Assembly (NCBI RefSeq): GCF_900156605.1 | Contig: NZ_FTOA01000003.1 | Span: 372,001-436,000 of the forward strand | From: Insolitispirillum peregrinum | GTDB taxonomy: Bacteria > Pseudomonadota > Alphaproteobacteria > Rhodospirillales > Rhodospirillaceae | Reading direction: 5' to 3' | Length of the DNA stretch: 64,000 bases | In this document: positions 1 through 64,000 of the stretch, piece after piece | How positions within the stretch are numbered: position 1 is the stretch's first letter | Layout of the letters: each line of letters starts with the position of its first letter | The notes under the pieces: generated by a model | Seen by the model: only the letters and a program-made list of their open reading frames with translations | Told to the model about the DNA's origin: nothing | Databases searched by the model: none | Translations under genes and position numbers: made by a program

Positions 1-238
1 GTGTCACTGTAGGCGATGTGCCATGGCGATGCCAATGTTTCCGATGAACGAACGGCGCGTCTCACCCGTTCGCTTTTATCAGGAAAAGCGCAAGAGCAGG
101 ACACGCGAACGGTCTGTCAATCGATGTAGGGTGAATGCCAGCGGACATGTCCATGGCACGAGAAAGGTGCCACTCTCACCGTTATCGATGCCCGGATGAA
201 CCGGGGCACAGGCACGGGAAGCGGCACCTGCCTCAGAC
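1..238. other. Intergenic edge downstream of acpP, no gene seen
   Basis: On the minus strand this follows acpP, where fabF usually lies. The longest minus-strand start here gives only a seven-codon frame, and no FabF N-terminus is visible, so fabF, if present, starts beyond the window edge. A small CCGG-type hairpin occurs near 190-210 without a T-run. I see no promoter or RNA gene. Confidence 0.4.
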
Positions 239-478
239 TCAGCCGGCGTTCGCCGCTTCGATGAAGCTGATGGCGTCCTGAACGGTCAGGATCTTTTCCG
301 CCGCATCGTCGGGGATTTCGACGCCGAATTCTTCTTCGAAAGCCATCACCAGCTCGACGGTGTCCAGGCTGTCGGCGCCCAGGTCGTCGATGAAGGAGGA
401 GTTTTCGGCAACCTTGGCTTCTTCCACGCCCAGGTGCTCAATCACGATCTTCTTAACGCGATCGGCGACGTCGCTCAT
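239..478 (-). CDS. acpP: Acyl carrier protein
   Basis: Small acidic protein of 79 residues, the usual length for the family. It carries growing acyl chains on a 4'-phosphopantetheine arm in type II fatty-acid synthesis in the cytoplasm. The attachment motif DSL is present, with the modified serine at about residue 37 ([10 protein letters not shown]), followed by the acidic recognition helix. It lies downstream of fabD and fabG on the same strand, the classical fabD-fabG-acpP order, but 256 bp separate it from fabG, so it probably has its own promoter, as is common for this very abundant protein. An AGGAT-type ribosome site precedes the ATG. Confidence 0.97.
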
Positions 479-734
479 GTTGATATCCTCAGTTCCAAAG
501 TTAATAGGGGGCTAGCCTGATAGCCCGTGACAGGTATTGTGTCAGGTCGTTGTTTGTCGGCCCGATTTGAACCTTACTGCGTCCCAGGTCAAGCAAAATT
601 GGCGCCCGTATCTACCACGATTGAATTGCTTTGACCACAGGGGTCTGTCGCAAGCTGTGAAGTTTTGCGCACTTTTTACACAAAACTGTCATTTTATCGT
701 TTTAAATCAGGGCATAAGGCTCGCGGTTTTCCGC

Positions 735-1472
735 TTAGATCATCGCCATGCCGCCGTTGACGTGCAGGGTCTGACCGGTGACATAGCCTGCTTCATCGCT
801 GGAAAGATAGACGACAGCCGAGGCGATATCGTCGCTCGAGCCCATGCGGCCCATCGGGATTCCGGCGTTCAGCTTTTCTTTCTGGGCATCGGGCAGGACT
901 TCGGTCATCGCGGTGGCAATGAAGCCCGGTGCAACGCAGTTGACGGTGATCCCGCGTGAGGCGACTTCGGCGGCCAGCGACTTGGACATGCCGATCAGGC
1001 CCGCCTTCGAGGCGGCATAGTTGCACTGGCCGGGGTTGCCGGTCACGCCAACGATCGAGGTGATGGAGATGATGCGGCCATGGCGGCGCTTCATCATGCC
1101 CTTCAGGCAGGCGCGGGCGAGCTGGAACGACGAGGTCAGGTTGACGCGCAGGACGGCATCCCAGTCTTCGTCCTTCATCCGCATCGCCAGCGTGTCACGG
1201 GTCAGGCCGGCGTTGTTGACCAGAATGTCCACCTGTCCCATTGCCTGTTCCGCCGCCGGAATCAGGGCGGCGACGCTGTCGGCATCCGACAGGTTGGCGG
1301 GGGTGACGAAAGCGCGCTCGCCAAGGCTGGCGGCCAGCTCTTCCAGCTTTTCCACCCGGGTGCCAGAGAGGGCGACGGTGGCGCCACGGGCGTGCAGGGC
1401 GGTGGCAATGGCACCACCGATGCCGCCGGTGGCACCGGTGATCAGGGCGGTCTTACCAGTCAAATCGAACAT
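735..1472 (-). CDS. fabG: 3-oxoacyl-[acyl-carrier-protein] reductase
   Basis: Short-chain dehydrogenase of 245 residues that reduces 3-oxoacyl-ACP with NADPH in the fatty-acid elongation cycle. Visible motifs are the TGATGGIG dinucleotide-binding loop (residues 13-20), NNAG (about 86-89), the catalytic Ser139, the YAASK motif with Tyr152 and Lys156, and a C-terminal GGMAMI end typical of FabG. The gene follows fabD by 81 bp on the same strand and precedes acpP, which supports the assignment over a generic SDR. Confidence 0.95.
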   Translation of the reverse strand: MFDLTGKTALITGATGGIGGAIATALHARGATVALSGTRVEKLEELAASLGERAFVTPANLSDADSVAALIPAAEQAMGQVDILVNNAGLTRDTLAMRMKDEDWDAVLRVNLTSSFQLARACLKGMMKRRHGRIISITSIVGVTGNPGQCNYAASKAGLIGMSKSLAAEVASRGITVNCVAPGFIATAMTEVLPDAQKEKLNAGIPMGRMGSSDDIASAVVYLSSDEAGYVTGQTLHVNGGMAMI

Positions 1473-1553
1473 CGTCAGATGTCCTTTCAGTTATGGGGGT
1501 CGTGTCAGGATCACCGTCTGCAACGGCGGTGATCCTGAAAACAGGGGCTGGTC

Positions 1554-2498
1554 TCAGGCGAGGCTGGCCAGGAAGACGTCGATGTCGGCCGGGGTGTTCA
1601 GGGCCTGACCACTGACCTCCTTGTCGATGCGCTTGGCAAGGCCCGACAGGACTTTGCCCGCGCCGCATTCGACCAGCGAGGTCACGCCCTGATCCTTCAG
1701 CCACAGCACGCTTTCCCGCCAGCGGACCGAGCCGGTCACCTGCTGCACCAGCAGGTCACGCAGGACGGCGGGGTTGCTTTCGGCGCGGGCGATGACGTTG
1801 GCCACCACCGGCACCACCGGAGCCTGGAAGCTGACCTCCGCCAGAGCAGCAGCCATCACCTCGGCGGCGGGCTTCATCAGGGCGCAATGGAAGGGAGCGG
1901 ACACCGGCAGCAGCATGGCGCGCTTGGCACCCTTTTCTGCGGCGATCTTTACGGCGCGTTCGACCGCGGCCCTGGAGCCGGACACCACCACCTGTCCCGG
2001 AGCATTGTCGTTGGCCGCTTCGCAGACGTCGCCTTCAGCGGCTTCTGCGGCAACGGCCTGAGCCTGCTCCAGATCCAGTCCGAGCAGGGCTGCCATCGCC
2101 CCTTCGCCGACCGGAACGGCCTGCTGCATCGCCTTGCCGCGCGTCTTCAGCAGGCGGGCGGTGTCGGCAATGCTGAGGGCGCCAGCGGCGCACAGGGCCG
2201 AATATTCCCCCAGCGAATGGCCAGCCACATAAGAGCAGGTGGCGGCCAGATCGAGGCCCTTGTCCTGCAGAACCCGAATCACCGCCATCGAGACGGCCAT
2301 CAGGGCTGGCTGGGCGTTTTCGGTCAGCGTCAGCTCATCGCCCGGACCGTCGAACATCAGGGCCGACAGGTTCTGTTCCAGGGCCGAATCGACTTCTTCA
2401 AAGACCTGTCGGGCGACCGGAAAGGCCTCGGCCAGTTCCTTGCCCATCCCGACTGCCTGCGAGCCTTGACCGGGGAATACGAACGCACGCGCCATCAC
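1554..2498 (-). CDS. fabD: Malonyl-CoA:ACP transacylase
   Basis: Protein of 314 residues that transfers malonyl from CoA to ACP, the entry step of fatty-acid synthesis. It starts with the FPGQGSQ motif (residues 8-14) and has the nucleophile elbow GHSLGE (93-98, Ser95) and a downstream SAPFHC segment carrying the catalytic His. The first gene of a fabD-fabG-acpP cluster, it is divergent from the rpsF ribosomal operon across about 280 bp. Two adjacent ATG codons open the frame; either may be used. Confidence 0.96.
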   Translation of the reverse strand: MMARAFVFPGQGSQAVGMGKELAEAFPVARQVFEEVDSALEQNLSALMFDGPGDELTLTENAQPALMAVSMAVIRVLQDKGLDLAATCSYVAGHSLGEYSALCAAGALSIADTARLLKTRGKAMQQAVPVGEGAMAALLGLDLEQAQAVAAEAAEGDVCEAANDNAPGQVVVSGSRAAVERAVKIAAEKGAKRAMLLPVSAPFHCALMKPAAEVMAAALAEVSFQAPVVPVVANVIARAESNPAVLRDLLVQQVTGSVRWRESVLWLKDQGVTSLVECGAGKVLSGLAKRIDKEVSGQALNTPADIDVFLASLA

Positions 2499-2657
2499 GC
2501 ATAATCCTTTAAACGGGTTTCGTCAGTGCTGTCTGGTTGACTGCGACGGCGGCGAGGGTGCGAAAGCCCGCCCGGCCTGTCAAGTCCTGCCGGTGCCCTG
2601 TGGGTATCGGCGGTTCGGTGATCGTGCGAAAGAATGCAGGAAATGCTGCGAATCTGT

Positions 2658-2685
2658 TTGCGTCAGGCGGGAAAGTCCGTATAGT
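2658..2685 (+). promoter_or_regulatory. Predicted sigma-70 promoter of the rpsF operon
   Basis: TTGCGT at 2658-2663 and TATAGT at 2680-2685 are separated by 16 bp and followed by a GC-rich discriminator (GCGCGG), as expected for a growth-rate-controlled ribosomal promoter. The start codon of rpsF is about 98 bp downstream, leaving room for a leader RNA. Inferred from sequence only. Confidence 0.5.
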
Positions 2686-2704
2686 GCGCGGCTTCACAAC
2701 CCTT

Positions 2705-2719
2705 GCCGGATGGTCCGGC
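2705..2719 (+). promoter_or_regulatory. Hairpin in the rpsF leader, possible S6:S18 autoregulatory element
   Basis: A perfect 6-bp stem GCCGGA/TCCGGC closes a 3-base loop about 65 bases before the rpsF start. Leaders of rpsF operons in many bacteria carry an RNA motif with CCG elements that binds the S6:S18 pair; whether this hairpin is that motif is a guess. Confidence 0.25.
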
Positions 2720-2782
2720 TATGCCTGCATATACCTCGCTCGCGGGGTGTGGGCTGAGAGAATCCAGAAGGGGTCTACCCTA

Positions 2783-3175
2783 ATGCCTCTGTATGAAAGC
2801 GTGTTCATCGCTCGTCAGGACATTTCTTCCACTCAGGTGGAAGCCCTGGCCGATGAAATGGCTGGCATCATTGCCAGCCTGGGCGGCACTGTCTCCAAGA
2901 AGGAATTCTGGGGCCTGCGCAACCTGGCCTACCGGATGAACAAGAACCGGAAGGGTCATTACGTTCTGTTCAACATCGACGCTCCGGCCGCTGCCGTCAT
3001 CGAAATGGAACGCGTGATGCGTTTCAACGAAGACGTCCTGCGCACCCTGACCGTGCGTGTTGAAGAGCTGGAAGAAGGCCAGTCGGCCGTCCTTCTGCAA
3101 AAGAACGAACGGGCCGAACGTGGCCCGCGTGGTCCCCGCGGCGGTAATCGCCGTGAGCGTTCCGACCGCGATTAA
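2783..3175 (+). CDS. rpsF: 30S ribosomal protein S6
   Basis: Protein of 130 residues beginning [13 protein letters not shown], the typical S6 N-terminus, with a [16 protein letters not shown] core and a basic Arg/Gly-rich tail. It binds S18 in the platform of the small subunit. The open frame extends further upstream, but the ATG at 2783 with the AAGGGG site before it matches the family start. First gene of the rpsF-rpsR-rplI operon, 14 bp before rpsR. Confidence 0.97.
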
Positions 3176-3189
3176 AGGAGATACAGACG

Positions 3190-3423
3190 ATGGCCGCTCC
3201 GCGTCGCCCGTTCTTCCGCCGCCGCAAAACCTGCCCGTTCTCGGGTGAAGGCGCGCCGAAGATTGACTACAAGGACATCAAGCTGCTGCAGCGCTACATT
3301 TCCGAGCGTGGCAAGATTGTCCCCAGCCGCATCACCGCGGTTTCCGCCAAGAAGCAGCGTGAACTGGCCCGCGCCATCAAGCGCGCCCGCTTCCTCGCTC
3401 TTCTGCCCTACGTCGTGAAGTAA
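3190..3423 (+). CDS. rpsR: 30S ribosomal protein S18
   Basis: Basic protein of 77 residues with the S18 hallmark [10 protein letters not shown] near the start and the [18 protein letters not shown] segment, including the conserved [21 protein letters not shown] run. It partners with S6 on the ribosomal platform. An AAAGGAG ribosome site lies just after the rpsF stop. Family-typical length. Confidence 0.98.
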
Positions 3424-3436
3424 GGGAGAGAAGAGA

Positions 3437-4003
3437 ATGGCTGCTGTTGAGATCATCCTCCTCGAACGCGTTGAAAAACTGGGCCAGATGGGCGATGTCG
3501 TCCGTGTGAAGCCGGGTTTTGCTCGCAACTACCTGCTGCCCCAGCAGAAGGCCCTGCGCGCGACCAAGGCCAACATGGCCCTGTTCGAAGCCCAGCGTGT
3601 CGAGCTGGAAGCGATGAACCTGAAGCGTCGTCAGGAAGCCGAAGCCGTTGCCGAACAGATGAAGGACGTTCGTCTGATTCTGGTTCGCGCCGCTGGCGAA
3701 AGCGGACAGCTGTACGGTTCGGTCGCTGCCCGCGACATCCAGGAAGGTCTGAAGGCCGACGGTATCAAGACCGAACGTCGCCAGATCGAACTGGACCAGG
3801 TGATCAAGTCGCTTGGTACCACCGCTGTGCGTATCCGTCTGCACCCGGAAGTCGCCGTCACCATCGCCGTCGTCGTTGCCCGTTCGGTTGAAGAAGCCGA
3901 AGCCGGCTTCGTCGCCGCCGAAGTGGTGGAAGACGAAGAGCTGGAAGACGAAGACGAAGACGTCGATGCTGATGATATCGAAGACGAAGGCGAACCCGCC
4001 TAA
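3437..4003 (+). CDS. rplI: 50S ribosomal protein L9 with acidic tail
   Basis: Protein of 188 residues; the N-terminal half has the L9 signature (LGQMGDVVRVKPGFARNYLLP at about 14-34) and the C-terminal rRNA-binding domain includes LYGSVAARDI. It is about 40 residues longer than E. coli L9 because of a strongly acidic C-terminal extension rich in Glu and Asp, a feature seen in several alphaproteobacteria. Last gene of the rpsF operon, followed directly by a strong terminator. Confidence 0.97.
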   Translation: MAAVEIILLERVEKLGQMGDVVRVKPGFARNYLLPQQKALRATKANMALFEAQRVELEAMNLKRRQEAEAVAEQMKDVRLILVRAAGESGQLYGSVAARDIQEGLKADGIKTERRQIELDQVIKSLGTTAVRIRLHPEVAVTIAVVVARSVEEAEAGFVAAEVVEDEELEDEDEDVDADDIEDEGEPA

Positions 4004-4037
4004 GGCTTTGGTGTCATTATCTGACACGATCCAGAGA

Positions 4038-4066
4038 GGGCCACCCTGTTCGGGGTGGCCCTTTTT
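4038..4066 (+). terminator. Rho-independent terminator of the rpsF-rpsR-rplI operon
   Basis: A perfect 9-bp stem GGGCCACCC/GGGTGGCCC with a 6-base loop is followed by TTTTT, 35 bp after the rplI stop. Confidence 0.93.
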
Positions 4067-4119
4067 GTTTAGTCGGGTATGATGGGCCGCCCTGCGGGGT
4101 TGTTTCTGGTTTTGGGTTT

Positions 4120-5676
4120 TTGAGTACGCTGATGATGGACGAAACATCCTCCTATCCGGTTCCGGCCTATGTGGGCGATGCGGCGGTTGGCGATGCGGGA
4201 GCCTCATGGCGTGAACCTCCGCACAACATCGAAGCCGAACAGGCTCTGTTGGGGGCAATCTTTCAGTCGAACCGCGCCTATGAACGGGTGTCGGAATTCC
4301 TGATGGCCGAGCATTTTGCCAATGCCCTGCATGGCCGCATCTTTGAATCCTGCGGCAAGCTGATCGAACAGGGCCATCTGGCAACGCCGGTAACGCTGAA
4401 AGCCTATCTGGAAAACGACCCGTTGATGAAAGAGGCCGGGGGCGTTGCCTATCTGGCCGAATTGGCCAACGCGGTGGTGACGGTGGTCAACGCCGAGGAC
4501 TATGGCCGCCAGATTCACGACTTTGCCATGCGGCGTCAGTTGATCGACCTGGGGACCGGGATGGTCAACGATGCCTTTGAGGTTGAGTTTGACCATACCG
4601 CGATGGACCAGATCGAGTCCGCCGAACAACGGCTGTACGATCTGGCGACCACCGGCAAGCAGGAAGGCGGCTTTCAGGATTTCCGTATGGCGCTCCATAC
4701 GGCGGTCAAAATGGCCGAAGCCGCCCACAAGCGCGAAGGCCAGTTGGCCGGGGTACCGACCGATCTGATGGATCTGGACAAGAAACTCGGTGGCCTGCAC
4801 CCTTCCGACTTGCTGATTCTGGCCGGACGCCCGTCGATGGGAAAAACGGCACTGGCGACCTGTATCGCCTTTAACGCCGCCAAGCTGTACCGCGAGCACA
4901 TCGACGAGTCGGGCAATCGGCAGGTGCTTGACGGCGCCAAAGTGGCCTTCTTTTCGCTCGAAATGTCGGCGGAACAGCTGGCCACCCGCCTGTTGGCGCA
5001 GGAAGCGGAAATCAGTTCGCATAAAATCCGTACCGGTGAACTGTCAAACGATGACTTCACCCGCATGGTCACGGTGGCGCAGGAACTCTCGGTCCTGCCG
5101 CTGTTCATTGACGATACTCCGGCACTCAGTATTTCCGCCGTCCGCACCCGTTGCCGCCGTCTGGCCCGCCAGCAGGGTCTGGGGCTGATCGTGGTTGACT
5201 ATCTTCAGTTGCTGAGCGGTGGTCCGGGTTTTGGGGAGTCACGCGTGCAGGAAGTCTCGGCCATTACCCGTGGTCTGAAAGCCATCGCCAAGGAACTGAA
5301 CGTGCCGGTGATGGCGCTGTCGCAGTTGTCGCGTGCGGTGGAACAGCGTGAAGACAAACGCCCGCAATTGTCCGACTTGCGTGAATCCGGCTCGATCGAG
5401 CAGGACGCCGACGTGGTGATGTTTGTATACCGCGAGCAGTACTATCTGGAACGTGCCGAGCCCAGCCGTCGCCCGGATGAAGGCGAAGACAAGTTCATGG
5501 AGCGCTATGCCGATTGGCAAAAACGCTGTGAAAAGGCTCATAATGTCGGTGAAGTGATCGTTGCCAAGCAGCGACATGGCCCAATTGGGGGGGTTAAGTT
5601 GTATTTTGACGGTAACTTCACCAAATTCGGTAACCTGATGAACCATGATCATGGGGACGACGACGATTATGAATGA
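4120..5676 (+). CDS. dnaB: Replicative DNA helicase DnaB
   Basis: Ring helicase of 518 residues that unwinds DNA at the replication fork. The N-terminal primase-interacting domain starts at EPPHNIEAEQALLGAI (about 30-45) and the RecA-like domain carries the Walker A GRPSMGKTALA (about 230-240), Walker B LIVVDYLQLL and the SDLRESGSIEQDADVV segment. The longest frame opens with TTG at 4120; ATG codons at 4132 and 4135 are credible alternatives. The 3' end overlaps alr by 8 bp (ATGAATGA), suggesting translational coupling. Confidence 0.96.
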   Translation: MSTLMMDETSSYPVPAYVGDAAVGDAGASWREPPHNIEAEQALLGAIFQSNRAYERVSEFLMAEHFANALHGRIFESCGKLIEQGHLATPVTLKAYLENDPLMKEAGGVAYLAELANAVVTVVNAEDYGRQIHDFAMRRQLIDLGTGMVNDAFEVEFDHTAMDQIESAEQRLYDLATTGKQEGGFQDFRMALHTAVKMAEAAHKREGQLAGVPTDLMDLDKKLGGLHPSDLLILAGRPSMGKTALATCIAFNAAKLYREHIDESGNRQVLDGAKVAFFSLEMSAEQLATRLLAQEAEISSHKIRTGELSNDDFTRMVTVAQELSVLPLFIDDTPALSISAVRTRCRRLARQQGLGLIVVDYLQLLSGGPGFGESRVQEVSAITRGLKAIAKELNVPVMALSQLSRAVEQREDKRPQLSDLRESGSIEQDADVVMFVYREQYYLERAEPSRRPDEGEDKFMERYADWQKRCEKAHNVGEVIVAKQRHGPIGGVKLYFDGNFTKFGNLMNHDHGDDDDYE

Positions 5677-6814
5677 GAGCACGCCCTTGGACCGGCCTTT
5701 TTCTTCGTCCTCTGCCCACGCTGGTGGACTGTTGACCGTTGATCTGGGGGCGGTGGCCGACAACTGGCGTCATATGGCCGCGCTGATGGGGGCCAAAGAG
5801 GCCGCCGGAGTGGTCAAGGCCAATGCTTATGGACTGGGGGTGGAGGCTGTCGGGCGGGTGCTGGCGGCGGCTGGCTGCCGGACGTTCTTTGTGGCGGTGC
5901 CCGAGGAAGGTGTCCAGCTGCGCAAGGTGGTGCCCGGAGCGGTGATTTATGTCCTGTCCGGCCCGATTGGCAGCAGCGAGGGACTGGCTCCGTTCCTGAA
6001 GTCCAATCTGCGGCCTATTCTGAACTGTGCTGATCAGGTGGCCCTGTGGCGGTCCCATGCCCCGGGGGCGGCACCCTATGGCCTGCACCTTGAAACCGGG
6101 ATGAACCGGCTTGGGTTGCCGGAATTCGAAGCGCGGGCGATGGCGACCAATCTGGCGCCGTCGCTGGTGATCAGTCATCTTGCCTGTGCCGACGTGCCCA
6201 ATCATCCGTTGACCGAAGAGCAGTTGCGGGCCTTTACCGAATTACGGTCGCTGTATCCGACGGCGCGGGCCTCTCTGGCCAATTCGGCGGGTGTCATGCT
6301 GGGCCGTGACTATCATTTTGACCTTGCCCGTCCCGGACTGGCCCTGTATGGCGGCAATCCGTTGCCGCATCTGCCCAATCCTTTGGCGCAGGTTCTGACC
6401 TTGCAGCTCAGGGTGTTGCAGGTTCGTCGCGTTGACACCCCCCAGAGCGTTGGCTATGGTGCCACCTACCGGGCGCCTGCAGGGACTGTGCTGGCGACGG
6501 TGGCCGCGGGCTATGCCGATGGCCTGCTACGCTCGCTGGGCAATTCGGGTTGGGGGTTGCTGGGGGGAGTCCGTGTTCCGGTGGCTGGCCGGGTGTCGAT
6601 GGACCTGATCACGTTCGACGTGAGCGAGGCTCCGTCGCAAGCCGTGTACAGCGGGGCGCTGATTACCCTGATCGGGCGGGAAACGGCGGACAGCACAGAA
6701 CAGGCGCATACCCTTGATGAGCTGGCCACCGAAGCCGGAACGATTCCTTACGAACTGCTGACCTCCCTCAGCCGTCGTTATGCTCGCCGCTATGTGGGAG
6801 GCGCCGGTTCATGA
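5669..6814 (+). CDS. alr: Alanine racemase
   Basis: PLP enzyme of about 381 residues converting L- to D-alanine for peptidoglycan. The PLP lysine lies in VVKANAYGLG, and the second-subunit tyrosine region GYGATYRAPAGTVLATVAAGYADG is present, as is the C-terminal TIPYELLTSLSRRY. I place the start at the ATG at 5669, which overlaps the dnaB stop; an in-frame ATG at 5645 would lengthen the overlap. Ends in an ATGA overlap with the next gene. Confidence 0.95.
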   Translation: MNESTPLDRPFSSSSAHAGGLLTVDLGAVADNWRHMAALMGAKEAAGVVKANAYGLGVEAVGRVLAAAGCRTFFVAVPEEGVQLRKVVPGAVIYVLSGPIGSSEGLAPFLKSNLRPILNCADQVALWRSHAPGAAPYGLHLETGMNRLGLPEFEARAMATNLAPSLVISHLACADVPNHPLTEEQLRAFTELRSLYPTARASLANSAGVMLGRDYHFDLARPGLALYGGNPLPHLPNPLAQVLTLQLRVLQVRRVDTPQSVGYGATYRAPAGTVLATVAAGYADGLLRSLGNSGWGLLGGVRVPVAGRVSMDLITFDVSEAPSQAVYSGALITLIGRETADSTEQAHTLDELATEAGTIPYELLTSLSRRYARRYVGGAGS

Positions 6815-7587
6815 CGCAGTTTCTGGCCCTGATCGGTCGGGTGTTTCTGGCATTTTTGCGCCACACCGGTCGATTGGTGACGTTCTCGGCAGTCGCTTTG
6901 TACAATATGGTGCTGCCGCCCTATTATGGCCGCACCCTCAGCCGCCAGATGATCGAAATCGGCTATTACTCCCTGCCGGTGGTCGGGCTGACCGCGATCT
7001 TTTCCGGCATGGTGCTGGCCCTGCAAAGCCATACCGGCTTCGCCCGTTTCTCTGCCGAAGGCGCGGTGGCAACGGTGGTGGTGATCTCGTTGACCCGCGA
7101 GCTGGGGCCGGTGCTGGCCGGGCTGATGGTGGCCGGGCGTGTCGGGGCGGCGATGGCCGCTGAAATCGGCACCATGCGGGTGACCGAACAGATCGACGCG
7201 CTGGTGACCCTGTCAACCAACCCGTTCAAATACCTGATCGCGCCGCGCCTGCTGGCGGCGGTGCTGATGTTGCCCGCGCTGGTGCTGGTGGCTGATATCG
7301 TCGGGGTGTTTGGCGGCTATCTGGTCGGGGTGTACAAGCTGGGGTTCAACCCGGCCAACTACATTCAGCGCACCTGGGAATACCTGCAGCCGCTGGACGT
7401 GATTTCCGGTCTGGTCAAGGCCGGGGTGTTCGGCTTCATCATTGCCCTGATGGGCTGCTATAACGGCTATCACTCCAAGGGTGGCGCGCAGGGCGTCGGC
7501 TCGGCAACCCGCAATGCGGTGGTGTCGGCCTCGATCCTGATTTTGACCTTCAACTATCTGATCACGGAGCTGTTCTTCGCACAATGA
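6811..7587 (+). CDS. mlaE: MlaE-family ABC transporter permease
   Basis: Integral membrane protein of 258 residues with the MlaE/TrgI permease signatures: a membrane-parallel N-terminal segment, then several helices, including the VISLTRELGPVLAGLMVAGRVGAAMAAEIGTM region (about 91-122), which is the most conserved part of the family. The family moves phospholipids between the inner and outer membranes together with an MCE-domain protein (MlaD). The gene overlaps both alr and the ATPase gene by 4 bp. No MCE-domain gene is next to it, so the partner must be elsewhere. Confidence 0.9.
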   Translation: MTQFLALIGRVFLAFLRHTGRLVTFSAVALYNMVLPPYYGRTLSRQMIEIGYYSLPVVGLTAIFSGMVLALQSHTGFARFSAEGAVATVVVISLTRELGPVLAGLMVAGRVGAAMAAEIGTMRVTEQIDALVTLSTNPFKYLIAPRLLAAVLMLPALVLVADIVGVFGGYLVGVYKLGFNPANYIQRTWEYLQPLDVISGLVKAGVFGFIIALMGCYNGYHSKGGAQGVGSATRNAVVSASILILTFNYLITELFFAQ

Positions 7588-8360
7588 CCAGCCCGCAGCC
7601 AAAAATCCGCATCGATAACGTTCACAAGGCCTTTGGGAAAAAGAAGGTCCTTGATGGCGTCAGTCTGACGGTCAGCAAGGGGGAGTCGCTGGTGATCATC
7701 GGCGGCTCGGGAACCGGGAAATCGGTCCTGCTGAAATGCATTCTCGGCCTGATGCAGCCCGACCGGGGGGCCATTCAGGTGGATGGCGAGGAACTGACCA
7801 CCCTGTCCACCCGCGAGCGGGAACGGGTGATGCACAAGTTCGGCATGCTGTTTCAGGGGGCGGCGCTGTTCGACTCGCTGCCGGTGTGGCAGAATGTTGC
7901 CTTCGGCCTGCTGCAACTGGGCAGGATGAGCCGCGCACAGGCGAAAGAGCTGGCGGTTGAAAAGCTGCGCTCGGTGGGCCTGAAGGCCGATGTGGCCGAC
8001 CTGTTCCCGTCCGAGCTGTCCGGCGGCATGCAAAAGCGTGTCGGTCTGGCGCGCGCCATTGCCGAAAAACCGGAAATCATCTTTTTCGACGAGCCGACAA
8101 CCGGTCTGGACCCGATCATGGCTGATGTGATCAACGAACTGATCATTGATTGCGCCAAGGATCTGGGGGCGACGACCTTGTCGATTACCCATGATATGGC
8201 CTCGGCCCGCAAGATTGCCGACCGGGTGGCCATGCTGTGGGAAGGGCGGATCATCTGGGAAGGTCCGGCCGCAGACGTGTTCAACTCGGGTAACCCCTAT
8301 GTTGACCAGTTCGTCCATGGTCGCGCCCATGGTCCGATCACCGATAACGCAGGGCGCTGA
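7584..8360 (+). CDS. mlaF: MlaF-family ABC transporter ATP-binding protein
   Basis: ATPase of 258 residues with Walker A GGSGTGKSVLLK (about 39-50), Q-loop, the LSGGMQKRVGLARAIA signature and Walker B EIIFFDEPTTGLDP, followed by the switch histidine in SITHDM. The C-terminal GNPYVDQFVHGRAHGPI end is typical of MlaF. It pairs with the permease whose stop overlaps its ATG. Predicted to power lipid transport for outer-membrane asymmetry. Confidence 0.92.
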   Translation: MTSPQPKIRIDNVHKAFGKKKVLDGVSLTVSKGESLVIIGGSGTGKSVLLKCILGLMQPDRGAIQVDGEELTTLSTRERERVMHKFGMLFQGAALFDSLPVWQNVAFGLLQLGRMSRAQAKELAVEKLRSVGLKADVADLFPSELSGGMQKRVGLARAIAEKPEIIFFDEPTTGLDPIMADVINELIIDCAKDLGATTLSITHDMASARKIADRVAMLWEGRIIWEGPAADVFNSGNPYVDQFVHGRAHGPITDNAGR

Positions 8361-8389
8361 TCGTCAACCCCCTGCCGGGAGAAACGCAG

Positions 8390-8995
8390 ATGGGTCTGAA
8401 ACTATATCGGCCGTTGATGCTGGCAGGGGCGATGATGGGCTGTCTGTGGGGGACCCCGGCGGCAGCGCAGTTCAGTGACCTGCTGGCCGTTCCCAAGGTT
8501 CTGATCGACCGGGCGATCGAGGCCCGTTCGACCACCGATATCGGGCGGGACAATGAGATCATCCTGAAGGTCAACGCGGCGATGGCCGATGTGGGGACGG
8601 TCAAGGCATCCAGCGAGATCTATGAACAGCGGTTGCTGATCACCGGCATCTTTGACGACAAGGCGGTCTATGACCATTTTTACAGCAAGATCAAGGGAAT
8701 CACCGGGATCAAGAAGCTGTATTGGCATGCGGTGTACATGGCCCCGGATGATCCCCGCCGCGCAAAGCTGCTGGACTGGTCCGATGTGTTGATCCTCGAT
8801 ACCAAGGCCGAAGCCCGGCTGGTCGGCAGCATGGATGTGGCCGACGTCAATTTCCGGGTGGCGGCGGACAGTACCGGAACGGTTTATGTCCTTGGGCGGG
8901 CGCGTTCGGACGCTGAACGTAAAGAGGCACTGGCACGGGCGAGAGACGGCAATACCGTGCAAAAGGTTGTCGATTACATCGTGGTCCGCCCGTAA
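8390..8995 (+). CDS. Secreted BON-domain protein
   Basis: Protein of 201 residues with a signal peptide ending in PAAA|QF (about residue 25), so it is predicted to be periplasmic. Two BON-like repeats follow: about 55-110 (VNAAMADVGTVKASSEIYEQRLLITGIFDD) and about 125-200, ending in VQKVVDYIVVRP. BON proteins (OsmY type) bind lipid membranes. It lies 29 bp after mlaF on the same strand, so a role with the lipid transporter is plausible but inferred. A Cys at residue 18 is not in a good lipobox. Confidence 0.82.
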   Translation: MGLKLYRPLMLAGAMMGCLWGTPAAAQFSDLLAVPKVLIDRAIEARSTTDIGRDNEIILKVNAAMADVGTVKASSEIYEQRLLITGIFDDKAVYDHFYSKIKGITGIKKLYWHAVYMAPDDPRRAKLLDWSDVLILDTKAEARLVGSMDVADVNFRVAADSTGTVYVLGRARSDAERKEALARARDGNTVQKVVDYIVVRP

Positions 8996-9037
8996 TCGCG
9001 GGGCTGACACCGCCTGTTTCTTGGAGGAGTCCCGTCC

Positions 9038-10534
9038 GTGGCAAAATCGACCACGCAGTATATCTGTCAATCCTGTGGGGCGGTTTACGCCAAATGGGCC
9101 GGGCGGTGCGAGGGCTGCGGCGAATGGAATACGCTGACCGAAGAAAGCCGGACTGAAACACCCAAGGCCCTGGGCGGTGGCCCGCGCGGGGGGCGGAAAA
9201 TCGAACTGGTCGGACTGGCCGGTCAGTCAGCGGCTCCGCCGCGCATGCCGACAGGGATCAGCGAGCTTGACCGGGTGACCGGGGGCGGACTGGTGCCGGG
9301 GTCGGCGCTGCTGGTTGGGGGGGATCCGGGGATCGGCAAATCGACCCTGCTGACCCAGGCGGCGGCGGCACTGGCGGGCACCGGTGTCTCGGTGGCCTAT
9401 ATTTCGGGTGAAGAAGCGGTGGCGCAGGTCCGCCTGCGCGCGGCCCGACTGGGGTTGACCGATGCCAATGTCGGGCTGGCCTCGGCGACCAACCTGCGGG
9501 ATATCGCCGCGACGCTGGATGATCCGAATGGTCCCAAGGTGGTGATCATCGACTCCATTCAGACGATGTATCTCGACAGCCTTGATTCTGCTCCGGGCAG
9601 CCTGTCACAGGTGCGCGCTTGCTCGCACGAGTTGATCCGTCTGGCCAAGACCAGAGGCTTTGCGCTGTTTCTGGTCGGCCACGTCACCAAGGAAGGCTCG
9701 ATTGCCGGTCCACGGGTGATGGAGCACATGGTCGATACCGTGCTATACTTCGAGGGCGAACGCGGTCACCAGTTCCGTATCCTGCGCGCGGTGAAAAACC
9801 GTTTCGGGGCCACCGACGAGATCGGGGTGTTTGAGATGACCGATGGCGGGCTGGTCGAAGTCGCCAACCCGTCAGCTCTGTTTCTGGCTGAACGGCGCGG
9901 GAACGTATCGGGGTCCTGCGTGTTTGCCGGTATGGAGGGGACTCGACCGGTTCTGGTGGAAATTCAGGCGCTTGTGGCTACATCTGGTGCCGGAAGCCCC
10001 CGGCGAGCGGTGGTCGGCTGGGATTCTGGACGACTGGCAATGGTTTTGGCCGTTCTGGAAGCACGTTGTGGTCTTGCGCTGGCGGGCAATGACGTATATT
10101 TGAACGTCGCAGGCGGTCTTCGGATTGCCGAGCCTGCGGCGGACCTGGCGGTTGCTGCAGCGCTGATGTCGTCGGCCACCGGAACCCCGGTGCCAGCAGA
10201 CGTTGCTGTTTTCGGTGAAATCGGGCTGTCGGGCGAGGTGCGCCCGGTGTCACAGGCCGATGTGCGACTGAAAGAAGCAGCCAAGCTGGGGTTTGCCGAG
10301 GCTTTGGCTCCCCCCCGGCGCAAGCCGCGAGGAAAAGCCGGAGCCGCTGGCAAAGGGGACCAGAGCAAGACGACAGAAGCCCTTCGCGTACGGGAAGTCG
10401 GGCACCTGCAGGATCTGGTTGCCCTGTTCCCGGTTGATGCTCTGGCCCAGAAGGCCGGCGAAAAAGCAGACTCTGGAACCAAAGGCTCCAAAGACAGGGC
10501 CGAGGCCGCCGGACGTCAGCGGGATGACGGATAA
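9038..10534 (+). CDS. radA: DNA repair protein RadA
   Basis: Protein of 498 residues; a RecA-like branch-migration helicase that helps process recombination intermediates. It has the N-terminal zinc finger (CQSCGAVYAKWAGRCEGCGEW, about 10-30), Walker A GGDPGIGKSTLL, the RadA-specific KNRFG motif, and a C-terminal Lon-protease-like domain (AGGLRIAEPAADLAVAAAL). Starts with GTG after a GGAGG site. An unusual low-complexity Lys/Arg/Gly-rich stretch and a charged tail interrupt and end the Lon-like domain. Overlaps cvpA by 11 bp. Confidence 0.95.
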   Translation: MAKSTTQYICQSCGAVYAKWAGRCEGCGEWNTLTEESRTETPKALGGGPRGGRKIELVGLAGQSAAPPRMPTGISELDRVTGGGLVPGSALLVGGDPGIGKSTLLTQAAAALAGTGVSVAYISGEEAVAQVRLRAARLGLTDANVGLASATNLRDIAATLDDPNGPKVVIIDSIQTMYLDSLDSAPGSLSQVRACSHELIRLAKTRGFALFLVGHVTKEGSIAGPRVMEHMVDTVLYFEGERGHQFRILRAVKNRFGATDEIGVFEMTDGGLVEVANPSALFLAERRGNVSGSCVFAGMEGTRPVLVEIQALVATSGAGSPRRAVVGWDSGRLAMVLAVLEARCGLALAGNDVYLNVAGGLRIAEPAADLAVAAALMSSATGTPVPADVAVFGEIGLSGEVRPVSQADVRLKEAAKLGFAEALAPPRRKPRGKAGAAGKGDQSKTTEALRVREVGHLQDLVALFPVDALAQKAGEKADSGTKGSKDRAEAAGRQRDDG

Positions 10535-11438
10535 CAAGATGGATTCCCTTTCGATCAACGTGTTCGATATGGTGGCGTTGGCTGTGCTGCTGTTGTCGGC
10601 AGTGCTGGCCTTTTTCCGTGGTTTCGTCCACGAAGTCCTGTCGATCACGGCATGGGTCGGGGCCGCCCTGTCGGCCCTGTACGGTTTTCCCTATGCCCGC
10701 CCCAAAGCCCATGAACTGATCCCGATCCCGATGGTTGCCGACGTGGCGGCAGCGGTAGCGGTGTTTCTGGTCGTCCTGTTGATCCTGTCGATGGTGACGC
10801 GGACCATTTCCAAGCAGGTACAAGGCAGTGCGCTGAATTCGGTGGACCGGTCGCTGGGCTTTCTGTTCGGTCTGGTGCGCGGGGCGGTGGTGCTGTCGAT
10901 TGCCTATGTGGTGCTGTCGTGGGTGATCCCTGATCCGGCAGCACGTCCGGACTGGATGCGCTATGCCAAAAGTGGCCCGTTGCTGGAAAGTGGGGCAAAC
11001 CTGCTGCGCAGCATGGTCCCGCCGTCGTTGCTGAGCGAAGAAGAACGGGCCCGGATGGCGACCGTCGAAGCGCAGGAGCGTGCCCGGCAGGCGGTCGAAC
11101 TGAAGCAGACCTATGACCGCCTGACCCAGCCACGGGTGGAAAACCTGTCGCGGCCCGATACGACCCAGCCCGCCCCGGCCACTGTCGGGGGAAGTGCAAC
11201 GATCACCTCGACTCCTCCGGCCAACAGTGTGCCTGCCCTGACGGTGCAGGGGCAAGGGGCCGCTGCATCGCCTGTTACTCCGGCATCCCCCACCGCTTCG
11301 GCACCCTCGCCCACATCTTCTGCGGCGCGTCCGGCCTCGGCGACCACTAATGGTGCATCTTCTTCCCAGAAAAACGGCTCCAGCTATGACGCCAACGCAC
11401 GGCAGAGTTTGGACAGCTTGATTCAGAACCAACAATAG
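10524..11438 (+). CDS. cvpA: CvpA family membrane protein
   Basis: Protein of about 304 residues. The first ~170 residues contain the CvpA domain: four predicted helices beginning VFDMVALAVLLLSAVLAFFRGFVHEVLSI and the SVDRSLGFLFGLVRGAVVLSI segment. The rest is a cytoplasmic or periplasmic tail, with a charged helix and a Pro/Ala/Thr/Ser-rich linker. CvpA is linked to envelope stress and, by gene neighbourhood, to purF, which follows by 88 bp here. The ATG at 10524 overlaps radA; ATG 10539 is an alternative. Confidence 0.85.
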   Translation: MTDNKMDSLSINVFDMVALAVLLLSAVLAFFRGFVHEVLSITAWVGAALSALYGFPYARPKAHELIPIPMVADVAAAVAVFLVVLLILSMVTRTISKQVQGSALNSVDRSLGFLFGLVRGAVVLSIAYVVLSWVIPDPAARPDWMRYAKSGPLLESGANLLRSMVPPSLLSEEERARMATVEAQERARQAVELKQTYDRLTQPRVENLSRPDTTQPAPATVGGSATITSTPPANSVPALTVQGQGAAASPVTPASPTASAPSPTSSAARPASATTNGASSSQKNGSSYDANARQSLDSLIQNQQ

Positions 11439-11526
11439 CGTTAGAGCATCGTGCGCGCAAACCGCGCCCTGACCCGTTCCAGTCGATCCAGTCCGATCTG
11501 CACAGCAGCCAACCCGAGGCCCCGTA

Positions 11527-13011
11527 ATGGTTAACTTCCCTACTCATCCCTTTGGCCTGCCCGAACAGGGTGATGATGATAAACCGCGCGAAGAGTGCGG
11601 GGTCTTTGGTATCTTCAACGACGCCGACGCGGCAGCCCACACCGCGCTGGGTCTGCATGCCCTGCAGCACCGTGGTCAGGAAGCGGCCGGGATCGTCGCC
11701 AGCGACGGCAGCCAGTTCCATTCCCACCGTGGTCTGGGGCACGTCCACCGCGTGTTCAAGCGCGAAAAGGATACCGCCCGCCTGGAAGGCCGTCAGGCCA
11801 TCGGCCATGTGCGCTATTCCACCTCTGGCGACATGGTGCTGCGCAACGTCCAGCCGCTGTATGCCGATCTGGCGTTTGGCGGGATGGCGCTGGCCCACAA
11901 CGGCAACCTGACCAACGCGCTGACCCTGCGTCACAAGCTGGTGGAAAAGGGCTGCATCTTCCAGTCGACCAGCGATACCGAAGTGATCATCCAGCTGGTG
12001 GCGCGCTCGGAAAAGGCCTCGATGGAAGAGCGCCTGATCGATGCGCTGTCGCAGGTCAAGGGCGCCTTCTCGCTGGTCTGCATGACCGGTGATGCGGTGA
12101 TCGGTGTGCGTGATCCGATGGGTTATCGTCCGCTGGTGCTGGGCCGCCATGGCGATGCGACCATCCTGGCGTCGGAAACCTGTGCGCTGGACATCATCTC
12201 GGCGGAATATGTGCGTGACGTTGAACCGGGCGAAATGGTGGTGATCGACCGTCGTGGCGTGCGGTCGCTGCGTCCGTTTGCTCCGCAAAAGCGCCGTTTC
12301 TGCGTCTTTGAATACATCTATTTCGCCCGCCCGGACTCGTTCTGTGAAGGCAATTCGGTCTACGAAGTGCGCAAGCAGATCGGTGCCGAACTGGCGCGTG
12401 AAGCGTCGGTCCCGGCGGACGTGGTGGTTCCGGTGCCGGACTCCGGCATTCCGGCGGCTCTGGGCTACGCCCAAGCGTCGCAAATCCCGTTCGAGCTGGG
12501 GATCATCCGTAACCACTATGTGGGCCGGACCTTCATTCAGCCGACCCAGAAGACCCGTGACATCGGCGTGCGCCGCAAGCACAACGCCAACAAGATGTAT
12601 CTGGAAGGCAAGCGGGTGGTGCTGGTCGATGACAGCATCGTGCGCGGCACCACCTCGATCAAGATCGTCGACATGGTGCGTCAGGCCGGGGCTGCCGAAG
12701 TCCATCTGCGCATTTCCTCGCCACCGACTGCCTGGCCGTGCTACTTCGGGATTGACACGCCCGAGCGAGATAAACTGCTCGCTGCCCGCTATGACGTCGA
12801 TGGCATGGCCAAGGTGCTGGGCGTTGACAGCCTGGCCTTCATCTCGGTCGATGGCCTGTATCGTGCGGCGGGTCGCGCTGGCCGTGACAACGATGATCCG
12901 GGCTTCTGCGATGCCTGCTTCACCGGCGATTACGTCGATGAACTGGCCGATGCCACCAACCCGCATCAGACCCGCGTCGTCTCGCGTCTGAACGAACGCT
13001 CCAAGGTCTGA
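11527..13011 (+). CDS. purF: Amidophosphoribosyltransferase
   Basis: Enzyme of 494 residues that commits PRPP to purine synthesis, using glutamine. A short propeptide precedes the nucleophile Cys24 (EECGVFGIF), so N-terminal cleavage is expected, as in the Bacillus-type enzyme. The phosphoribosyltransferase loop VVLVDDSIVRGTTS is intact, and the C-terminal half keeps conserved cysteines (FCDACFTGDY) that suggest an Fe-S cluster. Follows cvpA, the usual order. Confidence 0.96.
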   Translation: MVNFPTHPFGLPEQGDDDKPREECGVFGIFNDADAAAHTALGLHALQHRGQEAAGIVASDGSQFHSHRGLGHVHRVFKREKDTARLEGRQAIGHVRYSTSGDMVLRNVQPLYADLAFGGMALAHNGNLTNALTLRHKLVEKGCIFQSTSDTEVIIQLVARSEKASMEERLIDALSQVKGAFSLVCMTGDAVIGVRDPMGYRPLVLGRHGDATILASETCALDIISAEYVRDVEPGEMVVIDRRGVRSLRPFAPQKRRFCVFEYIYFARPDSFCEGNSVYEVRKQIGAELAREASVPADVVVPVPDSGIPAALGYAQASQIPFELGIIRNHYVGRTFIQPTQKTRDIGVRRKHNANKMYLEGKRVVLVDDSIVRGTTSIKIVDMVRQAGAAEVHLRISSPPTAWPCYFGIDTPERDKLLAARYDVDGMAKVLGVDSLAFISVDGLYRAAGRAGRDNDDPGFCDACFTGDYVDELADATNPHQTRVVSRLNERSKV

Positions 13012-13026
13012 TAACGAGGATTAAGC

Positions 13027-13746
13027 ATGACTGGTCGTCTGGAAGGGCGGATTGCCCTGATTACCGGGGCCTCGCGCGGCATTGGTCGCGCGCTGGCCAA
13101 GCGGTTCTGTCAGGAAGGCGCGACGGTGATCGCGCTGGCCCGCACGCAGGGTGCGCTGGAGGAACTGGACGATGAGGTCCGCGCCGATGGGCGCGGGACT
13201 CTGGTGCTGGTCCCCGAAGACCTGCGCAAGGAAGAGAAAATCGACCAGATTGCAGCGGCCCTGTACCAGCGTTTTGGCAAGATCGACATTCTGGTCGGCA
13301 ATGCCGGAACGCTGGGGACCATGGGGCCGATGGGCCACATCAAGCCAAAGCACTGGCAGGATGTTCTGGACACCAACCTCACCGCCAACTGGCAGTTGAT
13401 CCGCTACATGGGGCCGCTGCTGGAACAGTCCGATGCCGGGCGGGCGGTGTTTGTCACCTCCTCGGTTGGCCACGAGCCGCGCGCCTATTGGGGGGCTTAT
13501 GCCGTTTCCAAGGCCGGGCTGGAAATGATGGTGCAGACCTGGGCGCTGGAACTGGGGAAGACCAACATCCGCGCCAACCTGTACGATCCGGGCCGGACCC
13601 GTACCCGCATGCGGGCCAGCGCCTTCCCCGGCGAAGACCCCGAGACGCTGCCGCTGCCGGAAAGCCACTGCGAGGCTATTCTGGATCTGGTGTCGGTTGA
13701 TTGCCCGCATCAGGGGCAGGTGATCGCCGCCGTTCGGCCGGAATAA
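13027..13746 (+). CDS. SDR family NAD(P)-dependent oxidoreductase
   Basis: Short-chain dehydrogenase of 239 residues with TGASRGIG (about 13-20), GNAGTLG in place of the common NNAG, a catalytic serine in VTSSVGH, and YAVSKAG with the Tyr-x-x-x-Lys pair. The substrate is not evident; homologues are commonly found directly after purF in alphaproteobacteria. It starts 15 bp after the purF stop behind an AACGAGG site, so it is probably cotranscribed, and it is followed by a terminator. Confidence 0.88.
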   Translation: MTGRLEGRIALITGASRGIGRALAKRFCQEGATVIALARTQGALEELDDEVRADGRGTLVLVPEDLRKEEKIDQIAAALYQRFGKIDILVGNAGTLGTMGPMGHIKPKHWQDVLDTNLTANWQLIRYMGPLLEQSDAGRAVFVTSSVGHEPRAYWGAYAVSKAGLEMMVQTWALELGKTNIRANLYDPGRTRTRMRASAFPGEDPETLPLPESHCEAILDLVSVDCPHQGQVIAAVRPE

Positions 13747-13756
13747 TCAGAATAAA

Positions 13757-13796
13757 AAAGACCCCGTTCAGTGCAGGCTGGACGGGGTTTTTTCTT
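13757..13796. terminator. Bidirectional terminator between the SDR and AraC-type genes
   Basis: Stem ACCCCGT/ACGGGGT (13761-13767 with 13782-13788) flanked by AAAAAAG on the left and TTTTTTC on the right, so it works on both strands for the convergent genes. Confidence 0.85.
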
Positions 13797-13802
13797 TGTT
13801 CT

Positions 13803-13855
13803 GATGAGTACCGCAAGGGGGCAGGCTCTCATCCCGCCCCCTTGCGGTACTCATC
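13803..13855. repeat. Perfect 20-bp inverted repeat at the 3' end of the AraC-type gene
   Basis: Arms GATGAGTACCGCAAGGGGGC (13803-13822) and its exact complement (13836-13855), separated by 13 bases. The right arm encodes the last codons of the regulator (DEYRKGA); the left arm lies just beyond its stop. No T-run follows directly on either strand. The same peptide is thus encoded in reverse on the opposite strand. Confidence 0.9.
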
Positions 13856-14644
13856 GGGGGTAATCCCCATCTGGCGGCGGAACATGGCGATAAAGGCCGA
13901 GGCGCTGCGATAGTTCAGATCGCGGGCGATCTTTTCCACCGTCTCGCCTTGCTCCAGTGCCCGCATGGCGGCGATCACCCGCCGCCGTTGCCGCCAGTCG
14001 GCAAACGACATCCCCAAGTCCCGCAGGCAATAGCGCATCAGGGTCCGTTCCGAGGTGCCGAGCTGGTGCGCCCATTCCGCCAGCGAGCGGGTATCGCCGG
14101 GGTGGTCATCGAGAGTCTGTAGAATATGCCCCAGCAGCGGGTCTTCCGAGGTCGGCAGAAAGCTGCCTGCGCACTCTGCCTGTCGGATTTGATCGACCAC
14201 CACCTGTAACAGTCGCTGGTCTTCAGCGGTAAACGGCAGGGCTGGTGGCGACTGGTGCAGGTGTTCCAGCAAGGCGCGCAGCAAGGGGGAAACGGTCAGC
14301 GCGCAGACACCCCGTGGCAGTTCATCGCAGTGTTCAGCGACGACATACAGCGAGCAATGACACGCCTGATGGCGGTTCAGCCCCTGATGGGCCAATCCGG
14401 GTGGCAGCCAGATGGCATATTGCTGTGGTGCCAGATAGTGGCGGCTGCCCACCTTGACCTCCATCACCCCGCTAAAGGAATAGACAAACTCCCCCCACGG
14501 ATGGGCGTGGTGGGGGTAGGTTGCTCCGGCGGGCATGTGGGCGCTGCGGAAATAGATCGGGCTGGGGAGCTGGTGGTCAAACGGCGGATGGTGCGAATGG
14601 GCGGGCATGGCGGCCTCTGACAGTTTGACGCTATCTGTTGTCAT
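13829..14644 (-). CDS. AraC family transcriptional regulator with N-terminal cupin
   Basis: Protein of 271 residues (ATG 14644; an internal ATG about 12 codons later is possible). The N-terminal cupin segment is HMPAGATYPHHAHPWGEFVYSFSGVMEVKVG, which resembles the metal-binding cupins of the AraC_6 type. The C-terminal half carries two helix-turn-helix motifs (LAEWAHQLGTSERTLMRYC and VEKIARDLNYRSASAFIAMFRRQMGITPDEYRK). It is divergent from the EamA transporter gene, which it probably regulates; the inducer is unknown. Confidence 0.88.
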   Translation of the reverse strand: MTTDSVKLSEAAMPAHSHHPPFDHQLPSPIYFRSAHMPAGATYPHHAHPWGEFVYSFSGVMEVKVGSRHYLAPQQYAIWLPPGLAHQGLNRHQACHCSLYVVAEHCDELPRGVCALTVSPLLRALLEHLHQSPPALPFTAEDQRLLQVVVDQIRQAECAGSFLPTSEDPLLGHILQTLDDHPGDTRSLAEWAHQLGTSERTLMRYCLRDLGMSFADWRQRRRVIAAMRALEQGETVEKIARDLNYRSASAFIAMFRRQMGITPDEYRKGAG

Positions 14645-14675
14645 ATATTCGCTATATGCCGGATATCAGACAAGG
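14640..14675. promoter_or_regulatory. Candidate operator in the AraC/EamA divergent region
   Basis: The short intergenic stretch holds TGTC and GACA ends around two ATAT-rich half sites (ATATTCGCTATAT, ATATGCCGGATAT), which overlap the AraC start region and lie 45-80 bp before the EamA ATG. It looks like a dyad operator, but no consensus was matched. Confidence 0.3.
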
Positions 14676-14718
14676 AGTAAGAGTCTGGCCTGTGATCTTT
14701 CTGCCGGTGGAGCGTTCC

Positions 14719-15645
14719 ATGGATACCCGCAAACCCCTTGATGGTCTGGCCATTGGTTTGATGCTGCTGCTGGCGGTGACCTGGGGCATGCAGCAGATCA
14801 CCCTGAAAATGGCGGCGGCAGACATTTCGCCGATGATGATGATCGGCCTGCGCTCGGGGATTGCCGCCTTGCTGGTGGCTGGCTTGCTCAAGCTGCGCGG
14901 GGAGCGGTTGCTGGCGCCGCAGATGCCATGGGGTGGGGCACTGGCGATTGGCCTGTTGTTCGGGGTGGAGTTTGTCCTGCTGGGCGAAGCACTGCGCTTT
15001 ACCTCGGCCGGGCATGTGGTGGTGTTCCTGTACACCGGGCCGATTTTTGCCGCCTTGGGGTTGCACTGGAAACTGCCTGCCGAACGGTTGATGCCGTTGC
15101 AGTGGGGTGGGGTGTTGCTGGCCTTTGGAGGGATCATCTGTGCGTTTCTGCTCCGCCCGTCGACCGGGAACAGTGCTGATAGTGCCGCGATGATGTGGGG
15201 GGATTTCCTGTCGGTGCTGGCTGGCCTGTCGTGGGGGATGACGACGGCTGTTATTCGCACCACCCGTCTATCATCGCTGCCTGCGGCTCAGACGCTGCTG
15301 TATCAGCTGGTGGTGGCCTGCGTGCTGCTGGTGCCGACGGCTCTGCTGCTGGGGCAGGGGGCCATCCACTGGACTCCTGTCAGCATGGGAACCCTGTTCT
15401 TTCAGGCGGTGATCGTGTCGTTCGTCAGTTTTCTGATGTGGTTCTGGATGCTGCGACACTATCTGGCCTCGCGGCTGGGGGTGTTCTCGTTCCTGACGCC
15501 GCTGTGCGGGGTTCTGGCCGGGGGCTGGTTTCTGGGCGAGAGCATTGAACCGTCCTTCCTTGCCGGGGCCGGATTGGTGCTGGCTGGCATTCTGGTGGTC
15601 AGCGGAGCATCACGTCTGAAAGCGGCCAAGGCCCGGTTGGCTTGA
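14719..15645 (+). CDS. EamA/DMT family exporter
   Basis: Membrane protein of 308 residues with about ten predicted helices arranged as two EamA repeats (about 10-140 and 155-295), including GMQQITLKMAAADISPMMMIGLRSG in the first repeat and FLTPLCGVLAGGWFLGE in the second. Family members export amino acids or other small metabolites. I chose the ATG at 14719 because GGTGGAG precedes it and the first helix then starts near residue 9; the frame is open further upstream. Divergent from an AraC regulator. Confidence 0.88.
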   Translation: MDTRKPLDGLAIGLMLLLAVTWGMQQITLKMAAADISPMMMIGLRSGIAALLVAGLLKLRGERLLAPQMPWGGALAIGLLFGVEFVLLGEALRFTSAGHVVVFLYTGPIFAALGLHWKLPAERLMPLQWGGVLLAFGGIICAFLLRPSTGNSADSAAMMWGDFLSVLAGLSWGMTTAVIRTTRLSSLPAAQTLLYQLVVACVLLVPTALLLGQGAIHWTPVSMGTLFFQAVIVSFVSFLMWFWMLRHYLASRLGVFSFLTPLCGVLAGGWFLGESIEPSFLAGAGLVLAGILVVSGASRLKAAKARLA

Positions 15646-15832
15646 AAAGAGCATAAGGCCATGGGGAATTTGGGGTTTTAGGAAAGGCTGATATGGTGCC
15701 TTTCCCCTGTTGCCTGCGGTGGGAAAAGAGTATCTTTAGGGCTGAAGTCGCCTTTTCATGTCTTTCCCGCCCACTGTGCCTCTGGGGCTTGTATGCCCAA
15801 AGCGCAGAGTTTTGACAAACAGGACATCCCCC

Positions 15833-16357
15833 GTGTCTTTGCCTGACAGACCAGACTGCCCCGACGCCATTACCATCACAGACCAGATTGGCCTGGCTCT
15901 GACCCGGATTGCCCGTGGCTGGCGGACCAAAATGGATACCCGTTTGTCGGCGATGGGGCTGACGCAGGCCAAGTGGGTGACACTGTACCATCTGGCGGCG
16001 GTTGAGCGCCCCCTGATGCAGTGCGAGCTGGCCAGTGAAATCGGTATCGAAGGCCCGACGCTGGTGCGCCTGCTGGACGGGCTGGAAAAGCTGGACCTGA
16101 TTGCCCGCCTGCCGTCGCCGCATGATCGCCGGGGCAAGATGATTCACCTGACGCAGACGGCCCTGCCGCTGCTGGAAGAAATCAACCGCATTTCCGCCGA
16201 CATCAAGGGCGGTATTTTCCGCGACATCCCGGAGGCCGAGCTGGCGCAATGCCACGCGGTGCTGCTGAAGCTGCAAAGCAACCTCGGTTGCCCCGGCCCG
16301 GATTGCGAGGAACCGTCACAGGGCGATTGCATTGAACGCTCGCCCTGTGAGGAGTAA
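15833..16357 (+). CDS. MarR family transcriptional regulator
   Basis: Winged-helix regulator of about 174 residues. It has the GLTQAKWVTLYHLAAVE recognition region and the wing RLPSPHDRRGKMIHLT with the family's D-R-R/G-K motif, most like the SlyA/HosA branch. The C-terminal tail is unusual, with four cysteines (GCPGPDCEE, GDC, SPCEE) that could make it redox- or metal-responsive. Start chosen at GTG 15833 behind AGGA; an in-frame ATG at 15758 would add 25 atypical residues. Convergent with sufA, 5 bp apart. Target not evident. Confidence 0.82.
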   Translation: MSLPDRPDCPDAITITDQIGLALTRIARGWRTKMDTRLSAMGLTQAKWVTLYHLAAVERPLMQCELASEIGIEGPTLVRLLDGLEKLDLIARLPSPHDRRGKMIHLTQTALPLLEEINRISADIKGGIFRDIPEAELAQCHAVLLKLQSNLGCPGPDCEEPSQGDCIERSPCEE

Positions 16358-16362
16358 GGCTG

Positions 16363-16737
16363 TCAGGGCTGGGCCACCGACTTGTCAACGCTGAAGCTCT
16401 CGCCGCAGCCACAGTGCGCGGTGGCGTTGGGGTTGTTGAACACAAACCCTGACTGCATCTTGTCGTCCTGATAGTCCATCTCCGCGCCGATGATGAACAT
16501 CAGTGCCATCGGGTCAATGTACAGGCGGACGCCCTTGTCTTCCACCACGTCTTCAAACGGGCGTTCTTCAGTGACGTACTCGACCGTGTAGCTCATGCCA
16601 GAGCAACCACGGGTCTTGACCCCGACGCGCAGACCGAGAACCGGCGTGTCCGAACGGGCGATCAGGCTTTTGACCCGCTCGGCGGCTGCGTCGGTCAGGG
16701 TCAGGGGCTTGGGCGGAATGGCGGGGGTGGTGGCCAT
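16363..16737 (-). CDS. sufA: SUF-associated A-type Fe-S carrier (IscA/SufA family)
   Basis: Protein of 124 residues that binds and passes on Fe-S clusters. It has the three conserved cysteines of the HesB/IscA family: RGCSGMSYTVEY and the C-terminal CGCGESF. Last gene of the iscR-suf operon, but a 207-bp gap containing a miniature transposable element separates it from sufT. Could equally be called ErpA-like; the operon context favours SufA. Confidence 0.9.
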   Translation of the reverse strand: MATTPAIPPKPLTLTDAAAERVKSLIARSDTPVLGLRVGVKTRGCSGMSYTVEYVTEERPFEDVVEDKGVRLYIDPMALMFIIGAEMDYQDDKMQSGFVFNNPNATAHCGCGESFSVDKSVAQP

Positions 16738-16759
16738 GATGACCTATCCTTCAGCGTTA

Positions 16760-16935
16760 CACTACACGACAGCGAGATGACAGGGACGCGGAGCGCTGCT
16801 CCACACCTCGCCGGGGCCTTGAGGCCCCGGACCCCATTTATTGAAATTCAAAGAAAAAACGGGGGTTTGGGGGCATCGCACCCAAACAGGTATGGACGGT
16901 AGCCCATTATTGCTTTCCTGCTGTCGTGTACTGTG
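16760..16935. mobile_element. Miniature non-coding element, copy 1 (176 bp)
   Basis: Ends CACTACACGACAGC and GCTGTCGTGTACTGTG form imperfect terminal inverted repeats. Inside are palindromes GGAGCGCTGCTCC and GGGGCCTTGAGGCCCC, then GACCCCATT, an A-rich stretch and GGGGGTTTGGGGG. It aligns along its whole length with the element at 40984-41162 in the opposite orientation. No open frame of note. It sits between sufT and sufA inside the suf operon. No clear target duplication here, suggesting an older insertion. Confidence 0.75.
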
Positions 16936-16944
16936 GGTTCACAA

Positions 16945-17349
16945 CTAGAACATGTCCAGCGCCACGCGGGCGACTTCGGTCATCCGTTCCGGGGTCCACG
17001 GCGGATCCCAGGTCAGGGTGACGGTGACTTCGCCGGTGCCCTTGACCAGCGACAAGGTGTTGGCGACCTGCTGTGGCAGCTCACCTGCGACCGGGCAGGC
17101 GGGGGCGGTCAGGGTCATCAGCGCGGCAACGGTACCGTTGTCGCTGATCGTCAGGTCATAGATCAGACCCAGATCATAGATGTTGACCGGAATTTCCGGG
17201 TCATAGACCGTCTGCAGGGCCTCGACCAGAGCCTCGTGGGTGGCGATTTCGGCCCCGGGCCACAGCGGCTCACCGGCCCGGCCAATGGCGTCTTCAGACG
17301 AGGGCGGCGGCGGAGCATCATAGACATACATCGGGGGGCGCATGGTCAT
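16945..17349 (-). CDS. sufT: SUF system Fe-S cluster assembly protein SufT (MIP18/DUF59 family)
   Basis: Protein of 134 residues with a Pro-rich N-terminus, then the DUF59 core: VYDPEIPVNIYDLGLIYDLTI (about 49-69) and LTAPACPVAGELP with the reactive cysteine, ending in DPPWTPERMTEVARVALDMF. SufT proteins help Fe-S maturation under demand. Placed 42 bp after sufS in the operon. Confidence 0.9.
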   Translation of the reverse strand: MTMRPPMYVYDAPPPPSSEDAIGRAGEPLWPGAEIATHEALVEALQTVYDPEIPVNIYDLGLIYDLTISDNGTVAALMTLTAPACPVAGELPQQVANTLSLVKGTGEVTVTLTWDPPWTPERMTEVARVALDMF

Positions 17350-17391
17350 GATACAAGGGTTCCTTTTTACGCAAAGATCATGCGACAGCGA

Positions 17392-18660
17392 TCAGGCGAA
17401 CAGCGTCTGCACGGTGTGCAGCGCCTTCAACAACTGGTCGATGTCATCCTTGTTGGTGTAAACGCCAAAGCTGGCCCGGGCCATCGCCGGGACGCCACAG
17501 CGGTCCATCAGCGGCTGGCAGCAATGGTGCCCGGCGCGAATGGCGACGCCCGCCCGGTCGAGGACGGTGGCAATGTCGTGGGGATGGGCATAGCTCATCG
17601 AAAAGGCGATGATGCCGCTTTTCCCCGGTGCGGTGCCGTGCAGGGTCAGTCCGTCGATGGCCTGCATGCCGTCGATGGCATAGGCCAGCAACGCTTCCTC
17701 GTGCTCCAGCGCGGCGGCATGGTTGATCGACCGCACATAATCAACGGCGGCCCCCAGACCGATGGCCTGCACGATGGCCGGGGTTCCGGCTTCGAACTTG
17801 GCGGGCAGGGCGGCCCATTCCGAGGCTTCGAAGGTCACCGACGAGATCATGTCGCCCCCGCCCATCCACGGCGGCATGCGGTCAAGCAGAGCTTCGCGGC
17901 CCCACAGGATGCCGATGCCGGTCGGGCCATACAGCTTGTGCCCGGAAAAGGCGTAAAAGTCGCAGCCCAGAGCCTGCACATCGACCGGACGATGGACAAT
18001 CCCCTGACAGCCATCGACCAGCACAATGGCCCCGGCAGCATGGGCCTTGGCGGCGATTTCCGCCACCGGCAGCACGGTGCCCAGCACGTTGGAGACATGG
18101 GCGATGGCGACCAGTCTGGTGCGATCGGTCAACAGCGCCTCGAAGGCCTCCATGTCAAAGCGGCCGTCGTCGGTGATCGGCACCACCTTCAGCACCAGCC
18201 CCTTGTCATCGCGGACCATCTGCCACGGGACGATGTTGGAATGATGTTCCAGAGCCGAAATGATGATCTCGTCACCGGGCTTCAGCAAACTGCGGGCGTA
18301 GGTTTGCGCCACCAGATTGATGGCTTCGGTCGCGCCACGGGTAAAGATCACCTCGCAGTCATCGGCGGCATTGATGAAGGCACGCACCTTGCTGCGGGCG
18401 GCTTCGTAGTTCTGGGTTGCCGTTTCCGACAGCCAATAAGCCCCACGATGGACGTTGGCATATTCGTGTTCATAGGCGTTGCGCATGGCATCCAGCACCG
18501 CCAGCGGCTTTTGCGCCGACGCACCAGAGTCAAGATAGGCCAGCCGCTTGCCGTGAACCTGCGAGGTCAGGATCGGAAAATCGCGGCGCACCGCTTCGAC
18601 ATCAAAGACTGTCGTTGCGAGATCGGAACGAAGGCTGTCAGACACTGCGATACCCATCAT
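17392..18660 (-). CDS. sufS: Cysteine desulfurase SufS
   Basis: PLP enzyme of about 422 residues that supplies sulfur to the SufBCD scaffold. Motifs: YLDSGASAQKP near the N-terminus, THVS-equivalent IAHVSNVLG, PLP-lysine region FYAFSGHKLYGPTGIG, and RAGHHCCQPLM holding the active-site cysteine of the group II enzymes. The ATG at 18660 overlaps the sufD stop as ATGA, so I prefer it over the upstream ATG at 18687. No SufE gene is visible in the window. Confidence 0.95.
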   Translation of the reverse strand: MMGIAVSDSLRSDLATTVFDVEAVRRDFPILTSQVHGKRLAYLDSGASAQKPLAVLDAMRNAYEHEYANVHRGAYWLSETATQNYEAARSKVRAFINAADDCEVIFTRGATEAINLVAQTYARSLLKPGDEIIISALEHHSNIVPWQMVRDDKGLVLKVVPITDDGRFDMEAFEALLTDRTRLVAIAHVSNVLGTVLPVAEIAAKAHAAGAIVLVDGCQGIVHRPVDVQALGCDFYAFSGHKLYGPTGIGILWGREALLDRMPPWMGGGDMISSVTFEASEWAALPAKFEAGTPAIVQAIGLGAAVDYVRSINHAAALEHEEALLAYAIDGMQAIDGLTLHGTAPGKSGIIAFSMSYAHPHDIATVLDRAGVAIRAGHHCCQPLMDRCGVPAMARASFGVYTNKDDIDQLLKALHTVQTLFA

Positions 18661-19991
18661 GCCACCTCTTGCCGTGCATCCAGCCATGCTCGCACCAGTC
18701 CGGCCAGCACGGTGCGAATGGCGTCGTTTTCCACCTGTTCGACCACGTCATCAAGGAACCCCTCGATCAGCAGGTCGCGGGCGGTGGCTTCGTCCAGACC
18801 GCGGGCGCGCAGATAGAACAGTGCCTCGTCATCCAGCTCGCCACAGGCGGCCCCGTGCGAACAGGTCACGTCATCGGCGTAAATCTTCAGCTCGGGCTTG
18901 ACGTCAACCTCGGCGCTTTCCGACAGCAGCAGGGCTTTGTGCAACTGCTGACCGTCGGTGTGCTGCGCCCCCTTGCGGACGGTGACCTTGCCCTGAAAGA
19001 CTCCGCGGCCATGGTCGGCCAGAACGCCCTTGTAGACCTGCGACGAGCGGCCATTGGGGACGGCGTGATCCATGTGGATGGTGGTGTCCATGTGCTGGTA
19101 GTCACGGGCGGCATAGGCCCCGTTCAGATGGGCTTCGGCCTGTTCGCCCGCCAGTTCGACGGCGATGTCATCACGGGCAACCGCACCACCGAGCGACAGG
19201 GCAAACGCCTGATAAATCCCACCGGCCAGCACCTTGACCGTGCGGCTGGCAACATGCAGGGCCCTGGCGGTGTCGTTGCGAACCTTGACGTGAGTCAGGC
19301 GGGCGTTGGGCTCGACCAGAATTTCGGCCACCGGCAGCGACAGGGTTTCGGTTTCGCCCAGCGCGACATGGCTTTCCAGAATGGTGGCGGTGCTGCCCGC
19401 TCCGGCCTTGATCAGCAGGCGGGGCTGGGCCATCACCGGCGCGTCGCCCGGGGTCAGGGTGATCGAAACGATGTGCAAGGGGCGGTCAATGACCGTTCCG
19501 GCCTCCAGCAGGACCACCACGCCATCATCAACCAGACCACTGGCCAGCGCGGCAAACGGCTGTTCGTCATACTGCACCAGACTGCCCAGCAGGCCTTCCA
19601 GCCGTTCGGGCTGACGGGCGAGCAGGCTGGCCAGCGGCTGCACCTCAACCCCGGCAGGCAGGGCGGCGCGGTCAGACAGGTGCGGGGCATAGGAGCCGTT
19701 GAGCAGCACCACCTTGTGGCCGTCAAAGGCGGGCAGCGCGGCGGGCAGGGCTTCCAGCGTGGCATCACCGGCGATCAGGGCGGGCACGAAGTCGAGTTTG
19801 CCCACCACCCCAAGGGCGGCAAAGCTGTACTTGAAGGCTTCGGTGCGGCGATGGGGCAGGCCCTGCTGCTGAAAGGCAGCCAGTGCCGCCTGACGCAGAC
19901 CGGTCAGCCACGGCAGATGACCACCGGGCAGCACCGGCGACAGGCCGGTGGCGGCCGTCACCACGGGAATTTCAGACAGAACGACGGACAT
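18657..19991 (-). CDS. sufD: Fe-S cluster assembly protein SufD
   Basis: Scaffold subunit of 444 residues, related to SufB and part of the SufBC2D complex. The C-terminal beta-helix ends with the family signature: KPELKIYADDVTCSHGAACGELDDEALFYLRARGL. The frame is open 42 codons upstream, but ATG 19991 follows GGAAGGAAG and gives the usual length. 28 bp after sufC. Confidence 0.95.
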   Translation of the reverse strand: MSVVLSEIPVVTAATGLSPVLPGGHLPWLTGLRQAALAAFQQQGLPHRRTEAFKYSFAALGVVGKLDFVPALIAGDATLEALPAALPAFDGHKVVLLNGSYAPHLSDRAALPAGVEVQPLASLLARQPERLEGLLGSLVQYDEQPFAALASGLVDDGVVVLLEAGTVIDRPLHIVSITLTPGDAPVMAQPRLLIKAGAGSTATILESHVALGETETLSLPVAEILVEPNARLTHVKVRNDTARALHVASRTVKVLAGGIYQAFALSLGGAVARDDIAVELAGEQAEAHLNGAYAARDYQHMDTTIHMDHAVPNGRSSQVYKGVLADHGRGVFQGKVTVRKGAQHTDGQQLHKALLLSESAEVDVKPELKIYADDVTCSHGAACGELDDEALFYLRARGLDEATARDLLIEGFLDDVVEQVENDAIRTVLAGLVRAWLDARQEVA

Positions 19992-20019
19992 CGGCGGTTC
20001 TTCCTTCCTTATCCGGCGA

Positions 20020-20772
20020 TCAGGCGGCGCTGACGTAATCGGCATAGCCCTTGGCTTCCAGCTCTTCGGCCAGCTCCGGGCCACCGGAGCGGACGATCTT
20101 GCCACCGGCGAACACATGCACCACGTCCGGCACGATGTAGCTCAGCAGGCGCTGATAGTGGGTGATCACCAGGAACGAGCGGTCGGCGGTGCGCAGGCTG
20201 TTGACGCCTTCGGACACCACACGCAGGGCGTCAATGTCCAGCCCGGAGTCGGTTTCGTCGAGGATGGCAAACTGCGGCTGCAGCAGGGCCATCTGGAGAA
20301 TGTCGGCGCGCTTCTTTTCCCCGCCCGAGAAGCCGACGTTGACCGGCCGCTTCAACATGTCGTCGCGGATGCCCAGTTCCTTGGCCTTGCCTTTGACCAG
20401 CTTCAGGAATTCCATCGCGTCGATTTCGCCCAGCCCCTGAAAGCGGCGCTTGGCATTGATGGCGGCCTTGAGGAAGGTCGAGCTGGCAACGCCGGGGATT
20501 TCCACCGGGTACTGGAAGGCAAGGAAAATCCCGGCATTGGCCCGCTGGTCGGGTTCCATGTCGGCGATGTCCTCGCCGTTGAGCAGGATGCGGCCTTCGG
20601 TCACCTGATAGCCCGGACGGCCGGAGATGATGTTCGACAGGGTGGATTTTCCGGTGCCGTTCGGCCCCATCAGGGCGTGGACGGTGCCGGGTTCGATTAC
20701 CAGATCAACACCCTTCAGGATTTCTTTGCCATCAACGGAGGCATGCAGGTTTTGAATCTCGATCAGAGCCAT
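20020..20772 (-). CDS. sufC: Fe-S cluster assembly ATPase SufC
   Basis: ABC-type ATPase of 250 residues that drives the SufBCD scaffold. Walker A GPNGTGKSTLSNIISG (about 35-50), the SufC-type signature VGFSGGEKKRADILQM and Walker B AILDETDSGLDIDAL are all present. ATG 20772 gives the typical N-terminus ALIEIQNLHASVDGK. Lies between sufB and sufD. Confidence 0.97.
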   Translation of the reverse strand: MALIEIQNLHASVDGKEILKGVDLVIEPGTVHALMGPNGTGKSTLSNIISGRPGYQVTEGRILLNGEDIADMEPDQRANAGIFLAFQYPVEIPGVASSTFLKAAINAKRRFQGLGEIDAMEFLKLVKGKAKELGIRDDMLKRPVNVGFSGGEKKRADILQMALLQPQFAILDETDSGLDIDALRVVSEGVNSLRTADRSFLVITHYQRLLSYIVPDVVHVFAGGKIVRSGGPELAEELEAKGYADYVSAA

Positions 20773-20809
20773 CGTTTGAGTACCTTTTGTTCCCGACTGT
20801 TCCGTTGCG

Positions 20810-22261
20810 TTAACCAACGCTGCCTTCGAGGGAAATGTTGACCAGTTTCTGCGCCTCAACGGCGAATTCCATCGGCAGGGTTTGCAGGACTTCCTTGCAG
20901 AACCCGTTGACGATCAGGCCCACCGCTTCTTCGGCCGACAGGCCGCGCTGCATGCAGTAGAACAGTTGATCGTCGGAAATCCGGCTGGCGGTTGCTTCGT
21001 GTTCGGTGCGGGCCGACGGGTTGCGGCTTTCGATATAGGGCACGGTGTGGGCACCGCACTGATCGCCGATCAACAGGCTGTCGCACTGGGTGAAATTGCG
21101 GGCGCCGCTGGCCTTGGCGGCGATGCGCACCTGTCCGCGATAGGTCTGTTCCGAGCGACCGGCGGAAATGCCCTTGGAGATGATCTTCGAGCGGGTGTTC
21201 TTGCCCAGATGGATCATCTTGGTGCCGGTATCGGCCTGCTGGCGGTTGTTGGTGATGGCGACCGAATAGAATTCCCCGACCGAGCCGTCGCCCTGCAGGA
21301 TGCAGGAGGGGTATTTCCAGGTGATTGCCGAGCCGGTTTCGACCTGGGTCCACATCACCTTGGAATTGCGGCCACGGCAGGCGGCGCGTTTGGTGACAAA
21401 GTTATAGATGCCCCCCTTGCCGTTTTCGTCGCCGGGATACCAGTTCTGCACCGTCGAGTACTTGATTTCGGCATCGTCCAGCGTCACCAGTTCGACGACG
21501 GCGGCGTGCAACTGGTTTTCATCGCGCTGCGGGGCGGTGCAGCCTTCCAGATAGGACACATAGGCGCCCTCGTCGGCGATGATCAGGGTGCGTTCAAACT
21601 GCCCGGTGTTCTTTTCGTTGATGCGGAAATAGGTCGACAGCTCCATCGGGCAGCGCAGGCCCTTGGGGATGTAGACAAAGCTGCCATCGGTGAACACCGC
21701 CGAGTTCAGGCAGGAAAAGAAGTTGTCCGCCTGCGGCACCACCGAGCCAAGGTACTTCTGCACCAGCTCGGGGTGTTCGCGGATCGCCTCGGAGATCGAG
21801 CAGAAGATCACGCCCAGATCGTTGAGCTTCTTTTTATAGGTGGTGGCAACCGACACGCTGTCGAACACCGCATCGACGGCCACACCTGCCAGCGCTTCCT
21901 GTTCCTTCAGCGGGATGCCCAGCTTTTCATAGGTGGCGAGAAGCTCGGGGTCCACTTCGTCGAGGCTCTTCGGGCCATCTTCCCGCCGCTTGGGGGCGGC
22001 ATAATAATAGCTGTCCTGATAGTCGATCGGCGGATAGTGCAGACTGGCCCACTGCGGTTCTTCCATCGTCAGCCAGTGGCGATAGGCTTTCAGGCGCCAT
22101 TCGAGCATCCATTCCGGCTCTTCCTTTTTGGCCGAGATGAAGCGTACGATGTCTTCGCTCAGGCCCTTGGGCGCGCGGTCGGATTCGATGTCCGTCTCGA
22201 AACCGTATTTATAACGCTCGATATCCTTGACGGTTTGGATGGTGCTTTCGGTGGCCACCAT
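20810..22261 (-). CDS. sufB: Fe-S cluster assembly protein SufB
   Basis: Scaffold subunit of 483 residues where the cluster is built. Typical segments are [52 protein letters not shown] and the C-terminal [23 protein letters not shown]. Start at ATG 22261 after AAGGAC. The reading frame itself stays open upstream through the 27-bp repeats into iscR, but without the family sequence. Confidence 0.97.
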
Positions 22262-22343
22262 GACGGAGGTCCTTCTTTCGCTAGCGGCGACGGTCTTGCT
22301 GACCGCACGATCTTGTGTTCCAGACAGAAAATTCAGTAAACCC

Positions 22344-22421
22344 TCAGGCGGATGCCGGTACGACAAACCTTCAGGCGGATGCCGGTACGACAAACCTTCA
22401 GGCGGATGCCGGTACGACAAA
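22344..22421. repeat. Three tandem 27-bp repeats spanning the end of iscR
   Basis: Unit TCAGGCGGATGCCGGTACGA plus CAAACCT occurs at 22344-22370, 22371-22397 and (24 bases) 22398-22421. The third unit is the last eight codons of iscR with its stop; the other two lie just after it, so the in-frame TGA is repeated three times at 27-base spacing. It looks like slippage or duplication of the gene's end. Confidence 0.92.
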
Positions 22422-22832
22422 AAGCGGCCTGTCCTGTGCCATGTCGGCCAGGGTGACTTCGGACAGGGCGCGGTGGACGGCGTTGTTGACCCGGTTCCAG
22501 TGACCATGCATCGGGCACAGGGCCTCGATGCCGCACTCTTCATCGGGCGAGGTCTCGACGCACGAGGTCAGGGCGATCGGGCCTTCGATGGCCTGAATCA
22601 TGTGGGCAACGGTGATCTCGCGCGGGGCGCGTCCCAGCCCATAGCCACCAGCCGCCCCACGGATCGACTGCACCAGCCCGTCCTTGGCCAGCAGCTTCAT
22701 GATCTTGGCAACGGTCGGCAGGGGGACGCCGGTATCGGACGCAATCTGCTGCGCCGAACGGACGCAGCCGGTGCGGGCCATGTCGACCAGCAGCGCGACG
22801 GCGTAATCGGTGAGCTTGTTGATGCGGAACAT
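22398..22832 (-). CDS. iscR: Rrf2-family Fe-S cluster regulator (IscR/SufR-like)
   Basis: Regulator of 144 residues, first gene of the suf operon. The winged-helix N-terminus [22 protein letters not shown] is typical, and three cysteines ([16 protein letters not shown], about 95-110) can bind a [2Fe-2S] cluster, so it should sense Fe-S status and control the operon. Start at ATG 22832 behind GGGGGTA. The C-terminus is duplicated downstream as tandem repeats. Confidence 0.93.
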
Positions 22833-22912
22833 CGGCGTACCCCCTTGGGAGCAAAGAGCGGGACAGGCGTGTCGTGGAAACGCTCTGGATGGCTTATAAG
22901 AGCGTCTCCAGG

Positions 22913-22939
22913 AAAAGCGTACCAAATCAGTACCCTTTT
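22913..22939. promoter_or_regulatory. Candidate operator of the iscR-suf operon
   Basis: Imperfect palindrome AAAAGCGTAC - 7 bases - GTACCCTTTT with 9 of 10 arm positions matching, placed exactly where transcription should start from the promoter at 22938-22966. Probably the autoregulatory site of the Rrf2 regulator or another iron-responsive repressor. Confidence 0.6.
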
Positions 22940-22966
22940 AATAGTGCCATTCTCTCCCCTCTTCAA
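22938..22966 (-). promoter_or_regulatory. Predicted sigma-70 promoter of iscR-sufBCDSTA
   Basis: Reading the minus strand, TTGAAG (22966-22961) and TATTAA (22943-22938) are separated by exactly 17 bp, about 105 bp before the iscR ATG. Confidence 0.6.
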
Positions 22967-23079
22967 GTGTGGAAACGGGCCTTTTGGTGGACTTTCGTTT
23001 CCGGGGAAGCGTGCTACAGTTTATGGGTATCGTGAATAAGCCGCTTTCGCAGTTTCCACAGCGACGAGACACCGCCCCC

Positions 23080-24627
23080 ATGCCCTTTCGTATCCAGAGC
23101 CGACGGCTCACACAAATCCTGTCGGCCCTGGCCCTGACCATTGGTACATCTCTGGCGGCGCTGGCCCCCGTGCCTGCTCAGGCGGGGCAGGTGGTGGTGC
23201 AGAAGGTGAACGGGCAATGGGCGCTGGTTGATCAGGGCCGCATCATTCCCATGCGCGGGGTGGCGGTCGGCAACGGTGCGGCATCGCTGGAAAAGCTGCG
23301 CAACACCGGCACGACGGTCGTTCGCACCTATGGCGAGCCGGACGTGTGGGTGCTGGACGAGGCGCAGAAATACGGCCTGAAGGTGATCATGGGGCTGTGG
23401 ATGGAACATCCCCGCCTCGGCTTTTCTTACCAGAACCAGACGGCTGTCGAGGCGCAGGACCGGCGGATCAGCGAGTTCGTCACCCGCTACAAGGATCACC
23501 CGGCGCTGCTGGCCTGGGGGGTGGGTAACGAAGTTGAAACCGACGTGGCCGACCCGCTGCCGGTATGGAAACAGGTCAATCGTGTTGCCGAAATGGTGAA
23601 AAAGATCGACCCCAACCATCCGACAATGATGGTGGTGGCCGATACCGAGGACAGTCGCCTGCAAAAGCTGGCGGGGTGCTGTGCTGCGGTGGACCTGCTG
23701 GGGATCAACGTCTATGCCGGGGCGGTGTTCACCCTGCCCGAGCGGGTGCAAAAGGCCGGGATCGTCAAGCCGATCATCGCCACCGAAGTCGGCGCGCTGG
23801 GCCAGTGGCAGGCCGGGCGGACGGCGTGGGGGGCTCCGGTCGAGCCGTCGAGCACCCAGAAGGCCATTTTCTTCCACAAGGCCCTGCCGTTCCTCGAGTC
23901 CCAGCCCAACGTTCTGGGCAGCATTGCCTTCATGTGGGGGGCCAAGCAGGAACAGACATCCACCTGGCATGGCCTGTTGTTGCCCGATGGCTCGCCGCTG
24001 GGGGCCGTCGATACCCTGACCGAGCTGTGGAACGGCAAGCAGCCGAACAATCGTGCCCCGGAAATCAATGGCGCAGGCATCGCTGCCGAGGTCTACAGCC
24101 CCGGTGATCCGATCACTGTCGGCCTGTCGATTCTCGATCCCGACGGTGACCCGATCAAGCTGGACTTCCGCCTGATGAATGAAGCCACCGACCTGCAAAA
24201 AGGCGGGGATGCCGAAGCGGTTCCGCCGGAAATGGCGATTCAGGTTGAAACCTTCCCCGGCACCATTGCCCTGTTTGATGCTCCGACCCTGCCGGGGGAC
24301 TATCGGCTGTTCGTAACGGTCCATGATCCCGATGGCAAGGCGGCGACCGTCAACATGCCGTTCCAGGTGGTCGGTCCGGCCCCGCCCAAGGGGGCAACGG
24401 AAAACCAGCAAGGGCAGGCGGTAACACCCGATGGCCTGCCGATTCAGGCGGCACTGACCGGGCCGAATGCTGCTACCACACGCGAAGAAATCCAGCGCGA
24501 TCTGGCCAAGCTGAAAGCCAGCCGCGAGCGTCGGCAGGACATCAAAAAGCGGCAGGAAGAGCGGCAGAAGACCAAAAAGGTTTCAACCACCACTCCCAAA
24601 ACCACCAAAAAGCCCAAGGACTCATAG
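23080..24627 (+). CDS. Secreted TIM-barrel glycoside hydrolase-like protein
   Basis: Protein of 515 residues with a signal peptide ending PAQA|GQ (about 32). The barrel resembles clan GH-A enzymes (GH2/GH5-like): RGVAVGNG, WGVGNEVETD with the likely acid/base Glu, and KPIIATEVGALG with the likely nucleophile Glu. An Ig/cadherin-like domain follows (about 345-445, ISILDPDGDPIKLDF), then a Lys/Arg/Gln-rich tail. Substrate unknown; a beta-glucan is possible. In-frame ATG 23023 is an alternative start, but 23080 gives the best signal peptide. Its stop overlaps the convergent GH13 gene. Confidence 0.75.
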   Translation: MPFRIQSRRLTQILSALALTIGTSLAALAPVPAQAGQVVVQKVNGQWALVDQGRIIPMRGVAVGNGAASLEKLRNTGTTVVRTYGEPDVWVLDEAQKYGLKVIMGLWMEHPRLGFSYQNQTAVEAQDRRISEFVTRYKDHPALLAWGVGNEVETDVADPLPVWKQVNRVAEMVKKIDPNHPTMMVVADTEDSRLQKLAGCCAAVDLLGINVYAGAVFTLPERVQKAGIVKPIIATEVGALGQWQAGRTAWGAPVEPSSTQKAIFFHKALPFLESQPNVLGSIAFMWGAKQEQTSTWHGLLLPDGSPLGAVDTLTELWNGKQPNNRAPEINGAGIAAEVYSPGDPITVGLSILDPDGDPIKLDFRLMNEATDLQKGGDAEAVPPEMAIQVETFPGTIALFDAPTLPGDYRLFVTVHDPDGKAATVNMPFQVVGPAPPKGATENQQGQAVTPDGLPIQAALTGPNAATTREEIQRDLAKLKASRERRQDIKKRQEERQKTKKVSTTTPKTTKKPKDS

Positions 24628-25971
24628 GTCGGCCAGAGGCTCCTCTGGCTCCGTTGTGCCGGTAAACACCCGGATTTCCCCCCCACGCAGAACCAGTACC
24701 GCCAGATCAGCGGTGCTGCCTCCGGCTGGAAACGCCGGGGTGACATCAATGCCGCAGGCCGCCCGGCGACCGATCGGGTCGCGGTCCAGCGCCAGACAGG
24801 CGGTGCCGTTGTGCGGGGGATTGATCACCGTCAGCACCCATTCCGCCCCGTGGTTGTTCCGCCGCAGCAGGGCATAGGCTCCGCTGGGGCTGGCGAGCCT
24901 CTGCTGGGGGCCTTCGCGGTTGAGGACGCTCAGGCTGGCTTTCAGGCGGTTGACCTCGGCGACATAGGGAGAAATGTCGAAACGGGCGTTTTCCCACTGT
25001 TCCGGCCTGCTGGTGACGACGTTCATCGGGCGGGTGAAGCCGAACTCATAGCCCATCGGCATCATCACCGCGCTGGAGAACATGGCGGAAAACAGATAGC
25101 GATAGCGCTGGACTTCGGCGATCAGCTTGACCGAGCTGACGCCGGACGCTTCGGTTTCGGCGGCGAGTCGTGCCGTATCATGGCTTTCGGGGAAGGAAAC
25201 CGATGGTGCCAGATCACGGAACTGTTCGTAATGATCCAACAGCCAGGGCGCTTCGCCATCCCACCATTTCGATGAATTGAACAGGTAATCAAAGCGCGCC
25301 GGACGCAGGGCTTCGACCTCGTCCGGGGTGCAGCCAAGGGTTTCGGCAAAGAACAGGATGTCGGGGTTCTCCTGATGGGCGGCGGCCATGATCGCCAGCC
25401 AGACATCCGCCGGAATGCGGTGTGCCGCATCACAGCGAAAGGCGCGCATGCCCAGCCGGGCATAGTGGCGAACGACGGAACAAAAATATCCCACCAGTGC
25501 CGCCCGCTGGGGGCGAGGGTGGTAATCCAGCGCTGCCAGATCGCCCCAGACGGTCCGTTTGTCCGGGTCATCGGGGTGGCTGGCGCAGGGGCTGACCAGA
25601 TTTCCGTCAGGATCCCTCTGGAACCAGTCAGGATGTTCGTGTACCAATGTGCTGTCGCGCGAGGTATGGTTGATCACCAGGTCCATGATCACCGACAGGC
25701 CGTGTGATCCTGCGCTTTCAATGAAACCACGCAGCAGGTCATCATCACTGGCATAAGCTGGCCCACGCAGCATGGGGTTGAGCCGATAGTAATCTTTCAC
25801 CGCGTACAGGCTGCCGGAAAAACCCGGATAATGAAAAGGGTTGATATAGATCCAGTTAAAGCCCATGTCTCGCACCCGCAGAATATGGCGAGACCAATCT
25901 GGAATGCTTCCGGTTAACGGGGGGAATAGGTTATATATCCGTGGAGCGCGGAGCCCAACCGCTTCGCTCAT
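24622..25971 (-). CDS. GH13 alpha-amylase family protein
   Basis: Cytoplasmic protein of 449 residues. The TIM barrel has the GH13 regions: DLVINHTS, RAFRCDAAH (nucleophile Asp), ILFFAETLG (acid/base Glu) and FPESHDTAR (transition-state Asp), so the active site looks complete. The N-terminus (APRIYNLFPPL...NPFHYPGFSGSLYAVKDYY) resembles the maltosyltransferase/GlgE-like branch, but the protein lacks the long N-domain of GlgE. ATG 25971 follows GGGGAGGAC. Role in glucan metabolism is inferred; no glg genes are nearby. Confidence 0.8.
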   Translation of the reverse strand: MSEAVGLRAPRIYNLFPPLTGSIPDWSRHILRVRDMGFNWIYINPFHYPGFSGSLYAVKDYYRLNPMLRGPAYASDDDLLRGFIESAGSHGLSVIMDLVINHTSRDSTLVHEHPDWFQRDPDGNLVSPCASHPDDPDKRTVWGDLAALDYHPRPQRAALVGYFCSVVRHYARLGMRAFRCDAAHRIPADVWLAIMAAAHQENPDILFFAETLGCTPDEVEALRPARFDYLFNSSKWWDGEAPWLLDHYEQFRDLAPSVSFPESHDTARLAAETEASGVSSVKLIAEVQRYRYLFSAMFSSAVMMPMGYEFGFTRPMNVVTSRPEQWENARFDISPYVAEVNRLKASLSVLNREGPQQRLASPSGAYALLRRNNHGAEWVLTVINPPHNGTACLALDRDPIGRRAACGIDVTPAFPAGGSTADLAVLVLRGGEIRVFTGTTEPEEPLADL

Positions 25972-26148
25972 GGTGCAGTCCTCCCCTGTTACAGGCATAA
26001 GTGCCTTTTGTCCTGGTTATGTTGGGCCCTGATGTTCCCCGGTCAAGAGAGAAAGGGGGCACCAAGGGCTCAGTTGACACGTCCTGAGGATATGCCCCTA
26101 CGGTTTGTGCTGGCTCTGCCATGATAGGAAAAGTTCTCTGAGGGTAAG

Positions 26149-26622
26149 ATGAAGGTTTTCAAAATTTTCTGCGCCGCCTTTCTGGCGGTCTGGCTGCCGC
26201 TGATGGCGCATGTGATCTCGTTGCGCTATTTCCCGCAGAACAACGAGCCGGTGGCGTCGATGTATGCCGCCGATGCCGCCCCGGCAAAGACTGAAACCGT
26301 TGCCGCGGCTCCGGTTGATCCGGTGACGGCGGGTGCGACGGTGGCCAAAAAGTGCGCCGCCTGCCACACGCTGGAACAGGGTGCGCCGAACAAGGTCGGC
26401 CCGAATCTGTTCGGCATCGTGGGTGCGCCGGTGGCGGGTCATGCAGACTTCGCTTACTCCGACGATCTGAAGGCGGTGGGCGGAACCTGGACGCCGGAAC
26501 ATCTGGAAGCGTGGGTGACCAACCCCAAGGCGCTGGCGCCGAAGACCAAGATGGCCTTTGCCGGCCTCAGCTCCGAAGCCGACCGCAAGGCGTTGATCGC
26601 CTATCTGGAAACGCTGAAGTAA
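26149..26622 (+). CDS. Membrane-anchored cytochrome c (c552/CycM-like)
   Basis: Protein of 157 residues with an uncleaved N-terminal anchor (about 5-24), an Ala/Pro-rich linker and a class I cytochrome c domain: CAACH at 69-73, GPNLFGIVG, and the Met ligand in PKTKMAF. CycM-type proteins shuttle electrons from the bc1 complex to terminal oxidases in the periplasm. Single gene with its own ribosome site and a strong terminator. Confidence 0.9.
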   Translation: MKVFKIFCAAFLAVWLPLMAHVISLRYFPQNNEPVASMYAADAAPAKTETVAAAPVDPVTAGATVAKKCAACHTLEQGAPNKVGPNLFGIVGAPVAGHADFAYSDDLKAVGGTWTPEHLEAWVTNPKALAPKTKMAFAGLSSEADRKALIAYLETLK

Positions 26623-26671
26623 CGCTGACGGGACGATGCCTGTAACCTCGGGTGTCACCTCTGCATGAAAA

Positions 26672-26711
26672 AAGCCCATGGACCCCGTGATGGTGGTCCA
26701 TGGGCTTTTTT
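26672..26711. terminator. Bidirectional terminator between cytochrome c and ChaN genes
   Basis: Perfect 13-bp stem AAGCCCATGGACC/GGTCCATGGGCTT flanked by AAAAAA and TTTTTT; serves both convergent genes. Confidence 0.92.
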
Positions 26712-26720
26712 GTGGTCAGC

Positions 26721-27686
26721 TCAACGGGCGCTTTTGCCCTGCAGTTTTTGCTGCAACGCCTGACAGGGGTCTTCGCGGTCGGCGCGCGGGGTGAACAGCA
26801 GATAGTCGTAGTCGCCAGTGTCAAGGGACTCGACCGAGGTCTGGTCATCCTGCACCTCGACCATCGCCACACTGACGCTCTGACCTGCGGGCAGCAGGCG
26901 GGGAACGGCGCTGTCCCGGCGGACGTGGCCTGCTCCGGCAATCAGCACCCCGCCATGGCCGCTGTGCCGGTCGGCGGTCAGCAAGGCGTCGGCCATGGCC
27001 TGATCGCGTGCCACCTGCATCCGCACCATCGGCAGGGCCTGTTCGGGCGCGATCAGCCCGCAATGACCATTGACCACCGCTTCGGTCTGGGCGGCCAGAA
27101 CCGGTTCGGGCAGGGGGATGGAGGTGTCCGAACCTGCGACGCGCAACTGCTCCCGTTCCAGATTGGCGGGCAGAATTTCCAGACGGGCGGCAAGGGCGGC
27201 GTGGAAAATCGGCCGGTACCAGCTCCACTGCGGCCACTGGCGCTGTTCCCAGCCGACCGCCTGCCCGAGAGCGTCGGTGTAGCCCTGCGGCGTGGCCGAC
27301 TGGCTGGCATCGGACAGGACCTGTGCCAGCGCTTCGCTCTGGGCCGGGCCGATCATTTCAACGGCGACCGCCGGACGGCGGCCATCGCTGATCAGCCCGG
27401 CCAGCAAGGCGGCCTGTAGCGCATGGTGGTCAGGATTGTCGTGTTGTTCCCCCAACAGAACCCAGCGGCTGAGATAAAGGCGGTGTTGCAGCTCGGCAGG
27501 TGAAATCCAGCGCTTGCTGGCGGTGTCCAGAATCCTGCCGACCAACGGATGAGACCGGGCGTGTGGACTTTGCCATGCGGGAGGGACGGGAGCATCTTCG
27601 GCGCGGGCGACGGTCAGGGAACCGGCCAGCAGGAGGGCGGCCAGGACGCCGCTGCGCATAACAGGGGGGAACAAAGCTGGGGGCAT
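26721..27686 (-). CDS. ChaN family heme-binding-like protein
   Basis: Protein of about 321 residues with an N-terminal hydrophobic export signal (MRSGVLAALLLAGSLTVARAED). The ChaN domain shows LLGEQHDNPDHH near the start, AVAVEMIGPAQSEAL and the C-terminal GAGHVRRDSAVPRLL. Family members are iron-regulated and bind heme at the cell surface; the gene's proximity to hemA is suggestive only. ATG 27686 is my choice; ATG 27659 is an alternative. No lipobox cysteine seen. Confidence 0.78.
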   Translation of the reverse strand: MPPALFPPVMRSGVLAALLLAGSLTVARAEDAPVPPAWQSPHARSHPLVGRILDTASKRWISPAELQHRLYLSRWVLLGEQHDNPDHHALQAALLAGLISDGRRPAVAVEMIGPAQSEALAQVLSDASQSATPQGYTDALGQAVGWEQRQWPQWSWYRPIFHAALAARLEILPANLEREQLRVAGSDTSIPLPEPVLAAQTEAVVNGHCGLIAPEQALPMVRMQVARDQAMADALLTADRHSGHGGVLIAGAGHVRRDSAVPRLLPAGQSVSVAMVEVQDDQTSVESLDTGDYDYLLFTPRADREDPCQALQQKLQGKSAR

Positions 27687-27833
27687 AGGGATTTTACCGG
27701 ATTGTTTGCGGGGGAATGTGATGCCACAGTGGCACCGCGATTTGCCAAAACCGATGCGGCGAAACAACAGCATGGCACCAACCGTCTGATTCGGATCCAA
27801 CGCGATTGGTGCCAAACGGAGAGTGTGCCTGTA

Positions 27834-28244
27834 ATGTCTCAGAGTACCGCGGATACGGCTTTTTTTGACCATGCCTTTTCATCGGTCCTGTCGGTGATTG
27901 AACGGACCCGCGACAGCATTGTTGCCGGGCAGGGCACTGATCTCGACTCGAAGCAAAAGATGCGCCTCAGCCGGGAAATCTCGCGCCTGACCAGCCTGTC
28001 GGCCACCGCCATGTCCTTGCTGCTGATGTACAAGGCGCTGGTCGATGGTCAAGGGGACCAGATCGACAATATTCCGGCCCGCCTTGAGGAACTGTATCAG
28101 GGCTTGCAGGTTCAGCCAGCCGATGATGGTCTGGGGGATGTGGTGTTGCCGCCGGAAACCGTTGCCCTGCTGGCAGATGCCGGGCAGGCCTTTGGTTTGA
28201 TGGAACGGGTCTACGGGATGATTGCCGCGCAAATTGCCAATTGA
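27834..28244 (+). CDS. Small helical protein, possibly DUF1465/RcdA-like
   Basis: Protein of 136 residues, mostly helical. The stretch LSREISRLTSLSATAMSLLLMYKALVDGQ and the later LPPETVALLADAGQAFGLMERVYGM recall the DUF1465 family (RcdA, an adaptor in CtrA proteolysis), but it is shorter and the match is by eye only. Start at ATG 27834 after ACGGAGAG. Divergent from the ChaN gene; hemA follows 240 bp later. Confidence 0.5.
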   Translation: MSQSTADTAFFDHAFSSVLSVIERTRDSIVAGQGTDLDSKQKMRLSREISRLTSLSATAMSLLLMYKALVDGQGDQIDNIPARLEELYQGLQVQPADDGLGDVVLPPETVALLADAGQAFGLMERVYGMIAAQIAN

Positions 28245-28317
28245 TAATGACGCCTTTTCTTTCGTGCCTTTTCATGCGGGGAAAGCCTCAGGAAAAGTCT
28301 GCCTATATTGGGCGATG

Positions 28318-28347
28318 GGGTGCAGAGGTTCTTGTTTCTCTGCACCC
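28318..28347 (+). other. Hairpin in the hemA upstream region
   Basis: Perfect 10-bp stem GGGTGCAGAG/CTCTGCACCC with a 10-base loop, about 140 bp before hemA and just after a TATATT box (28303-28308). No T-run, so it is more likely a leader structure than a terminator. No FNR-type TTGAT-N4-ATCAA site was found. Confidence 0.4.
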
Positions 28348-28483
28348 TGACTATTAGGATAAGCCATCATGCCGGACATGATCCTGTTGAGGGCGTGTTG
28401 CGGTCGGCGTGCTGTGGGGAACGCCTGGGGCAAGGGGGCGACAACGTGGTGTGGTTGCCCCGCCTGTTGAAGGAATGTTAGCG

Positions 28484-29716
28484 ATGAATTACGAGGACTT
28501 CTTTGCCGCGCGCCTGGAAGACCTGCACAAAGGTGGCAATTACCGTGTGTTTGCCGATCTGGAACGGGTGGTTGGCAGCTTTCCGAAAGCGAAAAACTAC
28601 ACCGCAGACGGGTCGGTTCAGGACGTCGCCATCTGGTGCAACAACGATTACCTCGGCATGGGCATGCACCCGCAGGTGCTTGAGGCGATGAAGGTCGCTC
28701 TGGACTCCTGTGGCGCGGGCGCTGGCGGCACTCGTAATATCTCGGGGACCAACCATTACCACGTCCTGCTGGAGCAGGAACTGGCCTCGTGGCACAACAA
28801 GGACGCGGCCCTGCTGTTCACCTCGGGGTATGTGGCCAACATGACCGCCCTGATGACCCTGGGCAGCAAAATCCCCGGGCTGGTGATGTTCTCTGATGAA
28901 CTCAACCACAACTCGATGATCGAAGGTGTGCGCCATTCGCGCGCCCCGAAGGAAATCTGGAAGCACAACGATTACAACGACCTGCACCGCCGCCTGTCGC
29001 AGTACGACCGCGATACGCCCAAGCTGGTGGTGTTTGAAAGCGTCTATTCGATGGATGGCGACATCGCCCCGCTGGAAAAGATCATCGAGGTTGCCGAACA
29101 TCACAACGCGATGACCTTCCTCGACGAAGTCCATGCCGTCGGCATGTACGGTGAATACGGATCAGGGGTGGCGGAACGCGATGGCGTGCGGGAACGGGTG
29201 ACCATCCTGCAGGCGACGATGGGCAAGGCGATCGGGGTGATCGGTGGCTATGTTGCCGCTTCGCATAACCTGATCGACTTCATTCGCAGCTATGGTGCAG
29301 GGTTCATCTTCACCACTTCGTTGCCGCCGACCATTGCCGCCGGGGCGCTGGAGAGCGTGCGCTATCTGCGTGAGCACAACGAGCTGCGCATCCGTCATCA
29401 GGAACGGGCGGCAACGCTGAAAGCCCGCCTGCAGGCGCTGAACATTCCGGTCCTGCCGTCGGTCAGCCACATCGTGCCGGTCCACGTCGGCAATGCCGCC
29501 CTGTGCAAGCAGGCATCGGACGACCTGCTGAACCGCCACGGTGTTTATGTGCAGCCGATCAACTACCCGACCGTCCCGGTTGGCACCGAACGTCTGCGCA
29601 TCACCCCGACGCCGCTGCACGAAGATGCGGACATGGATCACCTGTGCGCCGCGATGGGCGAAATCTGGGACCGCCTGAACCTGCCGCGCAGCATTACGGC
29701 CGCTGCGGCGGAATAA
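28484..29716 (+). CDS. hemA: 5-aminolevulinate synthase
   Basis: PLP enzyme of 410 residues condensing glycine and succinyl-CoA, the first step of heme synthesis in alphaproteobacteria (C4 pathway). Visible: WCNNDYLGMGMHPQV, SCGAGAGGTRNISGTNHYH, FLDEVHAVGMYG and the PLP-lysine segment ATMGKAIGVIGGY. Start at ATG 28484 after AAGGAA. Its product would supply the many c-type hemes encoded nearby. Confidence 0.97.
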   Translation: MNYEDFFAARLEDLHKGGNYRVFADLERVVGSFPKAKNYTADGSVQDVAIWCNNDYLGMGMHPQVLEAMKVALDSCGAGAGGTRNISGTNHYHVLLEQELASWHNKDAALLFTSGYVANMTALMTLGSKIPGLVMFSDELNHNSMIEGVRHSRAPKEIWKHNDYNDLHRRLSQYDRDTPKLVVFESVYSMDGDIAPLEKIIEVAEHHNAMTFLDEVHAVGMYGEYGSGVAERDGVRERVTILQATMGKAIGVIGGYVAASHNLIDFIRSYGAGFIFTTSLPPTIAAGALESVRYLREHNELRIRHQERAATLKARLQALNIPVLPSVSHIVPVHVGNAALCKQASDDLLNRHGVYVQPINYPTVPVGTERLRITPTPLHEDADMDHLCAAMGEIWDRLNLPRSITAAAAE

Positions 29717-29739
29717 ACCCTGTCAGCCTTGACCGGGAC

Positions 29740-29773
29740 AAGCTCCGCCTGTTGCTTCAGGCGGGGCTTTTTT
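29740..29773 (+). terminator. Rho-independent terminator of hemA
   Basis: 12-bp stem AAGCTCCGCCTG/CAGGCGGGGCTT (one G-T pair) with a 6-base loop, followed by TTTTT. It overlaps the 3' end of the convergent kinase gene. Confidence 0.85.
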
Positions 29774-32765
29774 CCGCCTGCTTCACCAGACTTTGAATCC
29801 GTGCGGTCAGCTCTGACAGGTTGACCGGCTTGGACAGGAACGCAGAACAGCCTGCCATCTCTGCCCGCTGGCGGGTCTGCGGGGTGGCATCGGCGGTCAG
29901 GACGATCACCGGGATGCGGCACAGGTCGGGGCGCTGTTTCAGGCGGGTCAGCACCTCCAGCCCCGACATGTCCGGCAGGTTGATATCCAGAATGATCAGG
30001 GCCGGGCGCAGCCTTTCCGCCATCTCCAGGCCTGCTGCGCCTGTCTGCGCTACGGCAAGCGACAGGCGTGTAAATTCACTGAACATCAGTTCCATCAAGG
30101 CGATGTTGGCCGGATTGTCTTCGATGTACAGGGTCAGCCCGTCGGCATCAATGGCATGCTGGCTGAGATCTGCACCGGGGAGCAGGCTGGGGGCGCTGGT
30201 TGTGTCAGGCTGGGTGGGCAACTGGAATTCCAGCCAGAACCGGCTGCCCTGACCGGCAATGCTGTTGAAACCAATCTGGCCATGCATGATTTCCATCAAG
30301 GTCTTGCTGAGGGCCAGGCCGACGCCAGTACCTTCGATGTCGGACAGTTCTGCGCCCAGCCGGGAGAACGGCTGGAACAACTGCGCCTGCTTTTCGGCCG
30401 GAATGCCAAAGCCGCAGTCTTCGATCACCAGACGATAGTGGCTGTCATGGTATTCGCCGAACAGGCGGATGATTCCGTTGGGGCGGTTATACTTGGCGGC
30501 ATTGGACAACAGGTTCACCACCACCTGTTTGGCGCGGGTGGGGTCGGCCATGATGCAGGGCATGGTGGCCGGATCCTGACAGTCAACGGTCACCGCAGCA
30601 TTTTCGATGTAGCGGGAGGCCAGCACCAGAGCTTCCTGCACCACGGTTCCCAGGGCGGTTGGTTCGACCGACAGCGACATTTTGCCTGCTTCGATCTTTG
30701 CCAGATCAAGGACTTCGTTGATCAGGCTCAACAAATGCTCCCCACCCTTCAGGATGTAGTTCAATTGCCTGCGCTGCAGGTCGGTGACGGGGACTTTGGG
30801 GTTGCTGAGCATCAACTGGGCAAAGCCAAGGATGGCGTTCAGCGGGGTGCGTAGTTCGTGGCTCATGTTGGACAGGAAGGTGCTCTTGGCCTTGCTGGCT
30901 TCGACGGCGTGGTGATGGGCCTCTTCCAGTGCGCGCGTCCGGGCCAGTTCCTGTGTATGGTCCTGAAACACATTGAAGATGAACTGGGCACCGCTGTGTT
31001 CTTCGGTGATCACCCCCAGATTGCTGGCAGAGATGAACGAACTGCCGTCTTTCCGGCGTACCGGCAACAGACCCCGCCACGATTGCCCGCGCGCCAGCGC
31101 AGAACAAATTTCCCGATGCAGTGGCTCGGTGTCGTCAGTCCACACCCAACTGATCGTGTTATTGCCGAGATCGTCATTGGTGAAGCCGGTCATCCGTTCC
31201 CGCGCCGGGTTGCCGTACAGATAACGCCCGTTGCTATCGAGGATGCTGACACCTTCGTCGGTGGCCTCGATGATCCGGCGGAAGATTTCCAGCTGCCGTT
31301 GCGCTTCCATCATGCGGGTGATGTCGGTGTGAATCGAGATGTAGCGGATGCCGGTGGTATCATCGGAATGGGTCGGACAGATGGTGGTCTGCAACCAGTA
31401 CAACTGGCCAGTCTTGCTCTTGTTGCACAGAACGCCCTGCCAGATTTTGCCCTGCAGCAGGGACTCCCACAAATCCTGATAGAACTGGGGAGAATGGCGG
31501 CCGGACTTGAGCAGACGGTGGGATTGCCCCAACAGCTCGGTCCGGTCATAGCCACTGCTCTGGCAGAACTGGTCATTGCAATAGGCGATGGTGCCGCTGG
31601 CATCGGTCATGCTGATGATCGAATGGGCATCAACCGTGCGCAACAGGTCCTGCAACTCGGCGGTCCGTTGCTGCACCAGCGTCTCGATGGCATTGCGTTC
31701 CGAGTGCAGGCGGGACAGCAGGTCGGCAAACGAGCGTGACAGCGACGCCGTTTCCCGGAACTGGCTGCAGGGGGGAATGTCCTGGCCATCGCGGATCGCG
31801 CTTTCCAGCATTTCGATCGGACGTGCCAGATAGCGGGCCAGCAGGATGGCGGCAATGATTGCCAACAGGATGATACCACCCGAGACCATGAACAGGGCTT
31901 TTTGCAACGGGCTGATCAGGGCGAAAATGTCGGCTTTTTGGGCTTCGAGGACCACTGACCATCGTAGGCCGGGTTGGTGCTGGGCGGGGGGAGCGTGGGC
32001 GATGGCGGACAGGATGCCGCCCGGGCTTTCCCAGAGCGTGCCATCCTGAGCAGGCAGGCTGTGGGATAACAGGCTGCCCAGCCGGTCATGCGGCCCCTGA
32101 ATGATTTGCCCCTCGCTGTCGACGATCAGAATGGTGTAGCGACCGTTGTTTTCAAAGGGCCGCAGCGCATCATTGGCCCACGCCCAGCCGAGATGAACCG
32201 AAAAGACCCCGGCAAGAGTCTGCTCCGGGGTGCGCAGGGGAAAGGCAAAATCGATCAGCGGCATGTTCTGGCCGGCAATGGGCGAGACGCTGCGTTGTTC
32301 GGCATCCTGTGCGGCCCCCATATAGGGAACCGACTGGGCGCCCTTGAACCAGGGCCGCTGCACCACCGAGGCACCTTCGAGGAATTTCGGGTTGGCATGG
32401 CGGATAATGCCATCCGGCGAGGTGACCGATATCCACGGTTGTTCCTGAAAGGCGTTTCTGAACAGGGTCAGGGTGGTGGCGATCACGTCGGGGGACAGGT
32501 CACTGCGCTGAAGAAAGATGGCCGCCGCCGCCGCATCGCGAAAATGGGTCCTGAGCTGCCGTTCCACCCGGTCGCGGGCCTGCAAGGTGGTTGAACGCAG
32601 GTTTTCGACCGCCTCATCCTGCAGCGAGTGGCTGACGATCTGTGTTGCCGCCAGAAAAAAGGCAAAACAGCTCAGGATCGCCAGCAGCAAGGTTGCGAGC
32701 AGGACGGCGCGTCGGAGGGATAAGGGATTTGAGCCTGTGAAGCGTGGGGGGGCAGGGAAGCTCAT
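29757..32765 (-). CDS. Hybrid sensor histidine kinase/response regulator with periplasmic Cache-like sensor
   Basis: Protein of 1002 residues. Order: helix (about 18-41), periplasmic sensor resembling a double Cache domain (about 45-280), helix (about 291-311), HAMP-like linker, PAS (about 370-490), PAS (about 492-605), HisKA with phospho-acceptor His636 (MSHELRTPLN), HATPase (ENPANI-preceding region, GTGVGLALSKTL), and a receiver (about 880-995) with IILDINLPDMSG and the LTAD and KPV switch residues. No output domain, so a partner regulator or phosphotransfer protein is needed. Downstream of the electron-conduit operon on the same strand but separated by its terminator; a link to respiratory control is a guess. 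Confidence 0.9.
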   Translation of the reverse strand: MSFPAPPRFTGSNPLSLRRAVLLATLLLAILSCFAFFLAATQIVSHSLQDEAVENLRSTTLQARDRVERQLRTHFRDAAAAAIFLQRSDLSPDVIATTLTLFRNAFQEQPWISVTSPDGIIRHANPKFLEGASVVQRPWFKGAQSVPYMGAAQDAEQRSVSPIAGQNMPLIDFAFPLRTPEQTLAGVFSVHLGWAWANDALRPFENNGRYTILIVDSEGQIIQGPHDRLGSLLSHSLPAQDGTLWESPGGILSAIAHAPPAQHQPGLRWSVVLEAQKADIFALISPLQKALFMVSGGIILLAIIAAILLARYLARPIEMLESAIRDGQDIPPCSQFRETASLSRSFADLLSRLHSERNAIETLVQQRTAELQDLLRTVDAHSIISMTDASGTIAYCNDQFCQSSGYDRTELLGQSHRLLKSGRHSPQFYQDLWESLLQGKIWQGVLCNKSKTGQLYWLQTTICPTHSDDTTGIRYISIHTDITRMMEAQRQLEIFRRIIEATDEGVSILDSNGRYLYGNPARERMTGFTNDDLGNNTISWVWTDDTEPLHREICSALARGQSWRGLLPVRRKDGSSFISASNLGVITEEHSGAQFIFNVFQDHTQELARTRALEEAHHHAVEASKAKSTFLSNMSHELRTPLNAILGFAQLMLSNPKVPVTDLQRRQLNYILKGGEHLLSLINEVLDLAKIEAGKMSLSVEPTALGTVVQEALVLASRYIENAAVTVDCQDPATMPCIMADPTRAKQVVVNLLSNAAKYNRPNGIIRLFGEYHDSHYRLVIEDCGFGIPAEKQAQLFQPFSRLGAELSDIEGTGVGLALSKTLMEIMHGQIGFNSIAGQGSRFWLEFQLPTQPDTTSAPSLLPGADLSQHAIDADGLTLYIEDNPANIALMELMFSEFTRLSLAVAQTGAAGLEMAERLRPALIILDINLPDMSGLEVLTRLKQRPDLCRIPVIVLTADATPQTRQRAEMAGCSAFLSKPVNLSELTARIQSLVKQAEKSPA

Positions 32766-32894
32766 TTGCGCGGAGGCCGCTTTTGTTGAAGGGGGGAGAA
32801 GACCGATGCCGATCCTCTGATAATCAGCGTGTATATGAAAAAGTCAAATACTGAAGGCTGAATGCCACCATATAAAAAGCGTCTGTTGGTGGAG

Positions 32895-32931
32895 AAAAAA
32901 AAGCCCTCCGGATTTATCTCCAGAGGGCTTG
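32895..32931 (-). terminator. Terminator of the multiheme operon
   Basis: On the minus strand, AAGCCCTCTGGAG pairs with CTCCGGAGGGCTT around a short AT-rich loop (one mismatch) and is followed by a T8 run. It lies 75 bp past the MtrB/PioB gene stop. Confidence 0.88.
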
Positions 32932-33004
32932 CAATGTCAGATGATGATGGGAGGGGGACTTTTTCGCAGGCAATACTCTGGCGTTGCAGCCTGATACCGC
33001 CGGA

Positions 33005-35278
33005 TCACCACTTGATTTTGGCTGTTGCCATCAGGACGCCGACGTCATAGCTGGGGTCGCCTGTTCCGCTGATCAGAACGGTCTGGCTGGTGGTGTTGCT
33101 GGTCGAGGCGGCTTCCTGCACATTCAGATAATCCTTCGACATCAGGTGTTCCCACTGCCCGGTCAGACCGAGGGTGATGCCGTCTTCGACCTCGTACTCC
33201 CCGCTCAGGCGCAGCGAGTTCTGGATGGTCAGGGTATCGGGCAGATCGGTGCCGGTGTTGGTCGCCGTCGGAGAGGCGGTGTTGCGCTGGCGGCTGGTGA
33301 TGCCATAGGTGGTGCGGGCAAAGGACAGCGAGTCATCCAGACTGAGCTTCACCTTCGGGTTGAACTGCCACTCGATGCCAGTGCCAACGGTGTGGATATC
33401 GTCCGAAGTTTGCAGTTTCCAGTCCACACCCGTGTTGGCCGAGCTGGAATTGATTTCCAGCGCACTGCCGACTTCCTGATAGCTGTAGAACAGGTGGGTA
33501 TTGATCCCGCTGACCGGGGTATAGCCAACATCAATGCTGCTGACCAGAAAGTGGTCCTTGGTCACGCCATAGACCACATCAGGGTAATTGTTGTCGGTAT
33601 AGCTGACCGATCCGGTCAGCGACAGTTCGGGTTGGATGGCCCAGGTGACGCTGCCCTTGACCTGATCCTGCAAGCGGTCGGTGTAGTTGTAATGCGACAA
33701 CTCCCGCTCGGCGGTGGTGGTGCGGCCGACGTAATTCCAGGCCAGATTGCCGTTGTAATCCTGCGCATCGCGGAACGCCCGACCAACGCTGAAATCTGCC
33801 GAGACATCCTTGCCGAACGCCGAGCGTACTTTCAGTTCACCCCGGTCTTCGGTGTTGCGGTTGGTAACCGAGTATTCGCGTTGCTTGTCGGTATGGGTAA
33901 ATGTCCCGGACAGGCGGGTATCTTTGGTCAGGCGATAGCCGCTTTCCAGCTCGGCGGACTGGTTCAGGAAAGAATAGGGGGTTACGGTCTTGATCCCGCC
34001 CGACCCGTTCCAGGTGGCGGTGCCGGTATCACCGCGATAGGACGGCGACAGGGTATAGGATGGCGAGTTGTTGTCGCGGTGATCAACGGTGTAGGCAGCC
34101 TTGACCGTCCAGTCATTGGCCAGCCGGTCACTGTAGACCAGATTGGCGAAATGGTTCTGGATCAGGCCATCGTAATGGGTGCCGTCAACGCGCGAGGTTC
34201 CGGCTTCGTAATAGCGGGCGGTATAGGACTCGTTCTGTATCTGGGCACTGACACGGGTGTTCAGGTTCAGGCGGCCATAGGTCCCAACGTTCAGACCGGC
34301 TTCGCCCTTCAGCATATGTTCAGTGTTGCTGGGCGGTAATGAGTACTGCGAGCCAGTGTAGTTGGCCCGGGTGGTGCCGATGAATGGACTGGAACCGACC
34401 CATTGCTGCTGGGTGTTGGTAAAGCTGGAAAAGACGTAGCTCAGTTGTGCCTGAAACAGCTTGCGGGTATAGGCGGCGGTTGCGCTGATGCGGTCGGTAT
34501 CGTACTGAACCGGTTCGAGGAAGGCGGCAAAGTAGTTGTTGTTGATGAACATGAACGAGTTGCTTTTGGTGCCCTGCTTGTGTTCATGGTCAATCTTGGT
34601 GGTGAAATTCCAGTTGGCGATGCCCTTGTAGGAAAACGAGCCGTCAACCCGGTCGCGGCGGGTGCCGACCTGTTCGACGGCCAGATATTGCGAGGCCCGC
34701 GCAATCCCGGCGGCATTGGTCGAGGTGGTGTTGATCGACTTGGCGGCAAGGCCGTTCTGCAACGAGCCATCGCTGCGGAACAGGGTGTGGTAGTTGTCGG
34801 TTTCGATATAGGGCGTGCCCTGATAGTTCAGCCTGGCGGTCCATGTGCCTTGCTGACCCATCTTCAGGCGGGCTTCGCCGTCTTCCAGCAGCTCGTGCGA
34901 GCCGAGGTCGATGTTGCGGGCGTCAAAGGTGACAAAGAAGGTGCCATCATCCTTTTTGACCGTCCGGTCTTCCAGATGGACCCAGCCTTTGGACACCATC
35001 CCGGCCTTGTCCGAGCCGGAGAAGCGGCCATACATCCCGGAACTGCCCTGCTGATAGCCAACGGCCATCCCGGCTTCGTTGACGGTGACCGGCTTGTCGG
35101 ACTCCGGCTTTTCCTTGCTGCTGTCGGCGGCGCTGCCCTCGGCAGCCGGTTCATCCAGTCCGAAATCATCGGCAGACGCCGGACCGGCGGCAAGGGGTGT
35201 CAGGCAGGTTGACGCCAGCAACACCCAGCCTTTGCTCCAGCGGGCCAATCCCCGGCGGAGTGAGATAGAGGTGATCAT
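33005..35278 (-). CDS. MtrB/PioB family decaheme-associated outer-membrane barrel
   Basis: Protein of 757 residues with a signal peptide ending PASA|DD (about 36), followed by a Glu/Ser-rich linker and a long series of alternating aromatic/polar strands, ending in an aromatic-terminated strand (LMATAKIKW). MtrB/PioB proteins form a large barrel that sheathes a decaheme cytochrome and lets electrons cross the outer membrane. Unlike Shewanella MtrB, no CXXC is present in the mature protein, as in PioB-type members. Last gene of the operon; its partner cytochrome gene is 152 bp upstream, with a palindromic repeat between. Confidence 0.88.
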   Translation of the reverse strand: MITSISLRRGLARWSKGWVLLASTCLTPLAAGPASADDFGLDEPAAEGSAADSSKEKPESDKPVTVNEAGMAVGYQQGSSGMYGRFSGSDKAGMVSKGWVHLEDRTVKKDDGTFFVTFDARNIDLGSHELLEDGEARLKMGQQGTWTARLNYQGTPYIETDNYHTLFRSDGSLQNGLAAKSINTTSTNAAGIARASQYLAVEQVGTRRDRVDGSFSYKGIANWNFTTKIDHEHKQGTKSNSFMFINNNYFAAFLEPVQYDTDRISATAAYTRKLFQAQLSYVFSSFTNTQQQWVGSSPFIGTTRANYTGSQYSLPPSNTEHMLKGEAGLNVGTYGRLNLNTRVSAQIQNESYTARYYEAGTSRVDGTHYDGLIQNHFANLVYSDRLANDWTVKAAYTVDHRDNNSPSYTLSPSYRGDTGTATWNGSGGIKTVTPYSFLNQSAELESGYRLTKDTRLSGTFTHTDKQREYSVTNRNTEDRGELKVRSAFGKDVSADFSVGRAFRDAQDYNGNLAWNYVGRTTTAERELSHYNYTDRLQDQVKGSVTWAIQPELSLTGSVSYTDNNYPDVVYGVTKDHFLVSSIDVGYTPVSGINTHLFYSYQEVGSALEINSSSANTGVDWKLQTSDDIHTVGTGIEWQFNPKVKLSLDDSLSFARTTYGITSRQRNTASPTATNTGTDLPDTLTIQNSLRLSGEYEVEDGITLGLTGQWEHLMSKDYLNVQEAASTSNTTSQTVLISGTGDPSYDVGVLMATAKIKW

Positions 35279-35338
35279 GGAGGTATCTCCGTCCTGGCCT
35301 GACCCCGTTGCGCCGGGATCAGGCCGAAGGTGGTGAGG

Positions 35339-35435
35339 CTAGAGCGTTTTCACACTGAGCGAAAACGCTCTCCATTTTTCATGCCGCATTTTCCGAGCCG
35401 TTGACCGGAGACGGTCAACTTGAAAATGCTCTAAT
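35339..35435. repeat. Palindromic intergenic repeat (GAGCGTTTTC / GTTGACCG type)
   Basis: Two hairpins: GAGCGTTTTC..GAAAACGCTC (35342-35370) and CCGTTGACCG GAGA CGGTCAAC (about 35398-35419), with outer CTAGAGC and GCTCTA ends. This type of palindrome is familiar as a dispersed non-coding repeat in alphaproteobacteria. The right end overlaps the stop codon of the decaheme gene. It could stabilise or attenuate mRNA between the cytochrome and the barrel gene. Confidence 0.7.
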
Positions 35436-36489
35436 GCGTCAACATCCCGCCCGATGGCGCACTGGAGCCGTGCACCTTGGAGTGACAGTTGCTGCACCCG
35501 CTGGACAGCAGCATGTTGTAGCTGCCGACACCGCTGCCGCCGGGCAACTGGTTGCCCCCGGACAACAGGGCATCATGGCTGTTGCGGCTGGTCTGGTGGC
35601 AGGTCATGCACAGGAACGGATCGCGCATGGTCAACAGGTGTTTCTGGGTCGAGCCATGCGGCGTGTGGCAGGTCATGCAGTCGTCGCGCACCGGCTCGTG
35701 TTCCCAGATGAACGGACCGCGCTGTTCGGCATGACAGGTGTAGCAGGTTTCGTTGGTGGTCATTTCGGTCAGCAGCGACGGCCCGCCCGAGCCGTGGACG
35801 GCGTGGCAGTCGGAACAACTGACCTTGCCTTCCTTGATCGGGTGATGGCTGAACGCCTGCGCTTCGCCGCGCTGCTGGGCATGGCAACTGAAACAGACTT
35901 CCGGCTGGGTCATCTTGTCCATCACCGGGTCCTGCGTGGTGTGCAGGGTGTGGCAATCGGTACAGGCGACATCGGCCTGCTGGTGCTTGGAGCCGGGCCA
36001 GTTGATATGTTCTTCGCCCAGATGGCACGACCGGCAGACCTCGTTGCGCTTGTCAACCGGCGAGGCCAGCGGTTCCTTGAACGACACATCGACCGGCGGC
36101 CGTTTTTCGCCCTTTGGCGGACGGGCGTTGTTGTGCTCGTCGCTGGGGCCGTGGCAGCTTTCGCAGGCATGGTTGGCCATCGGCGAGGTCGGGTCGTCCT
36201 TCACCCCGTGGGCTGTCTTCATAATGGTGCGATCGGTGACGGTATCGTGACACTTGATACAGGTCTGCTCGCCCCTGGCGGCCCAGGTGATGGCATCATC
36301 GGCGGGCTTGGCAGGCTTGTCGGCATCCAGCGGAGACGCCGGAGCCACCTCGCGCACCCAGCGTGACGATTGCCCGGTGGGGAACGGCTCGGCGGCGATG
36401 GCGTGGCCGAACCACGCTCCAACGGCAAAGGTCAGGGTATAGGCCAGCAGCAACAGGGCTGTGGCCTTTAAAACGTGGCGCGCTGTCAT
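35431..36489 (-). CDS. Periplasmic decaheme c-type cytochrome (MtrA/DmsE family)
   Basis: Protein of 352 residues with an N-terminal export signal or anchor (about 8-30, ending in AIAAEP) and ten CXXCH sites: CIKCH, CESCH, CRSCH, CTDCH, CFSCH, CSDCH, CYTCH, CMTCH, CMTCH, CSNCH. Number and size match MtrA/DmsE/PioA-type wires that thread through an MtrB/PioB barrel. The barrel gene follows on the same strand, supporting a cytochrome-porin conduit. No DMSO reductase genes (dmsAB) are in the window, so the substrate is open. Confidence 0.92.
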   Translation of the reverse strand: MTARHVLKATALLLLAYTLTFAVGAWFGHAIAAEPFPTGQSSRWVREVAPASPLDADKPAKPADDAITWAARGEQTCIKCHDTVTDRTIMKTAHGVKDDPTSPMANHACESCHGPSDEHNNARPPKGEKRPPVDVSFKEPLASPVDKRNEVCRSCHLGEEHINWPGSKHQQADVACTDCHTLHTTQDPVMDKMTQPEVCFSCHAQQRGEAQAFSHHPIKEGKVSCSDCHAVHGSGGPSLLTEMTTNETCYTCHAEQRGPFIWEHEPVRDDCMTCHTPHGSTQKHLLTMRDPFLCMTCHQTSRNSHDALLSGGNQLPGGSGVGSYNMLLSSGCSNCHSKVHGSSAPSGGMLTH

Positions 36490-36497
36490 GGCAGGTC

Positions 36498-37448
36498 CTA
36501 TTGCTTGGCGGCGATGAGATCAGCGGTGCCTTGCCCGAGGGCGAAGGTGTATTCATACGAGGTGTGATGGAACCGCTTGTCGGAATGGCCGACGTGGACC
36601 GAAATGCCAAAGGTATAGGGCTTGCCTTCGACCAGCGGACGCCACGGCGCCGGAGCGGCCAGCGGACGCTGCATCACCACCGTCCAGGTGCCATCGGCAT
36701 AGCTGGCGGTCGAGGTCAATTGTCCCGGCAGTTCGGCGCGGGTATCAAAAATCTCGCCACCGATGGCTTCGGCCTTGTTCGGCGGGGTCAGGCGGGCCTG
36801 CCACCATTCCTGCATGTAACCGGCAGCCTTCAGTTCGGCCAGATCGGCATCGGGCTTCAGGGCATCGCCGCCACCGGCGCGGGTCAGCTTGGCGCGGGTC
36901 TTCATCAGGTATTTGGTGCGGTTGGCACCGTTGGCGGTGGGCATCGAGCTGTTGTCTTCGTGGCAACTGGCCCAGCAGCCAGCGCGCACGCCTTCCTTGA
37001 CCGCTTCATCGTTAAAGATGATCGCCACCTTGGTCGGGGCCTTGGGGTCCATCCTGGTATCGGGCGAGGCCGGTTCCTTGAACTGGAAGCGGATATAGAA
37101 CGCGCTGGCGTCATAGGCCATCTTGACGTTCGACACCACATGGCCGGGGAAGCTGGGGATCGGGGTTGGTTCGGCTTTTTTGCCCGACACCATCAGGTCG
37201 CCCTGGGTCTTTTCTTCGCCAGCATGGCAGGCAATGCAGTTCTTGCCCGCCTTGAATTTATCGGCGGCGGAATGGTCGGCGGTGGTCAGGTTCCATTCCC
37301 ACGACGTTTGTCCGGGATAGAGCATCACGATGTCCTTGCCCGGCACGCTGGACCAGTCGATGGCCAGCGCGGGCGAGGCGAATGCGACCGGAGCCGCTGC
37401 CAGCAGGAGGCCGCTCGCGCTGTATTTGAGAAGATCAGTGATGTTCAT
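36498..37448 (-). CDS. Ethylbenzene-dehydrogenase-related heme-binding protein with an added c-heme site
   Basis: Periplasmic protein of about 316 residues; signal peptide ends near SPALA|ID (29). It has one canonical CXXCH (CIACH, 71-75) and a second CWASCH at 158-163, which has three residues between the cysteines. The body (PGHVVSNVKMAYDASAFYIRFQFKEP and the C-terminal PYTFGISVHVGHSDKRFHHTSYEYTFALG) fits the EB_dh/cytochrome c-552-DMSO-reductase-like domain, the heme b-binding gamma subunit fold. Between the inner-membrane fusion protein and the decaheme wire, so a periplasmic electron carrier is likely. ATG 37466 is an alternative start. Ends 8 bp before the decaheme gene. Confidence 0.8.
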   Translation of the reverse strand: MNITDLLKYSASGLLLAAAPVAFASPALAIDWSSVPGKDIVMLYPGQTSWEWNLTTADHSAADKFKAGKNCIACHAGEEKTQGDLMVSGKKAEPTPIPSFPGHVVSNVKMAYDASAFYIRFQFKEPASPDTRMDPKAPTKVAIIFNDEAVKEGVRAGCWASCHEDNSSMPTANGANRTKYLMKTRAKLTRAGGGDALKPDADLAELKAAGYMQEWWQARLTPPNKAEAIGGEIFDTRAELPGQLTSTASYADGTWTVVMQRPLAAPAPWRPLVEGKPYTFGISVHVGHSDKRFHHTSYEYTFALGQGTADLIAAKQ

Positions 37449-39480
37449 TTGCACAACCTCTGTCAAAAAAAGCCGAACGGATGCGAAACGCAGGACGCCC
37501 CGCTGGAGTCAGGGAGTTCGGACTAAAGGATTTCTGTTCAGGACCTGACCGGATGGAGAGCGGGCGCATGGCCCGGCGTTTTTTCCACCACACAAACGGC
37601 GCGTGGCTGAGGTGATGGAGCAGGTAGCAGGTGACCAGCACCGCAAAGGCCATGTGCGCCAGCGCGACCCAGGCGGTGGAGCGGACGGCGGCAAACTGGT
37701 GCGGGATCAGCTCGGGCCACCAGAACACCAACCCGCTGGCGACGATCAACGGGACAAAGGCGAACATCGCCACGCTGTCGAGGCTCCACGACCAGCGGCG
37801 CTGGTAGATCAGGGTCAGGGCGATGAACACCAGAAAGCCGACACTGACTGCCAGCCCGGACCATTCATGCAGGTCCGCCGACCATTCGATGCCGACCAGA
37901 TTGAACGGCGAGTGCGGGAAGTGCAGCGCCAGTCCGGTGAGCAGCAGCAGGCTCATCAGGGTTGAATGCACCCGGTGCCACCAGGTGAAGCCCCGCCGCA
38001 TGGCATGGGTGCGCTGTTCGAGGGCGGCAATCTCGGCGCTGCTGTCGCGTCCGAGGGTTTCGTCCAGCAGGCGGGCCAACTGCGGCACGCACTGCCCGCA
38101 GGTGGCCCCGGCGCGGGTGGCGGTGGTCAGTTGCGGGACGGTGGTCAGCCCCTGATCGCGGATGGCCGCTTGCAGGCTGTCACGGGTGAGGGCGGCGCAC
38201 TGGCAGATGATCATCTCGCCGCTGGTGGCCTCGACCGCTCCGTGCAGAACCGACCGCTCGCACAGGTGGCCGACATCGCTGCCGCTGGCGATCCAGTGGC
38301 TGAGCTGGCTGCTGTTGCCGGTTTCGCCGATCAGCACCGCCGACAGCACCCGACCGGCGTGCAGCACCACCTTTTTATAAATGCCCTCGTCCGGCTGGTG
38401 GTGGACCAGCGGGCGGCGTTCGGGGTGGTCTTCGTCCGGGGCGGCTTCCCCGCCACAGAACACCGCCAGCGAGGGGATTTTCAGCACGGTGGACTGCGCG
38501 GCAACTGTGAACGGGGCGGGGGTACCGTCGTGCAGAACCTCGGCCAGAACGGTCGCCATGTCGTACAGCGGGCGGACCAGCCCAAAGGTCTGGCCGTCGA
38601 ATTCGACGCATTCGCCCAAGGCAAAAATGCCGGGGTGCGAGGTGCGCAGATGGCCATCCACCAGCACGCCGCGCCCGACGTTCAGACCACAGTCTGCCGC
38701 CAGCGCGGTATGGGGCCGGATGCCGACCGCCACCACCACCAGATCGGCGGGCAGCGTCTCGCCCGAGGTCAGGGCAACCCCTTGCACCCTGCCGTCACCG
38801 TGCAGGGCGCTGGCCTGAGTGTCCGTCAGGCAGCGGATGCCGTGGCGGTCCAGATGATCGGCAATCATCGTGCCGGCGGTGGCATCGACCAGTCGTTCCA
38901 TCAGGGTGGCGGCCATGTGCACCACCGTGACATCCATCCCGCGCTGCTTCAGGCCCCAGGCGGCTTCCAGCCCCAGCACTCCGCCGCCGATCACCACCGC
39001 GTGCCGGTGCTGTTGTGCCGCCGCCAGCATCGCTTCGACATCGCGCAGCGAGCGGAAACTGACCACATTGCCCAGCCCGATCCCCGGCAGCGGCGGCATG
39101 ATGGCATCGGCTCCGGTGGCCAGCACCAGCCGGTCCCAGCGGTCCGTATGACCGCTGGCGGTGCGCAGGCTGCCGCCCTGCTGATGGGCGTCCGGGGAGC
39201 TGTGGTCGGGCAGGATATGCACCACCGCATCGCCTTGATGCAGGGTGATGCCGCGCTCGGCATACCATGACGCCGGGTGCGTATGGATTTGCTCGGGGCT
39301 TTTGTCTCCGGCCAGCAGCGACGACAGATGGACGCGGTTATAACCCGCCACCGGCTCGGCGCCAAAAACGCTGATGCGGAAGGACCGGGTTGGCTGGCTG
39401 GTCAGCAGTTCCAGCAGGCGAACCGCCGCCATGCCGTTTCCGACCACCACCAGATGCGGTAAAGACGCAGGCGTGCTCAT
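37435..39480 (-). CDS. Fusion: NirB-like FAD oxidoreductase + BFD-type [2Fe-2S] + cytochrome b membrane domain
   Basis: Protein of 681 residues. Residues 8-400 are a pyridine-nucleotide-disulfide-type flavoprotein: FAD motif VVVGNGMAAV (11-20), NAD(P) motif VVIGGGVLGLEAA (162-174) and the FAD-contact LGECVEFDG (about 288). Residues 424-470 are a BFD-like domain with Cys426, Cys428, Cys461 and Cys464. Residues 500-630 hold about four transmembrane helices with paired histidines (His502, 505, 520, 538, 609, 622, 623) suited to heme b, like cytochrome b561. No sulfite/nitrite reductase domain follows. Predicted to move electrons between NAD(P)H and the periplasmic cytochromes encoded beside it. 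ATG overlaps the heptaheme stop (TGATG); its end overlaps the next gene. Confidence 0.82.
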   Translation of the reverse strand: MSTPASLPHLVVVGNGMAAVRLLELLTSQPTRSFRISVFGAEPVAGYNRVHLSSLLAGDKSPEQIHTHPASWYAERGITLHQGDAVVHILPDHSSPDAHQQGGSLRTASGHTDRWDRLVLATGADAIMPPLPGIGLGNVVSFRSLRDVEAMLAAAQQHRHAVVIGGGVLGLEAAWGLKQRGMDVTVVHMAATLMERLVDATAGTMIADHLDRHGIRCLTDTQASALHGDGRVQGVALTSGETLPADLVVVAVGIRPHTALAADCGLNVGRGVLVDGHLRTSHPGIFALGECVEFDGQTFGLVRPLYDMATVLAEVLHDGTPAPFTVAAQSTVLKIPSLAVFCGGEAAPDEDHPERRPLVHHQPDEGIYKKVVLHAGRVLSAVLIGETGNSSQLSHWIASGSDVGHLCERSVLHGAVEATSGEMIICQCAALTRDSLQAAIRDQGLTTVPQLTTATRAGATCGQCVPQLARLLDETLGRDSSAEIAALEQRTHAMRRGFTWWHRVHSTLMSLLLLTGLALHFPHSPFNLVGIEWSADLHEWSGLAVSVGFLVFIALTLIYQRRWSWSLDSVAMFAFVPLIVASGLVFWWPELIPHQFAAVRSTAWVALAHMAFAVLVTCYLLHHLSHAPFVWWKKRRAMRPLSIRSGPEQKSFSPNSLTPAGRPAFRIRSAFFDRGCANEHH

Positions 39481-40553
39481 CAGCGGTCCTCCCTGTGGGA
39501 TGCCGGTGGGGTGGATGCAGGGGGCGACCGGCGCAGGCGACGCCACAGCAGGCGCAGCAGGATGGCCACCGCCGTCAGGCTGACCAGCGCCAGTGCCGAC
39601 AGTTCCAGCCACTGGTTGCGGTTGGCCCCCATCACATAGATTTCGCCCAGCCATGGCGCGTTGCGGAACCCGCCCCAGCCGTCATCGCTGTCGCGCAGCA
39701 TTTTCTTGTACAGACGCTTGCCCAGTTCACCGTCGTCGCTGTGACAGGCGGCGCAGTCGCGGACGGCCTTTTCCTTTGGCAGCACGGTGTGCGACAGGGT
39801 CAGTTCGGGAACCGGCGTGTGGCAGTCCATGCAGCGCACCTGCGCAAAGTGCAGGTCCTGTTCCGGCAGCCAGTCATGGGCAACCGCCATGTCCGGTCGC
39901 TTGTCCTTCGGTTTCCACTTGGCGTAGGTGGCGTCATCACCATGGCAGGTCAGGCACTGGGTGTTGTCCTGTTCGGTGGCCATGTGTGCCGAGCCGATTT
40001 TCGACGCCTTTTTCATGATGTGGGCTTCGTGGCACGACAGGCAGGTGAAGCTGGCCCCCAGTTCCTTGAAATGGACCGAAGCCTTGAATTCCGGCTCGAT
40101 GATTTTGGCCGGTTGCTGGTGGCACTCGATGCAGCCCTTGATCTTTTCTTTGGCCTTGGGCAGGTGCGGATAGGGCACATAGGCCTCGGTGTGGCAATCC
40201 TTGCAGGCCATCTTGCCGTGGTCGCCCATCTCGAAGCGGTGGGCGTCCTGGGTCAGGGTTGCCAGCAGCTTCAGGTCCATCCCGGCGCGCGGCGGGTTTT
40301 TCACCCCGTCCTCGCTGTGGCAGGACAGGCAGTCGGCGTTCCACTTCCTGATTTTGGCTGGCAGCTCCGGGTCGGCTTCGGTCAGGCCGAAGTCATCGCC
40401 GCCGCTGAAATCATCGCTGGCGGCCTCTTCGGCGCGGGCGGGCGCACTGCCAAACCCCTGCGGCAGCCCGCTGATCAGCAGGGTTGCCAGCAGAAAAAAG
40501 GCAACAAAAAAGGGTTTCGGCGCGATGCGCCGAAGGCGAAAGCCCTGAATCAC
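39480..40553 (-). CDS. Heptaheme c-type cytochrome with C-terminal membrane anchor
   Basis: Protein of 357 residues starting with GTG, 9 bases after GGGG. The signal peptide (about 15-41, APARA|EE) is followed by an Asp/Glu-rich start, then seven CXXCH sites (CLSCH, CKDCH, CIECH, CLSCH, CLTCH, CMDCH, CAACH) and a C-terminal helix (about 312-336) ending in basic residues, which would leave the hemes in the periplasm. It may act as the quinol- or heme b-linked acceptor that feeds the decaheme wire, in the position CymA or NrfH occupies elsewhere, but it is not an NrfH homologue by eye. First gene of the five-gene operon. Confidence 0.85.
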   Translation of the reverse strand: MIQGFRLRRIAPKPFFVAFFLLATLLISGLPQGFGSAPARAEEAASDDFSGGDDFGLTEADPELPAKIRKWNADCLSCHSEDGVKNPPRAGMDLKLLATLTQDAHRFEMGDHGKMACKDCHTEAYVPYPHLPKAKEKIKGCIECHQQPAKIIEPEFKASVHFKELGASFTCLSCHEAHIMKKASKIGSAHMATEQDNTQCLTCHGDDATYAKWKPKDKRPDMAVAHDWLPEQDLHFAQVRCMDCHTPVPELTLSHTVLPKEKAVRDCAACHSDDGELGKRLYKKMLRDSDDGWGGFRNAPWLGEIYVMGANRNQWLELSALALVSLTAVAILLRLLWRRLRRSPPASTPPASHREDR

Positions 40554-40896
40554 TCCACGTCATCCCCACCAGTCGACGGCGCGAAAGCCGTCTATTCACA
40601 AACAGTGAAATATCCCCTGAGTAACAAGGTATTACGGCTCGATATCAGGAATGAGAGTCACTTTCAATATGCAGATGCGAATGCACCGCATTATCTATTG
40701 ATGGTGATTTTGCCGCCAGCAGAGTCCATATATGGTGTACAGATAAGAATGAATCTTAATATAGTGGAGTTTTCGAGTGGGTTTTTGGCAGGAATAAGGC
40801 GGAATCATGGCGACGAATCACGGTGTCGCCACATTATTGCCAGATTGTAATGCATTCTATGATTGTTTAAATCTACTTTTACGTGTTTTTTCTGGC
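40554..40896. other. AT-rich upstream region of the multiheme operon, no gene seen
   Basis: About 340 bp with lower G+C than the surroundings. It holds a small hairpin GACGGC/GCCGTC (40575-40592) in the probable leader, and AT-rich stretches that could serve as promoter for the minus-strand operon. No clear FNR, ArcA or sigma-54 site was matched. No coding frame with family features. Confidence 0.4.
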
Positions 40897-40927
40897 AAAA
40901 AAAGAAGGCCGCCCTTGCGGACGGCCT
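40897..40927 (-). terminator. Terminator downstream of ettA
   Basis: On the minus strand AGGCCG..CGGCCT hairpin with further CC/GG pairing is followed by T-rich TTCTTTTTTT. It lies about 290 bp past the ettA stop, beyond the miniature element, and would also shield the multiheme operon. Confidence 0.75.
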
Positions 40928-40983
40928 CCCGAGTTCCATATGCTTGCCAATAGTACTAGAGCCGTGAGCGTTAAACCTGACGC

Positions 40984-41162
40984 CACAATACCCGACAGTT
41001 TGAAAACAAAAGCGGGCTGCCGCCCGGACCTGCTCGGGGCCTGAGGCCCCGAACCCCCATTTTTTCTTTTATAATCAAAGGAATGGGGTCTGGGGCCTTA
41101 AGGCCCCAGCGAGGTGTGGAGCAGCGCTCCACGGTCTTGCTTTCCTGCTGTCATGTCGTGTG
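40984..41162. mobile_element. Miniature non-coding element, copy 2 (179 bp), with 9-bp target duplication
   Basis: Inverted ends CACAATACCCGACAG and CTGTCATGTCGTGTG; direct 9-bp repeats ACCTGACGC flank it at 40975-40983 and 41163-41171. Internally it matches copy 1 in reverse: GGGGCCTTAAGGCCCC, GGAGCAGCGCTCC and CGGGGCCTGAGGCCCCG. The flanks (TTAAACCTGACGC and CTGACGCAGGCACGCTGCTCTAA) are the two halves of the palindromic repeat seen intact at 48241-48284. No transposase frame, so it would need a transposase in trans. Confidence 0.82.
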
Positions 41163-41218
41163 ACCTGACGCAGGCACGCTGCTCTAACCTTCTGTTCTGT
41201 CGCATTGTTCCGTGCGGA

Positions 41219-42898
41219 TTAGCGATGAACCGGCTTGTACTTGATGCGGTGCGGCTGGTCGGCATCGGCCCCCAGACGGCGCTTCTTGTCGGCTTCGTAG
41301 TCCTGGAAGTTGCCTTCGAACCACTCGACGTGGGAATCGCCTTCATAGGCCATGATGTGGGTGGCAATACGGTCGAGGAACCAGCGATCGTGGGAGATGA
41401 CCACGGCGCAGCCCGGGAAGTCGAGCAGGGCGTCTTCCAGCGCACGCAGGGTGTCAACGTCAAGGTCGTTGGTCGGTTCGTCAAGCAGCAGGACGTTGGC
41501 GCCGGACTTCAGCATCTTGGCCAGATGGACGCGGTTGCGTTCCCCACCGGACAACTGGCCGACCTTTTTCTGCTGGTCGCCACCCTTGAAGTTGAACGAG
41601 CCGACATAGGCGCGCGACTGGATCTTGCGCTTGCCGAGGTCGATTTCGTCCTGACCGTCCGAGATTTCGTCCCACACGGTCTTGTTGTCGTCCAGCGCAT
41701 CGCGGCTCTGGTCGATGTAGCCGAGGCTGACGGTCTCCCCGACGCGGATCGAGCCGGCATCGGGGGTTTCCGCGCCGGTCAACAGCTTGAACAGGGTGGT
41801 TTTACCGGCACCGTTCGGGCCGATCACGCCGACGATGCCGCCCGGCGGCAGACGGAAGGTCAGGTTTTCAAACAGCAGGCGATCGCCAAAGGACTTGGTC
41901 AGGTTTTCGGCCTCGATCACCACGTTGCCGAGGCGCTCGGGGGTCGGGATGACGATCTGGGCGGTACCGGGGGCCTTGTCGTTGGACTTGGCAACCAGAT
42001 CCTCGAAGGCGGTGATACGGGCCTTCTGCTTGGCCTGACGGCCCTTGGGGTTGGCGCGGATCCAGTCGAGTTCCTGGGTGATGATGCGCTGACGGGCGTC
42101 TTCTTCGCGCGATTCCTGTTCCAGACGCTTCTGCTTCTGCTCCAGCCATGCCGAGTAGTTGCCCTCGTAGGGGATGGCGCGGCCACGGTCCAGTTCCAGA
42201 ATCCAGCTGGTGACGTTGTCGAGGAAGTAACGATCGTGGGTAACGGCGACCACGGTGCCTTCGTACTCTTCGAGGAACCGTTCCAGCCAGAACACGCTTT
42301 CGGCGTCGAGGTGGTTGGTCGGTTCGTCAAGCAGCAGCATGTCCGGGCGCGACAGCAGCAGGCGGGCCAGCGCCACGCGGCGGCGTTCCCCACCGGACAG
42401 CTTGGTCACGTCGGCATCGCCATCGGGACAGCGCAGGGCGTCCATGGCGATTTCGACCTTGCGTTCGACATCCCAGCCGTCGCAGGCGTCGATCTTTTCC
42501 TGCAGGTCGCCCTGTTCGGCGATCAGGTCGTTCATCTCGTCGTCGCTCAGCTCTTCGGCAAAGCGGGCAGAGACTTCATCGAAACGCTGGCGCAGGCCAA
42601 AGACCTCGCCCGCGCCTTCCATGACGTTCTCGAGCACGGTCTTGTTCGGATCGAGCTGGGGTTCCTGCGGCAGATAGCCGACCTTGACGCCTTCGGCGGC
42701 ACGGGCTTCACCGCTGAATTCCTTGTCCCAGCCAGCCATGATGCGCAGCAGGGTCGATTTACCGGCGCCGTTGTAGCCGAGCACACCGATCTTCGCCCCC
42801 GGCAGGAACGACAGATGAACCCCTTCCACAACCTTGCGGCCACCAGGGTAAACCTTGGTCAGATCGCGCATGGTGTAGATGTACTGGTAGGCGGCCAT
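41219..42898 (-). CDS. ettA: Energy-dependent translational throttle protein EttA
   Basis: ABC-F protein of 559 residues that gates the ribosome according to ATP level. Two ATPase halves: Walker [15 protein letters not shown] and [14 protein letters not shown], signatures [16 protein letters not shown] and [15 protein letters not shown], joined by a charged linker ([18 protein letters not shown]). The N-terminus [23 protein letters not shown] is the EttA type. Start ATG 42898 after GGAGG. Single gene. Confidence 0.96.
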
Positions 42899-43333
42899 GA
42901 AACCTCCGGCATTGAAGAGAAGAAAGACCCGCAGATGCGCTGGGTGTTTGGGGAGGGGTTGTACCCCACTCGCCAGGGATTGGGAAGGGTTTGCGTGCGT
43001 TTGATGGGCGCATGGGGGGCTGGCATGGAAGATGCTGGATAACTGAACGCTTCGGTTGTTCAGAACAGCAAGAAATGCTGCGCGACTCCGATTCAGGATA
43101 CCTCCATAGGATGCGATTAGACTAAAGTATATGTTATTTCAATGCCTTGCCAGAGTTTGTGCAGGGAGTATCCCAAAAAGGGTTAGCCGTAAAGAAGGGG
43201 GTGTTTTTGCAAAGTGCGTTGCATTTTGCGAATGCGCCTCAGTTGATTTGCATTTTGCTGCTGCAATTTGCAAGGCGTTGCATGTGAACGTCCCGTGCAC
43301 AGGGGCTCGGGCCGGATAAGGAGACAGGCGTTG
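42899..43333. promoter_or_regulatory. Intergenic region between ettA and the PAS gene, with TTGCA-rich repeats
   Basis: This divergent region is AT-rich near 43100-43140. From 43205 to 43285 it contains a cluster of TTGCA-type words, including two direct copies of TTGCATTTTGC (43219-43229, 43248-43258), TTGCAAA and ATTTGCAAGG. They lie 50-130 bp before the PAS-protein gene and may bind a regulator. No gene seen. Confidence 0.4.
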
Positions 43334-44401
43334 ATGCTGACCATCAGTGTGCCGACAGCGATGCTGCTGATGACGATTGTTTCCTTGAGTCTGGCAGGGA
43401 TGACGCTGCTGGTGTGGGGCTTGCTCGAGCGTCACCGGGCGGTTCTGGTGTGGGCGATTGCCCATGCCCTGTGGGCCGGATCGATCCTTTTGCTGATGGG
43501 GCGGGGGATTCTGCCCGACGTATTGAGCATCCTGCTGGCCAATGCGATGGCGGTTTCCTCGCTGATCGCGGTCTGGTGGGGGGTGGCGCTGTTTATTGGC
43601 AAACCACTCCCGATGTTGGGGACCGCCAGCATTTCGACCGCTTACGGGCTGGCTTTTCCGTGGCTGACGTGGATCACCCCCAGCCTGTCTGCCCGGGTGG
43701 TGGTGGTGCGTCTGTTGATGCTGTTTGCCTTGACCGGTGCCCTGCACACCCTGTTGGTCAACAGGAAAAGAATTGGCAACACCAAGGCGATCCTGCTGAG
43801 CCTGATTGGCCTGTTGCCGGGAATGCTGGTGATGGGCGGAACGTTGATCGGGGCGGTGTTGACCTGGGAGTCGCCTGCGGCCTTCTTTGAGCATCCGGTG
43901 GTCAGGATGACCGTGATCGGCGGGATCGTTGCCAATCTGGCCTGGGGATTGAGCGTGTTGTTTCTGGTCATCGAACGGCGGTCGCTGCTGCGCGAGCAGG
44001 ATGAAGCGGTTCACCATGTCCTGACCGAACAGAGCGTGGTCGGGCTGTACATGATCGAAGGCGATCGCTTTACCTACGTCAACAATGCCTGTGCGGACAT
44101 TTTCGGCTATTGCCCGCAGGTGCTGGTCGATGAAATGCAGGTCTTGGATCTGGCAATCCCCGAGGATCGTGAGCGCCTGGGTGAAGGCTTGCGGCGCTAT
44201 GCCAGCGGGGAACTGAACGGACGCCGCTATCATTACCGCGCCCAGCGGCGCAACGGCGAGCTGGTCGATATCGAAGGCGAAGCCCGTCTGGCCCATTGGC
44301 AGGGACGCAATGTGGTGGTCGGGGTGATGGTTGCCCTCGGTGGGACTGCCTCACCTGTTCCGCAGCCTGAAAACCTGCCGCTGGCCGGGACACTGCCCTG
44401 A
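43334..44401 (+). CDS. Membrane protein with C-terminal PAS domain
   Basis: Protein of 355 residues. About six predicted helices (5-215) form the N-terminal membrane part, with charged loops; the rest is one PAS domain (about 230-350: HHVLTEQSVVGLYMIEGDRFTYVNNACADIFGY, with the PAC-like RRNGELVDIEGEARLAHWQGR). Such modules normally precede GGDEF, EAL or kinase domains, but here the gene ends after PAS. No frameshift remnant of an output domain is visible in the 13 bp before the next gene. Start ATG 43334 behind AAGGAGA. Function unknown; a signalling partner is likely. Confidence 0.75.
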   Translation: MLTISVPTAMLLMTIVSLSLAGMTLLVWGLLERHRAVLVWAIAHALWAGSILLLMGRGILPDVLSILLANAMAVSSLIAVWWGVALFIGKPLPMLGTASISTAYGLAFPWLTWITPSLSARVVVVRLLMLFALTGALHTLLVNRKRIGNTKAILLSLIGLLPGMLVMGGTLIGAVLTWESPAAFFEHPVVRMTVIGGIVANLAWGLSVLFLVIERRSLLREQDEAVHHVLTEQSVVGLYMIEGDRFTYVNNACADIFGYCPQVLVDEMQVLDLAIPEDRERLGEGLRRYASGELNGRRYHYRAQRRNGELVDIEGEARLAHWQGRNVVVGVMVALGGTASPVPQPENLPLAGTLP

Positions 44402-44414
44402 TTGATCTCTTGTT

Positions 44415-44810
44415 TTAACGAACGCCGGAACAAACACCCAGACGGATCGGGTGGGTATCGCCCGCCGGACGCCCGGCCCATGCGGCCAACGGGGCGCACT
44501 GGTCCGCAACGCACAGGGTGGCCGGGGCGGTAAAGGTGCTGTCTGGTATGATCAGCTCCTTCTGCGGGGGCAGGTCGGGGTGATAGACATACCAACCGTC
44601 ATGAAACCGCGCCTCGGGCGGAGGCTCCATTCCGGCGCCGCTTCCCCGGATGCGGGCGTCTCCGGCCTGCAGGCCTGCCGGGGTTGCTTGCCACTGTTCT
44701 TCCCACTGGACCTTTTCAACCGAATGCTGCCAGGCCAACGTTGCCGTGCTGCCGGGGAGAGCGTGTAACGCTCCCCCCAGGACGCCAATGCACAGGGTCA
44801 GAGCACTCAC
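44415..44810 (-). CDS. DUF1850 domain-containing protein
   Basis: Protein of about 131 residues with an N-terminal hydrophobic segment and the DUF1850 pattern (WQHSVEKVQWEEQWQATPAGL, then GAGMEPPPEARFHDGWYVYHP). This family is typically encoded with TAXI-type TRAP transporters, as here. I prefer the GTG at 44810, which forms a GTGA overlap with the permease stop; ATG 44834 is the alternative. Function unknown. Confidence 0.85.
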   Translation of the reverse strand: MSALTLCIGVLGGALHALPGSTATLAWQHSVEKVQWEEQWQATPAGLQAGDARIRGSGAGMEPPPEARFHDGWYVYHPDLPPQKELIIPDSTFTAPATLCVADQCAPLAAWAGRPAGDTHPIRLGVCSGVR

Positions 44811-46897
44811 GCCCGGCTCCGCTGGCGGAACCATTGCCAGCCAATGAACGTTGCGGCCAGTGCAAAGCCGATTTCATCGGTGGCGGGCAGGGCGGCAACC
44901 AGTGACATGGCGGCAGCGGTCGCCCACAGCCGTTCCAGCCAGCTCAGGGGCCGGGTCAGATAGCCAATGGCCGCCGCTCCCCACAGGCCAATCGACAGGA
45001 TGGCCTTGATCACCACATAGGCGACAGCGGCCGGATAGCCGATGTCCTGCGCCAATGGCCCGCCATCCTGCAACATCAGGGCCGGGGTATAGACCGCCAT
45101 GAACGGCACCACAAAGCCCGCCACCGCGATCCGCAAGCAGTTCATGCCAATCCGCAAGCCCGAGGCGCGGGCAATCGGCGATGCCGCAAAGGCTGCCAGC
45201 GCAACCGGAGGCGTCAGGTCGGCCATGATGCCGAAATAGAACACGAACATGTGGCTGACGATCAGCGGTACGCCGAGGTTTTCCAGCGCCGGGCCCACCA
45301 GCGACGAGGTGATGATGTAGTTGGGAATGGTCGGAATCCCCATCCCCAGCACCAGACAGGCGACCATGGTCATCACCAGTGACAGGAACAGGCTGTCGGC
45401 ACCGACTTCGACGATCACGCGGGTGAAGTTGGTGGCGGCCCCGGTCAGGGTCATGGTGCCGATGATCACCCCGACCAGCGCGCAGGCGACGGCCACCGGC
45501 AAGGCATTGCGGGCGCCTTCGGCCATCGCTTCGGCCATGGCGGTCAGGGTTTCCCGTCCACCCTTGATCACCATCAGCGCGACGACCATCACGGCGATCA
45601 GGCTGAAGATGGCGGTGATGCCAAAGGTCTGGTGGCCGAGGGAGGCAAGGACGCCAATCACCAGCCAGAAGGCGATGCGCAGCACCAGCGGGCCAATGCC
45701 CTGACCAAGACGCCGCCCGGCGATCAGGATGGCGGTGAAGGCAAGCCCGGCCGTTCCGGCGAACAGCGGCGTATAGCCGGAAAACAGCAGGGTAATCAGC
45801 ACCAGCAGCGGCAAGGCAAGTGGCCAGCCTTTACGCAAGGCATTGCGCACGCTGGGCAGTTCGCTTTTGGGGACGCCTTTCAGCCCCAGTCGGCCCGCTT
45901 CCAGATGCACCATCCAGAAGGCTGTGCCGAAATACAGCAGGGCCGGGATCAGGGCGGCCTGAATGATCTCGGTATAGGCGACGTTCAGGGTCTCGGCCAT
46001 GATGAACGCCACCGCGCCCATCACCGGCGGCATGATCTGCCCGCCCATCGAGGCGGTGGCTTCGACCGCCCCGGCAAAGGCTGGCTTGAACCCCATGCGG
46101 ATCATCAGGGGAATGGTGAACTGGCCGGTGGTGACCACATTGGCGACCCCCGAGCCGTTGACCGTCCCCATCATTGCCGACGAAACCACCGCCACCTTGG
46201 CCGGGCCGCCCTGGCTGCCACCGACCGAGCCGATGGCAACATCGGTAAACAGCGAGATGATGCCCGCCCGTTCGAGAAAGGCACCAAAGACGATGAACAG
46301 GAAGATATACGAGGCAGACACATAGGTCGGGATGCCAAAGATACCTTCGGTGCCGAGGAACAACTGGTCCACCACCTGATCAAAGTCATAGCCCCGGTGA
46401 TTGAGCGGTGACGGCAGGTATTGCCCGAACAGGGCATAGGCGAGAAAAACGGCGCAAATGGAGGGCAAGGCCCAGCCCATCATCCGGCGGGCGGCTTCGA
46501 ACACCAGTGCGACCATCAGGCAGCCGACGATGATGTCTGTTTCGGTCGGCATCCCCGACCGCATGATCAGATCCGGTTCAAAGATCCAGTGGTAAAACGC
46601 CAGAGCAAAGCCCAGCAAGCCGAGGAACCAGTCCCAGGCAGCCCGCAGGCCGGTCTTGCGAAAGGTGCGGGCGGTCAGGATGAAGGTCAGCAGCAGGACG
46701 AATCCGACGTGCATCGAGCGCATGACGATCGACGGCAAGGGGGAATAGGCCGCCATGGCGATTTGCCAGGCGGAAAAGGTAATGGCCAGACAAAAGATCA
46801 GTTTGCCGACCAGCGAAACCCGCTCACCGAGGGTGATATGCCCGCCCTCGCCATCGTTGAACGGCTCGGGGGCGGCGGCAGAAGAGGGAGTGGACAT
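44807..46897 (-). CDS. TRAP transporter permease, fused small and large subunits
   Basis: Membrane protein of 696 residues. The first four or so helices (about 30-180) correspond to the DctQ-like small subunit, the rest to the DctM-like large subunit with signatures GSVGGSQGGPAKVAVVSSAMMGTVNGSGVANVVTTG and ATASMGGQIMPPVMGAVAFIMAE. Works with the TAXI binding protein encoded upstream to import an organic acid using an ion gradient. Substrate not predictable. Confidence 0.93.
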   Translation of the reverse strand: MSTPSSAAAPEPFNDGEGGHITLGERVSLVGKLIFCLAITFSAWQIAMAAYSPLPSIVMRSMHVGFVLLLTFILTARTFRKTGLRAAWDWFLGLLGFALAFYHWIFEPDLIMRSGMPTETDIIVGCLMVALVFEAARRMMGWALPSICAVFLAYALFGQYLPSPLNHRGYDFDQVVDQLFLGTEGIFGIPTYVSASYIFLFIVFGAFLERAGIISLFTDVAIGSVGGSQGGPAKVAVVSSAMMGTVNGSGVANVVTTGQFTIPLMIRMGFKPAFAGAVEATASMGGQIMPPVMGAVAFIMAETLNVAYTEIIQAALIPALLYFGTAFWMVHLEAGRLGLKGVPKSELPSVRNALRKGWPLALPLLVLITLLFSGYTPLFAGTAGLAFTAILIAGRRLGQGIGPLVLRIAFWLVIGVLASLGHQTFGITAIFSLIAVMVVALMVIKGGRETLTAMAEAMAEGARNALPVAVACALVGVIIGTMTLTGAATNFTRVIVEVGADSLFLSLVMTMVACLVLGMGIPTIPNYIITSSLVGPALENLGVPLIVSHMFVFYFGIMADLTPPVALAAFAASPIARASGLRIGMNCLRIAVAGFVVPFMAVYTPALMLQDGGPLAQDIGYPAAVAYVVIKAILSIGLWGAAAIGYLTRPLSWLERLWATAAAMSLVAALPATDEIGFALAATFIGWQWFRQRSRA

Positions 46898-46953
46898 GCG
46901 TCAGAGGCTCCTGAGGCAATGGAGGCCGGGAAAACCCGGCCTCGTGCATGGCG

Positions 46954-47904
46954 TTATTTCAGGATACCGGCTTCGCGATAGAACTTTTCCGCCCCCGGAT
47001 GCAATGGCAGCGGCAGGCCAGAGGTTGCCTCCTGCAGGGTGATCCCCTGTGCAGCAGAATGGGCAGACAACAGGTCGGCCCGGTGGTCGAACATCGACTT
47101 GGTCATCTGATAGATCAGATCGTCGGGCAGGTCGGACCGGGTCACCAGAATGTTGCGGATGGCAACGGTCGGGACATCCTTGGTCACGCCGTCATAGGAC
47201 CCGGCGGGGACGGTGGTCGGGATGAACACCGGGTCGTTGATGGCGGCAACGGTTTCCTTGGGAACTTCAACGATGGTGATGGCGGTGGTCGAGGCCAGAT
47301 CGCGGATGGCCGACACCCCCAGACCCGCAGACAGCAAGGTGGCGTCAAGCTGGCGGTTCTTCATCAATTCGACGCTTTCCCCGAACGACAGGTATTCGGT
47401 CTTGGCAAAATCCTTGTAGGACATGCCAGCGGCGGCAAAAATCTTGCGGGCGTTCAGCTCGGTCCCGGACTTGGGGGCACCGACCGAAATCCGCTTGCCC
47501 TTCAGGTCTGCCAGACTGGTGATGCCACTGTCGGCGCGGGCGACGATCTGGATGTAATTCGGATAAATGGCGGCAATGGCCCGCAGCTTGTCGAGCTTTT
47601 GCGGAAAGCCTGCATCTTCTTCGGCATTCCAGGCCCCGGACACCGAATCCCCCAGCGCAAAGCCGACTTCCCCACGGCCCCGCTGCAACAGGTTCAGGTT
47701 TTCGACGCTGGCCTTGGTTGACTGGACGCTGGTGCGCACCTCCGGCACGTAATCGGCATAGACCTTCGACAGTGCCACGCCCAGCGGATAATAAACGCCA
47801 GTCGAGCCGCCGGTCAGGACGGTGACAAAGGTTTCGGCCTTGGCGGGCAGCCCGGCCAGTCCGACAGCGGCGGCAGTCAGGGCGCCAAGAATGAGTTTCT
47901 TCAT
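46954..47904 (-). CDS. TAXI family TRAP solute-binding protein
   Basis: Periplasmic protein of 316 residues with a signal peptide ending PAKA|ET (about 23). The TAXI core shows VTVLTGGSTGVYYPLG, KRISVGAPKSGTELNARKI and the C-terminal HPGAEKFYREAGIL. Ligands of this family include glutamate and other acids. First gene of the transporter operon; AGGAGG precedes the ATG. Confidence 0.94.
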   Translation of the reverse strand: MKKLILGALTAAAVGLAGLPAKAETFVTVLTGGSTGVYYPLGVALSKVYADYVPEVRTSVQSTKASVENLNLLQRGRGEVGFALGDSVSGAWNAEEDAGFPQKLDKLRAIAAIYPNYIQIVARADSGITSLADLKGKRISVGAPKSGTELNARKIFAAAGMSYKDFAKTEYLSFGESVELMKNRQLDATLLSAGLGVSAIRDLASTTAITIVEVPKETVAAINDPVFIPTTVPAGSYDGVTKDVPTVAIRNILVTRSDLPDDLIYQMTKSMFDHRADLLSAHSAAQGITLQEATSGLPLPLHPGAEKFYREAGILK

Positions 47905-48240
47905 GGGTGTTATCCTCCTGATCGGGTGTGTTTTTTATGGGGTACCCTGTTCTGGTCAGGGTCCGGTATGTTTTGTTTTCATCAACAGGGCATGAACAGC
48001 AGGGCGCGATGCCGGTTTGATATCTGCAACACCCTGATGCCACGCTGCAAAAGCGTTTTTATCCAGCGTCAGGGAGTTCTTCCCCTCAGCCCTTTGAGGG
48101 TCTGACTGTGCCGGGTCGTTGCGGGCGAAACCAAGACAACATTGCTCTGCAAGCCATAGGAAAATGCTATGGATATTTGTTTCATATGCAATGAAAATGC
48201 ATGCGCACCCGTCTGAAATCACCTGATTGGGGGGCGTACC
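47905..48240. other. Upstream region of the TAXI-TRAP operon, no gene seen
   Basis: About 335 bp that hold the TAXI ribosome site and presumably the promoter. Notable words are the inverted CATAGG..CTATGG around 48155-48175 and ATGCAATGAAAATGCAT near 48186-48203. No coding frame with family features and no known RNA recognised. Confidence 0.4.
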
Positions 48241-48345
48241 TTAGAGCAGCGTGCGTTAAATCTGACGCAGGCACGCTGCTCTAACCTTTTGTCCTGTCGC
48301 ATTGTTGTTGCGAAAACCGGTTCCCACTTTTCGCACAATGCTCTA
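48241..48345. repeat. Composite palindromic repeat, intact copy
   Basis: First hairpin: TTAGAGCAGCGTGC (48241-48254) and its exact complement (48271-48284) around loop GTTAAATCTGACGCAG. Second: GCATTGT..TGCGAAAA and TTTTCGCA..CAATGC (48299-48341) around ACCGGTTCCCAC. The first loop carries the 9-base site into which miniature elements have inserted elsewhere in the window. The right end runs into the stop codon of the next gene. Confidence 0.85.
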
Positions 48346-49392
48346 GCCGAACGTTTCCCCAAACAGCAGGCGCCAGGCATTGCCATAGGCCACCTGCTGG
48401 CGAACGCCGTCGGGCAGCTCGGCGAGGAAGTGGCGCAGGTGACCATCATAGGTGTCGATCTTGTCCAGACGATCCTGCCCCAGATCCAGCGCCGCAACAA
48501 AGCGGCTGGGGTGAGCGGCGATCACATCGCGCCACTCGCTTTTCAGGCTACCACCGTCGTTCCAGACCCGCGCCTGCCGTTGTCCGCTGACCGGATAGAC
48601 CGATTTGGCTGACCCAAAGGCGGTATCGAAATACAGGTTGGGAAAGCGGGTGAGCAGGTCGTTGACATAGGCGGGGGAATAGCGGCTGGCCCGTTCGATA
48701 TAGCGGATTTGTGCCAGATGGCACCAGATCACCGTTGCTTTCGGATAGCGGGCCAGCATCTGCTCCAGGGCGTGCAACAGGGCATCCTCGATTTCATAGT
48801 GAATCTGAAAGGCCAGCCCGGTTTTCTCGCTGAGGGCAAACAGGCTCTCTCCCAGCGGGCCATCCAGCGCAATGGCGCTGTCACGGTCTTCATCGCCGCG
48901 CCTGGCCTGCCGGGGAGAGGGGTAATGGCGGAATTCGTATTCGCCAAACATCAAAATATCATGGCGCTCTGCCGCTGCCTGCTGGGCGGCCAGAAACGGC
49001 GTTGCCTGATCGGTGGTGGCCGGTTCCTGCCCGCCGTTGCCAACCGGGATGAAATGCTGCGGGAATTCCTGTACCAGCCGGGCGGCCAGCGGGTCATACA
49101 GCTCGGGCTGAGCCAGCATCTGGGGGTTGGGGTCTGCCGACAAGGCCATCATACCGATCTTCAGCCGGTCCATGGCGGCGGCAACGGCGGCGGGGTCAAC
49201 CTGCCGGGAGTTGCACGAGCTTTCGAGGTCAATATAGGGCAAGGCCCCGTCCGCCAACAGCCCCTTGAGACGACGGGCGTAGCCATCCTTCAGCGTTTGC
49301 CGCGCTGATGCCGCCATGGCGTGGACGGGCAGCGTGCGCAGAAGGGGAACGGCAGCCAGTCCGGCAAGCAACTGGCGTCTGCTGATGGTCAT
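48343..49392 (-). CDS. Tat-exported amidohydrolase-like protein
   Basis: Protein of 349 residues with a twin-arginine signal (SRRQLLAGLAAVPLLRTLPVHAMA), so it is exported folded and probably binds a cofactor metal. The body looks like a metal-dependent TIM barrel (YIDLESSCNSR, FIPVGNGGQE, FQIHYEIED, VIWCHLAQIRYIERAS, FDTAFGSAKSVYPVSG, ALDLGQDR). Substrate unknown. ATG 49392 follows AGGAG. 84 bp after trxC, last of a hsp20-rpoH-trxC cluster. Confidence 0.7.
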   Translation of the reverse strand: MTISRRQLLAGLAAVPLLRTLPVHAMAASARQTLKDGYARRLKGLLADGALPYIDLESSCNSRQVDPAAVAAAMDRLKIGMMALSADPNPQMLAQPELYDPLAARLVQEFPQHFIPVGNGGQEPATTDQATPFLAAQQAAAERHDILMFGEYEFRHYPSPRQARRGDEDRDSAIALDGPLGESLFALSEKTGLAFQIHYEIEDALLHALEQMLARYPKATVIWCHLAQIRYIERASRYSPAYVNDLLTRFPNLYFDTAFGSAKSVYPVSGQRQARVWNDGGSLKSEWRDVIAAHPSRFVAALDLGQDRLDKIDTYDGHLRHFLAELPDGVRQQVAYGNAWRLLFGETFG

Positions 49393-49476
49393 GAGAGGGG
49401 CTCCTGCACACAGGGTGGTCGCACCACGATGCAGAGCCATTCCGGGTATGGTCAAGGGGGAAGCGGATGAGACGCT

Positions 49477-49908
49477 CTAAATTCCGTCCACATGCTGCCG
49501 CAGCCAGTCGAGCAGCGCGGGGAACGGCATGGCCCCGCTGACACGGGCGACTTCCTGACCCCGCTGCATCAGCACCAGCGTCGGAATCGAGCGGATGTTG
49601 AACCGGCTGGCCAGTGCCTGTTCCGCCTCGGTGTCAACCTTGGCGATGCGCAGGCGGGGTTCCAGACGGCTGGCTGCCTGATCGAGCACCGGCGCCATCG
49701 CCCGGCACGGGCCGCACCACGCCGCCCAGAAATCCACCAGCACCGGCAGGTCTGATTTTTCCCAGTGGGCGGCGGCTGTGGCGGCGGTCAAGGCAACCGG
49801 CGCACCGGTAAACAGGGCTGAACCGCATTTGCCACATTTCCCCTGACGGGGGTCACGGTCGGGCGGCGTGCGGTTCAGTCCGGCACAGTGGGGACAGGCC
49901 ACGATCAT
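49477..49908 (-). CDS. trxC: Thioredoxin 2 (zinc-binding)
   Basis: Protein of 143 residues: an N-terminal zinc ribbon (CPHCAGLNR...GKCGKCGSALF) and a thioredoxin domain with WAAWCGPCRAMAP and the cis-Pro region RSIPTLVLM. Reduces protein disulfides in the cytoplasm, often under oxidative stress. Its ATG lies one base after the rpoH stop, so the two are cotranscribed and probably coupled. Confidence 0.94.
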   Translation of the reverse strand: MIVACPHCAGLNRTPPDRDPRQGKCGKCGSALFTGAPVALTAATAAAHWEKSDLPVLVDFWAAWCGPCRAMAPVLDQAASRLEPRLRIAKVDTEAEQALASRFNIRSIPTLVLMQRGQEVARVSGAMPFPALLDWLRQHVDGI

Positions 49909-49909
49909 G

Positions 49910-50914
49910 TCAGGCGGCCCTGGCCGGGCGGCGCTGCCACTGGGTGCTGACCAGTTCGGCCTGTTGCTGTTCTTCTTCCACCAGCGAGCGCAGGCGGGCT
50001 TCCAGCTTTTGCATGGCGCGGGCTTCGATCTGGCGGACGCGCTCCCGCGACAGGCTGTAGTGCTCGCCCAGCGATTCCAGCGTCACCGGGTCATCAATCA
50101 GGCGGCGCTGGGTGATGATGTAGCGTTCGCGCTCGTTCAGGGCTTCCAGCGCCAGTCGGACCAGCCGCTGCGAACGGTTGCTTTCCTGCCGGGCCGACAG
50201 AGCGTCTTCCTGCGTCGGCGCATCATCAACCAGCAGATCGACGCGTTCGGCATCGCCATCTTCGCCGACCGGGCTGTTCAGCGAGCCATCACGGGCCATC
50301 AGGCGGCCATTCATCGCGTGAACGTCTTCCTTGCGCACCGCCAGCGTGGTGGCAATCTGCTGGGCGTGTTCGTCGGACAGGGTCGATTCGTCATAGGCTC
50401 CCAGTTGGGCCTTCAGCTTGCGCAGGTTATAGAAAATACGCTTTTGCGTCGAAACGGTACCGATCTTGACCAGTGACCAGGCGTTCAGGATGTATTCGTT
50501 GACCGAGGCCTTGATCCACCACATGGCATAGGTGGCCAGACGGAAGCCCTTTTCCGGCTCGAACTTGTTCACCGCCTTGATCAGACCGACGTTGCCCTCG
50601 GCAATCAGGTCGGCCAGCGGCAGCCCGTAGCGGCGGTAGTGCATGGCAATCTTGACCACCAGACGCAGGTGGCTGGTGATCAGGCGATGGGCGGCGGCCT
50701 GATCCTGAGTGGCGGCAACCTGCCGGGTCAGGAACTGTTCTTCTTCCAGCGTCAGCAGCGGGATCCGCTTGATCTTTTGCAGATACGCCCGCAGGCCATC
50801 TTCCGGCATCGGCAGGGCCATCGACTCGCCTGCGGCAGCGCGAGTGACCGGGGTCACCGGAGCAACCAGTGTGGCAGGGACGGCTGACGGGATGATGGGC
50901 GCGTGAAAGGTCAT
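49910..50914 (-). CDS. rpoH: Heat-shock sigma factor RpoH (sigma-32)
   Basis: Protein of 334 residues. The RpoH box QKRIFYNLRKLK follows region 2.4 (FRLATYAMWWIKASVNEYILNAWSLVKIG), and region 4.2 is ESLGEHYSLSRERVRQIEARAM. It is about 40 residues longer than usual because of an Ala/Pro/Val-rich N-terminal extension. ATG 50914 behind GGGGAG; 96 bp after hsp20. Directs transcription of chaperone genes. Confidence 0.93.
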   Translation of the reverse strand: MTFHAPIIPSAVPATLVAPVTPVTRAAAGESMALPMPEDGLRAYLQKIKRIPLLTLEEEQFLTRQVAATQDQAAAHRLITSHLRLVVKIAMHYRRYGLPLADLIAEGNVGLIKAVNKFEPEKGFRLATYAMWWIKASVNEYILNAWSLVKIGTVSTQKRIFYNLRKLKAQLGAYDESTLSDEHAQQIATTLAVRKEDVHAMNGRLMARDGSLNSPVGEDGDAERVDLLVDDAPTQEDALSARQESNRSQRLVRLALEALNERERYIITQRRLIDDPVTLESLGEHYSLSRERVRQIEARAMQKLEARLRSLVEEEQQQAELVSTQWQRRPARAA

Positions 50915-51010
50915 GGTGGACTCCCCTGGGAAAACGATGCGAGCGGGCAAGTACAAAAGCTGCGGGCGGCTCTGGATCTGAAGACGCCGCCCGCAGGACG
51001 GGGGAAGGGG

Positions 51011-51535
51011 TCAGGCCGCGTGCGGCAGGGACGGGTCGGTCGCAACCGGCTGGTCACTGCCGACCTGCGGCACCATCGGTGCAGCCGGGCGGCCGGTGGT
51101 GATGTCGATCCGGCGCGGTTTGGCCTGTTCCGGGACTTCGCGCTTCAGGGCAACGGTCAGCAGGCCATCGCGCAGGGTGGCACCGGTCACCGTCACCGTG
51201 TCGGCAAGCTGGAAGCGGCGCACGAAATCCCGCAGGGCAATGCCCCGATGCAGCAGGCGAGCCGACTCTTGTCGGGTGTCCTGAGCCTTGTGGCCGCTGA
51301 CGGTCAACAGGCCGGATTCGGCTTCGACGGTGATGTCTTCGGGAGCAAAACCGGCAACGGCCACGGTGATGCTATAGGCATCGCCGCCGTCTTCGGTCGG
51401 TCCCAGATGTTCAATGTTATAGGGGGGATAGCTGTTGTTCGGCTCGGCCAGACGGCTGGCGGTTTCGGCCAGGCGGGCCAGGCGGTCAAAGCCAACGCCA
51501 GAGCGGAACAACGGGGCGAGATCAAAAGCGTTCAT
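51011..51535 (-). CDS. Small heat-shock protein, Hsp20 family
   Basis: Protein of 174 residues. The N-terminus MNAFDLAPLFRSGVGFDRLARL and the alpha-crystallin core (NIEHLGPTEDGGDAYSITVAVAGFAPEDITVEAE to LADTVTVTGATLRDGLLTVAL) are of the IbpA type; the C-terminal tail is longer than usual. It binds unfolding proteins. Start ATG 51535 after AGGAGG. The frame stays open upstream into the leader, but without homologous sequence. Heads the rpoH-trxC cluster. Confidence 0.94.
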   Translation of the reverse strand: MNAFDLAPLFRSGVGFDRLARLAETASRLAEPNNSYPPYNIEHLGPTEDGGDAYSITVAVAGFAPEDITVEAESGLLTVSGHKAQDTRQESARLLHRGIALRDFVRRFQLADTVTVTGATLRDGLLTVALKREVPEQAKPRRIDITTGRPAAPMVPQVGSDQPVATDPSLPHAA

Positions 51536-51536
51536 G

Positions 51537-51585
51537 ACATCCTCCTGTGAGCGATGTGACGGCCTCTTGTGTCCCTGACACCAAG
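51537..51585 (-). promoter_or_regulatory. ROSE-like RNA thermometer in the hsp20 leader
   Basis: In the minus-strand RNA, ACAUCGCUC pairs with GAGGAUGU around the loop ACAG, burying the AGGAGG ribosome site; the G in UCGCU is bulged or opposed by G. A UYGCU run pairing imperfectly with the ribosome site is the hallmark of ROSE elements of alphaproteobacterial small heat-shock genes. A second hairpin (CTTGGTGTC/GACACAAG, 51566-51585) lies just upstream. Confidence 0.65.
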
Positions 51586-51951
51586 CGACCATGAAAAGCT
51601 GCAACCGGATGGCTTGCCGGGCTGTCCCGGCAGAAACACAGAAACCCGGCAGTCGGTCCTTTTGTGGCGCGGTGAGCGCAACAAGGGGCGAGCCGGGCTT
51701 GCGATTCGGGCAGGACGGGGTCCAGTGCGACCTAGGAGGCCGGAGATCGGCGGGCAGAATACCTGACCGTATCAATCTGTTATCGTTGGAAAAGCACTTC
51801 CCTTCGGGGACAGGGCCTTCGGAACGATCCGGGAACCTATGGCGCTTCTTCGCAAGCCACCATATACTTGCCGGATGAACCACGCTGACCCCATACGGGC
51901 GTCACTGGCGGTTCGGGCAATCGACGGACCCGCATCTTTGCGGCGACCATC

Positions 51952-51987
51952 TAGGGACAATATAATTCGGTCCCTATCGATTGTCAA
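51952..51987 (-). promoter_or_regulatory. Near-consensus sigma-70 promoter with overlapping inverted repeat
   Basis: Minus strand: TTGACA (51987-51982), 17 bp, TATATT (51964-51959). An inverted repeat TAGGGAC/GTCCCTA (51952-51958, 51970-51976) spans the spacer and -10 box. Transcripts would start near 51950, about 415 bases before hsp20, with no good open frame at their start. It could give a long hsp20 leader or a separate small RNA. Confidence 0.65.
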
Positions 51988-52054
51988 GCGTTACCCCAGC
52001 CCTCGGGTGCGACTTTCCAGTGTCTGGCAGTGTGCTTTTCCGCAGTGCCGGGTT

Positions 52055-52142
52055 TTAGGGCAGTGAGCGCAAAAGCGGGAACCGGTTTTCGCAAAATCAC
52101 TGCGACAGAACAAAAAGTTAGACCAGCGTGTCTGCGTCAGAT
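52055..52142. repeat. Composite palindromic repeat, copy interrupted by a miniature element
   Basis: Reverse-oriented relative of 48241-48345: GCAGTGA..TCACTGC hairpin (52060-52103) around AAGCGGGAACCGGTTTT, then GCGACAGAACAAAAAGTTAG and ACCAGCGTGTCTGCGTCAGAT. The other arm resumes at 52215 (GCGTCAGATTTTACGCC), after the inserted element. Confidence 0.75.
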
Positions 52143-52214
52143 CACGGTACACGACAGTTGGTGAAGAATGGCAGAGCGCTCCACGGTCTTGTTCCCAAAC
52201 TGTCGTGCACTGTG
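52143..52214. mobile_element. Miniature non-coding element, shortened copy 3 (72 bp), with 9-bp target duplication
   Basis: Ends CACGGTACACGACAGTTGG and CCCAAACTGTCGTGCACTGTG are inverted repeats; direct repeats GCGTCAGAT flank it at 52134-52142 and 52215-52223. The interior (GAGCGCTCCACGGTCTTG) matches one end of copy 2 only, so it is a deletion form. Confidence 0.82.
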
Positions 52215-52276
52215 GCGTCAGATTTTACGCCCCCTGGTTCAGGGGAGCTTGTGGCTGATTTGAAAAAGACAAAAAA

Positions 52277-52304
52277 AGGGGGAGCGAATGCTCCCCCTCT
52301 CTTT
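52277..52304 (-). terminator. Terminator of the outer-membrane barrel gene
   Basis: 9-bp stem AGGGGGAGC/GCTCCCCCT with a GAAT loop; T7 run on the minus strand and CTCTTTTT on the plus strand. Confidence 0.9.
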
Positions 52305-52322
52305 TTCTGTCGTCTGGATGCC

Positions 52323-52982
52323 TTAGAAGGCGTAGCGGACGCCAGCCTGAAGTTCGTGGGCGCGCAGGTCGCCTTTGGCGGTCGCGTTACCGACGGTCAC
52401 GCCGCCGATGGTGGCGGTGCTGCCGCTCTTGGCTTCGCCGAGGTCGAGGTAACGGTAGCCCACGTCGATGGTCCACTTCGGTGCAACGTCGATGCCGACA
52501 CCCGCACCCACCTGCCAGGCGAGGGAGGTGGTGGTATCGCCTTCCAGCGAGCCGTTGACGCCAGCAGTGGTGGTGATGTCGGTGTCGCTGACCTTGTTGC
52601 GCGAGAAGCCGATGCCTGCGCCGACATAGGGGGTAAACATACCCATCTTGGCAACATCAACGTAAACGTTGGCCATGCCGGTGATGGCGCTGACATCGCC
52701 CTTGAAGTTGAAGGTGGTGCCGCCCTGGGTGGTGTTGGCATTGATGTCATAGCCACCACGGTACCCGAGGGTCAGGTCGGTGCGCAGGTACTGGTTGAAA
52801 CGATAGCCAACGCCAGCGCCGATGATCGGGCTGTTGCCGACATCGTCGTCCATGTCCTTGCCAGCGTCGCGCGAGAACGACCAGCCGCTGTCAAGGCGGG
52901 CATAGATACCTTCGTCAGCAGCCTGGGCCGCAGTTGCCGACAGGACGAGCGCTGCTGTGGCCGCAATGATCTTCTTCATCAT
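52323..52982 (-). CDS. Outer-membrane beta-barrel protein (Omp25-like)
   Basis: Protein of about 219 residues with a signal peptide (KKIIAATAALVLSATAAQA|AD). The mature part alternates short strands, e.g. GIYARLDSGWSFSRD, YLRTDLTLGYRGG and KWTIDVGYRYLDLGEA, and ends in the aromatic VRYAF, as expected for an eight-stranded barrel of the surface-antigen type. Start ATG 52982 or 52979, after AAGAGAG. Single gene with promoter and terminator. Confidence 0.88.
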   Translation of the reverse strand: MMKKIIAATAALVLSATAAQAADEGIYARLDSGWSFSRDAGKDMDDDVGNSPIIGAGVGYRFNQYLRTDLTLGYRGGYDINANTTQGGTTFNFKGDVSAITGMANVYVDVAKMGMFTPYVGAGIGFSRNKVSDTDITTTAGVNGSLEGDTTTSLAWQVGAGVGIDVAPKWTIDVGYRYLDLGEAKSGSTATIGGVTVGNATAKGDLRAHELQAGVRYAF

Positions 52983-53024
52983 GATCTCTCTTGAGGTAGT
53001 GTATGGAACAAAGTTCGATTCAGG

Positions 53025-53052
53025 GTTATATGATTCCACCTGAATCTTGCAA
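53025..53052 (-). promoter_or_regulatory. Predicted promoter of the outer-membrane barrel gene
   Basis: Minus strand TTGCAA (53052-53047), 16 bp, TATAAC (53030-53025), about 43 bp before the ATG. Confidence 0.5.
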
Positions 53053-53103
53053 TCCCATTTTCAGGATAAATTGAGGAATAACAACTTGATGTGATGGGAA
53101 TGT

Positions 53104-53138
53104 CACGCCCGTCACAATCAGGGACTGTGACGGGCGTG
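53104..53138. repeat. 13-bp perfect inverted repeat between the barrel gene and usg
   Basis: CACGCCCGTCACA and its exact complement around a 9-base loop. It lies 34 bp past the usg stop on the minus strand but lacks a T-run; may be an mRNA-end structure or an operator. Confidence 0.6.
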
Positions 53139-53171
53139 TGAAATGCAACAATCTGTAATTGTTATGCATGT

Positions 53172-53432
53172 TCAATGCAGCACAAACTCCCGATGCACAA
53201 CCTTCATTTCGCTGCTGGTGATCAGTGACGCCGACATCACATGGACAGAATGCAGCGGCCCTTCCAGCTCGCGTTGCCAGAAGTCCAGAAAGCGCCTCAG
53301 GTGGGGGAAGTCAGGGGCCAGGTCATAGTCCTGCCAGATGTACTGCTGCAAAACGGCAGGGAAATCGGGCAGGTGGTAAAAGATCCGGGCGGTGGTCAGG
53401 CGATGGTTTTGCAGTTGCCGGACAAGTGACAT
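53172..53432 (-). CDS. Usg family protein
   Basis: Protein of 86 residues matching the alphaproteobacterial usg family: LTTARIFYHLPDFPAVLQQYIWQDYDLAPDFPHLRRFLDFW and GPLHSVHVMSASLI. Function unknown; the family was named for a gene next to trp genes. ATG 53432 follows AGGAGG and fixes the start although the frame is open upstream. Confidence 0.85.
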   Translation of the reverse strand: MSLVRQLQNHRLTTARIFYHLPDFPAVLQQYIWQDYDLAPDFPHLRRFLDFWQRELEGPLHSVHVMSASLITSSEMKVVHREFVLH

Positions 53433-53519
53433 GGCAGCCTCCTGTGGCGAAAAAAAACTCCGCGTCGTCCATGAGTCTGATTTTGTGACTCTGCGATGAA
53501 AGTTCAATATCTTTTTTAA

Positions 53520-55337
<1,818 letters not shown>

Positions 55338-55370
55338 TCCGCTCCCCTGCCTTTTGTTTGTGACACCAAA

Positions 55371-55402
55371 AAACGGCGGCCTGATGCGGGGTCGCCGTTT
55401 TT
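55371..55402. terminator. Bidirectional terminator after groEL
   Basis: 8-bp stem AAACGGCG/CGCCGTTT preceded by an A-run and followed by TT and T-rich sequence; shared with the convergent diguanylate cyclase gene. Confidence 0.8.
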
Positions 55403-55422
55403 ATGTTTGGAGTCATCAGACG

Positions 55423-56589
55423 TTACTGGAACATCTCTTCGCCAACGGTCACCACCCGATCCTTGCCGGATTTTTTGGCACGATACATCCGCTGGTCGGC
55501 CTTTTCGACCAGATCGGACCAGGAGGCGGTCTTGTCGCTCTGGCGTTCGGCAATCCCGATGGAGGCTGTCTGCGGCAGGCCATCCGGGCGGTTGCCCAGA
55601 CCTTCGGCACGCAGGCGTTCGATGGCGATGCGGGCACCGACGGGATCGGTGTTCGGCATGATGATCAGGAATTCTTCGCCACCCCAGCGCACCACGATGT
55701 CCCCCCGGCGCAGAACCTTGCGCAGAGCGTCACAGGCCCGTTTCAGGGTCTTGTCGCCTTCTTCGTGGCCGAACATGTCGTTGACGCTTTTAAAGCTGTC
55801 GAGGTCGATGAAGGCCAGAGCCATCGGAATGTCCTGCCGGTCGGCATGATGGAACTGCACGTTCAGCAATTCTTCGCCGACCCGGCGGGTATAGACCTTG
55901 GTCAGCACGTCATGGCTGGCCTGCTGAACCAGCGCCATCATGAAATGCAACTGGCTCATCCCGGCCAGCGTTGCCACCACTGCCAGCAGACCCAGCAGCC
56001 ACAACGCCCCCAGATAGGACGAAAACGGCAGCAATTCAAAGCCACCGACCACAATGGCGACCATCGACAGGATCAGCGGAGCGGAGAAGGCAGCGCCTTC
56101 AATGGCGGTAATCGGAAACACCGACAGCCCGGCAACCATCACAAAGGGCAAAAAGGCATAGCCCGCTGCCAGCGCCAATTGCAGGCTGTCGAACTTGTAG
56201 CCCATCATCAACGGGTCAGAGACCAGAAAGAACAGCACCGGGACCGCCAGCAGGGCAGCCAGTGCCTTGAGGGCAACAGAAATTTTCTCGGTCGTGCGCG
56301 GAAATCCCCATGCCACCACCCCAAAGGCCGCAGCAGCGGCAGCCCGCAAGGCCGCCAGATACCAGCACAACGGGTTGGGGAAGAACAGCACATCCACGAC
56401 GATCCACAGCGGCGTCAGAATGGCAAATGTCACCGCAACAAGAAATACGCGAGAGCTGATCAGTTCTGCGCGCCGACGTTGCACCAGCGGCGAGTGGAGG
56501 GACGGCACCACCAGATCATGAAGCAGGTCAAGATCCATGATGGAGGTCAAGGCGGCATGCGCCTTCAGCACTGCGTTTCCGATACCCAT
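55423..56589 (-). CDS. Membrane diguanylate cyclase (GGDEF domain)
   Basis: Protein of about 388 residues. An N-terminal part with about five or six hydrophobic helices (about 45-210) is followed by a GGDEF domain (about 225-385) with LAFIDLDSFKSVNDMFGHEEGD and the active-site RWGGEEFLIIMP. It should make cyclic di-GMP. No EAL domain. Start uncertain: ATG 56589 is my choice, 56538 or 56715 are possible. Confidence 0.88.
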   Translation of the reverse strand: MGIGNAVLKAHAALTSIMDLDLLHDLVVPSLHSPLVQRRRAELISSRVFLVAVTFAILTPLWIVVDVLFFPNPLCWYLAALRAAAAAAFGVVAWGFPRTTEKISVALKALAALLAVPVLFFLVSDPLMMGYKFDSLQLALAAGYAFLPFVMVAGLSVFPITAIEGAAFSAPLILSMVAIVVGGFELLPFSSYLGALWLLGLLAVVATLAGMSQLHFMMALVQQASHDVLTKVYTRRVGEELLNVQFHHADRQDIPMALAFIDLDSFKSVNDMFGHEEGDKTLKRACDALRKVLRRGDIVVRWGGEEFLIIMPNTDPVGARIAIERLRAEGLGNRPDGLPQTASIGIAERQSDKTASWSDLVEKADQRMYRAKKSGKDRVVTVGEEMFQ

Positions 56590-56898
56590 TCTGTTTATAA
56601 GCAAGTTTCCTTGCTTTCCATCATGTTGCCGAGGAACTGGAGTCTGGTCTTGCGAGGCTGTCGGCCCGTGGCAGAAGGCAGTCAGGATGCCGTTTAGCGA
56701 TACTTGTCCTGTCACAAACTTTCAAGGGAAACCGTGGGTCGAAAGGATGGGGACGGCAAAAAGTGCCGCCTGCGAATGGCAGGTATGATTGATTATTGCG
56801 GGTATGGCAATGGCTGGGAACGATCTTTGCGCGCAAAATCCTTGGTCTTTGGCCTAAGGTGTGGTCAGTGGGAAGACGCGATCAGCCGGAAAGAATTA

Positions 56899-56926
56899 TT
56901 CACAAAGGCTATAAATTGTATACAAT
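56899..56926 (+). promoter_or_regulatory. Predicted matB promoter with GntR-type palindrome
   Basis: TTCACA (56899-56904), 16 bp, TACAAT (56921-56926). The perfect palindrome ATTGTATACAAT (56915-56926) covers the -10 box. From memory, this is the operator described for the malonate repressor MdcY of Acinetobacter and is close to the MatR site of rhizobia, which fits the downstream malonate-activating gene. Confidence 0.65.
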
Positions 56927-56970
56927 GGGCGGCACCGAAGATGCAGAGCCTTGCGCCACGCCACGCCCGG

Positions 56971-57009
56971 GCCAAAACTACGGGCCAAAATTACAGGTCA
57001 AAACTACAG
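56971..57009 (+). repeat. Three tandem 13-bp repeats just before matB
   Basis: GCCAAAACTACGG, GCCAAAATTACAG and GTCAAAACTACAG follow each other directly and end two bases before the ATG at 57012. They lie in the leader, so they could affect translation or bind a regulator. Confidence 0.8.
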
Positions 57010-57011
57010 GG

Positions 57012-58556
57012 ATGATCACGACCATGACGCATTCGCTTTACGCCCTCATCCGCAGCCGCTTTCCGGCGGACCTGTCGCAGCCCCTGCTGTCCACCCCGGA
57101 TGGACGCAGCCTTGCTTATGGTGAGGCAGAGCAGCTTGCCGGGGCCTATGCCCGCAGCTTTGCCGCGCTGGGGGCGGTGAAGGGCGACCGGGTGGCGGTG
57201 CAGGTCGATAAAAGCCCCGAAGCGCTGATGGTCTATCTGGCCTGCCTGCGGGCGGGGCTGGTGTTCCTGCCGATGAACACCGCCTATCGTCCGGACGAAG
57301 TGGACTATCTGCTGGGCAATGCCGAACCGGCGATTTTCCTCTGTCGCCCGCAGGACGAAGCAACGCTGAAGCCGCTGGCCGATCGCCATGGCGTTGGGCA
57401 TACCCTGACGCTGGGAACCGCCGGAGACGGGTCGTTGCCGGTACTGGTCGCAGCGGGGGAGGGCCCGGTGCCGCCGGTGGTGGCCTGCGATGCCGATGAT
57501 CTGGCGGCCATGCTGTACACATCGGGGACCACCGGCAAACCGAAAGGGGCGATGCTGACCCATCGCAATCTGGCCTCCAACGGGGTGGCGCTGGTGGAAA
57601 GCTGGCGCTTTACCTCGACCGATGTGCTGTTGCATGCCTTGCCGATCTTCCACGCCCATGGCCTGTTTGTGGCCTGTCATTGCGTGCTGTTGTCCGGTGC
57701 CCGGATGATCTGGCTGGAAAAATTCGATCTGGCCGAGGTTCTGGCAGTGCTGCCGCAGGCGACGACCTTCATGGGGGTTCCGACCTTTTACACCCGCCTG
57801 CTGGGCAGTCCGGCCTTCGGTCGGGATCATGCCGCGCACATGCGGTTGTTCACCTCGGGGTCGGCGCCACTGCTGGCCGAAACCCACCGCCAGTTCACCG
57901 ACCGCACCGGCCATGCCATCCTTGAACGCTACGGGATGACCGAAACCGGCATGAACACTGGCAATCCTTATGATGGCGAGCGCCGTCCGGGGTCGGTGGG
58001 GATGCCGTTTCCCGGCATCTCGGTGCGGGTGGTGGGCGAAGACGGAGTGACAGCCTTGCCGGTGGGCAGTGTTGGCGACATTCAGGTGCAAGGGCCGAAC
58101 GTAATGTTGGGCTATTGGCGGATGCCGGAAAAGACCCGCGAAGAATTCACCGTCGATGGCTGGTTCAAGACCGGTGATGTCGGGCTGATCGATGCCGATG
58201 GCTATCTGGATATTGTTGGCCGGGCGAAGGATCTGATCATTTCCGGCGGCTATAATGTTTACCCGAAGGAAATCGAAGGGGTGATCGACGATCTGCCGGG
58301 CGTGGCCGAAAGCGCGGTGGTCGGCATTCCGCACCCCGATTTCGGCGAGGTCGGTCTGGCCTTTGTCTGCCGGGACCCGGCCACCGCCGCCGAAGCCAGC
58401 GAAGACGCCATCATGGCCCACCTCAAGGAGCACCTTGCCAACTACAAGGTGCCGAAGAAGGTGTTTTTCGTCGATAGCCTGCCGCGTAATACGATGGGAA
58501 AAGTGCAGAAAGCCCTGTTACGCGAACAGCACAAGGGTATGTTTACGTCTGGCTGA
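57012..58556 (+). CDS. matB: Malonyl-CoA synthetase (malonate-CoA ligase)
   Basis: Acyl-adenylating enzyme of about 514 residues. Motifs: P-loop YTSGTTGKPKGAMLTHRNL, the MatB-type PIFHAHGLFVACHCVLLSG and RYGMTETGMNTGNPYDGERRPGSVG, and GRAKDLIISGGYNVYPKEIEG. Converts malonate, CoA and ATP into malonyl-CoA in the cytoplasm, feeding fatty-acid synthesis. No malonyl-CoA decarboxylase (MatA) gene is adjacent. In-frame ATG 57024 is an alternative start. Confidence 0.88.
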   Translation: MITTMTHSLYALIRSRFPADLSQPLLSTPDGRSLAYGEAEQLAGAYARSFAALGAVKGDRVAVQVDKSPEALMVYLACLRAGLVFLPMNTAYRPDEVDYLLGNAEPAIFLCRPQDEATLKPLADRHGVGHTLTLGTAGDGSLPVLVAAGEGPVPPVVACDADDLAAMLYTSGTTGKPKGAMLTHRNLASNGVALVESWRFTSTDVLLHALPIFHAHGLFVACHCVLLSGARMIWLEKFDLAEVLAVLPQATTFMGVPTFYTRLLGSPAFGRDHAAHMRLFTSGSAPLLAETHRQFTDRTGHAILERYGMTETGMNTGNPYDGERRPGSVGMPFPGISVRVVGEDGVTALPVGSVGDIQVQGPNVMLGYWRMPEKTREEFTVDGWFKTGDVGLIDADGYLDIVGRAKDLIISGGYNVYPKEIEGVIDDLPGVAESAVVGIPHPDFGEVGLAFVCRDPATAAEASEDAIMAHLKEHLANYKVPKKVFFVDSLPRNTMGKVQKALLREQHKGMFTSG

Positions 58557-58629
58557 GTCATCGTTTTGTCTTGTGGCAAAGGGCCGCGAGGGCTTGCCGG
58601 GGAAAACGTTTTCTGTCTTTCATCTCTGT

Positions 58630-59898
58630 ATGATGAAATACCTTTCTCCCCGGCGGGCGTTTGCCCCCTTGTCCGAGTCTGCGGCGGCCCCTGATCCGTC
58701 AGCGGTGGTTGCGCACTGCCTGCCATTGGGGCGCAGCTTCCCCGATGTGCTTGCTGTCGGCGCTTTTCTCAAGGCGACGATAACGGTCATCCGGGGGGAT
58801 CAGGCGTGGATTTCGCGTGATCTGGGCAATCTGGACAGTCCGGCGGCAATCACCGCCTTTGAACAGACCGTTGAGGCAATGCTGGCCCTGACCGGGGCCG
58901 AGCCGGTCTGTATTGCCCACGATCTGCATCCTGATTTTCATTCCACCCGCTTTGCAACCCGTTTCGCGGCAGAGCGGGGGATTCCGGCGCTCGCCATTCA
59001 GCATCACCTTGCCCACATGGGGGCAGTGCTGGGGGAACATCAACGGCAGGAGGCAACGGCCTGTCTGGGGCTGGCGCTGGATGGTTTCGGACTGGGGCCG
59101 GAGAATGCCGCCTGGGGGGGCGAGCTGCTGGCGGTCACGCCGTCCTCGGGCGCATGGCTGCGGCATGGCGGTCTGGCTCCGCTGGCGCAGCCGGGCGGCG
59201 ATGTAGCTGCCCGTCAGCCGTGGCGGATGGCGCTGGCGGCCTTGCATCGTCTGGGGCGAGCCGACGAAGCGGTTGCCCGTTTTGCCGACGTCAGCGGCAG
59301 CGGAGGCCCCAAGGGAGTCGCCTTGCTGCTCCGCATGATGGAGCAGGGTTTCAATAGTCCATCAACCTCATCCTGCGGGCGGCTGTTTGATGCGGCCTGC
59401 GGCTTGTTGGGAGTGCTGCCAATCGCCACCTTTGAAGGCGAGGCTCCGATGGCGCTGGAAAAACTGGCGGCCTCACACCCTGATGTGTGTCTGTTCGCTG
59501 ACCCTGTTTGGCAGGTGCTGGCCGATGGCTCGCTCAGCTGCGATCCTCTGCTGGATCGGCTGATGGCGCTGGGCTGTGATGCTGCCGGTGCCCCACTGGC
59601 CTGTTCGACCCTGCCGGTCGGGCAACAGGCCGCAGGGGCTGCCCTGTTCCATCGCGGACTGGCGGCGGCACTGGTGGACTGGGTGATGGCGCAGGCCCCT
59701 GCGCCGGGGACGCTGGTGCCGTTGGGAGGCGGATGTTTTTTCAATACCGTGCTGAGGTCCGCCGTGGTGGCAGGCTTGCAGGCGCGGGGGCTGACGCCGT
59801 TGTTGCCAGTGGCCTTGTCCCCCGGTGATCCGGCGATCAGTTTTGGCCAGGCATGGTGTGCCGCCGCGCACTGGGTGGCGCAACGAGGCAAGGGATGA
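58630..59898 (+). CDS. HypF C-terminal-like carbamoyltransferase (Kae1-like domain only)
   Basis: Protein of about 422 residues matching only the last part of HypF. It retains Kae1/HypF motifs: IQHHLAHMGAVLGEH (metal-binding His), LGLALDGFGLGPENAAWGGELL, FDAACGLLG, PLGGGCFFNTVL and LSPGDPAISFGQAW. The acylphosphatase, zinc-finger and YrdC-like domains that make carbamoyl-adenylate are missing. No hydrogenase genes are in the window. Start uncertain (ATG 58630 or 58633; weak ribosome site). 73 bp after matB and overlapping the next gene by ATGA. Confidence 0.75.
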   Translation: MMKYLSPRRAFAPLSESAAAPDPSAVVAHCLPLGRSFPDVLAVGAFLKATITVIRGDQAWISRDLGNLDSPAAITAFEQTVEAMLALTGAEPVCIAHDLHPDFHSTRFATRFAAERGIPALAIQHHLAHMGAVLGEHQRQEATACLGLALDGFGLGPENAAWGGELLAVTPSSGAWLRHGGLAPLAQPGGDVAARQPWRMALAALHRLGRADEAVARFADVSGSGGPKGVALLLRMMEQGFNSPSTSSCGRLFDAACGLLGVLPIATFEGEAPMALEKLAASHPDVCLFADPVWQVLADGSLSCDPLLDRLMALGCDAAGAPLACSTLPVGQQAAGAALFHRGLAAALVDWVMAQAPAPGTLVPLGGGCFFNTVLRSAVVAGLQARGLTPLLPVALSPGDPAISFGQAWCAAAHWVAQRGKG

Positions 59899-62606
59899 GC
59901 AAAAAGCAGTTGGATCCTCCGGCCCTGCATTACGCGCCGTCCGAGGACATTTACGACGAAATGGCCGGACCGGACCGGCTGCCGCGCCCGCACTGGCAAC
60001 GGCTGAGTGCCGGGCTGCGCGCCATTGGCCCATCAGGTATGCGCCGACGCTGGGACCGCGGGCAGCGCCTGTTGCGGGCCAACGGGGTGACCTATAACGT
60101 TTACGGCGATCCCGAAGGCACCGAACGCCCGTGGCGGCTGGACCCGGTGCCGATGCTGATTTCTGCCGACGACTGGCGGCACATTGATCAGGCCCTGAGT
60201 CAGCGGGCGTTGCTGCTGAACATGATCCTTGATGACCTGTACGGGCCGCAACGGCTGTTGCGGCAGGGGTTGTTGCCGCCTGCGGTGGTCCATGCCAATC
60301 CGGCCTTTTTGCGGGCGCTGGTCGGGGCCATTCATGATGGCCCGCGCCTGCACCTGTACGGGGCCGACATCGCCCGTTCCCCCGATGGCCTGTGGTGGGT
60401 GGTCGGCGACCGCAGCGAAGCCCCCTCCGGGGCGGGCTATGCGCTGGAAAACCGCTCGATCATCTCGCGGGTTCTGCCGGACCTCTACCGCTCGTGCGAC
60501 GTGGCCCGGCTGGCGCCGTGGTTTGGCAAGCTGCGCGAGTCCCTGATCCGGCGGGCGCTGCTCAACCGCGACGAGCCAAACATTGTTCTGCTGACCCCCG
60601 GCCCCTACAACGAAACATGGTTCGAGCATACCTATCTGGCGCGTACCCTGGGCCTGACGCTGGTCGAAGGCGAAGACCTGACCGTTCGTGATGGCCGGGT
60701 CAACCTGAAGACCACCGATGGCCTGAAACCGGTTGATGTCATTCTGCGCCGCACCGACGGGGCCTATTGCGACCCGCTGGAATTGCGCTCGGACTCGACC
60801 CTCGGGGTGCCGGGGCTGGTGCAGGCGATCCATGGGCGGACGGTCGCCCTGTGTAACGGTCTGGGCAGCGGGCTGGTCGAAAGCCCGGCGCTGATGGCCT
60901 TTCTGCCGACCCTGTGCCGGGCGATGCTGGGGCAGGATTTGCTGATGCCGTCGGTGGCCACCTGGTGGTGTGGGCAACGGCGCGAGCTGGAATATGTGGT
61001 CCAGAATCTTGATCGGCTGGCCTTGCGCCCGGCCTTTTCGGCCTCGGTGCCGCTGGTGCGCGGAGCCTTGTTGTCGGCAGCAGAGAAAGAACAGTGGATT
61101 GCCCGCCTGCGCGCCAACCCGATTGGCTGGGTGGCGCAAGAGGCGGTGGACTTGTCCACCGCGCCCCTCTGGCGTTCCGAAGGCATCACGCCCTGTCCGG
61201 TGGTGGTCCGTACCTATGCCTGCGCCGAAGGCGACAGCTATGCGGTGATGCCCGGCGGTCTGACCCGCACCGGGACGGCCCCGCGCGAGCTGTCGGTGTC
61301 GATGCAGCACGGGGGCGGGTCAAAGGACACCTGGATTTTGACCGATGCGGACAGTGCCGTCCTTCAGCCGTCGGCGGTGCCGGTGGTCGATGGCTTGCAA
61401 GGCATTGAACCGCGCCTGCCGCTGGCGCGGGGCGATGCGCTGGTTGAACGGCCGGTCTCGCCGCAGTTGCAACGGGGCAAATCCGATCTGCCGTCCCGCA
61501 TGGCCGACAACATGTTCTGGCTGGGGCGCTATCTGGAACGCTGTGAAGATACCTGCCGTCTGTTGCGGGCGGTGCTGTTCCGGGTGCTGGCCGGGCCGGA
61601 TGCCGCGCACGAACTGACGGTGGCGCTGGCCCTGTTCCAGCGGATGGCGCATTTGCCGCTGTCGCTGGATCTGAGCGGTACCGGCGATCCGCAGGATGCC
61701 AATGCCCTGAGCACCACCCATGAACGGGCCTTGCGCCGCTTGCTGCGGGTCAACATGGACAGCTCCATGCCGCATGCGCTGGCCGGGACCATCCAGAACC
61801 TGTCGCGGGTGGCGACGGTGGTCAAGGATCACCTGTCCCATGATACATGGCGTACCCTGATCAGCCTGCCGGGGCGCATGACCTCGATTGGCCCGCCGCA
61901 CCGCCTTGATCCCGATGACGCGGCAACGGCCCTCGACCGCCTGATCATGGCGCTGTCGGCACTGGCCGGTCTGGCGCAGGAAAGCATGACGCGCGGGTCG
62001 GGCTGGCGGTTCATGGACATGGGACGGCGCATTGAACGCAGTCTGCACTGTCTGGACCTGCTCGATGCCACCCAACTGGACGTGGACAGCCCGCTGCAGG
62101 CGGCGCTGGAACTGGCGCTGGATGTGTCGGACAGCCAGATGACCTATCGCAGCCGCTATCTGGCCGCTCCCCGCTTTTTGCCGACGCTGGACCTGTTGCT
62201 GGCCGACGAAACCAATCCGCGCTCGCTGGCCTTCCAGATTGCCCGCCTGATGGAGCACATGGAGGCGCTGGTTCCCCACCGCAACACGCCGGTGTTCACC
62301 GCCGAACACCGGCTGGTGATTTCCCTGCAGGCAACGGTGCGGACGGTCTCCCTCGACCGGGTGCTGCTGCGCGGTCAGGACGGAGTGACCCTCAGCGCCC
62401 TGACCGCCACCTTGCGTGATGACCTCTACCGGCTGGTTGATGCCCTCAGCCGCCGTTATTTTGTCCATGCTGCCGAACAGCGGCAACCACATCGCATCGC
62501 CTTGCTGCGCCCGCTGCCATCCCGGCAGAATACCGCTGCCGATGATGAGGATGAGGCCGACGGGGGTGCTGTGCCGGGGCTTGCAAGCGTGTCAGGTGAA
62601 CCATGA
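59895..62606 (+). CDS. Circularly permuted ATP-grasp protein fused to an alpha-E domain
   Basis: Protein of 903 residues. Residues about 20-480 form the circularly permuted type-2 ATP-grasp domain (VTYNVYGDPEGTERPWRLDPVP, NMILDDLYGPQRLL, SIISRVLPDLYRSC, LTPGPYNETWFEHTYLAR, DVILRRTDGAYCDPLELR). Residues about 530-870 are the helical alpha-E domain (RMADNMFWLGRYLERCEDTCRLLRAV; RGSGWRFMDMGRRIERSLHCLDLL). The two parts are often separate genes. The family is predicted to form peptide or amide bonds with ATP. Coupled to genes on both sides by ATGA overlaps. Confidence 0.9.
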   Translation: MSKKQLDPPALHYAPSEDIYDEMAGPDRLPRPHWQRLSAGLRAIGPSGMRRRWDRGQRLLRANGVTYNVYGDPEGTERPWRLDPVPMLISADDWRHIDQALSQRALLLNMILDDLYGPQRLLRQGLLPPAVVHANPAFLRALVGAIHDGPRLHLYGADIARSPDGLWWVVGDRSEAPSGAGYALENRSIISRVLPDLYRSCDVARLAPWFGKLRESLIRRALLNRDEPNIVLLTPGPYNETWFEHTYLARTLGLTLVEGEDLTVRDGRVNLKTTDGLKPVDVILRRTDGAYCDPLELRSDSTLGVPGLVQAIHGRTVALCNGLGSGLVESPALMAFLPTLCRAMLGQDLLMPSVATWWCGQRRELEYVVQNLDRLALRPAFSASVPLVRGALLSAAEKEQWIARLRANPIGWVAQEAVDLSTAPLWRSEGITPCPVVVRTYACAEGDSYAVMPGGLTRTGTAPRELSVSMQHGGGSKDTWILTDADSAVLQPSAVPVVDGLQGIEPRLPLARGDALVERPVSPQLQRGKSDLPSRMADNMFWLGRYLERCEDTCRLLRAVLFRVLAGPDAAHELTVALALFQRMAHLPLSLDLSGTGDPQDANALSTTHERALRRLLRVNMDSSMPHALAGTIQNLSRVATVVKDHLSHDTWRTLISLPGRMTSIGPPHRLDPDDAATALDRLIMALSALAGLAQESMTRGSGWRFMDMGRRIERSLHCLDLLDATQLDVDSPLQAALELALDVSDSQMTYRSRYLAAPRFLPTLDLLLADETNPRSLAFQIARLMEHMEALVPHRNTPVFTAEHRLVISLQATVRTVSLDRVLLRGQDGVTLSALTATLRDDLYRLVDALSRRYFVHAAEQRQPHRIALLRPLPSRQNTAADDEDEADGGAVPGLASVSGEP

Positions 62607-63577
62607 GCGTGACCTACACCGTGCGTCATCTGACGCGCTACACCTACAGCTATCCGGTGACCCTGTCGCACCACGCCGCCCACCTGTTGCCACGGGTGGC
62701 CGATCGGCAGGTGTGCCACCTTGCCCGCCTGACCATCACCCCGCGCCCCAGCAGTCAGCGTCAGCGCAAGGACTTCTTCGGCAACCCGGTTTCGTTGTTT
62801 TCGGTCGATCAGAGCCACGAAGAACTGACCGTCCTGAGCGAAAGCCGGATCACGGTGGACCCGCCGGAGCCTCCCGCAGCCGACAAGACGCTCCCGTGGG
62901 AGCAGGTGGCCGCCCTGTTGGCGCACCCGATCCCGCGCGACGGGGAAAGCCTGCCGGTGGGGGTGGAGCAAGGGGTGGTGCTGGAGGCCACCCGCTACCT
63001 GTATGCCAGCCCGATGGTTCCTCTCTTGCCCGAGCTGGAAAGCTATGCCCGCCAGAGCTTTACCGCAGGCCGTCCGATTCTGGAGGCTGCCGTTGATCTG
63101 ACGCGACGGATTTTCCGTGATTTTGCCTATGACCCGGATGCCACCGACATCGCCACCCCGCTGGCGCATGTGATGGCCGAGCGGCGGGGGGTTTGTCAGG
63201 ACTTTGCCCATGTCCAGATTGGCGCCTTGCGCTCGCTGGGATTGGCGGCCCGCTATGTTTCGGGCTATCTGCTGACCGGCAATACCGTCGAGGCCAAAAA
63301 TGACGCTGCCGAGGCTCCGGCCCTGATCGGCAATGATGCCAGCCATGCCTGGGTGTCCCTGTGGAGTCCTGAAACCGGCTGGATTGATCTGGACCCGACC
63401 AACAACAAGATTGCCCTGCACGAGCACGTCGTGGTTGCGTGGGGACGGGATTTTGACGACATCAGCCCGATCAAGGGGGTGATGGTCGGCGGTGGCGACC
63501 ATGCGGTCAGCGTCGAGGTTGCCGTCTGCCCGGAGACAATCCCTGACCCGCTCCCGGAGCAAGGGGAAGAGTTGTAA
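62603..63577 (+). CDS. Transglutaminase-like cysteine protease family protein
   Basis: Protein of 324 residues. N-terminal beta-rich domain (YTVRHLTRYTYSYPVTLSHHAAHLLPR), then a transglutaminase core with the catalytic Cys in ERRGVCQDFAHV, His in DASHAWVSL and Asp in WIDLDPTNN. No signal peptide, so cytoplasmic. Usually encoded with cp-ATP-grasp/alpha-E proteins in a predicted peptide-modification system; the proteasome-like Anbu peptidase sometimes linked to it is not seen here. Confidence 0.92.
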   Translation: MSVTYTVRHLTRYTYSYPVTLSHHAAHLLPRVADRQVCHLARLTITPRPSSQRQRKDFFGNPVSLFSVDQSHEELTVLSESRITVDPPEPPAADKTLPWEQVAALLAHPIPRDGESLPVGVEQGVVLEATRYLYASPMVPLLPELESYARQSFTAGRPILEAAVDLTRRIFRDFAYDPDATDIATPLAHVMAERRGVCQDFAHVQIGALRSLGLAARYVSGYLLTGNTVEAKNDAAEAPALIGNDASHAWVSLWSPETGWIDLDPTNNKIALHEHVVVAWGRDFDDISPIKGVMVGGGDHAVSVEVAVCPETIPDPLPEQGEEL

Positions 63578-63730
63578 ACGTTTGCGTGAGGAAAGGGTGG
63601 GCCGTTTATCCTTTCTCTCACAGGAAAGTGCTGGAATATCTGGTAATGTGGCCCCATTATAGCCACTGTTAAAGAGAAGCACCTGGCGAGGATGGCCGGG
63701 GAACGTGAAACTGGAGAGGATAGCGCTGAC

Positions 63731-64000
63731 ATGACTCCCGCAAGCCAAGGTCAACTGGTCGCCGTCAGCAATCGTGCGGTTGCCACTCAGGCCGATCAGG
63801 TCTTTGTGACCGTTTACGTTGAAGGCCAACTGTTTGGTATTCCGGTTGAGCGCGTGCAGGACATCCTGATCCCCGAGAAAATCGCCCGGATTCCGCTGGC
63901 CCCACCCGAAGTTGCCGGATCGATCAACCTGCGCGGTCGCATCGTGACCGTGATTGACGTGCGTACCCGCCTTGGTCTGAGCAAAAAGACCGAAAAGGGC
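63731..64000 (+). CDS. cheW: CheW-like chemotaxis coupling protein (3' end beyond the window)
   Basis: The 90 codons visible from ATG 63731 read without a stop to the window edge. After a ~22-residue leader the CheW fold begins: VFVTVYVEGQLFGIPVERVQDIL, then IPLAPPEVAGSINLRGRIVTVIDVRTRLGL. It couples chemoreceptors to the kinase CheA. Preceded by a 153-bp gap after the transglutaminase gene and a GGAGAGGA-type ribosome site. Confidence 0.9.
   Translation, partial: MTPASQGQLVAVSNRAVATQADQVFVTVYVEGQLFGIPVERVQDILIPEKIARIPLAPPEVAGSINLRGRIVTVIDVRTRLGLSKKTEKG

Follow-up and report, generated by a model that had tools for sequence, protein, structure and literature searches.

Five same-strand genes in the 64,000-nucleotide stretch of Insolitispirillum peregrinum DNA analyzed here (the window) probably encode a complete conduit that carries electrons from the cytoplasm to the cell surface and takes them directly from NAD(P)H, not from quinol. 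We give this reading a probability of roughly 0.6; the donor is written NAD(P)H because the sequence does not separate NADH from NADPH. Underlying it are the domain content, cofactor ligands and predicted topology of the proteins, the conservation of the gene set and the loss of an FdnI-like loop bearing an [FY]NxxQ motif, all of which are taken from the sequences themselves.

Organization of the operon

A sequence-only reading of this DNA had proposed a five-gene set with tight junctions, and all five genes were found at the place it gave, on the minus strand, in the order cyt7 (a heptaheme anchored cytochrome), a flavoprotein-cytochrome b fusion, an EB_dh-family gene, mtrA/dmsE and mtrB/pioB (Table 1). 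The first three junctions are indeed tight, with a 1 nt overlap between cyt7 and the fusion gene (TGATG), a 14 nt overlap between the latter and EB_dh, and a gap of 8 nt between EB_dh and mtrA. The tightness is not universal, as 152 nt separate mtrA from mtrB. The five genes are bracketed by two strong terminator-like hairpins followed by T runs, which are consensus matches and not proof of termination. Matches to an FNR-type box number 26 in the whole window as against a shuffled mean of 15.5; none is listed in the promoter region of the operon and there are no matches between 34555 and 43331. A plasmid-borne origin was rejected, as a tblastn search with MtrB against a plasmid collection was without a match.

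Table 1. Features of the operon and its flanks in the window
Feature	Position	Strand	Evidence
Terminator-like hairpin 3' of mtrB	32901..32930	-	12-pair stem then T run; consensus match only
mtrB/pioB, outer-membrane beta-barrel porin	33005..35278	-	TIGR03509, 429 bits vs cut-off 240
mtrA/dmsE, decaheme cytochrome	35431..36489	-	10 CXXCH; TIGR03508, 295 bits vs cut-off 192.2
EB_dh-family protein, periplasmic or extracellular, two c-heme motifs	36498..37448	-	PF09459, E=2e-26; CX2CH + CX3CH
Fusion, 681 aa: NirB-like FAD/NAD(P)H, BFD [2Fe-2S] and four-helix di-heme-type cytochrome b	37435..39480	-	PF07992, PF04324, PF18267, PF01292
FdnI/HydC-type cytochrome b part of fusion, residues 496-640	37561..37995	-	hhalign to stand-alone cytochromes b, 99.6%, E=1.4e-23
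BFD [2Fe-2S] domain of fusion, residues 424-474 (Cys 426, 428, 461, 464)	38059..38211	-	PF04324, E=7e-13
FAD/NAD(P)H-binding part of fusion, residues 9-296	38593..39456	-	PF07992, E=1.5e-51
cyt7	39480..40553	-	GTG start, 7 CXXCH; PF14522/PF14537
Terminator-like hairpin upstream of operon, closing the previous transcript	40903..40930	-	12-pair stem then T run; consensus match only

The predicted trans-envelope conduit of the sequence-only reading is supported by MtrA and MtrB, both of which pass curated cut-offs, and by the conservation of the operon without a terminal reductase. MtrB, encoded by a single-copy gene in this genome, also matches PF11854 (E=1.9e-108, 364 bits against a cut-off of 23). 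cyt7 has a signal peptide-like N terminus and a single C-terminal hydrophobic helix (segment 318-336), and its seven CXXCH motifs together with exactly seven further histidines are invariant across four operons.

Also borne out is the absence of the usual partners from the operon, which extends for two of them to the whole genome: there is no PF03264 match (NapC/NirT/CymA family) and no MtrC/OmcA protein above cut-off, the best score being 20.8 bits against 209.3. The window operon has no PioC-like gene. The DmsAB molybdoenzyme is absent from the window operon and from the operons of Skermanella and the Magnetospirillum-like genome G216, the copy in the Magnetospirillum MAG G278 being readable only in part. 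The sequence-only reading had allowed that homologous clusters might always include a terminal reductase; the related operons read showed none, and an assignment as a DMSO or other molybdoenzyme reductase operon was rejected since the copies read have no catalytic subunit. Sulfoxide respiration, one of the roles suggested earlier, therefore finds no support. A second inner-membrane route to MtrAB was likewise rejected, as the genome has no NapC family protein and a single cyt7 at E<=1e-30.

The EB_dh-MtrA-MtrB combination is largely known already. Both heme motifs of the EB_dh protein are invariant among 10 homologues, and its model matches EbdC (2IVF_C, E=1.2e-9) and NxrC (7B04_C). This resemblance to gamma subunits, those of ethylbenzene dehydrogenase and of nitrite oxidoreductase, along with the unusual CX3CH motif of one heme, could suggest that EB_dh is the real catalytic end. 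It would then reduce one particular small substrate, either at the outer membrane or beyond it, and the wire would serve EB_dh only. We consider this very improbable: the subunits matched by the model serve to carry heme, the related operons read showed no catalytic subunit of a molybdoenzyme, and at least seven clusters that otherwise differ have the two-heme form beside mtrA.

A NirB-like flavoprotein fused to a membrane cytochrome b

The fusion protein likely starts at the ATG at 39480, which overlaps the cyt7 stop. The start of the longest frame, at 39654, was rejected, as that frame would extend across cyt7 and a stop appears there in the alignment with G216. The N-terminal 480 residues are NirB-like, comprising the FAD/NAD domain, Rubredoxin_C and the BFD [2Fe-2S] domain, and the difference from NirB is that a membrane cytochrome b replaces the siroheme nitrite-reductase domains. 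Accordingly the protein scores 389.7 bits against the NirB model TIGR02374 (cut-off 578), with matching positions 1-483 only, and a Pfam search found no siroheme/[4Fe-4S] sulfite-nitrite reductase domains in it. The genome has a separate full-length NirB-like frame of 867 aa (G000:C4), and the fusion is therefore not the sole NirB-like protein of the cell. On these two grounds its interpretation as an ordinary nitrite reductase was rejected.

The NAD/FAD and BFD domains are complete with all ligands conserved, the four BFD cysteines being invariant across the fusions and NirB homologues. A fold search with the whole fusion is dominated by the flavoprotein half, which matches ferredoxin reductases that depend on NADH, BphA4 and putidaredoxin reductase among them. 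When only the fused cytochrome b was searched against solved structures, there was no match, and the PF01292 score of this part in the window protein is sub-threshold (26.1 versus 30.1 bits). The AlphaFold model has four C-terminal membrane helices, the membrane part being of low confidence.

The candidate heme ligands of the fusion are H502, H538, H609 and H623. The fused cytochrome b is a homologue of the stand-alone cytochromes b found with cyt7. These align to E. coli FdnI (1KQF_C), with the positions matching H18, H57, H155 and H169 lining up, and they share with the fusions of the window and Skermanella the relative histidine positions 1, 19 and 37 plus a pair 14 apart; the pair is also kept in the aligned G216 fusion. 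The loop between the two histidine sets is 43 residues shorter in the window and Skermanella fusions than in the stand-alone forms. This TM2-TM3 loop carries an [FY]NxxQ motif in all 19 stand-alone or cyt7-fused cytochromes b, and the motif occurs in none of the four NirB-type fusions (that of G278 read up to a frameshift); the loop is missing from the fusions and the heme-ligand histidines are retained. In these 19 proteins the motif aligns with K-Y-N110-A-G-Q of FdnI. The quinone site of FdnI presumably uses Asn110, and hence we infer that [FY]NxxQ marks a quinone site. The sequence-only reading had singled out an unusual inner-membrane input, which is upheld; the loss of the quinone-site-like motif, its distinctive trait, had escaped that reading.

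These observations bear on a quinone-linked alternative, wherein the fusion would exchange electrons with the quinone pool, the flavin domain either feeding quinone as an NADH dehydrogenase or acting in regulation, and quinol would drive respiration through cyt7 and MtrAB. The FdnI/HydC-type cytochromes b are a family known for quinone exchange. Furthermore, CbcL, an inner-membrane bc-type cytochrome of Geobacter, oxidizes menaquinol (PMC12307469), and the inner-membrane b cytochromes of the PCC3/PCC4 clusters have been proposed to be quinone-active (PMC5566968). The fused cytochrome b may also have a different quinone pocket. However, the loop and motif present in every one of the counterparts are gone from every fusion, and a complete NAD(P)H-oxidizing module, the NirB-like FAD/[2Fe-2S] unit, is predicted to lie on the same side of the membrane as the lost loop; on balance we regard the quinone-linked alternative as unlikely.

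Conservation and possible origin of the gene set

All five genes occur in the same order in Skermanella stibiiresistens (L036) and in G216 (L032), indicating that the operon is not a chance assembly. In G278 the set is split between a contig with cyt7, the fusion and the start of EB_dh (L033) and another with mtrB (L073); mtrA is out of view, as the first of these contigs breaks off within EB_dh. The flanking genes differ among the five-gene operons, which form one clade in the MtrA, MtrB, EB_dh and cyt7 trees with support of ~100%. For the three genes that were compared between G216 and G278, dN/dS is 0.18-0.30. A frameshift interrupts one gene in each of two operons out of the four (EB_dh in G216 and the fusion in G278), which may reflect assembly error or decay.

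In 19 of 20 divergent cyt7 loci a plain cytochrome b follows cyt7, its gene starting approximately at the cyt7 stop, or is fused to it, as is the case in three loci. Three loci combine cyt7 and the plain cytochrome b with adjacent mtrAB, two of them with EB_dh (L071, L123) and one without it (L087). We would give about even odds to the possibility that a direct NAD(P)H-to-outside wire without a quinone step arose from a cyt7-cytochrome b module whose cytochrome b lost the quinone-site loop and acquired a NirB-type flavoprotein. The wire would then have spread between families as a five-gene unit, venting reductant at the expense of membrane potential. In evolutionary terms a respiratory cytochrome b would have exchanged a site for a domain, and the plain arrangement (cyt7, cytochrome b, EB_dh and MtrAB) persists in relatives.

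Proposed route and direction of electron flow

In the NAD(P)H-fed conduit, NAD(P)H would reduce FAD in the cytoplasmic NirB-like domain, and electrons would pass via the [2Fe-2S] cluster to the cytoplasm-side heme b (H502/H623), then to the periplasm-side heme b (H538/H609) and on to the seven hemes of membrane-anchored cyt7. From there they would move, probably via the two-heme EB_dh, to MtrA, which by analogy is expected to sit inside MtrB and conduct across the outer membrane to the outside. The carrier order, the place of EB_dh and the association of MtrA with MtrB are assumed from characterized systems; we infer NAD(P)H as the donor, the outward flow, the sequence of carriers and the nature of the acceptor.

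As electrons would leave across the membrane via two hemes b while no protons are pumped, membrane potential would be dissipated; hence the likeliest role of the route is to dispose of excess reductant or to reduce extracellular acceptors of low potential, for example Fe(III), humics or electrodes. The converse direction, whereby electrons from extracellular donors such as Fe(II) or a cathode would enter at MtrAB, pass along EB_dh and cyt7 and reach the fusion, which would make NAD(P)H for biosynthesis, is reminiscent of the MtrAB homologues PioAB and MtoAB, which run inward in Fe(II) oxidizers (PMC5566968), and the lack of MtrC/OmcA above cut-off is as in Pio/Mto systems. Against such uptake, an option in the sequence-only reading, is the thermodynamic argument that electrons moving inward through the two hemes b of the fusion would run against the membrane potential and end on a couple of ~-0.3 V (near -0.32 V), so that donors far more reducing than Fe(II) would be needed; the want of a PioC-like gene also counts against it. 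Export is thus the likelier direction, and uptake by this input appears improbable.

If the proposal is true, the cell could adjust the ratio of NAD(P)H to NAD(P)+ against an acceptor outside it, independently of quinones, an unusual way of running or venting extracellular electron transfer unlike the quinol-fed respirations reviewed. The model predicts that extracellular reduction would persist without quinones and would consume membrane potential. A ready-made NAD(P)H-to-electrode module would also be useful in engineering. In the part of the literature covered we found no paper that had already described a NirB-cytochrome b fusion for extracellular electron transfer.

Comparison with known systems

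A similar gene order is that of a goethite-reducing Telmatospirillum MAG, an alphaproteobacterium whose source was a goethite-reducing culture. Its 'cytochrome c-552'-MtrA-MtrB operon lacks MtrC or OmcA, and the two-heme protein was proposed by the authors as an extracellular terminal reductase (PMC6933298). Both operons have a two-heme cytochrome followed by MtrA and MtrB, with c-552 and EB_dh matched by heme count and position only. In contrast to the window operon, a NirT/CymA-like protein was reported as the quinol input elsewhere in that genome, and no cyt7 or FAD-cytochrome b fusion was reported (PMC6933298). In the MtrAB pathways reviewed, the quinone pool or photosynthetic carriers either supply the electrons or receive them. 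The MtrCAB-CymA system of Shewanella, PioABC, MtoAB and DmsEFAB share with the window operon a decaheme cytochrome inside an MtrB/PioB barrel, and differ from it in the partners, CymA/NapC, MtrC/OmcA, PioC and DmsAB, discussed above.

The cytochrome b part of CbcL is, we assume, of the FdnI/HydC type. Of its traits, the pairing of a multiheme c cytochrome with such a cytochrome b recurs in the cyt7 loci, as the 19 of 20 loci and the homology of the b parts indicate, and the quinone-site-like FdnI loop with [FY]NxxQ is not found in the NirB-type fusions. As in CbcL of Geobacter sulfurreducens, a multiheme c cytochrome and an inner-membrane cytochrome b would form the entry to an extracellular pathway (PMC12307469). 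In contrast to that menaquinol oxidase, the cytochrome b of the window has an NAD(P)H-FAD-[2Fe-2S] domain and no quinone-site-like motif. In the NOX, FRE and STEAP proteins a cytosolic NAD(P)H-flavin domain drives electrons outward through hemes b. These are functional analogues and not relatives of the fusion, their domains being unrelated, and in the window system the electrons would go on along a chain of periplasmic hemes and then through a conduit in the outer membrane.

The operon and its cofactors

The five genes, claimed in the sequence-only reading to form one operon, were recovered as first described, occupying 40553 to 33005 of the minus strand.

Features of the operon and its borders in the window
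Feature	Position	Strand	Description
Strong terminator-like hairpin	40930-40903		before gene 1
cyt7	gene 1	minus	seven CXXCH, export signal, C-terminal anchor
fusion	gene 2; likely ATG start at 39480	minus	681 residues: NAD/FAD domain, Rubredoxin_C, BFD [2Fe-2S] domain, four-helix cytochrome b; TGATG overlap with cyt7 stop
EB_dh protein	gene 3	minus	one CX2CH and one CX3CH motif
MtrA/DmsE cytochrome	gene 4	minus	decaheme; well over curated cut-off
MtrB/PioB barrel	gene 5	minus	well over curated cut-off
Strong terminator-like hairpin	32930-32901		after gene 5
Hybrid histidine kinase	29757-32765	minus	PAS domains, weak dCache match

The kinase gene lies directly downstream of the second hairpin and is a possible but unsupported regulator of the operon. 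The FAD, NAD and [2Fe-2S] motifs of the fusion are all conserved, and in a fold search it matched NADH-dependent ferredoxin reductases; confidence is low in the membrane half of its structural model and moderate for that of EB_dh, whose mean pLDDT is 66. In cyt7 seven non-motif histidines, one per heme, are invariant, as expected if the protein serves as a bis-His wire rather than as a catalyst.

Conservation of the five-gene unit

All five genes recur in the same order, with different neighbours, in a Magnetospirillum-like genome (G216, L032) and, from a scan of named genomes, in Skermanella stibiiresistens SB22 (L036). The contig of a Magnetospirillum MAG (G278, L033/L035) stops within EB_dh; mtrB lies on a second contig (L073), and no mtrA was seen on the contigs read. 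Among 317 genomes of the order, the close form of cyt7 was confined to the window's genome, G216 and G278, and under a strict E-value limit no fusion-profile match extended into the cytochrome b part in 398 sampled genomes of the phylum besides the window's own. The five-gene members form one clade in each of the MtrB, MtrA, EB_dh and cyt7 trees (support 100/99-100), and the MtrB proteins of the same-family genomes read, of the EB_dh-MtrA-MtrB-DUF1800 type, are distant from it; this pattern fits a unit that is mobile or anciently shared. The three genes compared between G216 and G278 gave dN/dS values of 0.18-0.30, indicating purifying selection. Two of the four operons carry a frameshift in one gene each: G216 EB_dh is split at L032:11600-11690, near a run of five C, by either a sequencing error or real decay, and the G278 fusion is interrupted inside its cytochrome b part (L033:6785-6967) by either an assembly error or decay.

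The inner-membrane input

Another 24 genomes of the order carry divergent cyt7 genes. At 19 of the 20 such loci read, a four-helix cytochrome b directly follows cyt7 or is fused to it (fused in three), its first ligand histidine being coded 34-41 nt past the cyt7 stop at the non-fused loci. These cytochromes b match FdnI of E. coli formate dehydrogenase-N (1KQF_C, E=3.4e-7), and their histidines align with H18, H57, H155 and H169 of FdnI, which serve there as heme ligands. The fusion's cytochrome b is their homologue (hhalign 99.6%, E=1.4e-23), with the histidine spacing kept and the TM2-TM3 loop 43 residues shorter. All 19 stand-alone or cyt7-fused cytochromes b have an [FY]NxxQ motif, whereas none of the four NirB-type fusions does, that of G278 being read only as far as its frameshift. 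The FdnI counterpart of this motif is K108-Y-N110-A-G-Q113, with N110 presumably in the quinone pocket. The NirB-type module is joined at the predicted cytoplasmic end of the fusion cytochrome b, on the same side as the TM2-TM3 loop. The proposal of an unusual inner-membrane input is supported; what sets this input apart is a fused cytochrome b that lacks the motif and carries a NirB-type module.

A single-CX3CH protein, assigned by Pfam to the EB_dh family in L081 and L120, occurs after or near the divergent cyt7-cytochrome b pair in L121, L120, L112, L114 and L081, possibly forming with it an MtrAB-independent pathway. A three-heme protein of ~395-400 aa lies near several divergent cyt7 or mtrAB loci (L113, L115, L123 and L087); five to six membrane helices are predicted for the copies in L113, L115 and L123.

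The outer module

The two-heme EB_dh-MtrA-MtrB module is common to clusters with differing inputs: NapC/CymA in G255 (L070) and, in G292 (L071) and G246 (L123), cyt7 with a plain cytochrome b. The neighbourhoods in G118 (L088) and several same-family genomes contain no inner-membrane input; in the latter a DUF1800 gene follows mtrB, joined in L075 by a DUF1501 gene. Because the module recurs with differing inputs, it is modular; the version in the window differs from the others in its input. The window's genome encodes a single MtrB and a single cyt7, and the reported lack of CymA and MtrC/OmcA extends genome-wide, with no NapC/CymA relative and no MtrC/OmcA over the cut-off.

The DUF1800 gene stands in close order after MtrB in L074, L075, L078 and L089 (Pfam-confirmed in L075 and L078), and unscanned genes of similar size do so in L076 and L077. 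The DUF1501 gene of L075 is Pfam-confirmed, with like-sized genes at that place in other same-family loci; the two may be accessory genes of this porin-cytochrome family. Within the MtrA-MtrB-EB_dh-cyt7-cytochrome b cluster of G292 lies a methyl-accepting chemotaxis protein gene (L071:12498-14633), which may link taxis to extracellular electron transfer. Several family f22 genomes (G205, G261, G267, G284) have two or more mtrB matches each, suggesting repeated expansion of MtrB conduits.

Proposed electron route

NAD(P)H would reduce the FAD of the fusion, whence electrons would probably pass through [2Fe-2S] to the cytoplasmic-side and then the periplasmic-side heme b, on to cyt7 and EB_dh, and through MtrA inside MtrB to the outside. 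The sequence supports each cofactor; we infer the donor, direction, carrier order and acceptor. Export is likelier than uptake, because a negative-inside potential favours electrons leaving the cell, while passing them inward onto NAD+ would be steeply uphill. Since export without proton pumping would consume membrane potential, the likely use of the route is to release excess reductant, as a valve, or to reach low-potential acceptors rather than to form a main energy-conserving chain.

Comparison with known systems

Our literature search, of partial coverage, found no earlier report in which MtrAB is fed by a fusion of an NAD(P)H-flavoprotein with a cytochrome b. A broad MtrCAB survey found that the inner-membrane partners, for the most part quinol dehydrogenases, are exchanged as modules (PMC8805035), and inner-membrane b cytochromes have been proposed for PCC3/PCC4 and Gallionellaceae clusters (PMC5566968). 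Little in the outer module is new, since a goethite-reducing Telmatospirillum MAG has the operon 'cytochrome c-552 (2 hemes)-MtrA-MtrB' (PMC6933298), whose two-heme protein corresponds to EB_dh of the window by heme count and position. The known bc input CbcL of Geobacter oxidises menaquinol (PMC12307469), whereas the window's fusion carries an NAD(P)H-flavoprotein module on its cytochrome b.

Follow-up and report, generated by a model that had tools for sequence, protein, structure and literature searches.

A NirB-type flavoprotein fused to a b561-like membrane domain in an MtrAB operon of Insolitispirillum peregrinum: a possible quinone-bypassing feeder for extracellular electron transfer

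What supplies electrons to a porin-cytochrome conduit when the gene at the usual place of an inner-membrane cytochrome b encodes something larger? The question is raised by a gene that lies among multiheme cytochrome genes in a 64,000-nucleotide stretch of the Insolitispirillum peregrinum genome (contig NZ_FTOA01000003.1, positions 372,001 to 436,000 of the forward strand), which is referred to below as the window. A preliminary description of this DNA had proposed that one polypeptide joins a NirB-like flavoprotein, a BFD [2Fe-2S] domain and a b561-like membrane domain, and that it serves as a single-protein gate through which electrons pass from NAD(P)H to the periplasm and the adjacent multiheme cytochromes. 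The features discussed here are listed in Table 1.

Table 1. The fusion gene, its domains and the neighbouring genes of the operon (positions are those of the window)
Feature	Residues	Position	Strand	Remarks
Heptaheme c-type cytochrome, 7 CXXCH, C-terminal transmembrane anchor		39480..40553	minus	directly upstream of fusion
Fusion gene (NirB-type FAD/NAD + BFD [2Fe-2S] + four-helix diheme b561)		37435..39480	minus	single ORF
Pyr_redox_2	9-296	38593..39456	minus	Pfam, E 1e-51
Rubredoxin_C-like interface domain	330-399	38284..38493	minus	Pfam
Fer2_BFD [2Fe-2S] domain	424-474	38059..38211	minus	Pfam, E 6e-13
b561 (Ni_hydr_CYTB/FdnI/PhsC-type) membrane domain	496-636	37573..37995	minus	Pfam, E 7e-6
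C-terminal tail of fusion	640-681	37438..37563	minus	non-conserved, non-coding-like composition
Periplasmic EB_dh-family diheme cytochrome, one CXXCH + one CXXXCH		36498..37448	minus	
MtrA-type decaheme cytochrome (DmsE family, 10 CXXCH)		35431..36489	minus	TIGR03508 295 bits, cut-off 192
MtrB/PioB outer-membrane barrel		33005..35278	minus	TIGR03509 429 bits, cut-off 240

The joined architecture is borne out by Pfam, which places Pyr_redox_2, Rubredoxin_C, Fer2_BFD and Ni_hydr_CYTB on one polypeptide in that order. The elements that had been described within it are all present, i.e., both nucleotide-binding motifs of the flavoprotein part (an FAD motif, GNGMAA, at residues 14-19 and an NAD(P) motif, GGGVLG, at 165-170), the C-x-C...C-x-x-C cluster (C426-x-C428 and C461-x-x-C464, with all four cysteines invariant among the aligned fusions and NirB proteins) and four helices bearing histidines. 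The Ni_hydr_CYTB (PF01292) match of the window protein reaches only 26.4 bits when taken alone, below the gathering score of 30.1, and 32.1 bits when adjoining pieces of the frame are included; in a homologue from a second genome (G231) all four Pfam domains lie above their gathering scores, the b561 domain with 55.4 bits against the same 30.1. NirB proteins, as represented by the equivalog model TIGR02374, resemble the fusion in having an FAD/NAD module followed by a BFD [2Fe-2S] domain, with about 40-46% identity over 480 residues, but possess a siroheme half where the fusion has a membrane diheme domain. The fusion matches this model over positions 1-483 of 794 only (390 bits, cut-off 578), and because the match stops there the siroheme half is absent; a membrane heme domain has indeed taken its place, as had been supposed. 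The possibility that the fusion is a true nitrite reductase was rejected, both because the siroheme/[4Fe-4S] half is missing and because a separate, longer NirB (open frame of 867 aa) is encoded elsewhere in the same genome.

The reading frame is uninterrupted at the coordinates first given for it, with the addition that it lies on the minus strand, where it runs from an ATG at 39480 to a stop codon that ends at 37435 and comprises 681 codons plus the stop. Its ATG overlaps the stop of the preceding heptaheme cytochrome gene (TGATG), and at its 3' end it shares 14 bases with the beginning of the following gene. Third-position G+C is 0.80-0.96 across the fusion junction and remains coding-like up to the end of the membrane domain; it is 0.43 in the last 42 codons. 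The tail so marked has no counterpart in the G231 homologue and continues into the start of the next gene. Two findings had been named that would refute the fusion, a sequencing frameshift joining two genes and the absence of any conserved homologue of this architecture. The former is ruled out because the independent G231 homologue, which has the same layout, is encoded by a stop-free frame of 677 aa, and codon composition is coding-like through the junction in the window; the latter does not apply, as homologues with the same architecture exist, making three genomes in all.

These homologues were found by using the BFD and membrane domains as a query against 297 genomes of the order, which yielded two genomes besides that of the window, G231 and G286, both labelled with the genus name Magnetospirillum. 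The G231 copy is full length and stop-free, with about 49% identity to the window protein over its whole length, and the fusion is present in 2 of the 55 genomes of the G231 family. The G286 contig (G286:C59; our loci L047 and L042 are the same) is the Magnetospirillum sp. MAG record JACQAD010000387. In its copy the frame is broken between TM3 and TM4 (L047, about 6785-6791), through either an error of the draft or genuine decay. Beyond the order the searches had a narrower reach: in the class (385 genomes) and the phylum (398 genomes), a search at E 1e-12 with at most nine candidates scored per genome found the fusion in the window genome only, and none was found among the plasmids searched. 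A search of genome contigs with two short peptide patterns likewise led to a single contig with the fusion, JACQAD010000387.

The surroundings of the gene are conserved along with it. The window has the heptaheme cytochrome c first, then the fusion, the EB_dh-family cytochrome, MtrA and MtrB; G231 has the identical order throughout, and the MAG contig agrees up to its end, which falls inside the EB gene. In G231 the EB_dh-family gene beside the fusion is split over two frames by one break (L046, about 9642). Trees of the heptaheme gene, the EB gene, MtrA and the NirB part each place the fusion operons in one clade with support of 100/99 or better. The window's EB copy clusters with Magnetospirillum-family copies rather than with those of its own family, a grouping that suggests horizontal transfer. 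With a decaheme MtrA/DmsE and an MtrB/PioB barrel in one operon, the locus meets the definition of an Mtr-type porin-cytochrome conduit. No gene for an extracellular decaheme MtrC/OmcA was found in the operon or its immediate flanks, and the genome contains no NapC/NirT (CymA-type) homologue. The gene that directly follows MtrB in the same orientation (29757-32765) encodes a PAS-histidine kinase-receiver hybrid, which could possibly regulate the operon, and about 10 kb further down, also on the same strand, there are SUF iron-sulfur assembly genes (17392-22543) that comprise two of SufB/D type, an ABC ATPase and a class V aminotransferase.

The heptaheme cytochrome is far more widespread than the fusion, having homologues in 25 of the 297 genomes of the order. 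At about 20 other Rhodospirillales loci the gene directly downstream of it encodes a PhsC/FdnI-type cytochrome b that stands alone, is about 204 residues long and has no NirB part; the NCBIfam models nearest to it are the cytochrome b subunits of thiosulfate reductase, formate dehydrogenase and hydrogenase. Among the loci examined only the three fusion operons lack this adjacency, so that the pair of heptaheme c and cytochrome b can be regarded as the common module and the fusion as the exception. The pair resembles a split CbcL/MtrH/MtoC protein. At four of the Rhodospirillales loci (L071, L104, L109 and L115) it is found near an EB_dh-family cytochrome, MtrA and MtrB, in what is apparently a widespread split CbcL/MtoC-like module. 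Because some 20 related loci have a NirB-free cytochrome b in the same slot, the fusion is probably a derived replacement of the stand-alone partner, an evolutionary order that is inferred from comparison of the loci. In the tree of b561 domains long branches leave the fusions without a resolved position among the stand-alone partners; that they descend from the operon's own cytochrome b is therefore argued from gene position, a shared histidine (H520, below) and profile scores. Since the stand-alone proteins were mis-set on the N-terminus of the fusions in a full alignment, separate alignments were used for the comparison that follows.

The membrane domain of the fusion contains histidines H502, H520, H538, H609 and H622/H623. 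In an alignment with 1kqf_C and HyaC (4gd3), H502, H538, H609 and H623 fall on H18, H57, H155 and H169 of FdnI, which we take to be the FdnI heme ligands; the fusion thus has the four helices and the four ligand positions of the PhsC/FdnI/HyaC cytochrome b subunits (PF01292). Across the fusions and 23 stand-alone cytochrome b sequences, five histidines of the membrane domain are invariant. The fifth of them, H520 (37921-37923), lies where TM1 ends on the periplasmic side; all the stand-alone partners share it with the fusions, and it is absent from FdnI and HyaC. Where the fusions depart from the PhsC/FdnI type, apart from the NirB-BFD part added at the N-terminus, is in the cytoplasmic TM2-TM3 loop, which is 43 columns shorter than in the stand-alone partners. 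The Asn/Gln residues at the columns of FdnI N110/Q113 are deleted only in the fusions and are present in FdnI and in every stand-alone sequence aligned; HyaC keeps the Asn of the pair. Presumably N110 and Q113 line the quinone pocket beside the cytoplasmic heme of formate dehydrogenase N. The numbering of these residues was confirmed on the 1kqf_C sequence. In formate dehydrogenase N the menaquinone site has been placed near the low-potential heme, and this heme has been put at the negative side of the membrane (PMC4807273). It would appear from the alignments that the fusions have lost the presumed quinone-site loop of the b561 family. When predicted alone, the membrane domain has a pLDDT of 89, and its closest folds are FdnI (1kqf_C) and HyaC (6g94/4gd3, with 6g94_A sharing the best match with 1kqf_C), followed by superoxide oxidase. 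The full-length model has a mean confidence of 77.7; its flavin part resembles ferredoxin/NAD reductases in a fold search, and because confidence in its membrane part is low (about 38-62) it does not resolve how the BFD domain is placed relative to the cytoplasmic heme. From the positive charges that precede TM1 and follow TM4, the N and C ends are predicted to be cytoplasmic, and the fusion sequence shows no evident signal peptide.

On balance we lean towards the view that the fusion works in the inner membrane as a transmembrane NAD(P)H:cytochrome c reductase that has lost its quinone-site loop and that feeds, along a path bypassing quinone, the heptaheme cytochrome, MtrAB and finally the outside of the cell. 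NAD(P)H would be oxidised at the FAD of the cytoplasmic NirB-type domain, and the BFD [2Fe-2S] cluster, which in NirB is directed to siroheme, would hand electrons singly to a cytoplasmic-side heme b (H502/H623). From there they would pass to a periplasmic-side heme b (H538/H609), to the heptaheme cytochrome c, which is anchored in the membrane and encoded by the preceding gene, to the EB_dh-family cytochrome and, by way of MtrA within the MtrB barrel, to the outside. By this account the NirB flavin/Fe-S module may have taken over from quinol as the electron source of a heptaheme-c/cytochrome-b pair, with loss of the quinone-site loop. Electrons would flow outward, which is downhill and along the membrane potential, and for that reason no energy would be conserved by the fusion protein itself; its putative role would be NAD(P)+ regeneration or the reduction of an external acceptor, e.g., Fe(III). 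In NADPH oxidases, too, interheme electron movement is helped by the membrane potential (PMC4807273). The gate first proposed for this locus thus remains the best reading, and it has gained support from the gene order in three genomes, the exchange with a stand-alone cytochrome b, the ligands kept, the loop lost and the lack of NapC/NirT. The cofactors, the choice between NADH and NADPH, the direction of flow, the partners, the MtrAB outlet and the physiological role are inferred only, no biochemical data being at hand. Against it count the restriction of the fusion to three genomes, one of them with a copy that is frame-broken in the membrane part, the lack of MtrC in the operon, the inward operation of other Mtr-like systems in iron oxidisers, the window b561 match that by itself is under the gathering score, and the unresolved BFD-heme placement.

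The rival that survives best, although we consider it unlikely, is an NAD(P)H:quinone oxidoreductase anchored by its cytochrome b, with the heptaheme cytochrome fed from the b561 domain or from quinol. The b561 family normally works with quinones, and the stand-alone partners resemble PhsC/FdnI/HydC subunits; it is just the Asn/Gln loop at the FdnI N110/Q113 columns, present in all the stand-alone partners examined, that the fusions lack, although its loss leaves a quinone site elsewhere in the domain possible. Distinctly improbable, in our estimation, is electron uptake, whereby electrons from outside (Fe(II), minerals) would come in by way of MtrAB and the heptaheme cytochrome to reduce NAD(P)+ at the flavin. 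With ordinary Fe(II) couples, electrons in the periplasm would have to climb in redox potential to reach NAD+, and they would move against the membrane potential as well. Inward flow would accordingly be uphill twice, and the fusion shows no domain that couples it to an energy source, even though Fe(II) oxidisers do use Mtr/Mto/Pio conduits in the inward direction and two-way action has been proposed for CbcL/MtrH/MtoC proteins (PMC6295460). We give little credence to the idea that the NirB part serves some other acceptor, soluble or in the membrane (e.g., nitrite, NO, persulfide or flavin), while the b561 domain acts chiefly as anchor or accessory: NirB-like flavoproteins do use many acceptors, and ferredoxin, rubredoxin and persulfide reductases are all listed by the fold search, but the siroheme, rubredoxin and rhodanese parts that such reactions require are absent from the fusion, the invariant membrane histidines would be needless in a bare anchor, and linkage to the heptaheme cytochrome is consistent. 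A chance or degenerate fusion without function, for which its rarity, the broken MAG copy and the odd tail of the window copy could be cited, is hardly credible: two intact copies that are about 49% identical have every cluster and ligand residue, codon usage looks coding until the membrane domain ends, and the trees of several genes agree in grouping the fusion operons as one clade.

How, then, does the NAD(P)H:cytochrome c reductase proposed here compare with known systems? The surveyed feeders of Gram-negative porin-cytochrome conduits (CymA, NetBCD, CbcL/MtrH/MtoC and ImcH) are quinol oxidases or quinone reductases, and the surveys of Mtr clusters (PMC8805035) and of CbcL/MtrH/MtoC (PMC6295460) describe quinone-linked inner-membrane modules and mention NADH in neither case. 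In the literature searched, subscription papers excluded, we found no inner-membrane module of the present kind, no NirB/BFD/b561 fusion and no quinone-independent, NADH-driven extracellular transfer. An inner-membrane feeder of a porin-cytochrome conduit is a known type, and what would be new is the changed electron donor, if the reading as a whole holds. For the fuller proposal, that a NirB module grafted onto a diheme b with its quinone site deleted wires NAD(P)H to MtrAB as a quinone-bypassing feeder for extracellular electron transfer, the chances seem to us about even. Were it true, extracellular electron transfer would be decoupled from the quinone pool and its proton pumping, and the protein would be a dedicated redox valve, and also a compact building block with which to wire cytosolic NAD(P)H to electrodes. 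The comparison also offers a natural experiment, in that the same heptaheme partner is paired with a stand-alone cytochrome b in relatives and with the NirB fusion in the window; because of this, loss of the Asn/Gln loop is a testable mark of the proposed change of donor.

Like CymA/NapC and NetBCD (PMC8805035), the fusion would be the inner-membrane electron source of an MtrAB conduit, whereas those are quinol dehydrogenases. In CbcL/MtrH/MtoC, which are quinol/quinone oxidoreductases, a multiheme c and a HydC/FdnI-like diheme b likewise feed porin-cytochrome conduits (PMC6295460), but the c and b parts are on one polypeptide and here they are encoded by separate genes (39480-40553 and 37435-39480), and the b part has lost its quinone-site loop and is joined to a module that would oxidise NAD(P)H. 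In manner of working, the fusion would resemble NOX, SpNOX and the ferric reductases, which combine a cytoplasmic NAD(P)H-FAD module with two stacked hemes b and send electrons outward. The flavin module of NOX has an FNR-like fold that is unrelated to Pyr_redox_2. No ferric reductase-like transmembrane domain or FNR-like FAD/NADP domain is detected in the fusion, in which Pfam gives Pyr_redox_2 and Ni_hydr_CYTB instead. It thus differs from these enzymes in its unrelated flavin module, in an added [2Fe-2S] relay, in the family of its cytochrome b and in its acceptor, which is probably a cytochrome rather than O2, and if the proposed role is right it would be a bacterial counterpart of the NADPH oxidases that has been assembled from unrelated parts.

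What the first reader, a model, noticed from the sequence alone, without database searches (positions are those of the whole stretch)
40984..41162. Family of miniature elements inserted at the same 9-bp site in palindromic repeats
Copies at 16760-16935 and 40984-41162 align over ~178 bp in opposite orientation; a 72-bp derivative lies at 52143-52214. Copies 2 and 3 are flanked by 9-bp direct repeats (ACCTGACGC; GCGTCAGAT), both within the loop sequence of the palindrome that is uninterrupted at 48241-48284. That gives an empty site, filled sites and target duplications in one window, which is good evidence for mobility and site preference.
Basis: seen in the sequence. Interest (0 to 1): 0.7.

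Follow-up and report, generated by a model that had tools for sequence, protein, structure and literature searches.

The report
Mobile-element family nested in palindromic repeats
An environmental alphaproteobacterium related to Novispirillum carries well over a hundred copies of a 179-bp gene-less transposon that repeatedly inserted, in both orientations, into the same 9 bases in the loop of another genomic repeat; this is a new family of a known kind of element (MITE) with unusually tight target choice, mostly old and with no helper transposase found.

Summary
The window lies in a 4.64-Mb Rhodospirillales genome (nearest named relative Novispirillum itersonii). In the 2.28 Mb I could read, a 179-bp element ("M") has 182 hits, 59 complete; 65 copies have paired terminal repeats (CACRGTACACGACAG...). 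Flanks match over at least 7 of 9 bp in 34/65 (shifted control 0/65). Of 41 pairs lying in the palindromic repeat "P", 34 occupy exactly P positions 20-28, the loop of its first hairpin, in both orientations (19 vs 15). Left and right duplications co-vary site by site (243 matches vs 212.5±5.0 shuffled, 0/20000), so these are many independent insertions. 67 P copies are uninterrupted at the target. So M is a genuine MITE family with strong target preference. Corrections: copy 1 (16758-16935) has no duplication; the family looks old (copies 65-94% identical, about 21% mismatch between paired duplications); present mobility is not shown; no autonomous parent was found. New: M's hairpin-rich core occurs without the ends in other genera of the family, while the ends are essentially confined to this genome and one metagenomic relative. 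The most novel open reading is targeting of hairpin loops as structures.

The parts
40984..41162 (+). Complete element M (179 bp), reference copy
16758..16935 (-). Complete element M (178 bp), no recognisable target duplication
52143..52214 (+). 72-bp internally deleted M derivative with both terminal inverted repeats
40975..40983 (.). Left 9-bp target duplication ACCTGACGC
41163..41171 (.). Right 9-bp target duplication ACCTGACGC
52134..52142 (.). Left 9-bp target duplication GCGTCAGAT
52215..52223 (.). Right 9-bp target duplication GCGTCAGAT
40984..40999 (+). Left terminal inverted repeat of M (family consensus CACRGTACACGACAGT)
41147..41162 (-). Right terminal inverted repeat of M
41013..41131 (+). 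Quasi-palindromic core of M: hairpins A (41013-41026), B (41034-41052), C (41090-41109) and D (41117-41131); related core found without the ends in other genera
48241..48346 (+). Repeat P, uninterrupted (empty target); 9-bp target ATCTGACGC is in the loop of the first hairpin (48241-48284)
40957..40983 (+). Left part of the P-type repeat interrupted by M
41163..41241 (+). Right part of the P repeat interrupted by M, reaching the 3' end of the ettA gene
52057..52142 (-). Larger part of the P repeat interrupted by the 72-bp derivative
41219..42898 (-). ettA (energy-dependent translational throttle protein), neighbouring gene; M lies 56 bp beyond its 3' end

Best explanation
M is a MITE: a non-autonomous DNA transposon of about 179 bp with 15-16-bp terminal inverted repeats and 9-bp target duplications, moved in the past by a transposase acting in trans. 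It has a strong preference for one 9-bp segment in the loop of the first hairpin of an abundant 105-bp palindromic repeat, P, and inserted there many times independently in either orientation. SHOWN: ends, duplications, precise shared target, independence of insertions, empty and filled sites, and conserved internal hairpins with compensatory changes. INFERRED: mobilisation by a DDE transposase (from the 9-bp duplication and inverted ends); origin by attachment of transposon ends to a hairpin core that already existed in the bacterial family; present inactivity, because copies and duplications have diverged and no parent is found. A likely benefit of the preference is safe insertion in intergenic DNA.
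For: 65 paired-end elements in 2.28 Mb, 37 of them 178-180 bp; flanks match at 7 or more of 9 in 34/65, shifted control 0/65. 34 of 41 insertions in P context lie at P20-28, 19 in one orientation and 15 in the other; paired duplications co-vary (243 vs 212.5±5.0, 0/20000); 9 are identical, of 6 different sequences. The 9-mers at empty P sites are largely the same set: ACCGGACGC, ACCTGACGC, ATCTGACGC, ATCGGACGC. 67 P copies span the target uninterrupted. Ends are far more conserved than the adjacent arms (0.95 and 0.87 vs 0.65 and 0.71). Elements avoid long ORFs (38% inside an ORF of 200 aa or more vs 88% of random points). Terminal-repeat excess in this genome only; P uninterrupted in another genus.
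Against: No autonomous parent: none with matching ends in the 2.28 Mb read; genome-wide no PF00872 or PF03400 match and only PF01609 matches at two loci without these ends. But half the genome was not read base by base and six short contigs are masked. Some copies lack duplications or have mosaic flanks, including 40984. No clean orthologous empty site: at the one locus comparable with a close relative both carry M.
Confidence: 0.9

Rival explanations
1. P and M form one composite repeat that spread as a unit after a single insertion; the shared position and the direct repeats are inherited, not evidence of target choice.
For: Most complete copies carry P on both sides, and alignments of about 290 bp run through P and M together.
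Against: M lies in both orientations within P (19 vs 15); duplications vary between sites but agree within sites (0/20000 shuffles); 67 empty P copies; insertions also in the second P hairpin, in variant palindromes and inside another M.
Confidence: 0.04
2. M is mainly a conserved structured RNA or DNA signal kept by selection, such as a terminator or mRNA stabiliser, and mobility is incidental.
For: Very stable fold (z -7.3); 54 cells with compensatory changes vs 18.8±3.2 shuffled; mainly between genes; core shared by 8 of 23 genera.
Against: It does not explain terminal repeats more conserved than the adjacent arms, 9-bp duplications, a fixed target and both orientations; no Rfam family reaches its threshold. 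Both can be true: the core may have a role, the ends make it mobile.
Confidence: 0.15
3. The unknown transposase recognises DNA hairpins or cruciform loops as structures, and P is simply the commonest such hairpin. (A refinement of the best explanation, not an alternative to the element being a MITE.)
For: The target is a hairpin loop. Most off-target copies with good duplications also sit in palindromes: P hairpin 2 (AAAAGTGGG), variant hairpins (ATGTGACTC, GGTTCACAT) and a hairpin of another M (GGGGCCGGG).
Against: Most targets share the sequence RYSKGACGC, so sequence recognition alone explains most data; exceptions are few and the hairpin comparison is dominated by P itself.
Confidence: 0.3

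Closest known systems
Bacterial MITEs with 9-bp duplications, e.g. MITEAba12 of Acinetobacter (PMC6382973)
   Same: 113 bp, 16-bp imperfect inverted ends, 9-bp target duplications, no gene
   Different: AT-rich, has a resident parent (ISAba12), no sequence trend in its targets; M is GC-rich, has no parent found and one dominant target
QMITE2 of Coxiella burnetii (PMC5896051, PMC10969869)
   Same: 150-190 bp, long inverted ends, 7-11-nt direct repeats, very stable fold, link between a MITE and palindromic repeats
   Different: There the MITE contains a palindrome that is the target of an insertion sequence (IS1111); here the MITE inserts into a palindromic repeat. No sequence relation was tested
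IS711 and the Bru-RS palindromic repeats of Brucella (PMC2266754)
   Same: A mobile element preferring dispersed palindromic repeats in an alphaproteobacterium
   Different: IS711 is autonomous and duplicates TA; M is non-autonomous and duplicates 9 bp
REP dimers inserted in longer palindromes (PMC3733652)
   Same: One small repeat nested at a fixed place in another palindrome
   Different: REPs lack the MITE ends and 9-bp duplications described here
Rhizobium intergenic mosaic elements (RIME; cited in PMC2573895)
   Same: From memory, P's second hairpin resembles RIME-like repeats; its 72-92 segment occurs exactly in several other genera of the family
   Different: Membership of P in RIME was not tested

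Membership tests
MITE | Short, non-coding, under 500 bp | tested here: met
   Modal length 178-179 bp, too short for a transposase
MITE | Terminal inverted repeats | tested here: met
   16-bp ends, 90% of cells paired over 30 copies, more conserved than adjacent arms
MITE | Target-site duplication | tested here: met
   7 or more of 9 bp in 34/65, control 0/65; duplications co-vary within sites
MITE | High copy number, mostly between genes | tested here: met
   182 hits in 49% of the genome; depleted inside long ORFs
MITE | Ends shared with an autonomous parent element | tested here: inconclusive
   None found, but half of the genome was unread and six short contigs are masked
MITE | Mobility in trans by a transposase | not testable with these tools
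   Needs a transposition assay
QMITE2 | Sequence homology to QMITE2 | not tested
   QMITE2 sequence not at hand; compared from the papers' descriptions only
RIME (for repeat P) | Homology to rhizobial mosaic elements | not tested
   Resemblance from memory only
Known structured RNA (Rfam) | Match at or above gathering score | tested here: not met
   No match in the window at gathering score; only sub-threshold microRNA-type hairpins at M

The most novel reading that the evidence does not exclude
A DDE-type system that chooses hairpin or cruciform loops as targets, so that a MITE is seeded into a genome-wide array of palindromic repeats and can itself become a target, using a structured core taken from another family-wide repeat.
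Probability: 0.25. Interest if true: 0.7.

Novelty: new member of a known kind. Interest (0 to 1): 0.45.

Why it matters
It gives an unusually clear natural data set (dozens of filled sites with duplications, 67 empty sites, two orientations, one 9-bp target) for how mobile DNA picks a safe harbour between genes, and suggests how new MITEs may arise when transposon ends enclose an older structured repeat. It also explains much of the repeat landscape of this bacterial lineage.

Tried and rejected
Autonomous element: paired ends 0.4-8 kb apart with duplications gave nothing convincing; the best candidate (C17:353570-354961) is two M copies around an apparently ordinary gene that reads like a hemerythrin-type protein (by eye). 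Small contigs C1, C5, C6, C7, C24 and C25 are masked. The 23-mer end is absent from 84,980 species genomes; M is absent from plasmids. The orthologous locus in a metagenomic relative (L342, 90-95% identical) carries M in P too, of another M subfamily, so it is no empty site. Synteny at ettA with N. itersonii is not conserved. Rfam: nothing above threshold.

Full report
WHERE. The window is G000:C15:372001-436000 of a 4.64-Mb, 25-contig assembly. The nearest named relative by the EttA protein (89%) is Novispirillum itersonii, Rhodospirillales. GC of the sampled DNA is 61.5%. No other genome of the same genus was among the relatives listed.

OBSERVATION. The three copies and the uninterrupted palindrome are as described. 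BLAST against the whole genome scored the best 40 of 310 first-look candidates, and all 40 were strong matches. Reading 2.28 Mb (49%) in stretches gave 182 hits to an M profile at E<1e-5, 59 of them complete. Terminal 15-mers with up to 2 mismatches: 286 vs 21 in the reversed control; 40 relatives are at or near control level.

ANATOMY OF M. Modal length 178-179 bp; outermost 16 bp inverted; variable arms; then four hairpins A-B-loop-C-D in a quasi-palindrome. Over 30 copies 94.1% of the proposed pairs are standard (slid controls 32-44%), with 54 compensatory cells vs 18.8±3.2 in shuffles. Paired-end forms of 72, 80, 122-123, 166-172 and 195-206 bp also occur; profile matches suggest internal deletions and partial duplications.

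TARGET. P is a 105-bp repeat with two hairpins. Removing M and one 9-mer restores P. Of 41 paired elements in P context, 34 join at P20-28, in both relative orientations (19/15); two more are off by one. Left and right 9-mers match at 243 of 306 positions, shuffles 212.5±5.0, 0/20000. Nine identical pairs of six different sequences imply several separate events; together with the two orientations this excludes a single composite ancestor. P copies spanning the target: 67. P-like empty repeats exist in another genus (G013) and on a metagenomic contig (L343), so P can exist without M.

EXCEPTIONS. Copies with good duplications outside P20-28 lie in P's second hairpin (C17:501795), variant palindromes (C16:5253, C17:507622), a shifted loop (C4:180037) and a hairpin of another M (C4:561446, GGGGCCGGG 9/9). 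This hints at structure-guided targeting but does not prove it. At 40984 the two flanking half-hairpins are of different subtypes, so recombination between copies has probably occurred there.

AGE. Thirty complete copies share 78% identity on average (65-94%), and paired duplications differ at about 21% of positions (63/306). Activity is therefore mostly old. No parent was found; families covering the usual 9-bp-duplicating transposases were searched genome-wide only in part: PF01609 (two loci with other ends), PF00872 and PF03400 (none).

DISTRIBUTION. In 73 genomes of the family (23 genera) the M query matches in 15 genomes of 8 genera, this genome included; everywhere but in this genome the match starts inside the element (position 21 or later), i.e. 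only the core is shared. One single, diverged, complete-looking copy occurs in G007 (179 bp, 7/9 flank match). N. itersonii has tandem arrays of 182- and 187-bp units that contain half of the core. A metagenomic relative (L342) has M in P. Inference: transposon ends joined to an older core.

MECHANISM. Shown: terminal repeats, duplications, site precision, independence, empty sites. Inferred: DDE transposase in trans; preference for the loop sequence, perhaps helped by its hairpin. The preference places copies mainly between genes (38% vs 88% inside ORFs of 200 aa or more).

KNOWN KINDS. It meets the MITE criteria except that its parent is unknown. Precedents exist for insertion sequences preferring palindromic repeats (IS711 in Bru-RS, PMC2266754; IS1111 in the QMITE2 palindrome, PMC5896051) and for nested palindromes (PMC3733652). 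Verdict: a new family of a known kind, notable for target precision and for its apparently borrowed core.

Noticed in passing
L252 1503-2401 (N. itersonii): Tandem array, 4.9 copies of a 182-bp unit containing part of M's core; a second array of 187-bp units in L255 1311-1851.
   Followed up: partly
L342 1-220; C17:402147-402200: A further palindromic repeat (TTAGAGCATTTTCAAGTTGACC...) nested next to P and M, on different sides of M at orthologous loci of two relatives; the two M copies are of different subfamilies, suggesting conversion or repeated insertion.
   Followed up: partly
G000 contigs C1, C5, C6, C7, C24, C25: Six contigs of 1.5-2.1 kb read as N (masked); they might be collapsed multi-copy sequences such as insertion sequences.
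   Followed up: no
window 37435-40553: Genes related to nitrite reductase large subunit (NirB-like) and multihaem cytochrome c, near the M copy at 40984.
   Followed up: no
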